In this document: positions 1-29,190 of the stretch, in pieces | Position numbering within the stretch: position 1 is the stretch's first letter | Layout of the letters: each line of letters starts with the position of its first letter | DNA from: a virus | IMG/VR virus record: IMGVR_UViG_3300006059_000010 | Location: 1-29,190 of that record | Reading direction: 5' to 3' (one strand) | DNA length: 29,190 nucleotides | The notes under the pieces: model-generated | The model's input: the letters and a program-made list of their open reading frames with translations, nothing else | What the model was told of the DNA's origin: nothing | The model's database searches: none | Position numbers and translations under genes: made by a program

Positions 1-228
1 ATCCTCAATGTACCCGGTGGGAAGATCAGGGAGACGATCAGGACGATGAAGCCTGTAGTTAGAGACTTCCAGTTCGATTGGCCTTTGAACTTGATCGCTC
101 CGGTGTTACAGTTCATCGGAAAAGAATCGGAAGACTTGCCTTTGGTAGTTGGATTGGCGGAAGATCAGATGTTCAGCTATGTTAATTGCGGTTCGATAAA
201 GATGGCGATTCCATCGAAGAGTGTGTGA
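1..228 (+). CDS. 3' end of an unidentified gene (possible sliding-clamp C-terminus)
   Basis: The frame is open from the first base, so this is probably the last 75 codons of a gene that starts upstream. The ATG at 46 could instead be a real start for a 60-aa protein, but the ribosome site before it is poor. The visible chain alternates hydrophobic and polar residues as beta strands do and ends in AIPSKSV. Its pattern (LIAPVLQFIG, then a short hydrophobic strand, then a final strand) is loosely like the last domain of a beta-type sliding clamp. The polymerase and clamp-loader genes downstream make that idea attractive, but it is only inference. The stop is followed directly by the ATG of the next gene. 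Confidence 0.5.
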   Translation: MLNVPGGKIRETIRTMKPVVRDFQFDWPLNLIAPVLQFIGKESEDLPLVVGLAEDQMFSYVNCGSIKMAIPSKSV

Positions 229-1053
229 ATGACTTGGGCAAACGTGATATCGGCACAATCCGTGTCGATGGGTAGAGATAAGCGGCTGAAGATTCTGACT
301 CCCATCGAAGTGCATGAGGGTATCTACGTCAAACGGGAAGACCGATTTGAAGTAGCAGGCATCCGGGGTGGAAAGGTTAGGGCTTGTTGGGCATTGTCGA
401 ATGGAGCGAAAGGATTGGTGACCGCGGGTAGTAGACAGTCCCCGCAGTGCAACATAGTTGCGCAGATAGCGAAGTTCAAAGGTATCCCCTGTCACATTCA
501 CACGGCGAAAGGTGAACTGGGAGATGAGTTGAAGCTGGCGGTCAAGGCTGGTGCGAAGATTCACCAGTGGGATATGGGTTACTCGAATGTCTTGGCCTGT
601 AGAGCGAAGGCTCAGGCTAGAGAACTGGGGTTCAAGGAAATCCCCTTTGGGATGGAGTGCTGGGAATCGGTGAGCCAGACCCGTAGACAGGTCAGGAACT
701 TCCCGGAGGGGGTAAAGAGGGTTGTGGTGGTCGTAGGGTCAGGAATGTCACTTTCCGGGGTGCTGTGGGGGCTTAAGGATCAGGTTGTGACCGTCCCGGT
801 CCTTGGAGTTCGGGTTGGTGGGGGTGTGGATCGGACGAAGTTCTCCCCGGTACTGGCGAGGAGACTGGACAAATATGCGCCACCGGACTGGAGGAAAACA
901 GAGTTTGTACATGCGGGTATCCCGTATGATAAATTCGCTCCGGTTCGGAATCTGGGGAAACTCCAGTTGGACCCAATCTATGAAGCAAAGTGCATACCGT
1001 TTCTGAAGAAGGGTGACCTGTTTTGGGATGTGGGGATAAGACAAGCCGTTTGA
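229..1053 (+). CDS. PLP-dependent enzyme, tryptophan synthase beta / ACC deaminase-like fold
   Basis: 274 aa. The chain shows the fold-type-II pyridoxal-phosphate layout. YVKREDR near residue 33 and GIRGGKVR at 44-51 place the probable PLP lysine at K49. SRQSPQCN at 68-75 corresponds to the substrate loop, and GSGMSLSG at 170-177 to the phosphate-binding loop. A late DPIYEAKC (248-255) and FWDVG match the C-terminal part of the ACC deaminase / D-cysteine desulfhydrase group. Length is somewhat short for that group (about 320-340 aa). Such enzymes carry out beta-elimination, beta-replacement or deamination on amino-acid-like substrates; the substrate here is unknown. The ATG directly follows the stop of the upstream frame; an internal ATG at 268 is possible. 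Three zinc-ribbon genes and a DNA methyltransferase follow. Confidence 0.8.
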   Translation: MTWANVISAQSVSMGRDKRLKILTPIEVHEGIYVKREDRFEVAGIRGGKVRACWALSNGAKGLVTAGSRQSPQCNIVAQIAKFKGIPCHIHTAKGELGDELKLAVKAGAKIHQWDMGYSNVLACRAKAQARELGFKEIPFGMECWESVSQTRRQVRNFPEGVKRVVVVVGSGMSLSGVLWGLKDQVVTVPVLGVRVGGGVDRTKFSPVLARRLDKYAPPDWRKTEFVHAGIPYDKFAPVRNLGKLQLDPIYEAKCIPFLKKGDLFWDVGIRQAV

Positions 1054-1250
1054 TGTGCGGGAGATGTTACGAGTGGACGGAAGAACTGTACCCGCACAAT
1101 TGTGGGGAAGACCCGAAGAAATTGCTGGGGCAACCGATTGGGATGTACCATTGTCCGGATTGTGGCGGCATGGTAGTGGCGGGAATGGAACACCCGTTGT
1201 TCTGCAAAAGATGTTCGGAACGAAAACATCCGGAGTTCGATCCTGTATGA
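1053..1250 (+). CDS. Small zinc-ribbon protein
   Basis: 65 aa. The start ATG overlaps the previous stop as TGATG, which fixes it better than the longer upstream alternative at 1023. Three Cys-X2-Cys pairs are visible: MCGRC at the N-terminus, HCPDCG in the middle and FCKRC near the end, so the protein probably binds one or two zinc ions. No catalytic motif is present. It is the first of three consecutive small cysteine-knuckle genes and is probably co-translated with the PLP enzyme. Function unknown; a nucleic-acid or protein adaptor role is inference. Confidence 0.75.
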   Translation: MCGRCYEWTEELYPHNCGEDPKKLLGQPIGMYHCPDCGGMVVAGMEHPLFCKRCSERKHPEFDPV

Positions 1251-1426
1251 ACACAGATGATGAAGGGCGTGAGATGCCGGATTCCATGATAACTGTGGCG
1301 AATACCAGTTGTCCGGATTGTGGTTCGACCGAGTTTGAGATGCGGAATTATTCGATGATGTGGCATGAGGGTGACATTCATTGTAAGAACTGCGGTAGAT
1401 TCATCCGAACGTTTGATGCTGGATAA
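1247..1426 (+). CDS. Small zinc-ribbon protein
   Basis: 59 aa, starting at the ATG that overlaps the previous stop (ATGA). The same frame is open further upstream, but the overlap start fits the style of this genome. SCPDCG at residues 21-26 and HCKNCG at 45-50 form a classic four-cysteine zinc ribbon, with about 20 residues between the knuckles. The N-terminal 20 residues are acidic and probably disordered. Function is not recognised. It resembles its two neighbours in size and fold class rather than in exact sequence. Confidence 0.7.
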   Translation: MNTDDEGREMPDSMITVANTSCPDCGSTEFEMRNYSMMWHEGDIHCKNCGRFIRTFDAG

Positions 1427-1438
1427 AGGAGTAGTGGT

Positions 1439-1621
1439 ATGGCGTATGAAAAGAAAGTCTTGGTGACACGGACGATCTACGTGGCGACGTGTCAGATTTG
1501 TCATGAACGTGTGGAGCACACTGAGAAGATTGCGAAGGAACGATTCTGCCAGAACTGTGGTATGTGGATTCCCTTCGTGGAACAGTCCTACACTGGCCCG
1601 GAATTGGGGAAAGCGTCCTAG
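1439..1621 (+). CDS. Small zinc-ribbon protein
   Basis: 60 aa, with a good ribosome site (AAAGGAG) about 7 bases before the ATG. ATCQICHE (residues 16-23) and FCQNCGMW (36-43) supply two Cys-X2-Cys knuckles of a zinc ribbon. A short basic N-terminus (MAYEKKVLV) precedes them. It ends 3 bases before the methyltransferase gene, so the two are probably expressed together. The specific role is unknown. Confidence 0.7.
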   Translation: MAYEKKVLVTRTIYVATCQICHERVEHTEKIAKERFCQNCGMWIPFVEQSYTGPELGKAS

Positions 1622-1624
1622 ACA

Positions 1625-2518
1625 ATGGCCTTTTGGCGCGGAGTACTGGAAGGCAAAGACACGAATTACTACAAGGGGCGATATCCGAAGGCGGTACTGC
1701 CGATTAAGACCGACCAACAGGCGGTACAGCAGTTTGGATGGAACCTGAAGTCCGTGTTTCGTCCTGACAGTGGCAACGCGTTGAGGAAGTTTGTGGATGA
1801 TCCGGGGGAAGTCCGGGATGATCTGGACGAAGGCAGGAAGGTAAGGAAGAAAGCGACCAAGAGATTCGGGGAAGTCAAGATCAGCGAGTTCAATCCCCAT
1901 CTCTGTACCATGATCGTGAAGTTCTGGAGTATACCCGGCCACCACATCGTTGATCCGTTCGCGGGTAGGGCGACGAGGGGTGTGATCACAAGGATGTTGG
2001 GGAGAACCTATGAAGGATATGAGATCGCACCAACGACGTTCGGAAGAACGAGTCGAAAGGTGGGTGCACTCGGCGGCAAAGTATATTGCGCTGACGGTTG
2101 TCGTTTACTATTTACTGAAGATAATTGCGCGGATTTAGTGTTCACTTCACCTCCATACTTCAAGCAGGAAGGTCATGAAGACGCACCGAGCCAACTGTCA
2201 ACACTGGATAACTACGAAGCGTTCATGAAGAAGATCGCACAGTGTGGCCGGCATATGTACCGTGTGATGAAACCCGGAGCCTTTCTCGTCTGGAACTGTG
2301 CAGACTTTCGGGAGAAGAAGAAGTTTCGCCTGTTCCACGAGGATTCGAGTCGAGTCTTTCAGGAAGCGGGTTTGATTCCCTACGATATCCTCATTGTTGA
2401 AAACCTCACACCCTTTGCCTTTGTGGGTACCAGTGCAGCGGCACTCCAACGAAGGTCCATCAAAACCCATGAGTACCTGCAAGTTTTCCGCAAGCCAGAA
2501 CCCAGTAAGACCGAATAG
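1625..2518 (+). CDS. DNA methyltransferase, N6-adenine or N4-cytosine type
   Basis: 297 aa. The SAM-binding motif I is VDPFAGRATRG (109-119) and the catalytic motif IV is TSPPYF (174-179). The Ser-Pro-Pro-Tyr form marks an exocyclic-amino methyltransferase acting on adenine N6 or cytosine N4. Motif I precedes motif IV, so the gene is not in the beta permutation. A hydrophobic strand with VMKPGAFLVWN (214-224) matches the usual strand after motif IV. The first 80 residues have no clear motif and could help with target recognition. No restriction endonuclease gene lies beside it, so it looks like an orphan phage methylase that could protect phage DNA or mark it for other enzymes. The target sequence cannot be read from the protein. 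Confidence 0.85.
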   Translation: MAFWRGVLEGKDTNYYKGRYPKAVLPIKTDQQAVQQFGWNLKSVFRPDSGNALRKFVDDPGEVRDDLDEGRKVRKKATKRFGEVKISEFNPHLCTMIVKFWSIPGHHIVDPFAGRATRGVITRMLGRTYEGYEIAPTTFGRTSRKVGALGGKVYCADGCRLLFTEDNCADLVFTSPPYFKQEGHEDAPSQLSTLDNYEAFMKKIAQCGRHMYRVMKPGAFLVWNCADFREKKKFRLFHEDSSRVFQEAGLIPYDILIVENLTPFAFVGTSAAALQRRSIKTHEYLQVFRKPEPSKTE

Positions 2519-2558
2519 TCTGTAACGTGGTACCAAACTAATTTAGAGGTATGGCCCA

Positions 2559-5399
2559 ATGGCGTTCAATGGCGTCTTGGAGTCTATCTTTCCGGCTGGG
2601 AGAAAGGTGCGCCCAGTGTCGAAGGATAAGGCGGTGGGTTGTCAGTTCTGCCCTCTGAATGAAGTCCCCGGCGTGAACAAGATATTCGGTGAGGTGACGG
2701 GGAAAGACATCTTCATCTGGGGCATGGCACCGGGGCCGGAAGAGAACGAGAGAGAGCTGGAATTCGTTGGTAAGTCCGGGAAGTATCTGTGGTCGGAGTT
2801 AGCGAGTGTGGGGGTGAGCCGGAAGCAGTGTGACATACAGAACGTGGTGAGATGCTTCCCGGCTACCTACAACGAGAACTACAAGCCTCCTCTGAGTATG
2901 CGTGATCCTACCAAGGAAGAAATCCGTTGTTGTTCGATCTACACCAAGAAAGCGATTGAGGAGTCGAAGGCTAAACTGCACCTGTTGTTTGGTGAGACGG
3001 CCCAGAAAGCAGTGTTGGGTGGTGAATACACCAAGGCCAAGAAAATCCTGTGGTCGGAGAAACTTGGTGCTCATGCGGTGTGTCTGTACCATCCTTCCTA
3101 CTTCGTCCGCATGGGTTACACGCCCTATGGTGGGCTCCCGGTTAGCCGACAACTGAAAGAGTTCCGGGACATCCTCACTTACGCGGTGACTACGTTGCTG
3201 AAGTCGAAGAAGCAGTACGCGTATCTGGAAGAGATGGAGTACATTTCAGTCCTGAAACGTGGTGTGGCTAGATCAGCGTACGATGAAATCTGTGAGCTGG
3301 CGAAAACCAGACGTGTAGCGATTGATATTGAAGATGGCGTGATCAAGGAAGGAAGAAATGCCTTCCTGTGTTGTGGTGTCTGTGCTTCACCCGGTCGGGT
3401 GTTCGTGTTCGCGTTGGATCACAGGATAGCGGGTTCGATGGATGATGAAGACTGGGAGACGAACTGGGAGATCGTGACGAAGATTTTGGAGAACCCCAAG
3501 ATCAGGAAAATCTTCCATCATGGCAGCTATGATGTGGATAAGATCAGACGGACGGCGGGGATTAGGGTTAAGGGCTACGACTACGATACGGAGTTTGGTG
3601 AGTACTTCTTCGATCCTGATGCCAAAGCCTTCGGGCTACAGGCGATTGCGAATAGACGGTATCCGGAGTTCGGCCCTTACAAGGAGATCGTAGTACCGGA
3701 AGCGTTCACGGAAACCTTCCTGAAGAAATTCCCCGAGAACTCCAAGGTACCGTTGGTCAAGAAATACGAGATGGCGCGGAAATCTGGCGCCCTGAACATG
3801 GCACAGGTACCGTGGAAGAAGCTGGTGTTGTACAACGGCGCGGATACAGACCTGACCAAACGAGTTGAGATCAGTACGAGGAAGAGATCGAATCAACCGT
3901 TGATGGCGATCTACCGGGATGTCTCAATCGTGTTGGCGAAGATGGAGAAGAGTGGCCCCCTGTTCGACTATGAACAGTGCAATCGGTTGTCGAAGCTGTA
4001 TCCGATTCGTGTGGAACGATGGATGAAGGAGTTGAGAGCGATAGCAGGGAAGAAAGACTTCAATCCCGGTAGCCCGGATCAGGTGAAGTGGTTACTGTAC
4101 GAGAAATTGGAACTGGAGCCACCGCCTAACGCGGAGATGAATACCAGAGCTGAAACGTTGGAGTTGATGTTGGACGATCATCCGGCGGTGAGGTTGGTCT
4201 TGGACTACAGGAAGGACGCGAAGATTGGATCGACCTATCTGGCTGGGTTCAAACGTAGTGCGGACATGCATGATGGAAGACTGGCCACGAAGTGGTGGTT
4301 GACGGGGACACGGACAGGACGGTTGAGTTCGGGGAAGGGGAAGGTCGAAGAGGAGACAACCAAGGGGTTAGTGAACCTCCAGAACATCATCAGTCAGGTG
4401 GACCTACAGAATATGGTGATGTCCTCAGACGAGTGGAAGGACATCTACGAACGGTGGTTACTGAAAGGCCCCTATACGGAGAAGAATTGGACCCGCTGGG
4501 AGGATGTGGATGTGATGGTGGGGTTCGATGAGGCCCAATTCGAAATACGTGTGGTAGCCCAACGGTCAGGGGATGAGGAGCTGATCGCGACGTTCGAACG
4601 GGACGAAGATATCCACGCGGAAGTGGGTTACCAGTTGACCGGGATATCGAAGGACATACTGAGAGAAGAATGTGCGGAACGTGTGGCCGTGAAAGGTATG
4701 CACTTCGGGATCATCTACGGTCTACAGGCGATCGCCCTTCATGCGAATATCTGTGCTGAGTACAAGAAGCGTGGTATCACGAAGCTACCGACACTGCAAT
4801 GGGTGAAGGACTTATTGAAGGCGTACTTCACCCGGTACAGGAAAGTCACTAACATGATTGCGGCGGATCGGGTACAGGCAGCTAAGGATGGATTCGTGGA
4901 GACTATGTTCGGGTTCCGGCGGCCTATCAATGTCACGGAACAAGAGACATTGGGCGATAAGTGGACAGGGGCTTACTGGGCGAATCAGGCGGCGAACACT
5001 CCGATACAAGGAACGGCTCACCAGTTACTACTTGCGGCATTGGCACAGTTGGAGAGACAGAAAGAAAAGTACAAACTGCTGCAGCGTCCCAAGATGGAAG
5101 TTCATGATGCGATCTACTTCTTCGTGAAACTTAGAGACATGTGGGAAGCGATTGAACTGGGAGTACCACTGCTGGAGAAAGAACCTGTCAGAGTGGCGCG
5201 GGAAGAGTTCGATATCGATTGGAAAGTACCATTGAAGGCGGAGCCTAAGGCGGGATTTCGTTTCGGTGTGCAGGTGAAGCAGTTGGGAATGAAGAAAGGG
5301 CCGAAAACTACGTGGGAGTTTTTGAACGCGTGGTGTGAGAAAACCCAGAAAGTCGAGAAGGAATTACGAAGCCAGTTCAAGAAATTGAGGGCATCTTGA
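2559..5399 (+). CDS. Family A DNA polymerase with N-terminal uracil-DNA-glycosylase-like domain and 3'-5' exonuclease
   Basis: 946 aa in three parts. Residues about 25-210 look like a family 4 uracil-DNA glycosylase: CQFC (28-31), C99 and C124/C125 can hold an iron-sulfur cluster, GMAPGPEE (55-62) replaces the usual GEAPGxxED, and HPS (178-180) is present. Residues about 250-440 are a DEDD exonuclease: DIED (256-259), HHGSYDVD (320-327), YDTEF (342-346), Y425 and D429. Residues 450-946 are the polymerase. Motif A is FDEAQFEIR (D657, E662). Motif B is R708, K712, F716, Y720 at E. coli Pol I spacing. Motif C is VHDA (D850), where most relatives have HDE. F716 matches E. coli F762. This is almost certainly the phage replicase; a 5' nuclease domain is absent. 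SPO1-like phage polymerases are reported to carry a similar N-terminal domain. The start follows a weak AGAGGT site. Confidence 0.92.
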   Translation: MAFNGVLESIFPAGRKVRPVSKDKAVGCQFCPLNEVPGVNKIFGEVTGKDIFIWGMAPGPEENERELEFVGKSGKYLWSELASVGVSRKQCDIQNVVRCFPATYNENYKPPLSMRDPTKEEIRCCSIYTKKAIEESKAKLHLLFGETAQKAVLGGEYTKAKKILWSEKLGAHAVCLYHPSYFVRMGYTPYGGLPVSRQLKEFRDILTYAVTTLLKSKKQYAYLEEMEYISVLKRGVARSAYDEICELAKTRRVAIDIEDGVIKEGRNAFLCCGVCASPGRVFVFALDHRIAGSMDDEDWETNWEIVTKILENPKIRKIFHHGSYDVDKIRRTAGIRVKGYDYDTEFGEYFFDPDAKAFGLQAIANRRYPEFGPYKEIVVPEAFTETFLKKFPENSKVPLVKKYEMARKSGALNMAQVPWKKLVLYNGADTDLTKRVEISTRKRSNQPLMAIYRDVSIVLAKMEKSGPLFDYEQCNRLSKLYPIRVERWMKELRAIAGKKDFNPGSPDQVKWLLYEKLELEPPPNAEMNTRAETLELMLDDHPAVRLVLDYRKDAKIGSTYLAGFKRSADMHDGRLATKWWLTGTRTGRLSSGKGKVEEETTKGLVNLQNIISQVDLQNMVMSSDEWKDIYERWLLKGPYTEKNWTRWEDVDVMVGFDEAQFEIRVVAQRSGDEELIATFERDEDIHAEVGYQLTGISKDILREECAERVAVKGMHFGIIYGLQAIALHANICAEYKKRGITKLPTLQWVKDLLKAYFTRYRKVTNMIAADRVQAAKDGFVETMFGFRRPINVTEQETLGDKWTGAYWANQAANTPIQGTAHQLLLAALAQLERQKEKYKLLQRPKMEVHDAIYFFVKLRDMWEAIELGVPLLEKEPVRVAREEFDIDWKVPLKAEPKAGFRFGVQVKQLGMKKGPKTTWEFLNAWCEKTQKVEKELRSQFKKLRAS

Positions 5400-5448
5400 C
5401 AGGGGCAGACGATGGGTGTATATGTTGTCCCCTTCCTTGGAGGCGGTT

Positions 5449-5682
5449 ATGTTTGTGGAACTAAGCGATGAGAAAGAGAAGATCGTAATTAACACAGAGC
5501 ACATTCTGTACATCCGGAAGGCGGAGGATGACACCAGAACAAAAATCCAAACTGATTGTGTCGTGGCGTTGTGGGTGGATGAAGACCTTGAGGAAGTCAA
5601 GAAGCGATTGGGGATGGCGATTTCCCCACGAGCGGGAACGATTATGGCGCCGGATGTGGATTTGCTGGGCAGGAGAGGATGA
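5449..5682 (+). CDS. Small acidic protein of unknown function
   Basis: 77 aa. The start was chosen at the ATG preceded by GGAGG with a 5-base gap; the frame is open further back to 5416 without such a site. The chain predicts a short beta-rich domain (MFVELSDE, then IVINTEHILYIRK) followed by strand-helix elements. This loosely resembles the small FlbD-type fold, but no family is recognised with confidence. It overlaps the next gene by 4 bases and follows the polymerase gene after a 49-base gap. Confidence 0.6.
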   Translation: MFVELSDEKEKIVINTEHILYIRKAEDDTRTKIQTDCVVALWVDEDLEEVKKRLGMAISPRAGTIMAPDVDLLGRRG

Positions 5683-5966
5683 TGAGGACAAAACTGTTGG
5701 CGGGATTGGCTTGGGTGGTGGCGACGGGATACCTGTTGAGTATCTGTTTTCGTGGAATGAATGCGTCGAGTGACTTGACCTACATCGCTGGCATATTGGC
5801 GTTGTCGATCTGGTTCGTGGTAGTTACCCCATTGATTGTGCGTAAACTCTTCAAGGAGAAGAAGCAAAATGTCAACGAAGTTGGCGTCAACGTTGGTGAT
5901 GGTCCTGCTGGCCCCGTGGATGATCGGTTGCACAACTCGGATCGGCCCGGGAATGGTAGGAATTGA
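5679..5966 (+). CDS. Small membrane protein with two predicted helices
   Basis: 95 aa. It starts at the ATG overlapping the previous stop (a second ATG lies 3 bases on), behind AGGAGAGG. Hydrophobic segments at about residues 5-24 and 34-55 should span the membrane, and a basic RKLFKEKK stretch follows. The last 32 residues are read from the same DNA as the start of the SPFH gene, an overlap of 98 bases that is long for this genome. Being directly upstream of an SPFH protein suggests a membrane partner for it, by inference only. Confidence 0.6.
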   Translation: MMRTKLLAGLAWVVATGYLLSICFRGMNASSDLTYIAGILALSIWFVVVTPLIVRKLFKEKKQNVNEVGVNVGDGPAGPVDDRLHNSDRPGNGRN

Positions 5967-6759
5967 AGTTGATCAGAGTGGGACTCAACGTGGTGTGCAG
6001 GATATCGTCCTGAAGACTGGCCGTGTCTGGTACAACCCCTATTCCACATCGATTATTGAGTATCCAACCTACATGCAGTCGGTGACATGGACAGCCTCCA
6101 CCAGTGAGGGTAACCCGGTCAACGAAGAAATCACATTCAACACACAGGATTCGATGAAGGTGAATGGCGACTTCAACCTGTCCTATACTCTGATGCCAGA
6201 CAAAGTGCCTGCGTTCTACATCAAGTTCAGAAGCGATGATCTGAAGATGTTCAACGATAACTTTCTGCACTCAGTGGCGAGGACGTGTATCAATGATACG
6301 GCGGGGCACTACACCATTGACAAGATCATGGGTGACAACGGGCCGTGGTTGAAGGAGAGCGAGAATTGCCTTGAAGGCAAACTCAATCAATACGGTGTCC
6401 ACATCGAACAGTTCGGGATCATTGGATCGCCCAGACCGCCTAACGAGGTGATCCAGTCAATCAATGCTAAGGTACAGGCAACCCAACTAGCCATCCAGAA
6501 ACAGAATGAAGTGGCACAGGCGGAAGCTGACGCGAAGAAAGCTGTGGCTGAGGCAGAAGGTCAGGCCAACGCTCAGATAGCAAGAGCGAAGGGTGAGGCG
6601 GAAGCCAATAGGATCAAGTCTTCGTCCATCGATGACAAACTGATTCGGTGGTACGCACTTACGAATCAGCACGATCAGATTTGGCGATGGAATGGGGAAG
6701 TACCGAAAGTCTCAACAGGTGGCAACAGTGGATTGTTGCTGAGTATCCCACAGCCGTAG
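5869..6759 (+). CDS. SPFH/prohibitin-domain lipoprotein
   Basis: 296 aa. The start chosen is the ATG behind AAGGAG. It gives a clean lipoprotein signal: a short basic start, a hydrophobic stretch and a lipobox WMIGC with C21 as the lipidated residue. The body follows the SPFH (stomatin/prohibitin/flotillin/HflK) pattern: GPGMVGIEV after the signal, beta-rich residues to about 110, then a long Ala-Glu-Lys-rich helix (about 190-250) with repeated AEA/AEG units typical of SPFH coiled coils. SPFH proteins form large membrane-bound rings that organise membranes and control proteases. Large phages often carry one. In B. subtilis an SPFH protein works with PspA, and a PspA homologue lies at 17982 here, so a role in envelope protection is a reasonable inference. 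Confidence 0.85.
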   Translation: MSTKLASTLVMVLLAPWMIGCTTRIGPGMVGIEVDQSGTQRGVQDIVLKTGRVWYNPYSTSIIEYPTYMQSVTWTASTSEGNPVNEEITFNTQDSMKVNGDFNLSYTLMPDKVPAFYIKFRSDDLKMFNDNFLHSVARTCINDTAGHYTIDKIMGDNGPWLKESENCLEGKLNQYGVHIEQFGIIGSPRPPNEVIQSINAKVQATQLAIQKQNEVAQAEADAKKAVAEAEGQANAQIARAKGEAEANRIKSSSIDDKLIRWYALTNQHDQIWRWNGEVPKVSTGGNSGLLLSIPQP

Positions 6760-6779
6760 GTCACCAACTGGAGAAAACG

Positions 6780-7124
6780 ATGAAGGTATCGATGGAAGTG
6801 CCCTTGAACTATGTCATTGGTGTTGAACTGAAAACCAACGTCCCCGGTCGGGCTACGATTGAACTGGGTATGTTGAACTGTAAGATTCCACTGCCTCCGG
6901 AATGTGTGGCGGGTAAGGCGACGTTGAACCTGACCGTTCACACAATGGAGGGAGATATTCAGTTCGAGGCGAAGAATGTACCCGGTGTACGACTACAACC
7001 ATTCAAGTTCGCGGAGTTTGCGGCAGAAGAGATTGTGATTGCGGCATTGGGTAAGGGGCAACAAGATACGTTGATCAAGGGTGTAAAGATGCTGGATATC
7101 GGTGATGAGGAGCCAAGTTCGTGA
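6780..7124 (+). CDS. Hypothetical beta-rich protein
   Basis: 114 aa. The ATG at 6780 has GGAG 6-7 bases upstream and lies just after the SPFH stop. The longer frame from 6648 would lie inside the SPFH gene and is not needed. The chain is rich in valine, threonine and isoleucine in alternating patterns, which suggests a beta sandwich, and ends in an acidic tail (IGDEEPSS). No family is recognised. It overlaps the next gene by 4 bases. Confidence 0.6.
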   Translation: MKVSMEVPLNYVIGVELKTNVPGRATIELGMLNCKIPLPPECVAGKATLNLTVHTMEGDIQFEAKNVPGVRLQPFKFAEFAAEEIVIAALGKGQQDTLIKGVKMLDIGDEEPSS

Positions 7125-7648
7125 ACGATCCCAGTGAAGTACTCCGGTGGTTAGAAGCCCCGGTGAGTTTGAAATCGCTGGTCTCAAAGCTGTCCTTCGA
7201 TCTGGATGGCTTTGAGATGGCGAACTTGGAACAGCCGAAACTCAGTCTGGAAGCAGGACGGTACCGGACGAAGGCGGTACTGGAGAAAGCACGGGCTGAG
7301 TTACGACTGGAAGTAGGTGAGGCGGAAATCGCTCAGAGACTGCGGGAGAAGTCTTCGGTCAAACTCACCGAGAAAGCACTGGCAGAACGGTTGGCACAGG
7401 AAGAGGAAGTCATCAAGTTGAAGAAACGAGCATACATGGCGAAAGTCATGGATGAATGGGCTAAGCAATTGTTGGAGGCCTATAACCAGCGGCTTCAAGT
7501 CTTGAACAACATTACCAAGATTCGGACAGGTGAGATTGCGTCGAATCTGAGAGCGGTTAAAGAAGAAGCCGCGGTGAAACAGATGAACTCTGTAAGACGG
7601 GAAGCTGAGAAAGTAAGGAAACGTGTGGAACAGGATGATGAAGATTAG
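7121..7648 (+). CDS. Coiled-coil protein, possible UvsY-type recombination mediator
   Basis: 175 aa, starting at a GTG that overlaps the previous stop (GTGA). Residues about 40-175 are almost entirely charged helix with heptad-like spacing, including KAVLEKARAELRLEVGEAE and a stretch in which an aromatic-rich helix (YMAKVMDEWAKQLLEAYNQR) is followed by LQVLNNI. The end is acidic (EQDDED). It sits directly before a gp32-type SSB and a UvsX/RecA gene. T4-like recombination needs a mediator that loads UvsX onto SSB-coated DNA, and UvsY is a small helical protein of this kind. The assignment rests on position and helical character, not on a recognised motif. Confidence 0.55.
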   Translation: MNDPSEVLRWLEAPVSLKSLVSKLSFDLDGFEMANLEQPKLSLEAGRYRTKAVLEKARAELRLEVGEAEIAQRLREKSSVKLTEKALAERLAQEEEVIKLKKRAYMAKVMDEWAKQLLEAYNQRLQVLNNITKIRTGEIASNLRAVKEEAAVKQMNSVRREAEKVRKRVEQDDED

Positions 7649-7657
7649 GGAGGAATG

Positions 7658-8995
7658 ATGGCGAATATCGTAGCACCCGATGCAGATGATCGGGATGAGT
7701 TTGAACAAAGACGGAAACAGGCGGTATTGGACCGTAAGGATCGGGTGTCGGGTGGTCTCTTCAAATTGCCTGAGGGAGAAACGACATTCCGAATCCTGAA
7801 AACTCCAGCGGGAGTGAAGTCTCCAGCCTTGTATGTGGAATACTACCTGCATGGCGGTATTGGGCCTAAGAACTACACCCGAGCTTGTGGCAAGAACGCG
7901 GCCACAGAGAAGGGGCGTTGTTGGCTGTGTGATGTGAGGATTCCGAAGTTACTGGAGATGGGCAAGGAAGAACGAGTCAAAGACCTGATGAGACGGAAGA
8001 CCTACGCGGTGAACATCGCGATAGTTGACCCAGATACGGGAGAGTTCCGGGGGCCGTTGTTCTGGCCTATGTCATCGGGGAAGACAAGCAAGTCCTTGTC
8101 GTGGAAGATTCAGAGCATCATCATCTCCAAGAACAGTGCGGAGTACCTGAATCACAAGAGTGGATACAACTACACGGTGACCCGGATCGGCACTGGAATG
8201 ACAGATACGAGCTACGAACTGGGGGAGAGGGACAAAAATCCCAGTCGAGTGCCACGAGCGATCATTGAGAAGTTGAAGCCCTTCGAGGAAATCCAGCTCA
8301 AGTACGATGAGGAAGAGTTGAAGAAGGCCTACTACGGCCAGAAAGATGAGGAGCCTGTGCAGAAGAAGCGCCGTGTGGATGAAGACGAGGAAGATGAACC
8401 GAAACCGAAGAAGAAGATTCGGGCGGAAGAGGAAGACGATGATGAAGAAGAGCAGAGGCCTAAAAAGAAAAAGGTTCCTGTGGATGAAGACGAGGATGAT
8501 GATCCCGGCCTTGAATACCCAGAGGATGATGACGATGATCAGCCCAAGAAGAAGAAAGGTCGTGATGCGGAGGAGGACGAGGACGATCAACCCGTGGTGA
8601 AGAAGAAAAAGCCTCCGGTCGAGGATGACGATGATGAAGCCCCCAGACCGAAGAAGAAGCGGCCAGTGGACGTGGATGAAGAGGACGAAGAAGAGGAGCC
8701 TGCCCCCAAAAAGAAGAAGAAGCCAGCGGTAGACGAGGACGAGGAAGACAATGAGCCACCGCGGAAGAAAACCTATCGGACTGAGGACGATGACGAGGAT
8801 GAGACACCGCCTCCGAAGAAGAAAAAGCCTCCGGTAGACGAAGACGACGAGGATGTCGCTGAGCCTGAGGAAGAGGATGAAGACGAGGCGCCACCTCCCA
8901 AGAAGAAAAAGCCACGGGTTGAGGAAGAGGATGAAGACGAGCCAGCGCCGCCGAAGAAAAAGCGACGTATAACGGTGGAAGAAGACGAGGAGTAA
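7658..8995 (+). CDS. gp32-type single-stranded DNA-binding protein with long charged-repeat tail
   Basis: 445 aa. The second of two adjacent ATGs was chosen because GGGAGGA then sits 4 bases away rather than 1. Residues about 30-225 resemble the T4 gp32 core: H65, C77, C88 and C91 repeat almost exactly the His-Cys-Cys-Cys zinc spacing of gp32 (64, 77, 87, 90). FWPMSSGKTSKSLSWKI and a hydrophobic strand after it fit the OB-fold. From about residue 230 to the end the chain becomes a regular alternation of acidic runs and Lys/Arg blocks, roughly as long as the core. gp32 normally has one short acidic tail that docks partner proteins. The neighbours (possible UvsY before, UvsX/RecA after) support the SSB role. 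The N-terminus MANIVAP matches the peptide shared with four other proteins here. Confidence 0.82.
   Translation: MANIVAPDADDRDEFEQRRKQAVLDRKDRVSGGLFKLPEGETTFRILKTPAGVKSPALYVEYYLHGGIGPKNYTRACGKNAATEKGRCWLCDVRIPKLLEMGKEERVKDLMRRKTYAVNIAIVDPDTGEFRGPLFWPMSSGKTSKSLSWKIQSIIISKNSAEYLNHKSGYNYTVTRIGTGMTDTSYELGERDKNPSRVPRAIIEKLKPFEEIQLKYDEEELKKAYYGQKDEEPVQKKRRVDEDEEDEPKPKKKIRAEEEDDDEEEQRPKKKKVPVDEDEDDDPGLEYPEDDDDDQPKKKKGRDAEEDEDDQPVVKKKKPPVEDDDDEAPRPKKKRPVDVDEEDEEEEPAPKKKKKPAVDEDEEDNEPPRKKTYRTEDDDEDETPPPKKKKPPVDEDDEDVAEPEEEDEDEAPPPKKKKPRVEEEDEDEPAPPKKKRRITVEEDEE
8340..8992 (+). repeat. Degenerate in-frame repeats coding acidic/basic blocks of the SSB tail
   Basis: About 650 bases of GA-rich sequence code for roughly 11 basic blocks (KKRR, KKKK, KKKKP, KKKKK and similar) separated by acidic blocks of 8-20 residues such as VDEDEED or EDDDDE. 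A typical unit is 45-70 bases. Units are not identical at DNA level, so the array is old or under coding selection rather than freshly expanded. The strand asymmetry produces long false reading frames on the opposite strand. Confidence 0.85.
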
Positions 8996-8998
8996 ACT

Positions 8999-10030
8999 GT
9001 GGCATCCATCAAAGGACCAAGAACGGCGGTGGATCAGGTTGAATACCTCAAGAAGCAGATGGGGTATGTGACATTCAGTCGCCCGGCGCGGTATTGGCTG
9101 AAGTCTGGATCGAAGAGATTCAACGCGGTTGTTGGTGCTAGAGATTTGGGTCTTCCCTACGGGAAACTCGTGACACTGGCGGGGAAACAATCCAGTGGCA
9201 AGAGTCTGTTGGCATTGAAACTCGTAGGGAAGGCCCAACAGGATGGCGCTGAGGTGGGTTGGGTGGACTTGGAGAACAGTTTCGATCCTGTGTTCGCTCT
9301 CTCACAGGGATTGGATTGTGGTGAGACTCGGGTGGATGAGTACGGGAACTGGCTGGGATATGAGAAGGTGGCGTTGTTCTATCCACAGTTCGGTGCGTTC
9401 GAGAAACTCACTGGAAGACAGAAAGCGAAGGCGAACAAGAAGCCCAAGAAACAAGAGAAACAAGATGCGGATGAAAAGGAACTGGTCACTAAGCAGCGAC
9501 TACAGACGGCGGAAGAACTGTTCGAACTGGTGAAGCAGTGGTTAGTCCTGCAACGGAAGATGAATCCCAGAGGACGGATTGCTTTGGCGATTGACTCTAC
9601 CACGGCAATCCAACCGGAAGAGGAGTTGATGGCGGGGCTGGTGGATCAGAACATGAGAACCAGTCTGGCACTAGCTAGGTTCCTGAACCAGTTGACCAAG
9701 GACTTGATATCACTGGCGATGAATACGAACGCACTGATCATTCTGGTGAGTCAGTTGAGGACAAACCCTACCAAGGTGTTTCAGAACCCGGACTATGTGC
9801 CCGGTGGGAATGGCGTGTTGTTCTATCCTAGCTCGATTAACTGGATGAAGCGGGTGAAGAACATACACAAACTGGGCAAGAACATCGGATTGGAAGCGAT
9901 CATTGTGAACAAGAAGAACAAGTGTGGTGGTGGATCGGTGGAAGGCAACGAGTGTGGTATCAGGATGTTTTACGACTCTACTCCGTGGGAGTTCGTGCCT
10001 GTGGAAGAGATCAAACGAAAAGAGGAGTAA
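8999..10030 (+). CDS. RecA/UvsX-type recombinase
   Basis: 343 aa, starting at GTG four bases after the SSB gene. Walker A is GKQSSGKS (62-69), VDLEN (89-93) supplies the RecA-type catalytic glutamate E92, and Walker B is ALAIDS (195-200). A later stretch, ILVSQLRTNP (248-257), matches the region around RecA loop L1, and PGGNGVLFYPSSI (268-280) matches L2 and its flanks. A lysine-rich insert lies at about 142-155. The protein should coat single-stranded DNA and drive strand exchange during recombination-dependent replication and repair. Length lies between RecA (about 350) and UvsX (about 390). The N-terminus MASIKGP belongs to the shared M-A-[NS]-I-K-x-P set. Confidence 0.9.
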   Translation: MASIKGPRTAVDQVEYLKKQMGYVTFSRPARYWLKSGSKRFNAVVGARDLGLPYGKLVTLAGKQSSGKSLLALKLVGKAQQDGAEVGWVDLENSFDPVFALSQGLDCGETRVDEYGNWLGYEKVALFYPQFGAFEKLTGRQKAKANKKPKKQEKQDADEKELVTKQRLQTAEELFELVKQWLVLQRKMNPRGRIALAIDSTTAIQPEEELMAGLVDQNMRTSLALARFLNQLTKDLISLAMNTNALIILVSQLRTNPTKVFQNPDYVPGGNGVLFYPSSINWMKRVKNIHKLGKNIGLEAIIVNKKNKCGGGSVEGNECGIRMFYDSTPWEFVPVEEIKRKEE

Positions 10031-10033
10031 ACA

Positions 10034-10312
10034 ATGGCGACAATGGATACAACGGTAATCGGGAATCAGGAAGCAACGGTGGGTAAGGGTACGTTGCATG
10101 TGTTGGATAGCACCGGGGACACGAAACTGATGTGGGACCGGAACAACGAAGACGAAGTTCAGGCGGCGAGGAAGATGTTCGATGACCTGAAAGGGAAACA
10201 CTACATCGCTTACAAAGCGGAAGGGAAAGAAGGTAAGAAAGGAGAAGTGATCAACAGGTTCGATCCGGACGCGGAAAGAATAATTCTGGCGCCCAGAATG
10301 GTAGGCGGATAA
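10034..10312 (+). CDS. Hypothetical phage protein
   Basis: 92 aa with a good ribosome site (AGAGGAG) and a start 4 bases after the recombinase stop. The chain reads as a small mixed alpha/beta domain: a strand GTLHVLDST, a helix EDEVQAARKMFDDL, a strand HYIAYKA, a Lys/Gly loop, and a last strand RIILAP. This type of small protein recurs in phage genomes beside recombination or structural genes, but I know of no assigned function. The last base of its stop is the first base of the next start (TAATG). Confidence 0.65.
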   Translation: MATMDTTVIGNQEATVGKGTLHVLDSTGDTKLMWDRNNEDEVQAARKMFDDLKGKHYIAYKAEGKEGKKGEVINRFDPDAERIILAPRMVGG

Positions 10313-10920
10313 TGGCCGACTATCAGTGTGGGAACGTTATTTGGGCACAGTGGTGTGGTGATCAGACTGGAGGTGTTGTGACCTACTGCACGCCCGCGAC
10401 TGGGGACTACTGGGGATATTGGAATCAGGGTTATGCGGCATCTGGTTCCCAAACCGTGACCGTCAAGTACGAGATGGGGCAGTGGGTTGAGTGGAACCAG
10501 ATGTATGTGAACTCAATTCAGGGTCAGGCGGTTGCTCACCCTGTAACCCCGGCTGATGTGCAGGCACAGAGAGCGAGACAGGATGCCTATCAACAGCAAA
10601 TAAGAGAGAATGAAGAAAAGAAACGTATTGCTGAAGAGAAGGCGGAAGCCCTGTTGATGCTGTACCTCACGGATGAACAGAAGAAGTCTTACAAGGAACA
10701 TGGGCATTTCGAGACTCAGGTGAATGACCGCAGATACAGATTGCGGAAAGGGAGTCATGGGAATGTTCGTGAACTGGATAAGACTGGGAAAGAGGTAGCC
10801 AGCCTGTGTGTGAACGTACAGGGAGTGCCTTACTCGGATAACGTACTGGCACAGTTCTTGGCGTTACACACGGATGAAGACTATCTCAGGCGGACAGCGA
10901 ATCACACACGGTTGTGCTAA
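10312..10920 (+). CDS. Conserved phage protein of unknown function
   Basis: 202 aa. The first 75 residues are rich in Trp, Tyr, Gly and Cys, and look like a small extracellular-style or zinc-free beta domain. Residues 80-118 form a Gln/Glu/Lys-rich coiled coil. The C-terminal 85 residues form a compact domain (LYLTDEQKKSY, FETQVNDRRYRLRKG, NVRELDKTGKE, VPYSDNVLAQFLAL). This C-terminal pattern recurs in many phage hypothetical proteins as far as I recall, without a known role. A hairpin terminator candidate lies just past the stop, so this may end a transcription unit. Confidence 0.65.
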   Translation: MADYQCGNVIWAQWCGDQTGGVVTYCTPATGDYWGYWNQGYAASGSQTVTVKYEMGQWVEWNQMYVNSIQGQAVAHPVTPADVQAQRARQDAYQQQIRENEEKKRIAEEKAEALLMLYLTDEQKKSYKEHGHFETQVNDRRYRLRKGSHGNVRELDKTGKEVASLCVNVQGVPYSDNVLAQFLALHTDEDYLRRTANHTRLC

Positions 10921-10927
10921 CATGGGA

Positions 10928-10956
10928 TGGGGCCAGAAGATCGGCCCCAACATTTT
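10928..10956 (+). terminator. Candidate intrinsic terminator hairpin
   Basis: TGGGGCC (10928-10934) pairs perfectly with GGCCCCA (10943-10949) across an 8-base loop, and ACATTTT follows. The stem is short but fully G-C rich. It sits between the stop at 10920 and the ribosome site of the next gene, one of the few gaps in this packed region. The T-run is weak, so it may pause or attenuate rather than fully stop transcription. Confidence 0.45.
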
Positions 10957-10965
10957 GAGGTGAGT

Positions 10966-11166
10966 ATGGAATTCCCCAAGACCTTGTTCGTATCGAATGA
11001 GGGAGATTGGTTCAATGCGGAACAACACGTTGATGCGATTGATATGGACAGCAAGGGCAGAAAAGTTGCGGTCTATCAATTACTGCAAGTAACCCACTAC
11101 CGGAAAGAGATCGTGGAGGACACACAATGCCAGAAAAAGTCGAAGCACCCAAAGAAGAAAAAGTGA
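10966..11166 (+). CDS. Hypothetical small protein with lysine-rich end
   Basis: 66 aa. The start follows GAGGTGAGT, the same ribosome-site context used by the acyl carrier protein gene. The longer frame from 10927 would run through the hairpin and was rejected. The N-terminal 45 residues could form a small beta domain (MEFPKTLFVS, RKVAVYQLLQV). The end is a basic run (KKSKHPKKKK) read from an A-rich stretch that is also the start of the next gene in the -1 frame, an overlap of 40 bases. Function unknown. Confidence 0.55.
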   Translation: MEFPKTLFVSNEGDWFNAEQHVDAIDMDSKGRKVAVYQLLQVTHYRKEIVEDTQCQKKSKHPKKKK

Positions 11167-11447
11167 AGAAGCAACAGCCTGTGGTCTTGGTACAGGATAT
11201 GGGGTTGCCCGCGTTGATGGCGTGGGTTACGGAAATGATCTTGTCCGCGTTACAGGATGGGGATCAGACGAAGAAACAGACGGCGATTGCTCAGGCGAGA
11301 GCTGATTTCCGATTGTGGTATGAATCCCAGCCCGTCGAGGGGAGAGGAGAACAAGCGAAGGCATCGAAGAAACTGTTGGAGAGTTTCAAGATGATTTCCG
11401 AGCAGTTCTATCAGGACATTGTCACCTTGGCGGCACAAGACCTGTGA
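11127..11447 (+). CDS. Hypothetical protein
   Basis: 106 aa, with GGAGG upstream of the ATG. It begins with a charged Lys/Glu/Pro segment (about residues 1-17), followed by predicted helices (LPALMAWVTEMILSAL, then KQTAIAQARADFRLWY, then a final amphipathic helix). No motif is recognised. It overlaps the previous gene by 40 bases and ends 7 bases before the acyl carrier protein gene, so it probably belongs to the same translated unit. Confidence 0.6.
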   Translation: MPEKVEAPKEEKVKKQQPVVLVQDMGLPALMAWVTEMILSALQDGDQTKKQTAIAQARADFRLWYESQPVEGRGEQAKASKKLLESFKMISEQFYQDIVTLAAQDL

Positions 11448-11454
11448 GGTGAGT

Positions 11455-11676
11455 ATGACGGCGGAAAGTGTGGTGAGGGAGGCGATCATCGAACAACTAT
11501 GTGACTCTGCCTTTGACGATGACAGTACCTTTGATGATTTGGGTGCGGACTCACTGGACCTAGTGGAAATCCTGAACATCATTGAAGACAAAACGGGCAA
11601 GATCATCGATGAGAAAGACTTGGGCAACATAGAGACGGTGGGGGACATGGTCAGGTTACTGGGGAAGTATCTGTGA
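11455..11676 (+). CDS. acpP: Acyl carrier protein
   Basis: 73 aa, close to the usual 75-80. The start follows GAGGTGAGT. The motif DLGADSLD (28-35) contains S33, the serine that receives the 4'-phosphopantetheine arm from a holo-ACP synthase. The rest follows the acidic four-helix ACP pattern, with LVEILNIIED as recognition helix II and IETVGDMVRLL as the last helix. No ketosynthase, acyltransferase or synthase gene lies nearby, so the protein must use host enzymes or serve another role. Its place between replication genes (overlapping the clamp loader by 4 bases) is odd. A few large phages are known to encode ACPs, but their job is unsettled. It could draw on host lipid precursors or bind host ACP partners. 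Confidence 0.85.
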   Translation: MTAESVVREAIIEQLCDSAFDDDSTFDDLGADSLDLVEILNIIEDKTGKIIDEKDLGNIETVGDMVRLLGKYL

Positions 11677-12683
11677 CGGAAGTCCTAGCTCTGTCGTACA
11701 GGCCAAAACGGTTCAGTCAGATGGTTGGCGTCACAGACCTGATACGGAAGATTCGTGGCCATGTTGGGAATGGACGAATGCCAAAGGCGTGGTTGTTTGT
11801 GGGGGCAACGGGATCGGGAAAGACTACGATAGCGAGGATCATGGCCTTGACGGTACAGTGCCCCCATCAAGACAAGTTCGGTAATCCCTGTGATGAGTGT
11901 TGGCAGAGAAGAAAACGATTGGACATTACAGAGATCAATGCAGCTAAGAATACAGGGGTGGATACGTACCGCCCACTGATTGAACGGTCGGACTATGGAC
12001 CGATGCCCGGTAGCAAGAAGAAGGTTTTCATTCTGGATGAGTTGCACAAAGCCTCAGAGGCGGCCCAGAACTCACTGTTGAAGCCATTAGAGGATTGCCC
12101 TGAGTCTACGATGTGGTTGTGTTGTACCACGAACACGGACGCGATCTTACCCACACTGAGACGGCGATGTATCGTCTATGAGTTGCCCAATCTACAACTG
12201 GATGATGTGAGGAAGTTGGTAGAGAAGGCAATGAAGGCGGTGGGATCAGAGAAGAGTGTGGACGATCTGACGGAAGCACTGCTCGAGGCTGGTGTGGATA
12301 GTTCAGGGTTGGTCTTGAACGCGGTCGAGAAGTATGTGACTGACCCACAGTGTACGGCTGAAGAAGCGGTACGGTTGGAAGTGAATGCGACACTGGACAT
12401 ACGTGCTCTCAATAGAGCGATCATCAAGGGGAAATGGAAGGATGCGGCGAAGTGGTTGAAGACGGTGAATGCAAACGATGTGAACCAGATACGGTCTCAA
12501 CTGGCGGTGTATCTGAGGCAGATACTGTTGAATGATCCGGACTATGGGGAAAGAAATCAGGTACTCGCGGACGGCATTAAGACTCTGACATCGTTACAGT
12601 TTGTAGGTTCGGAAACACAGGTGGCGTTGATGACGGCGGTGGTGTATGAACTGTGCTCCAAGTTTAGGAGCTACACTCGGTAA
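11673..12683 (+). CDS. DnaX-type clamp-loader ATPase subunit
   Basis: 336 aa, starting at a GTG overlapping the ACP stop (GTGA). The N-terminus LALSYRPKRFSQMVG is the typical start of DnaX/RFC proteins. Walker A is GATGSGKT (44-51), C63, C73 and C76 fit most of the DnaX zinc module (a fourth cysteine is not obvious), Walker B is FILDELH (119-125), and RRRC (163-166) takes the place of the SRC box. Residues after about 175 form the helical lid and collar domains. It would load the sliding clamp for the phage polymerase. No separate delta or delta-prime genes are visible, so it may work as a homo-oligomer or with host subunits. E. coli DnaX is longer (643 aa) because of the tau extension, which is missing here. 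Confidence 0.9.
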   Translation: MTEVLALSYRPKRFSQMVGVTDLIRKIRGHVGNGRMPKAWLFVGATGSGKTTIARIMALTVQCPHQDKFGNPCDECWQRRKRLDITEINAAKNTGVDTYRPLIERSDYGPMPGSKKKVFILDELHKASEAAQNSLLKPLEDCPESTMWLCCTTNTDAILPTLRRRCIVYELPNLQLDDVRKLVEKAMKAVGSEKSVDDLTEALLEAGVDSSGLVLNAVEKYVTDPQCTAEEAVRLEVNATLDIRALNRAIIKGKWKDAAKWLKTVNANDVNQIRSQLAVYLRQILLNDPDYGERNQVLADGIKTLTSLQFVGSETQVALMTAVVYELCSKFRSYTR

Positions 12684-12868
12684 TGGCTAACATCAAAGCA
12701 CCAGTTAAGCACTGGCACAAATGTTGTGTGTATGAGTGCCAAGTACAGTTTGAATGTGAATGCGATATGCGTGGAGAAGTGCCAATGCCACGGCAGTGTT
12801 GTGATGAGCACCAACCGATGTTCGACGCCTGTCTTGCCGCGATAGGCGGGGATGGACCAATACGATGA
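12683..12868 (+). CDS. Small cysteine-rich protein with MANIKAP start
   Basis: 61 aa; the ATG shares one base with the clamp-loader stop (TAATG). Eight cysteines and several histidines (HKCCVYEC, ECECD, RQCCDEH) suggest metal binding, perhaps a small zinc or iron-sulfur knuckle. The first seven residues, MANIKAP, recur in other genes of this window. It overlaps the following SLOG gene by 4 bases. No known family is recognised. Confidence 0.65.
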   Translation: MANIKAPVKHWHKCCVYECQVQFECECDMRGEVPMPRQCCDEHQPMFDACLAAIGGDGPIR

Positions 12869-13221
12869 GAGTGTTGGTGTGTGGAAGCCGTAAGTGGAAG
12901 GACTACGACAAGGTCTATCGAGTGTTGAAGGCAATGGCTCCCAGAGTCAAATTGGTGATTGAGGGTGGGGCTCCGGGGGCTGACACTTGTGCAAGAGAAG
13001 CGGCAAAAGAGTTACGATTGCCGTGGGTTGAGTTCCCTGCTGATTGGATGAAGTATGGTAAGGCGGCGGGACCGAAAAGAAATCAGGAGATGTTGGACAA
13101 AGCGAAGCCTACACTGGTTCTGGCCTTCCATGAGGATTGGAAGCTTGGAGTAGGAACACAGGACATGATCACACGAGCGTTGAAAGCTAAACTTCCGATA
13201 CGAATTTATCCCGATGGTTAA
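12865..13221 (+). CDS. SLOG-family nucleotide-binding protein (DUF2493/YspA-like)
   Basis: 118 aa, starting at ATGA overlap. The chain has the DUF2493 pattern: VLVCGSRKW (3-11) as the first strand and loop, VIEGGAPGADTCA (31-43) as the glycine-rich ligand loop, and ADWMKYGKAAGPKRN (59-73), then a strand near VLAF. SLOG domains bind nucleotide-like ligands. Relatives include DprA, LOG and sensors in bacterial conflict systems. In phages such genes may act on signalling nucleotides or in DNA handling, which is inference. It lies between two small genes that share the MANIKAP-type start, and upstream of the SbcDC fusion. Confidence 0.82.
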   Translation: MRVLVCGSRKWKDYDKVYRVLKAMAPRVKLVIEGGAPGADTCAREAAKELRLPWVEFPADWMKYGKAAGPKRNQEMLDKAKPTLVLAFHEDWKLGVGTQDMITRALKAKLPIRIYPDG

Positions 13222-13435
13222 CATTAAAGCACCAATGACTCCATATAAGCGATACTGGGAACGGAGAGAAGAGTTGGATAATGGCCAACTGGATTTGACT
13301 GTTCGGCAGTACAATGACATGAAAAGAGAGATTGAGGAGGAATTGGAGATAGCGCAAGCTGCGTGTAGCCCACACATTGATGATGGGGGGATGTTCGAAG
13401 GCTGTTGTGTGTTGTGTGGGAAACTACTGGGATGA
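13214..13435 (+). CDS. Small helical protein with C-terminal cysteine knuckle
   Basis: 73 aa, overlapping the SLOG gene by 8 bases. It starts MVNIKAP, close to the start of the gene at 12683. A charged helical middle (residues about 12-48) leads to CSPH and GCCVLCGK near the end, which could form a zinc site. It overlaps the SbcDC fusion gene by 4 bases (ATGA). Function unknown. Confidence 0.65.
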   Translation: MVNIKAPMTPYKRYWERREELDNGQLDLTVRQYNDMKREIEEELEIAQAACSPHIDDGGMFEGCCVLCGKLLG

Positions 13436-16242
13436 GATTCCTACTTACTAGCGATTGGCAATGTGATTGGTCGAATCTGGATACGTGTGTCAAAGCATGG
13501 GAACAGGTGATGGCCATCGCTGATGAGTACAGAGTCCAAGGGATTGTGAACGCTGGAGACCTAAAGAGGGTCTACAACCCCGTGGATGTGAGGGTGACAC
13601 GGTTCTGGATGGACGCGACGAGGAAGGCCACCAATCGTGGGTACGATGTGATTGACGTTCTCGGGAATCATGATAGGATTGGGCAATACGCGGACGATGA
13701 GAACTGGTTTCCAATATTGAGAAAGGCTGGAGCGACGTGTGTGGATCGCCCTGAATTGCTGTATGATGGGGCGTTGGCGGTGTTGCCCTATTGTACGGAT
13801 AAGATAGAGCTGAGGAAACGAGCTGATTGGTTAGCGAAACGAAGTGATCCTCAGAAGACCATTCTCATCTTTCATGAGGACTTGCTGGGGTGTAAGTACA
13901 ACAAACTGGGAATGAGATCGGAGAAAGGCATTGAACCAGAAGCACTACATCCCGATAGGTATCTTCAGTGTTATGGCGGCCACATACATCTGCGTCAGAA
14001 GGTGGCGGAGAATATCTCATACATCGGCAGCCCCTTCTGTCAGGATTGGGGAGAAGCCAATCAGCGAAAGGGATTTACACTGGTTAGCAGCGAGGCTGAA
14101 GAAGGAAGGTTTATCCCTAGTGCCATACCGGGATGGTTCGATCCAACGTGGCCCGGGTTCGGAAAGCCTGAGCGAGGATGGGAAGGATGCTCGGTCAGAA
14201 TCCATGTCAGCTGCAAGAGTGGAACCGACTTTCTCGAACGAACTGAGGCCGCACGGGCAGACGCTGAGACTCGGTATGAAGGAGCTGAAATCTATGTCAC
14301 GGCAACTTTCGAGCGAGATAGAATACTGGGAGAAAATGGTGGATTTGGAGTTAGTACCCCGGATGGGGAAAAGATCAGAGAGTACGTCCGACAGACGTGT
14401 CCCGAAAACCTGAATCGGAGAGTGGTGGTTGAGTACCTAACCGAACGGTTGGAAGAAGTGGGCGGAGGCCTTCGAACTGGTAAGGGTGTACGGTTTATCA
14501 AAGCGACAGCCAAGAACTTTCTGAGCTTTAAGAATGTGGATGTGAAGTGGAATCAGAAGGGGATCACACTTGTCCAAGGACAGAACAAAGATCGGAAAGG
14601 GAAATCGAACGGCGCGGGGAAAACGTCCGTTCTGCAGACAATACCAGTCGCCCTCTTCGGAAACACCTTCAAGGGTCAGAAACACGATGGCTGGGCACGG
14701 CGCCATGCTGAAGGAAAAGCGTCCGTTGATCTGGAACTTGCCGACGCCAAAGGACGAAGGATCAGAATCCTAAGACAGAGAAAGCCTACACGGCTACAGT
14801 TGTGGATCGATGGTAAGGATGTGAGTACTGGACTGAATCCCAACGATAAGACGGCGACACAGGCTGAGATTGAATTGGTGACTGGGTTTACGTGGCATAC
14901 ACTGGCGAATGCGGTGTACATCGATCAGGAAGTGGCGAGAGCGTTTCTGGCTGGTACGAAGAAGGAACGGACACAGGTACTCTCAAAGTTTCAGAACTTG
15001 GAACGATTCGAGAAAGCGTTAGCCCTCATCCGTAAGGACAAAGCGAAAGATGAGGATCGAGCGAGAGAGTGTGAGAGAAAAATTGCGGTAATTGAAGAAC
15101 GTATCAGGAACCTCAACAAACAACTCTCTGTCCTGATGGAAGAGACCAAGGAACTGATTCGGATCGGTCGGGAGGATGTGGAAAAGAAAAAGAAAGCCTA
15201 CCTCAAAGTAAAGGAAGAATGGCAGCCTGAGGTGGAACGGTTGGGCATTAAAGAAGCGAGATATCTGGGCTTATTGGATGCTGAGAGAGCAGCACGAGCT
15301 GATGGTGAAACCCAGTTGGTTGTCACTCACCATGATTTTGTGAAACGGAAAGAGGAAGCGAAACAATTGACCGCCGCTTTGAGTTTGAGTGAGTGCCCAT
15401 TCTGCCGTCAACAGGTGGACCCGGAGAAACTGAAGAACATGTTGAATGGCGTTAGAGCGATGATCGATGGATTGAAGTTGAAGTTCAGGGCTCTTACGGC
15501 GACCAAGCGTGATCTGAATGTCCGGTGTCAGGAATTAGAAGGTGCCCACGATCAGATTCAAATTGAACTGGTGACAGCTGAGCGGTACATACGAAATGCA
15601 AAACTGGCTTACACTGAGATGGAAAAGAACTATGGTGAGTTAGTCACACGAGCGCACACTCAGTCACAGGCCTACAAGGATACCAAGTTCGAATTGCGTA
15701 TGGCAATGGCCAAGAAGGACAGGTTGGACAGTGAGTACAAAGCGATAAAGAAGGATCGATTGTTCTTTGAGTATTGTGAACGGTCGATGGGGCGGGATGG
15801 TATACCAGCATTCTTGAACGCTCTGTTGTGTCCTCAGTTGAATGTGGCAGCGGACTACTACGCGGAGTTATTCGGGGATAGAGCCTTACAGGTGAGATTC
15901 GAGATTGAGAATGGTGAGTTCGTGCCTGTGATCTTGAACGCTACGGGTGGTGAGGACATCGATTCTCAGTCCGATGGGGAGAGAGCCTTGGCTGGGTTGA
16001 TTGCCTCGTTCGCCCTGAGAGAGATCGCCCCACGGTGTAACGTACTCATCCTTGATGAGCCGGGGAATGGGTTAGACCCGAGCACAGTCAGACAGTTTGC
16101 CACATCGATGAAGAGGTTGAAAGAAAAGTTTGAAAGTATCTTCGTGACGAGTCATAATGTTCATCTGCTACAAGAGTTAGAGGGTGAGAGGGTGGTGACA
16201 GTTCAAAAGCGGAATGGTATAAGTTCAGTGTTGGAGGATTGA
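13432..16242 (+). CDS. SbcD-SbcC (Mre11-Rad50) fusion nuclease/ATPase
   Basis: 936 aa. The start is the ATG overlapping the previous stop. Residues 1-240 are an Mre11/SbcD phosphoesterase: SDWQ (7-10), AGDLK (41-45), GNHD (78-81), FHED (147-150) and GHIH (183-186) supply the metal ligands. After a linker of about 110 residues, the Rad50/SbcC part begins: Walker A in GKSNGAGKTS (390-399) with a longer loop before it, two coiled-coil arms (about 520-650 and 665-775), and a zinc hook CPFC (655-658). Then come the signature SDGERALAG (847-855), Walker B LILDEP (872-877) and the switch histidine in TSHN (906-909). T4 gp47/gp46 and E. coli SbcD/SbcC do this job as two proteins that resect DNA ends and cut hairpins. 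Here both reside in one unbroken frame. The coiled coil is much shorter than in bacterial SbcC. Confidence 0.92.
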   Translation: MRFLLTSDWQCDWSNLDTCVKAWEQVMAIADEYRVQGIVNAGDLKRVYNPVDVRVTRFWMDATRKATNRGYDVIDVLGNHDRIGQYADDENWFPILRKAGATCVDRPELLYDGALAVLPYCTDKIELRKRADWLAKRSDPQKTILIFHEDLLGCKYNKLGMRSEKGIEPEALHPDRYLQCYGGHIHLRQKVAENISYIGSPFCQDWGEANQRKGFTLVSSEAEEGRFIPSAIPGWFDPTWPGFGKPERGWEGCSVRIHVSCKSGTDFLERTEAARADAETRYEGAEIYVTATFERDRILGENGGFGVSTPDGEKIREYVRQTCPENLNRRVVVEYLTERLEEVGGGLRTGKGVRFIKATAKNFLSFKNVDVKWNQKGITLVQGQNKDRKGKSNGAGKTSVLQTIPVALFGNTFKGQKHDGWARRHAEGKASVDLELADAKGRRIRILRQRKPTRLQLWIDGKDVSTGLNPNDKTATQAEIELVTGFTWHTLANAVYIDQEVARAFLAGTKKERTQVLSKFQNLERFEKALALIRKDKAKDEDRARECERKIAVIEERIRNLNKQLSVLMEETKELIRIGREDVEKKKKAYLKVKEEWQPEVERLGIKEARYLGLLDAERAARADGETQLVVTHHDFVKRKEEAKQLTAALSLSECPFCRQQVDPEKLKNMLNGVRAMIDGLKLKFRALTATKRDLNVRCQELEGAHDQIQIELVTAERYIRNAKLAYTEMEKNYGELVTRAHTQSQAYKDTKFELRMAMAKKDRLDSEYKAIKKDRLFFEYCERSMGRDGIPAFLNALLCPQLNVAADYYAELFGDRALQVRFEIENGEFVPVILNATGGEDIDSQSDGERALAGLIASFALREIAPRCNVLILDEPGNGLDPSTVRQFATSMKRLKEKFESIFVTSHNVHLLQELEGERVVTVQKRNGISSVLED

Positions 16243-16245
16243 TTT

Positions 16246-16707
16246 ATGGGTAGCGTGTTACAGGATTGGGCGGAAGAGCTGCCACTTAGGTTCCAAGGCA
16301 CTTTGCTTACGGCGGTAAGAGGATGTGATTTTGAGCCTAAGACATGGACACGCACTGGAGTAGCTTACTCACCGGGTAGAAGGTTAACATCGTTCATTCG
16401 GTATTGCTTTATGAATCCAGCTGATCCTCGTGAAGTGGATGCGGAAGAGGGAGCATTTTTTATGAGCTCTGCTCCCGAAAAGTTTAAGCCCTCAGAGTTT
16501 GGGCATCTACCGCAGCATTGGTATTCCCATGCAATGCATGCTTTGGAGATTGTTGGGTACTATCATCCTGATCCAGCGATAGCTGCTATGGCTGCGAATT
16601 TGTATATCAAGATGGTAAAGAATATGCATCTGAACGTTGAAACTAAAGAGCAGCAGTGGACTCGATTGACGGAAGATAGAATCGCTAAAGGTGAGGTGGT
16701 GTCATGA
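16246..16707 (+). CDS. Conserved phage protein of unknown function
   Basis: 153 aa; GGAGG lies about 10 bases before the ATG. The opening WAEELPLRFQGTLLTAVRG and the later HAMHALEIVGYYHPDP with a helix after it recall a family of phage hypothetical proteins often found near replication genes; I know of no assigned function. A histidine-rich segment (LPQHWYSHAMHALE) could bind a metal. Codon choice in the second half leans more to A/T third positions than the neighbours, which may mean separate acquisition. It overlaps the next gene by 4 bases. Confidence 0.65.
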   Translation: MGSVLQDWAEELPLRFQGTLLTAVRGCDFEPKTWTRTGVAYSPGRRLTSFIRYCFMNPADPREVDAEEGAFFMSSAPEKFKPSEFGHLPQHWYSHAMHALEIVGYYHPDPAIAAMAANLYIKMVKNMHLNVETKEQQWTRLTEDRIAKGEVVS

Positions 16708-17957
16708 GGAGATTGGTGTGGATCGTGTTCGTGGTTCTATGTCTATCGGCGTTGTCGGTGGCCATTGATTGTAACTCGATGGTGTCAGATGACGCGAACG
16801 TATTCACTGGAAAGACAACTGATGTGACACTGGCGGGACAGGCATTGGTGGATCAGGGCGCGGACCTTCGTGTGATAAGTACATCCAGTCAGAACTTGGA
16901 TGTAAGCGAACATAACATGGAGTTAGGTTGTCCATCATGGCAAGGTCCGAATGGTACCAGAAAAAGCACGTTGATCGTTCTGATGGTAGCCCCCAAAGAG
17001 CGTAAGATGGGTATGTTCTATGGGGCGGCGTGGCATCATGCATTGGATGGGAGTTGGAACCGGATCAAACAAGACTACATGGCGCCGTATTTCAAGACAG
17101 GTGATTTCGCGGGTGGGATGATTGCCTCAGAGAAGCAACTAACCGCGAGGTTACTAGCCTCCAAGGATGAAGCTACTCATCCGGCTACAGTTGTGAATGA
17201 GGCAGCGAAACCTACAGACCTGTCGGGACTGTGGCGAGTCATGGGTTGGTTGTTGGCGCTTGGGTTTGGCGTCTTTGTGATTGTTGTGGTGGTGATTGAA
17301 TTGAGAGCACGACAGAGAAAGAAGGACGCTGTTACAAAAGCCCAAGCGGACGCTACGGCTGCGAGGAACACCGCCACTAACTTGATTACTCAGAAGAAAC
17401 AGGTGGTCATGACCGTGAATGATCAGCGAATCTTTGAGGATATCAATCAGCAATTTGTTGATTTTGCAGGGAGCTATCGTGGTGATCCGAGTCAGGAATT
17501 GACACTGGCGCAGTACGAGTCCATGAGAGATGTGTACAACAGTATCGCGGCACAGTTGAGAGCGTTGGGGAAAGCTGGATGGAAAGATGGCGTGAATGTG
17601 AAGATGGATTCCAGCCCACGGCCCTCAACTAAGAAAAAGACTCACAAGGATGAAAGCTTCAAAGAACCAGAACCGGGACGGTCGGTGAGTACTTCGACCG
17701 TGGATAACTCCGTACACGTCACGCCAATCGTCATTGGGAACGATTTTGGGGGGTCTAGAGAGACGCCGGAACGTATTCGTGAGCCAGAACCCGAACCAGA
17801 ACCCACACGGTCCTACGGTGGTTCTAGTGACTATGGAAGCTCGGACTCAGGGGGAGGTGGTTCTAGTGACTGGAGCAGCTCGGATTCTGGAGGGGGTGGC
17901 AGTAGTGACTTTGGCAGTGGCGGTGATAGTGGCGGTGGTGGTTCGGACAGTTTCTAA
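16704..17957 (+). CDS. TPM-domain membrane protein with glycine/serine-rich tail
   Basis: 417 aa. Residues 1-20 form a signal peptide ending near SVA. Residues about 27-155 match the TPM domain (TLP18.3/Psb32/MOLO-1): DDANVFTG, a GADLRVIS strand, CPSWQGPNGTRKS, then LIVLMVAPKERKMG and a helix with YMAPYFKTGDFAGG. A membrane helix follows at about 176-199. Residues 200-300 are a charged helical cytoplasmic or periplasmic region, 300-370 a Pro/Glu-rich linker, and 371-417 a tandem Gly/Ser/Asp/aromatic tail. TPM domains sit outside the membrane in envelope and photosystem maintenance proteins. Together with the PspA gene 24 bases downstream and the SPFH lipoprotein at 5869, the context points to host membrane maintenance. 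Confidence 0.82.
   Translation: MRRLVWIVFVVLCLSALSVAIDCNSMVSDDANVFTGKTTDVTLAGQALVDQGADLRVISTSSQNLDVSEHNMELGCPSWQGPNGTRKSTLIVLMVAPKERKMGMFYGAAWHHALDGSWNRIKQDYMAPYFKTGDFAGGMIASEKQLTARLLASKDEATHPATVVNEAAKPTDLSGLWRVMGWLLALGFGVFVIVVVVIELRARQRKKDAVTKAQADATAARNTATNLITQKKQVVMTVNDQRIFEDINQQFVDFAGSYRGDPSQELTLAQYESMRDVYNSIAAQLRALGKAGWKDGVNVKMDSSPRPSTKKKTHKDESFKEPEPGRSVSTSTVDNSVHVTPIVIGNDFGGSRETPERIREPEPEPEPTRSYGGSSDYGSSDSGGGGSSDWSSSDSGGGGSSDFGSGGDSGGGGSDSF
17820..17939 (+). repeat. Tandem 39-base coding repeat (three units)
   Basis: Units at 17820-17858, 17859-17897 and 17898-17939 (the last 42 bases, more diverged) encode GSSD-aromatic-x-SSDSGGG repeats with Tyr, Trp then Phe at the same place. Units one and two differ at only a few bases, so this tail probably grew by recent slippage or unequal exchange. 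Confidence 0.8.
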
Positions 17958-17981
17958 ATCTGATCGAAAATAGGAGAAGGT

Positions 17982-18653
17982 ATGTCAACGTTCTTGCAAA
18001 AACTGCGTGTGGTTACACTGGGTAACGTTCATGATCTGTTGGATAAAGCGATTGATATGAACTCGCCCTCAGCGATTCGTCAGTACACGCGTGATCTGGA
18101 AGATGCCTTGGCTAAGATGAGGACTGAGGCCGCGGTACAGGATGGACAGGTTCGAACCTTGACCCGTGAGAAAGACGATCTTACTCACCAGATTGAGACT
18201 GCGAAGATTAACGTCACAGCCCTGTTGAAAGACTCGACCAAACAGGATGTGGCGAGAACGAAGGCGGCAGCCATACTCACCATGCAACGTAATCTGGATG
18301 CCACTACACAACATCTTGAGGAACAGAAGACAGCCTCACAACAGACGGATGCCGCGTTGGTGAATCTGGAAGCCAAACACTCAGACATGGTGGCCAGAGT
18401 CCGGGAACTGGAAAGACTGGATCGGGATACCAAGATCAAGGAATCAAGTGCACAGGCCTTGGAGTCGGCTGGTGCGTTGGTGAGTGGTGGCGCGGATATA
18501 TCGGTGGATGACATCGAAAGTAAGATGAGACAACGGAATGACGTGGCCAGTGCTAAGTTTGATCGGGCGATGGGTTCGGTCAAGGTCGAAGAAGACCCCG
18601 GTACATCGGCACAGGTGGACGATCTACTGGAGAGTTTGAAGACCAAAGCTTAA
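17982..18653 (+). CDS. pspA: PspA/IM30-family membrane-stress protein
   Basis: 223 aa, matching the PspA family length, with AGGAGAAGG before the ATG. The chain starts FLQKLRVVTLGNVHDLLDKAI, the amphipathic helix and first turn expected of PspA/IM30. Nearly all the rest is helix with heptads (about 40-150), including the TREKDDLTHQIETAK region, followed by a helix-turn segment (about 165-223). PspA forms ESCRT-III-like rods and rings that protect damaged inner membranes. A phage copy could keep the membrane energised during a long infection or counter host holin-like defences; both are inference. It follows the TPM gene and precedes a cold-shock gene. Confidence 0.85.
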   Translation: MSTFLQKLRVVTLGNVHDLLDKAIDMNSPSAIRQYTRDLEDALAKMRTEAAVQDGQVRTLTREKDDLTHQIETAKINVTALLKDSTKQDVARTKAAAILTMQRNLDATTQHLEEQKTASQQTDAALVNLEAKHSDMVARVRELERLDRDTKIKESSAQALESAGALVSGGADISVDDIESKMRQRNDVASAKFDRAMGSVKVEEDPGTSAQVDDLLESLKTKA

Positions 18654-18702
18654 TGGGGATGGTAAGTAACGGTGATCAATTTCAATCGACAGGAGAAAAG
18701 CG

Positions 18703-18930
18703 GTGAGCGAGGGAAATGGCACGGCAACAAGAGAAAAGGGTGTGTGCAAGTGGTTCAACGACTCGAAGGGTTACGGGTTCATTCAACGTCAGGATGGTAC
18801 CGACGTTTTTGTCCACTATTCTTCGATTCAGGCAAACGGATTCAAGTCTTTGAAAGAAGGACAGGAAGTCGAATTCGTATGCGTGAAAGGCAAGAAAGGA
18901 TGGCAAGCGGAAGAGGTAAGTTTGGTGTGA
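18703..18930 (+). CDS. Cold-shock-domain RNA-binding protein
   Basis: 75 aa, starting at GTG behind AGGAG. The whole chain is a CspA-type OB fold: [15 protein letters not shown] contains RNP1 (KGYGFI), DVFVHYSSI contains RNP2, and [10 protein letters not shown] and WQAEEVSLV are the last strands. About ten extra residues precede the domain. It would bind single-stranded RNA or DNA and melt RNA structure, which is of interest because strong RNA structures occur 1-2 kb downstream. Confidence 0.92.
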
Positions 18931-19421
18931 ACTGGGGTGAGATGAGGGCCAGAATGTTTAGAGGCTGGTCCTCACAGTTCGACCTTGCCCTGTGGGTGTG
19001 CCAAAAGTGTGGTGATACTCAGTCACCATTGGATCGTAAGGTTCGCTCTGGTTTCAGGGGGGCAGAAAGACAGAAGGTTGAGGAACTGGTGGAAGAGAAT
19101 GCCCGTCTGAAAGAGCAATTGAAGATGATGAGGCCCGGGATCGTACAGGGATTTGATGAATGGCAGCAGACCAAGGGATTCGCTGGGTTTCAAAAGAACC
19201 GAGCGATGACGGCTACATCGATGATTACCAGTTCCACGCAATATCGAACGGCCATGATGATATCCGGCTGGTCCCCGGATGGACAGGCGTATGAAGTGGG
19301 TGTGGATGTGGTTCCCGGTGAGCCAGTCGAGATGAAGATCAATTACAGTGATGAGGTAACCAAGACTCTTGAAGAAGAACCAGTGAGCTTTCCAGTGTCG
19401 AGGCGTCTACGTGTGGAATAG
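18927..19421 (+). CDS. Hypothetical protein with cysteine pair and coiled coil
   Basis: 164 aa if translation begins at the GTG overlapping the cold-shock stop (GTGA), with GAGG 8-9 bases upstream. The alternative ATG at 18942 gives 159 aa but sits at the mouth of a strong hairpin and lacks a spaced ribosome site. VCQKCGD (about residues 28-34) suggests half of a zinc site. A helix [19 protein letters not shown] follows, then a C-terminal beta-rich part (about 95-164). The frame is open upstream to 18672 but that stretch is the shadow of the cold-shock gene. No family recognised. Confidence 0.6.
18943..18974 (+). promoter_or_regulatory. Strong mRNA hairpin at the start of the 18927 gene
   Basis: TGAGGGCCAG (18943-18952) pairs with CTGGTCCTCA (18965-18974), ten pairs including one G-U, with a 12-base loop. 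It begins one base into the ATG at 18942. It could choose between the GTG and ATG starts or throttle translation of this gene. No T-run follows, so it is not a standard terminator. Confidence 0.45.
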
Positions 19422-19432
19422 GAGAAAGTCGA

Positions 19433-19882
19433 ATGAATGTGGTCATCATTGGTGCCCGCAAAAGGAGTGAACGCGACGATGAGCCTTTGATCAATAAATT
19501 GGTGGATGACCTGATTTCGAGATACCCACAACTGAAAATCTTCAGTTCAGGGTGTGACCGTGGGATTGGCAAGATCATCAAGAATAAATGCCTACCACTG
19601 GGAGAGAAGAACGCAAGGGCCACGTTCAGGTTTGTTGAACTAGCAGTGAGAATCTATCTGTTACCGGGTGAGGAGCTGACTAAGTCAGAATTCGCGGGTA
19701 TCTTTATGCCACGAAACGCTTACCTGAATGAAGTGGGCGATGAGTTCCATCTGTTCATCGATGGTAACTACCCACGAGGCTCAATGGCAGATTTGTGGAG
19801 ACGAGTCACGGCGAGAACAGCACCATACGCGATATACAGACCGGGAGAGACCGACATCAAACGACCTAGCGATAAAGGATAG
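19433..19882 (+). CDS. SLOG-like Rossmann-fold protein
   Basis: 149 aa, with AGGAGAAAG shortly before the ATG. MNVVIIGARKRSERDD resembles the first strand and loop of SLOG/Rossmann ligand binders. IFSSGCDRGIGKIIK (36-50) fits the second glycine-rich loop, and MPRNAYLNEVGDEFHLF (92-108) recalls the R-N motif seen after the ligand loop in this superfamily. The protein differs clearly from the DUF2493 protein at 12865, so the two are not recent duplicates. The ligand is unknown; NAD, nucleotide or cytokinin-type ligands are all known for SLOG relatives. Confidence 0.6.
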   Translation: MNVVIIGARKRSERDDEPLINKLVDDLISRYPQLKIFSSGCDRGIGKIIKNKCLPLGEKNARATFRFVELAVRIYLLPGEELTKSEFAGIFMPRNAYLNEVGDEFHLFIDGNYPRGSMADLWRRVTARTAPYAIYRPGETDIKRPSDKG

Positions 19883-20036
19883 AGTTCCGGCCGGACATGA
19901 TCCGGTTCGGTTGGAGGCGTATCTGTTCGCTGAAGTGAGTTAGAGCTTGAAACACGGGCTGGACTAAAAAGGATAGACCGGCTCAACGCCTCCACAGCAA
20001 TCATGTTTGTATCTTAAATAGAGAAGGAGTAGCACA
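19883..20036 (+). promoter_or_regulatory. Structured intergenic leader upstream of the frameshift gene
   Basis: This 154-base gap has no ORF but dense pairing. A hairpin starts right after the previous stop: CCGGA (19891-19895) with TCCGG (19901-19905), extended by wobble and outer pairs. A closing stem TGGAGGCGT (19912-19920) pairs with ACGCCTCCA (19986-19994), nine perfect pairs. It encloses a small hairpin whose arms are GCTGG-A-CTA (19958-19966) and TAG-A-CCGGC (19974-19982). The 18-base repeat and the ribosome site GAAGGAG follow. It could be a processed or regulatory leader, or hold the end of one transcript and the promoter of the next. Confidence 0.5.
20000..20017 (+). repeat. 18-base repeat, copy 1 (candidate promoter element)
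   Basis: ATCATGTTTGTATCTTAA. It matches the copy at 20653-20670 at 16 of 18 positions. It lies 19 bases before the ATG at 20037. TATCTT resembles a -10 hexamer at four of six positions, so a host or phage promoter is one reading. Confidence 0.5.
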
Positions 20037-20258
20037 ATGGCAAGAGGTAAGTTGTATGAATACGCGGTACTGTTCCATCCCAAGCCTACGAAAGACCCGG
20101 CAGGCAACGATACGACACCCAAGAGCACGGTGATCGTTCCACTCACACAAATACTGGCGGAGTCGGACAAGGAAGTGGCGATCAAGGCCGCCAGAGCCAT
20201 AGATGCGAAGTATGATGATCAACACGATCTGGTGGAGATCATTGTCCGCCCTTTATAG
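20037..20258 (+). CDS. Small conserved phage protein, zero-frame product of a frameshift gene
   Basis: 73 aa behind a good AGAAGGAG site. The chain opens with KLYEYAVLFHPKPTKD, has a charged middle (PLTQILAESDKEVAIKAARA), and ends VEIIVRPL. This resembles small phage proteins that I recall ending in a V-x-I-x-V-R-P-F motif. Here the zero frame ends in RPL and a stop, while the -1 frame at the same place reads RPF and continues open for 81 codons. The last two sense codons form the slippery heptamer described separately. The short product is expected from ribosomes that do not shift. Function is unknown; small genes with -1 shifts in tailed phages are often tail assembly chaperones or capsid variants, but no sequence likeness to those was seen. 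Confidence 0.75.
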   Translation: MARGKLYEYAVLFHPKPTKDPAGNDTTPKSTVIVPLTQILAESDKEVAIKAARAIDAKYDDQHDLVEIIVRPL

Positions 20259-20283
20259 CCCAGTCGGAAGAGACCGATTGGGC
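20231..20283 (+). promoter_or_regulatory. Candidate -1 programmed ribosomal frameshift signal
   Basis: Three standard parts lie in order. An SD-like GGTGGAG sits at 20231-20237, 11 bases upstream. The slippery heptamer C CCT TTA, in the correct X XXY YYZ phase, sits at 20249-20255. The zero-frame stop TAG follows at once (20256-20258). Then a ten-pair stem, GCCCAGTCGG (20258-20267) with CCGATTGGGC (20274-20283), one G-U, closes a six-base loop. The spacer is only two bases, shorter than usual, unless the lowest pairs are melted by the ribosome. An SD-like upstream element plus hairpin is the E. coli dnaX arrangement. Confidence 0.7.
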
Positions 20284-20500
20284 GAATATAGAAGCGGCAG
20301 CTGGAGCAGCGGTAACACAGGAATGGGCATCACCGGGGCCAGCGTTTGTGGGCATGGTACAGGAAATGCCTAGACGCGAAGTACTTCGGAAGTCATTGAG
20401 CAATGTGAGAAAGACGGCGGAAACGGTAACGGCGGGGACGATGAGCAACGTCAGTGTGTCACGACCGAGTACGAGCTACGTGGCATCGTCACTACGTTAG
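20249..20500 (+). CDS. -1 frame extension of the 20037 gene (frameshift product)
   Basis: From the slippery site the -1 frame stays open to TAG at 20498-20500. This adds 81 residues to the 73-aa product, for a fusion of about 154 aa. The added part begins IAQSEETDWANIEAAAG, has a charged helical middle (RREVLRKSLSNVRKTAE), and a Ser/Thr/Val-rich end. The frame has no ATG, GTG or TTG between its last upstream stop (20216-20218) and about 20348, and no ribosome site, so independent translation of the whole segment is not possible. Codon choice looks like that of neighbouring genes. The extension has no recognised family. If the frameshift were false this would be a 440-base non-coding gap, unusual in so dense a genome. 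Confidence 0.65.
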   Translation, partial: PFIAQSEETDWANIEAAAGAAVTQEWASPGPAFVGMVQEMPRREVLRKSLSNVRKTAETVTAGTMSNVSVSRPSTSYVASSLR

Positions 20501-20510
20501 AGGCGTTTGG

Positions 20511-20594
20511 CTAAGCTGTTGATTTCCTCAAGAAAAGCGTTGTGATGGAAGTACACCTGTGAGATACTTCCTACCGCAGGAAACAACAGCTTAG
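20511..20594 (+). ncRNA. Candidate structured RNA, long stem with nested hairpin
   Basis: CTAAGCTGTTG (20511-20521) pairs perfectly with CAACAGCTTAG (20584-20594). After one bulged A, TTTCCT (20523-20528) pairs with AGGAAA (20578-20583). Inside, GGAAGTA (20547-20553) pairs with TACTTCC (20565-20571) across an 11-base loop. The result is 24 pairs in 84 bases, with almost none left to chance. It begins 10 bases after the frameshift ORF ends. No ORF or tRNA-like features cover it. It could be a stand-alone small RNA, a 3' stabiliser, or a distant part of the frameshift control. Confidence 0.55.
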
Positions 20595-20631
20595 AGGACA
20601 CACGCAGAGCAGTCAGTCGGTTAGAACTGAG

Positions 20632-20687
20632 TGGGCGGTAACGTTGGAGCGGATCATGTCCGTATCTTAACGTACCGCCCATTTTCT
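20632..20687 (+). terminator. Intrinsic terminator-like hairpin
   Basis: TGGGCGGTA (20632-20640) pairs perfectly with TACCGCCCA (20673-20681), followed at once by TTTTCT. Inside, after a bulged A, CGTT (20642-20645) pairs with AACG (20669-20672), and CGGA (20650-20653) with TCCG (20659-20662). The GC-rich stem plus T-run fits a Rho-independent terminator closing the frameshift cassette and the structured RNA. It ends only a few bases before the next ribosome site, so the next gene would need read-through or a promoter inside the hairpin. Confidence 0.6.
20653..20670 (+). repeat. 18-base repeat, copy 2
   Basis: ATCATGTCCGTATCTTAA, 16 of 18 identical to 20000-20017. This copy lies inside the loop side of the terminator hairpin and 32 bases before the next ATG. 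Each copy thus precedes a gene after a structured gap, which fits a transcription start signal better than a coding remnant. Confidence 0.5.
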
Positions 20688-20702
20688 ATTGAGGAGAAAA
20701 CG

Positions 20703-20870
20703 ATGCCAGTCAAGTCAATGAACAACCAGAAGGCGACCAGCCCCAGCAAAAACATTCAGCGTGGTATTGATCAGGCATGGGGACAACAGCAAAAAGGTAG
20801 CACAAGCCCGCAGACTGTGCTAAATCAGAAATGGACCAAGAATCCGATTAAGGTTGGCGGCAGCAAGTAA
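20703..20870 (+). CDS. Small basic protein
   Basis: 55 aa with a strong GAGGAG site. It is rich in Lys, Gln, Ser and Asn, with no hydrophobic core, and looks disordered (KATSPSKNIQRGIDQAWGQQQKGST). It is the first gene after the terminator-like hairpin. Function unknown. Confidence 0.6.
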   Translation: MPVKSMNNQKATSPSKNIQRGIDQAWGQQQKGSTSPQTVLNQKWTKNPIKVGGSK

Positions 20871-20871
20871 G

Positions 20872-21195
20872 ATGGAGGCGAAGAATCCAAAGCGAATATT
20901 GGCCTGCATGGAGAACGGCAGGAAAGGCGGATTAGTCACCTCCAGTCGTTTAACCCCAGAAGAAATCCACTCCCGAGCCGTCAAGGGTGGACAAACCCTG
21001 CAAGAACTCTACAGTAACGACTACTTCCGTCATATCAACAGCCAAAGAAAACAGAAGAAGGGCTGGCCACCGGGCAAGCTGAGAAAAGCGTTGCCGCAGA
21101 CACAGGAAAAACTACAACGAGAGCTGGAATCCGGTAGCCTCAGTGAAACGACCGGGTTGATCTTCCAAAGGATGTTGAACACGGTTACCACATGA
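20872..21195 (+). CDS. Basic protein with KGG-type motifs
   Basis: 107 aa from the ATG one base after the previous stop; a TTG start at 20854 would add 6 residues. GRKGGLVTSSRLTPEEIHSR and AVKGGQTLQ repeat a Lys-Gly-Gly unit followed by a short helix, as in small stress-type (KGG) proteins and some phage DNA-binding proteins. The C-terminal half is helical and highly charged. DNA binding is plausible from its basic charge, not shown. It overlaps the next gene by 4 bases. Confidence 0.6.
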   Translation: MEAKNPKRILACMENGRKGGLVTSSRLTPEEIHSRAVKGGQTLQELYSNDYFRHINSQRKQKKGWPPGKLRKALPQTQEKLQRELESGSLSETTGLIFQRMLNTVTT

Positions 21196-22115
21196 AAACC
21201 AACGGGAACAGAATCGAACAACAGATTGAAGAGTCCGTGGAAGTAATGGATGCGATCGAAAGTAGCGATCTTGGCCTGCCTGTAGTTGAAGCGAAGCCCC
21301 GGCCCGGCGTAACTATCACCAACAGCGGACAACCGTGGGAGTTCTACCAAAGAATAGCGATGGAGCTGCCAGAATGGTGGGACGAGTTCAATAGTCAATT
21401 GAATAAAGACGGACGACTCAAGTACAAAAGTGTACGCGATTTAGCGCGGGCCAAAACCAAGCTGAAGAAAGAACAGGAATGGATATACGAAATGATCGGG
21501 CCCTATCAGGTAATCGCGAAGAAGATCACGCTGAGAGTGCCTTATCTGTGTGACTGGAAACTGAGACGCCAGCAGGGTTATACGGTACCGCAGATGCCGA
21601 GCCAGATTAAAGCACTGGCACGGTCCTTGAAAGACAAGTTAGTGAACATCGAAGCTGTGAGATCAATCGCTCCGTACATAGTGCAGAAACAAATGCAACT
21701 GGAACGGATGGATCAGCAGATTGATGAAGTATTCGGTGGCCAACCCTTCGACCTGAACCTACCGCCTACGCACTGGAAAAACAAAGAGCGATGGAATGTG
21801 TATTTCGAGATGAAGACGGCGGTACTCACACTGAACCAAAAGCTCTGGAGAGATTGGGAGATCGTGAATGGCATGCACCCGGATCATCCTGAGTCCGTAG
21901 TCCAAGTCAACCAGTTAGTGAGCATGGGCACAAACCCCGGTGGACTGTTAGATCAGGGCACACAGAAAGAACAGGAAGTCATTCGACTGGCCCAACACTT
22001 GAAAACTCACGCGGATATGTTCAACATGCCACTGCCTAAAAGACTGGAGGGTGAAGTATTGCCCCCGGAACACCAGAAAGAAAAGCACAAAGGCAACGGT
22101 AAGTCGGTGCAATGA
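21192..22115 (+). CDS. Hypothetical phage protein, mostly helical
   Basis: 307 aa, starting at an ATGA overlap. It has an acidic N-terminus, a Trp-rich segment (PWEFYQRIAMELPEWWDEF), long charged helices (about 75-130 and 140-185), and a low-complexity basic end (KEKHKGNGKSVQ). No catalytic motif, membrane helix or signal peptide is visible. Its size and composition would suit a virion-associated or packaging protein, but no family is recognised. Confidence 0.6.
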   Translation: MKTNGNRIEQQIEESVEVMDAIESSDLGLPVVEAKPRPGVTITNSGQPWEFYQRIAMELPEWWDEFNSQLNKDGRLKYKSVRDLARAKTKLKKEQEWIYEMIGPYQVIAKKITLRVPYLCDWKLRRQQGYTVPQMPSQIKALARSLKDKLVNIEAVRSIAPYIVQKQMQLERMDQQIDEVFGGQPFDLNLPPTHWKNKERWNVYFEMKTAVLTLNQKLWRDWEIVNGMHPDHPESVVQVNQLVSMGTNPGGLLDQGTQKEQEVIRLAQHLKTHADMFNMPLPKRLEGEVLPPEHQKEKHKGNGKSVQ

Positions 22116-22264
22116 AACCGGACCTACAAAAAGTCTTCGAAGTGATGTGGGAGATTGAAGACTGCAGACATTGGTCAAGACATGAACCGTTGGTGTGGTA
22201 CCCGATACAGACCGAGTTAGACTGGGCGGAGTACTTACACGAATTGCTGGGGTTACCAGCATGA
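22112..22264 (+). CDS. Small hypothetical protein
   Basis: 50 aa. The start overlaps the stop before it (ATGA) and its own stop overlaps the next start (ATGA), so the chain fits exactly between its neighbours. It is acidic and Trp-rich (VMWEIEDC, LVWYPIQTELDWAEYL). Such perfect coupling at both ends makes it likely to be real despite its size. Function unknown. Confidence 0.6.
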   Translation: MKPDLQKVFEVMWEIEDCRHWSRHEPLVWYPIQTELDWAEYLHELLGLPA

Positions 22265-22473
22265 GAACGAAGCCAAACCCGGTGGAGATCACCAGAGAAG
22301 TGACAGTGATTGAAACTCCACCTACACAAACCACATACCAGTGCAAGTTCCTGTTAGCGAGTGAAGACGAACGGCGACGGTGGAAACAAGAGAACCCACA
22401 CTTGAACGTCAGACTGGCAACCTTCGAAGAACGAGCGAAACTGAGAGCTGATATCCGTGACGAGGATATGTGA
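22261..22473 (+). CDS. Small hypothetical protein
   Basis: 70 aa, starting at the ATGA overlap; the frame upstream to 22195 is the shadow of the previous gene. It has a beta-like first half (VEITREVTVIE, TTYQCKFLLAS) and a charged helical second half (EDERRRWKQEN, FEERAKLRAD). No family recognised. Confidence 0.55.
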   Translation: MRTKPNPVEITREVTVIETPPTQTTYQCKFLLASEDERRRWKQENPHLNVRLATFEERAKLRADIRDEDM

Positions 22474-22477
22474 ACAC

Positions 22478-22585
22478 ATGAACTGGTTAAGACAAGTTTG
22501 GGAATGGATCACCTCGCCGGTGTATGGACCCGGACAGGATGGCGATTACTATCACCAGAAATTTCCGTGGCCATGGAGTAAGTGA
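22478..22585 (+). CDS. Very small Trp-rich protein
   Basis: 35 aa from the ATG 4 bases after the previous stop; its TGA overlaps the next start as TGATG. It opens MNWLRQVWEWI, a possible membrane-surface helix, and ends in an aromatic run (KFPWPWSK). Coupling to the next gene favours translation, but the size makes the call uncertain. The pattern of Trp, Tyr and Pro is loosely like the small protein at 26120. Confidence 0.4.
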   Translation: MNWLRQVWEWITSPVYGPGQDGDYYHQKFPWPWSK

Positions 22586-22785
22586 TGAGCAAAACGGAAG
22601 TACAGATCGGTTTGATTCGTGGTGACGATGGGAACGTGCAACTTATGATCCTGCCGAACAACGAAGTCACGATCCGGATGACCACGTTAGGTTTTGTTTC
22701 GGACTGGAGCCACAAGTTTGAGATGAAGGAAGGCGACCAATTGGAAGTGAAAGGCGCGAATCCGGAGGATGTAAGTCATGGCTAA
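22585..22785 (+). CDS. Small hypothetical protein
   Basis: 66 aa; the ATG shares a base with the previous stop and GGAG lies 6 bases before it. The chain predicts a small beta barrel: EVQIGLIRGDDG, VQLMILPNNEVTIRMTTL, FEMKEGDQLEVKG. No motif identifies a function. It overlaps the next gene by 8 bases. Confidence 0.55.
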   Translation: MSKTEVQIGLIRGDDGNVQLMILPNNEVTIRMTTLGFVSDWSHKFEMKEGDQLEVKGANPEDVSHG

Positions 22786-23065
22786 CATCAAGTCACCCAA
22801 ACCGGAATACAACGAGACCGACAAGAAATGGATCGAAGCGATCAGACCGTATTGGGGTAGTGGAATGGTGCCCTACTGGGTCAACGGCGATGGTTCTATT
22901 GATGCGCAGAAAACAGTGGATTGGTTGATGCGACTCAGGAACCAGAAGAAGATCGGTCCTAATGGCGAGGAACTTGAGTTTCCATCGATCAGTAGCCTCA
23001 GTCAGATGAGTGATGAAGGCACAAGGATACTCACCGGAAATACGAAATGGGAGCTGATGAGATGA
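22778..23065 (+). CDS. Hypothetical protein with MANIKSP start
   Basis: 95 aa. Its N-terminus MANIKSP is a third close copy of the peptide at 12683 and 13214. The rest has Trp/Tyr-rich turns (IRPYWGSGMVPYWVNGDGS), then a helix (QKTVDWLMRLRNQ), and a Ser-rich loop. No family recognised. It overlaps the next gene by 4 bases. Confidence 0.6.
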   Translation: MANIKSPKPEYNETDKKWIEAIRPYWGSGMVPYWVNGDGSIDAQKTVDWLMRLRNQKKIGPNGEELEFPSISSLSQMSDEGTRILTGNTKWELMR

Positions 23066-23250
23066 GCGGCTTTGGCGAACAACTCAAGATGGGAGATGGG
23101 TTCAGTGTTGAGCTATCATGCGATCATGAATTCACAGGTGGCTCGATGAAGTGTAGTAAGTGCGGCAAAGATTACCAAGTCAAACCTGTGAACTTTGGTG
23201 TAAGTTGGACGGACTCCACCGTAGACTTTACGAGCGATGGTTTGAAATGA
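23062..23250 (+). CDS. Small zinc-knuckle protein
   Basis: 62 aa, starting at the ATGA overlap. C20, H22 and the pair CSKC (31-34) in SCDHEFTGGSMKCSKCGKD form a probable single zinc site. The flanks are short beta-like segments. It resembles the small zinc proteins near 1053-1621 in type but not in exact sequence. Function unknown. Confidence 0.6.
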   Translation: MSGFGEQLKMGDGFSVELSCDHEFTGGSMKCSKCGKDYQVKPVNFGVSWTDSTVDFTSDGLK

Positions 23251-23474
23251 CAAGATGCCGACAAAGACAGCCTACGTCCAGAGAGTTCGATGACAGTTTG
23301 GAGTTGTGTGCACTGTTGTTCGAATTCGCCATCAGAGCTGGTGATGAAGGTAAAATTGCGAAGATGGAAAGCATTTATAAACTCAAGCTGAAAACGCAGT
23401 ACGAACAGGATCAGGTGATTCGACGGTTGATGGAGAACCGTGACATTCGAACGGCGATCAAGTATTTGCACTAA
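23247..23474 (+). CDS. Small helical protein
   Basis: 75 aa, starting at the ATGA overlap with the zinc-knuckle gene. It is almost all helix (DDSLELCALLFEFAIRAG, KIAKMESIYKLKLKTQYEQD, VIRRLMENRD). A 93-base gap without ORF or clear structure follows, then the structural protein gene. Function unknown. Confidence 0.55.
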   Translation: MTRCRQRQPTSREFDDSLELCALLFEFAIRAGDEGKIAKMESIYKLKLKTQYEQDQVIRRLMENRDIRTAIKYLH

Positions 23475-23567
23475 CGATTAGCAATACCCTGTAACGGATT
23501 GGTTCACAAACTTCTCGGGAACTGGCACCAACGTGATTCGTGAAAACTCAAAGCGAGGAGCGACACA

Positions 23568-24086
23568 ATGGATCAGGACGAGAAGAATGGCGCGCAGTTT
23601 GCTGAGGCGATCCGGTTACGGGGATGCTTTGAAGTAGGAATCTACGATGCGAGAAACAACGAGCTCCTTGAATACCGGAAGATCAACAACGTAGTCGTGA
23701 CATCCGGTCGGTCGTATGTACTGAGCCGCATCATCGGTTCAGGACTGGCACAGACGGATGTGATGACGAGTATCGAAGTCGGTACCAGCACCACGGCGCC
23801 GGCGACAGGTGATACGTTGTTGAACGGTACGTGGGCGACAGCGACGGGTGGAACGGGCCGGTTGGCGATTGCTACGTTCATTACCGGCGGACTTGGTTCG
23901 AACCCACCGTTCTGGCAGGCACAGGTTACGTTCGCGACTAACCAAGCGAACACAACGTTGGGTGAGGCCGGGATATTCAACGCGGCGGCTTACAACGTGC
24001 AGACTATGTTGAGTCACGTTACGTTCGCCACGATCAACAAGACCACCAGCAATACTTTGGCTATCACTTACACTATCTCAAATTGA
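23568..24086 (+). CDS. Probable virion structural protein
   Basis: 172 aa with GAGGAG upstream. The first part has KINNVVVTSGRSYVLSRI, and the rest is glycine/alanine/threonine-rich beta sequence with IEVGTSTTAPATGDTLL, then TLGEAGIFN, and a final NTLAITYTISN. This layout is common in phage tail-fibre or baseplate-associated proteins of small size. It is the clearest structural-type gene in the window. The exact virion position cannot be read from sequence. Confidence 0.65.
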   Translation: MDQDEKNGAQFAEAIRLRGCFEVGIYDARNNELLEYRKINNVVVTSGRSYVLSRIIGSGLAQTDVMTSIEVGTSTTAPATGDTLLNGTWATATGGTGRLAIATFITGGLGSNPPFWQAQVTFATNQANTTLGEAGIFNAAAYNVQTMLSHVTFATINKTTSNTLAITYTISN

Positions 24087-24093
24087 GGCGGAC

Positions 24094-24642
24094 TTGAAGA
24101 ATCTCGGATGCAAACTCTGTTGGTCGTTAGGGCACACAACTGAATGGCACACTGCCAAGATGGTGAAGGTTCGTGTGAAGAGTAAGTTGTGGCAAGAGCG
24201 AGTAGCTGAGAGCAACCGCCTGAATAAGAGTGGTAAGCCTTCGTGGAACAAAGGCCTGAAAGGTTCGGTTCCGGGTAGGTCAAGTGATCCAGAGATCGAA
24301 CAGGAACGTAAGCGTAAGATATCAGAGCACCACAAAGGCCGAAGACAACCGTGGTGCACAGGTAGTAGACATTGGCGTTGGAAGGGTGGACGGCCACAGA
24401 AGTATGGATCACGGTTCCGACGAGCAAGACCGAAAGTACTGGCCCGTGATAAACGGCGATGTGTGATGTGTGGAGCGAAACAGATGTTGAGAGTGCACCA
24501 CATAGATCACAAAGCTTGGCACAACCAGATGTCGAACCTAGTAACCCTATGTCATCCGGATAATGTCAGAGCGGAGTCAAAGAGGAATTATCTGGGTTGG
24601 CAGAAGTGGTTGACGATCTATACCCAAGTGGGAGCAGCATGA
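24094..24642 (+). CDS. Free-standing HNH homing endonuclease
   Basis: 182 aa, starting at TTG behind GAGGCGG; no ATG lies near in frame until 24160. GKPSWNKGLKGSVPG (47-61) is a NUMOD3-like DNA-binding module and a second basic stretch follows. The nuclease is an HNH: CVMCG (123-127), RVHHID (133-138), NLVTLCHPDN (148-157). Such genes invade phage genomes by cutting a target in genomes that lack them. It stands directly after the structural gene, 7 bases from its stop. Confidence 0.85.
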   Translation: MKNLGCKLCWSLGHTTEWHTAKMVKVRVKSKLWQERVAESNRLNKSGKPSWNKGLKGSVPGRSSDPEIEQERKRKISEHHKGRRQPWCTGSRHWRWKGGRPQKYGSRFRRARPKVLARDKRRCVMCGAKQMLRVHHIDHKAWHNQMSNLVTLCHPDNVRAESKRNYLGWQKWLTIYTQVGAA

Positions 24643-24797
24643 CCAATACACCGAACGAAACGGTGGAACCGACAGCAACACCGTGCACCCACAATTACCC
24701 GGAATACAAAGAGGGCAAGCCCTGCCCACATTGTGGCCAGCGCCAGATGCCAGAAGAATGGAAGAACAATCAAAGTACAGGTAAGAAGATGTCCTGA
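24639..24797 (+). CDS. Small zinc-knuckle protein
   Basis: 52 aa from an ATGA overlap with the HNH gene. C16, H18 (CTH) and CPHCG (29-33) form a likely zinc site; flanks are polar and probably disordered. No function recognised. Confidence 0.5.
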   Translation: MTNTPNETVEPTATPCTHNYPEYKEGKPCPHCGQRQMPEEWKNNQSTGKKMS

Positions 24798-24811
24798 ACT
24801 GTGGAGGAACA

Positions 24812-25051
24812 ATGCTAGCAACAATGCTTCTGTTACAGCACCGGGTTGGATTCTTCGGACAGGAAGGAGTGATCTGGGCCTTGGTGGGCTTTCTGTTCAC
24901 AGTCGCAGTGATTGCGATTCTATTCAAGATTGTGAAACTAGCTCTACCAGCGTTCGGAGTTACGGAGCCTTGGGTGACCATCATCTACTGGGTGATGGTG
25001 CTGATTTGTCTGTTCGTGTTCATGAACTATGCCTTCGGAGGATGGTTCTAA
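24812..25051 (+). CDS. Small membrane protein, holin candidate
   Basis: 79 aa with GGAGG before the ATG. Two hydrophobic helices at about residues 20-43 (VIWALVGFLFTVAVIAILF) and 53-73 (WVTIIYWVMVLICLFVFM) are separated by a short loop. Size and topology suit a class II holin, but no endolysin lies next to it, and other small membrane proteins (27208, 27467) are equal candidates. Confidence 0.6.
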   Translation: MLATMLLLQHRVGFFGQEGVIWALVGFLFTVAVIAILFKIVKLALPAFGVTEPWVTIIYWVMVLICLFVFMNYAFGGWF

Positions 25052-25052
25052 C

Positions 25053-25250
25053 ATGGCGAAAAAATACACCAATAAACGGAAGCCCAGAGTGAAAGTGACG
25101 AAGATCGTCCCCGAGGAAAACAAGGTAGTGCTGGAAGTACATGATGCGCTGCCACTGCCGGAACATGTGAACGAGGAGTTACTGTCGGAACCAGCCCACT
25201 TGGAAGATGACAGTCATCCGGTGGTGAAGTGGTTGAAAAGCATTTTCTAG
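25053..25250 (+). CDS. Small hypothetical protein
   Basis: 65 aa from the ATG one base after the membrane-protein stop. It has a basic N-terminus (MAKKYTNKRKPRVKVTK) followed by an acidic part (HVNEELLSEPAHLEDD) and a short hydrophobic end (VVKWLKSIF). No family recognised. Confidence 0.5.
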   Translation: MAKKYTNKRKPRVKVTKIVPEENKVVLEVHDALPLPEHVNEELLSEPAHLEDDSHPVVKWLKSIF

Positions 25251-25288
25251 TCTCCAACATTTAGGTTGAGAATTGGCGGTATCACACG

Positions 25289-26119
25289 ATGACGGCAATC
25301 AGTTTCGATCCGGAAGAGATTGACATTCTCCGGAGCTTGTTAGAAGCTCAATTGCGTCAAGCGAGAATGGAACAGAATATGACCATGTCTATTCTGGCCA
25401 TCCAGAACTTGGCAGACGAGATTAGAAGATTGGTAGCACAGTTTGAGGGCTTTTCGAAGTCCTCAAAGTTAGAACCAGTGGGAGCTAAGGAGCCCACAAC
25501 CCAGAGCAGCACACAGGAGGCCCAATCTATGAGTTGGGTATTCAACATGTTCCACACGGTGCTGCAGAAGTTAGACGCAATACTCGCAGAGTTTGACTCG
25601 ATCAATAAGAAGCTGGATACGGTAATCACCAATCAGCAAGCAGAACGACAAGAACTGGGAGCAATAGAAGCCCAGCAACAACTAGATTCTGCGGGAATTG
25701 CTCTGATTCTGAAGTATCTCACCCCGCCACTACCAGTGGCGTTAATCATTACCTTCACAGGAGGAAGCGCTGAAATGGCAAAACCTAAGAGTGGCAAACT
25801 GAAATTCAATGTGCTCGATAATGGGCATGCGACCGCAACCCTTACCCCGGTAGACGCGGTAGGAATTGCAACCACACTTCCGGCGGGCTCCGGTGTGCCG
25901 ACATGGGCATCGAGTGATCCGGGCGTGGTGCTCACACCAGCAGCGGATGGCATGACCTGCGATGTGGCACCGGCTTCTCCTCCGGTACTGGTGACAGGTG
26001 CTGTGATCACAGCGACCTGTGTACTGGCGGACGGGACGAGCATCACGGGCAACAACAGTGCGGACCCGATTAACATTGTGGCGGGGCCGGCTGGCAGCTT
26101 CGTGGTCTCTGTAGCCTAA
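25289..26119 (+). CDS. Protein with coiled coil, hydrophobic segment and Ig-like domain
   Basis: 276 aa. Residues 1-60 and 80-130 are helical and coiled-coil-like, 133-157 is hydrophobic (LILKYLTPPLPVALIITF), and 163-276 is a beta domain of bacterial Ig-like (Big_2) type with TWASSDPGVV, TCDVAP and ITATCVLADGTSI. Ig-like domains decorate phage virions and aid surface binding. Two strong internal ribosome sites in frame precede M81 (25529; AGGAGG, 8-base gap) and M163 (25775; AGGAGGA, about 10-base gap), so shorter products may also be made. The site before the main ATG is poor. Confidence 0.6.
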   Translation: MTAISFDPEEIDILRSLLEAQLRQARMEQNMTMSILAIQNLADEIRRLVAQFEGFSKSSKLEPVGAKEPTTQSSTQEAQSMSWVFNMFHTVLQKLDAILAEFDSINKKLDTVITNQQAERQELGAIEAQQQLDSAGIALILKYLTPPLPVALIITFTGGSAEMAKPKSGKLKFNVLDNGHATATLTPVDAVGIATTLPAGSGVPTWASSDPGVVLTPAADGMTCDVAPASPPVLVTGAVITATCVLADGTSITGNNSADPINIVAGPAGSFVVSVA

Positions 26120-26299
26120 ATGGAACAGCCCGATGAGGACGAAACCATGACCAAACGACACGACAACCAAGACGGCCTCATCGGGCCGTATTACTACAAC
26201 CCGGATTGGATGGAACGAAGGGAAGGTAAGTATCTGTCCGGGATCGAAGACATGAACTGGTGGCGACTGTTCTGGAAACGACGGAGTGGGCGACAATGA
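26120..26299 (+). CDS. Small hypothetical protein
   Basis: 59 aa. The ATG directly follows the previous stop and the TGA overlaps the next ATG (ATGA). It is charged and aromatic-rich (GLIGPYYYNPDWMER, MNWWRLFWKRR), with a basic amphipathic end that might touch membranes. Perfect fit between neighbours supports it. Confidence 0.55.
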   Translation: MEQPDEDETMTKRHDNQDGLIGPYYYNPDWMERREGKYLSGIEDMNWWRLFWKRRSGRQ

Positions 26300-26805
26300 G
26301 AACGATGTTCGTGGTGTTACTCAGTGTGTTGTTGACGGCACAGGCGGTCACGGCTCCAACGGAACTGGCGAGTGTGGTGTTGGATACACGGGTTCAGGTG
26401 GTGATGAATCCACCTCAATGTTGCTATAAGTATCCGATAACGGCGACGGATAAGATCACGTTGATCGTCACCGGGTTAACGACCACAGGGAATTCGATTA
26501 TGTTGGCGGACTCGACATTGTCAACGGGTCAGGTGCTACCGACTGCGAAAGTGGATTACCAGACCTTGTCAGCACAGTTTCCCATGAACAGCCCACAAGG
26601 TATTTATCGAATGTGGGTACACACTGGGAACGGGGACAGTAACTCGTGGGATGTCGTGGTTGGAACAGGTGCGAAGACGAAAATATGTGATGGTGGAATA
26701 CTCCCGGTCAACGCGACGGTGGATGAGGTGAACACTTACATGGCGAACTACGACACGTTGAACTGTAAGTTCATGAGTCCACCAGTACCAGCGTTACCAA
26801 ACTGA
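26296..26805 (+). CDS. Exported protein of unknown function
   Basis: 169 aa from the ATGA overlap. Residues 1-18 (MRTMFVVLLSVLLTAQAV) form a signal peptide with a likely cut after the alanines. The mature part is beta-rich with a Cys pair (PPQCCYK) and a Thr-rich strand pattern (TATDKITLIVTG, then TTGNSIMLADSTLS), suggestive of an Ig-like or lectin-like fold. A later cysteine pair (KICDGG, LNCKF) may form a disulfide. Function unknown; envelope or virion surface is inferred. Confidence 0.6.
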   Translation: MRTMFVVLLSVLLTAQAVTAPTELASVVLDTRVQVVMNPPQCCYKYPITATDKITLIVTGLTTTGNSIMLADSTLSTGQVLPTAKVDYQTLSAQFPMNSPQGIYRMWVHTGNGDSNSWDVVVGTGAKTKICDGGILPVNATVDEVNTYMANYDTLNCKFMSPPVPALPN

Positions 26806-26812
26806 GGTGACT

Positions 26813-27202
26813 ATGGCAAAGAGAACAGATTGGGAACGGGATACATATCGAGAAGATGCGGAAACGATGAGAATCGACGCTGGAGACGTTGGGAACGTGG
26901 AGGACGTACTCAGTACCGACCCACCCCCACAAACCCCGCCAGAGTCGTCTAATGCCCCGCTACGTGTGACTTATATCGTGGGGGTGGACTATGACGAGGG
27001 GCATCCGGAGACTTATCGTGGCGTGGTTGTAACCAAGGTCACCACGGATGGACAGCAAGAGCGAGTCATGACCTTCAAAGGTTCGTTCTATAACCAAGAC
27101 TATGTGGAAGCGACGAACTGGTGCCAACATTTTGAGAACGTGTTTACATCCTCATCGGTGCACAATTACAACAATGATGTCAAGAGGTTGAGCGGGAGGT
27201 AA
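26813..27202 (+). CDS. Hypothetical protein
   Basis: 129 aa from the ATG behind GAGGTGACT; a GTG at 26807 would add two residues. A charged, Pro-rich N-terminus (to about residue 48) precedes a small alpha/beta part with RVTYIVGVDYDEG, a strand, and a Cys/His-containing helix (NWCQHFENVF). No family recognised. Confidence 0.55.
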   Translation: MAKRTDWERDTYREDAETMRIDAGDVGNVEDVLSTDPPPQTPPESSNAPLRVTYIVGVDYDEGHPETYRGVVVTKVTTDGQQERVMTFKGSFYNQDYVEATNWCQHFENVFTSSSVHNYNNDVKRLSGR

Positions 27203-27207
27203 CGCCG

Positions 27208-27456
27208 ATGATAGACCCGTTTACTTTGCGGATGATCATTGTACTGGCGGTGATTCCAACGGTAATGGCCGGCCTCACGGTATTAGGAATTGCGTTCTTC
27301 CTGAAACGTAAGATTGCGGAACACAGTGACAAACTTGACGCCTTGAAGATTGGTGTGGATGGAAGATTGACCCAGTTGATTGAGAGCATCAGAGAGTCAT
27401 CGTTCGGCGCTGGTAAAGCAGCGGGACAAAAGGAAGAACGAGACCGCGAAGGCTAG
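27208..27456 (+). CDS. Single-helix membrane protein with coiled coil
   Basis: 82 aa with GGGAGG upstream. Residues about 8-31 (RMIIVLAVIPTVMAGLTVLG and onwards) form a membrane helix, followed by basic KRK and a helical cytoplasmic part. It could be a holin, spanin partner or other small lysis or envelope protein; no motif decides. Confidence 0.55.
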   Translation: MIDPFTLRMIIVLAVIPTVMAGLTVLGIAFFLKRKIAEHSDKLDALKIGVDGRLTQLIESIRESSFGAGKAAGQKEERDREG

Positions 27457-27466
27457 AGGGAAAACC

Positions 27467-27853
27467 GTGACCGTCGATCATCCGGGAAATGGTGTGGTCA
27501 GAATCCCCCTGTGGCTTTTGAAATGGTTGGGGCCTATGGTATTCGGTGCGATAACGATGGCGGTTTCATCGTTGGTGAACAACATCATTCAACAGAAACA
27601 ACAGGACGAAGCATTGGCTCAGCTGAAGCAACAACTGACAGCAGTACTGGCGGAACAGAAAACCAATAGTGAATCGAGGATTCGTTTCGAGGAATTCAAG
27701 AAGCAGTACGACGTGGATCAGGGTTCGATCCTGAACGGCCAGAGAGTCATTCTTCATGATTTAGCGGAGCATGATATGCAGGACAGAGCAAGGCAGATCA
27801 GAATCAAGGAAAAGCTACCGAACACAGTGAAAGTAATTCCAGAAAAACCATGA
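27467..27853 (+). CDS. Membrane-anchored coiled-coil protein
   Basis: 128 aa from the GTG behind AGAGGGA. The open frame upstream to 27380 overlaps the preceding gene and was not used. A membrane helix (LGPMVFGAITMAVSSLVNNII, about residues 24-45) is followed by a long Gln/Glu-rich coiled coil to about residue 95 and a basic end. The topology could suit an i-spanin-like lysis protein, but no signature confirms it. Confidence 0.55.
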   Translation: MTVDHPGNGVVRIPLWLLKWLGPMVFGAITMAVSSLVNNIIQQKQQDEALAQLKQQLTAVLAEQKTNSESRIRFEEFKKQYDVDQGSILNGQRVILHDLAEHDMQDRARQIRIKEKLPNTVKVIPEKP

Positions 27854-28185
27854 GAGGACAGGTAAACAACATGTCGAGAATTGGAAGTAGAGAGCATACT
27901 CCGAAAACGGTACCGATTGACGATGTCGGTAGCCAACGTATGAACACGATCACCAGCCTGAGCCAGTTGCACAATGTCCATCAGGACATCCTGAACGTAT
28001 TGGGTGACATACGCGAATACCAGATGGGACAAGGTGAAAGTGAATCCTCCACCCCACCGTTCCCGAACTTTGTGGAAGCGATGGCGCAACACCTGTTTGA
28101 AGAATCGAAGGAAATCTACAACCATGTGTGCAACATCCGGGAGTCGATTGGGACGATGCCCAATAAGGCGGTGAAAGGTGCCTAG
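27850..28185 (+). CDS. Hypothetical helical protein
   Basis: 111 aa from the ATGA overlap; an ATG at 27871 behind ACAGGT gives 104 aa and is equally possible. It has a polar N-terminus, a helix (NTITSLSQLHNVHQDILNVLGDIREY), a Ser/Pro linker, and a last helix with paired His (FVEAMAQHLFEESKEIYNHVCNI). No motif recognised. Confidence 0.5.
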   Translation: MRGQVNNMSRIGSREHTPKTVPIDDVGSQRMNTITSLSQLHNVHQDILNVLGDIREYQMGQGESESSTPPFPNFVEAMAQHLFEESKEIYNHVCNIRESIGTMPNKAVKGA

Positions 28186-29190
28186 TTATCCGGGTGGTGT
28201 AGGACTGACGATTGGTATACCCAGTGACGCGAAGCCGGTGACACTGGAATGGGCGTTCGGGTTGATGAACTTACACGCCCCCACGAACTTTGACATCAGA
28301 TGGGCGATGGTGAAGGGTAAGCCTGTGGCTGAGGCGAGAACGATGATTGTCGAGGCCGCCCTGCAACAGAAGGCGAAGTACTTGTTCTTTCTGGGTACGG
28401 ATGTCACTGTCCCGCCGTACTGTGTACGACAGTTGATCTTCCACTTAGAGCACTTCCCGAAGTTTGGCGTGGCGGGTGGTGTGTACTGCCATAAGTCACA
28501 GCCTCAGGAACCATTGGTCTATCGTGGCAATGGTCAGGGCCCTTACTGGGACTGGAAAGTGGGTGAAGTGTTCGATGTAAGTGGGATCGGTATGGACGCG
28601 ACACTGATCCGGATGGATGTGTTCAAGAACTTTCCCCAACCGTGGTTCAAGACGGTCGAACAATTGGAAGCGTTCTATGATGGGGAGAACAAGGCGGAAC
28701 ACTGGACGGAAGACCTGTTCTTCTGCAAGAAAGTGGCGGAGCGTTGCTGTCACTGTGGATTGTTAGAACCGGAACACGAAGACCGGAACGATAAAGGGCA
28801 ACCGACGAGCAAGGAAGATGGCCATAAGTTCGAACAGTGGCAGGTACTCGCGGACGGTGGATTGCTCTGCAAACACTGGGACAACCTGAAAGGCATCAGC
28901 TATGAACTTCCACTGGCTTCGAAACCTTACAGAGCGGTGTTCAAGATTGGTCCGAAACGCGTGGTCGATCTGGGTTGTGGCAATCTGGAAGAGAGCTACA
29001 AAACCAACGAAGGTGAAACCCTGAGAGTCGATATCCGGGAAGATGTGAAACCGGATTATCGGTGTGACATACGAAGAACGCCATTCGCGAATGAGTGGTT
29101 CGATGTGGTGTATAGCTCACACACACTGGAGCACTTTTCACGAAATGAAGTTCCGTTGATACTGGATGAGATGTGCCGCATCCTGAAACC
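28178..29190 (+). CDS. Glycosyltransferase-methyltransferase fusion, cut by the window end
   Basis: 337 residues are visible. An upstream in-frame stop at 28172 leaves the GTG at 28178 as first possible start, overlapping the previous gene by 8 bases. Residues about 10-185 read as a GT-A glycosyltransferase: TIGIPS strand, AEARTMIVEAALQQKAKYLFFLGTDV (51-76) with the Asp near the metal site, and TEDLFF (177-182) as the ED motif of family 2-like enzymes. A cysteine patch (CCHCG at 190-194, LCKHW at 230-234) probably binds zinc. Then a class I methyltransferase starts: VVDLGCGN (262-269), the acidic LRVDI (282-286) and DVVYSSHTLEHF (309-320), reaching a typical RILK at the edge. It may build or cap a methylated sugar on phage or host surface glycans or on DNA. 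Confidence 0.8.
   Translation, partial: MPSYPGGVGLTIGIPSDAKPVTLEWAFGLMNLHAPTNFDIRWAMVKGKPVAEARTMIVEAALQQKAKYLFFLGTDVTVPPYCVRQLIFHLEHFPKFGVAGGVYCHKSQPQEPLVYRGNGQGPYWDWKVGEVFDVSGIGMDATLIRMDVFKNFPQPWFKTVEQLEAFYDGENKAEHWTEDLFFCKKVAERCCHCGLLEPEHEDRNDKGQPTSKEDGHKFEQWQVLADGGLLCKHWDNLKGISYELPLASKPYRAVFKIGPKRVVDLGCGNLEESYKTNEGETLRVDIREDVKPDYRCDIRRTPFANEWFDVVYSSHTLEHFSRNEVPLILDEMCRILK

Follow-up and report, generated by a model that had tools for sequence, protein, structure and literature searches.

A conserved slippery heptamer and a putative −1 frameshift extend a small protein of environmental phages

Does a 73-codon phage gene that ends on a slippery sequence also encode a second, longer protein? 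The question arose from a viral record of 29,190 bases, the whole of which was analyzed and is called the window here. On its (+) strand, a zero-frame CDS (20037-20258) runs from ATG 20037 to TAG 20256-20258 behind a likely ribosome-binding site, AAGGAG at 20024-20029, which was read directly in the sequence and rated good. The CDS encodes a 73-aa protein, MARGKLYEYAVLFHPK...VEIIVRPL, and its last codons, CGC CCT TTA TAG, contain the heptamer C_CCT_TTA at 20249-20255 in the X_XXY_YYZ phase, in frame for tandem −1 slippage and directly followed by the stop; the initial annotation had described both elements exactly to the base. Beyond them, the −1 frame is open for 81 codons (20255-20497, +) up to TAG 20498-20500. 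As had been claimed, this frame has no start codon near its beginning, the first start-like codons (GTG 20348 and ATG 20354) occurring about 30 codons in, and the predicted size of about 154 aa agrees with 73 plus 81 residues. The proposed ten-pair hairpin, which begins two bases after the heptamer, is also present (20258-20283, +). Its arms, GCCCAGTCGG (20258-20267) and CCGATTGGGC (20274-20283), enclose a 6-nt loop, AAGAGA; one of the ten pairs is G-U, and the first stem base is the last base of the stop codon. The segment 20249-20300 folds with −21.3 kcal/mol (z = −4.74), and 0 of 200 shuffles were as good.

An SD-like GGTGGAG, a possible stimulator, does lie 11 nt upstream of the heptamer (20231-20237, +), as had been noted, but its claimed status as an independent part of the signal did not survive scrutiny. 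Because it coincides with codons for conserved VEI/VEV residues, and because only 20 of 65 relatives have GGAG, GAGG or AGGA ahead of the heptamer, the element is neither an independent nor a family-wide component. For the window alone, the open −1 frame was only modestly unlikely (p = 0.025, dinucleotide shuffles), and it is the comparison with its relatives that makes the case decisive.

The family comprises 89 distinct members, the window included, which were collected by viral contig scans, one bacterial-genome scan and one phage-record search. The members are mostly environmental metagenomic phages, from which nearly all of the support comes; they also include LR756501 (L004), a 735-kb huge phage, and a prophage of Spirosoma sordidisoli TY50 (L030), the one cultured lead, which lies in that bacterium's genome. 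Because one search pattern demanded that the protein end in RP[FL], the residues found there are biased; codon choice, the position of the stop, the −1 frame and the hairpin are not affected. The relatives are not independent, and clustering at 80% identity still yielded 55 groups. Neither the short form nor the extension had a match in PHROGs or Pfam, and a profile search of the PDB with the 73-aa protein returned no match and no sequence relative. When the −1 extension was searched directly on its own, no relatives turned up, owing to its hypervariable middle part. No description of the gene family was found in the literature searched, coverage of which was incomplete. The gene family is new; its inferred mechanism is a known one.

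The comparison of homologous phages could have refuted the frameshift. Instead, 86 of the 89 members keep an N_NNY_TTN heptamer directly abutting the zero-frame stop, and the −1 frame is open in all 86. After the slip, the −1 frame stays open for a median of 70 codons, compared with 9 for the +1 frame and 11 for the zero frame past the stop; the shortest −1 frame, of 19 codons, belongs to a contig end (L109). Among the exceptions, L068 carries its heptamer, C_CCT_TTC, a codon ahead of the stop and has an extension of the usual type, and L088 has lost the frameshift arrangement. In L080, the N-domain and the extension form one uninterrupted ORF that reads through RPFLEQSSVAFTG..., a natural fusion encoding the long form.

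Codon usage at the slip site is equally constrained. Within the first 64 members examined, the proline codon was CCT in 61 of 61 cases, against 24% in the flanking genes (binomial 1.7e-38, although relatives are not independent). Most relatives end in RPF, one branch ends in RNF, and a few end in RPL like the window. The RNF branch slips on A_AAT_TTT, in which CCC_TTT is replaced by AAA_TTT. All 13 AAT members carry A as the preceding base, and ten of these encode Arg by AGA rather than CGN. Among the CCT members, the corresponding base is mostly C (CGC in 61 and TGC in 1 of 72) and is A in 2. Such covariation of the slip triplet (Fisher 7e-13), with CCC changing to AAA along with the Arg codon, is what tandem re-pairing would demand. 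P-site re-pairing would be imperfect in about ten CCT members because the base before CCT is not C. Additionally, TTA at the slip is unique to the window among the 89 members, and slip efficiency in the window may be low because re-pairing of the TTA-decoding tRNA on TTT is imperfect. The initial annotation had stated that similar small proteins end in RPF, which is how the −1 frame reads at the slip. Most relatives do end in this way, but with tandem slippage the slip residue should be the zero-frame Leu (RPL-I...) and not the Phe of plain −1 translation.

RNA folding, expressed as the energy relative to dinucleotide shuffles, peaks across the family at the place where the hairpin lies in the window. 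Over 65 members, the mean z was −1.95 in the 42-nt segment starting at the stop, and 29 of the 65 had a value below −2 there. The signal decayed within 9 nt, z was about 0 elsewhere, both upstream and downstream, and the commonest stem start was 2 nt after the heptamer. An Rfam search of the frameshift region gave no match.

The extension opens with PFL and then becomes hypervariable in sequence and length (43-108 codons, L030 and L004 left out), with an S/T/N/G content of 38% compared with 15% in the N-domain. At its end stands a conserved tail of the Y-x-A-S type, such as SYTASQL, VYNAAQI, SYVASSLR or TYSLTSALN; in the window, the tail of the long form is STSYVASSLR (20468-20497, +). A strict regular expression for the tail matched 46 of 65 extensions (shuffles: mean 9.6, maximum 20), while the two remaining frames of these stretches gave 0 and 2 matches. 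A relaxed expression fitted 73 of 86, against a mean of 31 and a maximum of 43 in shuffles. Seeking the motif at the termini of further ORFs in the loci returned essentially nothing but the extensions themselves, and a small clade (L038, L039, L044 and L050) lacks it. A dN/dS test of the −1 frame, which the initial annotation had put forward as a check, was carried out on other family members, no close relative being available for the window itself. It came out in favor of a translated frame: pairwise values for the extension were 0.31-0.57 in close relatives (L052/L053/L048 and L033/L043), and the N-domain gave 0.06-0.17 where computable. One pair of the tail-less clade, at 0.84 in the extension, speaks against it. 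L052 and L053 have identical N-domain DNA and differ at 18 sites in the extension, and therefore the extension evolves much faster. These comparisons strongly support an open −1 frame that is subject to selection at the protein level. AlphaFold modeled the extension with low confidence (pTM 0.23) except for the last 13 residues, which is consistent with a flexible linker and a short tail, and no more.

Two observations on individual extensions were made in passing. L038, L039 and L044 have nearly identical 73-aa N-domains and quite different extensions after PFVAL, as if the extensions had been swapped. In L063, a conserved tail, SYNAAQV, lies just behind an extra −1-frame stop (−1 frame after 4844), which could be a mutation, an assembly error or a second recoding event.

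Overall, we consider a programmed −1 frameshift that gives a short and a long product highly probable (about 0.9). Both the frameshift and the selection on the extension are strongly supported by comparison rather than by an expression experiment, and expression data are lacking. In the proposed mechanism, most ribosomes would terminate at TAG and release the 73-aa protein. With CCU-UUA in the ribosome, UAG as the following codon and the hairpin sitting at the mRNA entrance, a fraction of ribosomes would be delayed by the hairpin at the stop. These would move back by one base on C_CCU_UUA as the Pro and Leu tRNAs re-pair in tandem with CCC and UUU. We infer from general knowledge of −1 frameshifting that the short spacer and the slow-to-fill stop codon would both favor the slip. 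In E. coli, UUN ranks among the A-site codons that shift more readily (PMC4066793). The slipped ribosomes would read 81 further codons and produce the protein of about 154 aa, in which an N-terminal alpha/beta domain would be followed by a flexible, fast-evolving linker and the conserved C-terminal Y-x-A-S-type peptide. We infer that the slip ratio would set the share of molecules that carry the tail.

Other explanations of the open −1 frame fared poorly. It might be a separate gene, with its own start or with coupling at the TAG, and some extensions do contain an internal ATG or GTG, a few of them with an SD-like sequence; the clearest case is L030, with an ATG so equipped 23 codons in. However, no start codon lies near the junction in the family, 17 of 65 extensions have no ATG at all, and the natural fusion in L080 speaks against two genes. 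A separate gene would also leave the heptamer, the CCT codon, the covariation of the XXX triplet and the conserved hairpin without a reason, and we regard it as very improbable. Still less credence is due to TAG readthrough or transcriptional slippage in place of ribosomal frameshifting. The stop is indeed mostly TAG (51 of 64), but TAA and TGA also occur, the zero frame past the stop runs for a median of 11 codons before it closes, and the T run of only 3-5 is too short for transcriptional slippage. A merely chance coincidence of the parts, to which the p of about 0.025 for the open frame of the window might lend some color, has all of the family evidence against it and deserves next to no weight; it is refuted by the open −1 frames, the folding peak, the CCT fixation and the 86 of 89 heptamers across the family.

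The function of the protein is far less certain. From 62 sequences, AlphaFold predicted the N-domain to be a small beta-beta-alpha-alpha-beta domain (pLDDT 85), the last strand of which extends to the slip site. VIA-align comparison with the eL20 N-terminal domain, PurS and PaaB gave Z scores of 5.4-6.3 and an rmsd of 2.3 over 60 residues. The likeness is confined to the small alpha/beta arrangement, without sequence similarity; Z values below 8 may reflect only a common arrangement, and no functional inference is drawn from these matches. Foldseek of this model against viral and PDB models found nothing below E 0.001, and in the PDB E was not below 0.05. Among the top 25 PHROG families listed, neighboring genes are dominated by UvsX/RecA, Sak4, clamp loader, SSB, RecT, dNMP kinase, MazG and helicases. 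Upstream of the frameshift gene of the window, and on the same strand, lie RecA-like and PolA genes as well as ORFs judged by sequence to be clamp-loader-like and SbcCD-like. No conserved neighboring gene was found beyond this general DNA-metabolism context. Because the neighbors are mostly replication, recombination and nucleotide genes, the protein may act inside the cell as an accessory to the replication or recombination of phage DNA or to nucleotide metabolism, with the tethered tail of its minor long form docking on a partner. The inference from neighbors is weak, portal or terminase genes adjoin a few members, and we hold this reading only tentatively. More speculative still is the thought that an undescribed, widespread replication/recombination family uses the −1 frameshift to set the share of molecules with a disordered tether and docking peptide and thus controls replisome or repair stoichiometry.

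The main rival to an intracellular accessory accepts the same frameshift but places the protein in the virion, as a capsid or fiber protein whose long form displays an exposed C-terminal segment, in the manner of gp10A/10B and Ig-like extensions. The S/T/N/G-rich, fast-evolving extensions would suit such a role, as would the collagen-like repeats encoded by the −1 frame of LR756501 and the VGIG-T/N-x-x-P-like motifs of a few extensions, which are of a kind known from tail-fiber proteins. In several phages the gene is immediately preceded by GroEL/GroES, and L036, L071 and one further locus have terminase or portal nearby. However, the neighbors, among the matches listed, largely fall outside the virion genes, no structural family matched the short form, and what is conserved is a short peptide at the C terminus, not a display domain; a virion role remains possible, though doubtful. 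T7/T3 gene 10 (10A/10B) likewise has a phage −1 slip close to a stop that gives a short major and a longer minor product (PMC5009743). It encodes the major capsid protein, whereas the 73-aa product here, of an unlisted family without PHROG or Pfam match, does not qualify as one; here, too, the stop abuts the heptamer and the neighbors are mostly not virion genes. A tail-assembly-chaperone pair like lambda gpG/gpGT offers the same two-form, stoichiometric logic, with a small protein, a −1 extension near the gene end and a signal conserved across diverse phages, and the ratio of forms presumably matters in both. Nevertheless, no tape-measure or major tail gene appeared in the surveyed flanks among the matches listed (whole genomes were not mapped), and no sequence or PHROG match was obtained, so this explanation is improbable. 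The hypervariable linker with its C-terminal tail is a further difference. By the features tested, the family could not be placed in either the T7/T3 gene 10 or the lambda G/GT family. E. coli dnaX (tau/gamma) combines an SD-like upstream sequence, a heptamer and a hairpin in a replication context. It resembles the family gene in these respects (the SD-like sequence in the window), but its frameshift product is the shorter form, whereas here it is the longer one, and the proteins are unrelated.

With this family, the short list of phage −1 frameshifts gains a well-supported case, whose gene is conserved between soil and water phages and the 735-kb huge phage. Gene callers report only about 70 aa, and annotation consequently misses half of the gene product. 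The alternation of CCC_TTT and AAA_TTT at homologous positions provides a natural experiment on tandem slippage, and the conserved tail offers a handle on the binding partner and hence on function.

Several further features of the window were recorded. Two exact copies of ATGTNNGTATCTTAA, at 20003-20017 and 20656-20670 (+), are the only ones in the window; each lies shortly before the ribosome-binding site of a gene, namely the 73-aa gene and an ORF at 20704, and the element is a candidate phage promoter element. Exact inverted copies of CGGATCATGTCCG, each nearly palindromic, flank the frameshift gene at 19892-19904 (−) and 20650-20662 (+). A single ORF at 2559-5399 (+) joins DNA polymerase A to an N-terminal uracil-DNA-glycosylase-superfamily domain. 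The phage also carries an acyl carrier protein (11419-11676), a TPM-domain protein (16704-17957) and a PspA/IM30 homologue (17982-18653), all on the (+) strand, which together form an unusual membrane- or lipid-related cargo. Finally, the 446-aa protein encoded at 7655-8995 (+) has a C-terminal half of alternating acidic (DEDEDD) and basic (PKKKK) blocks.
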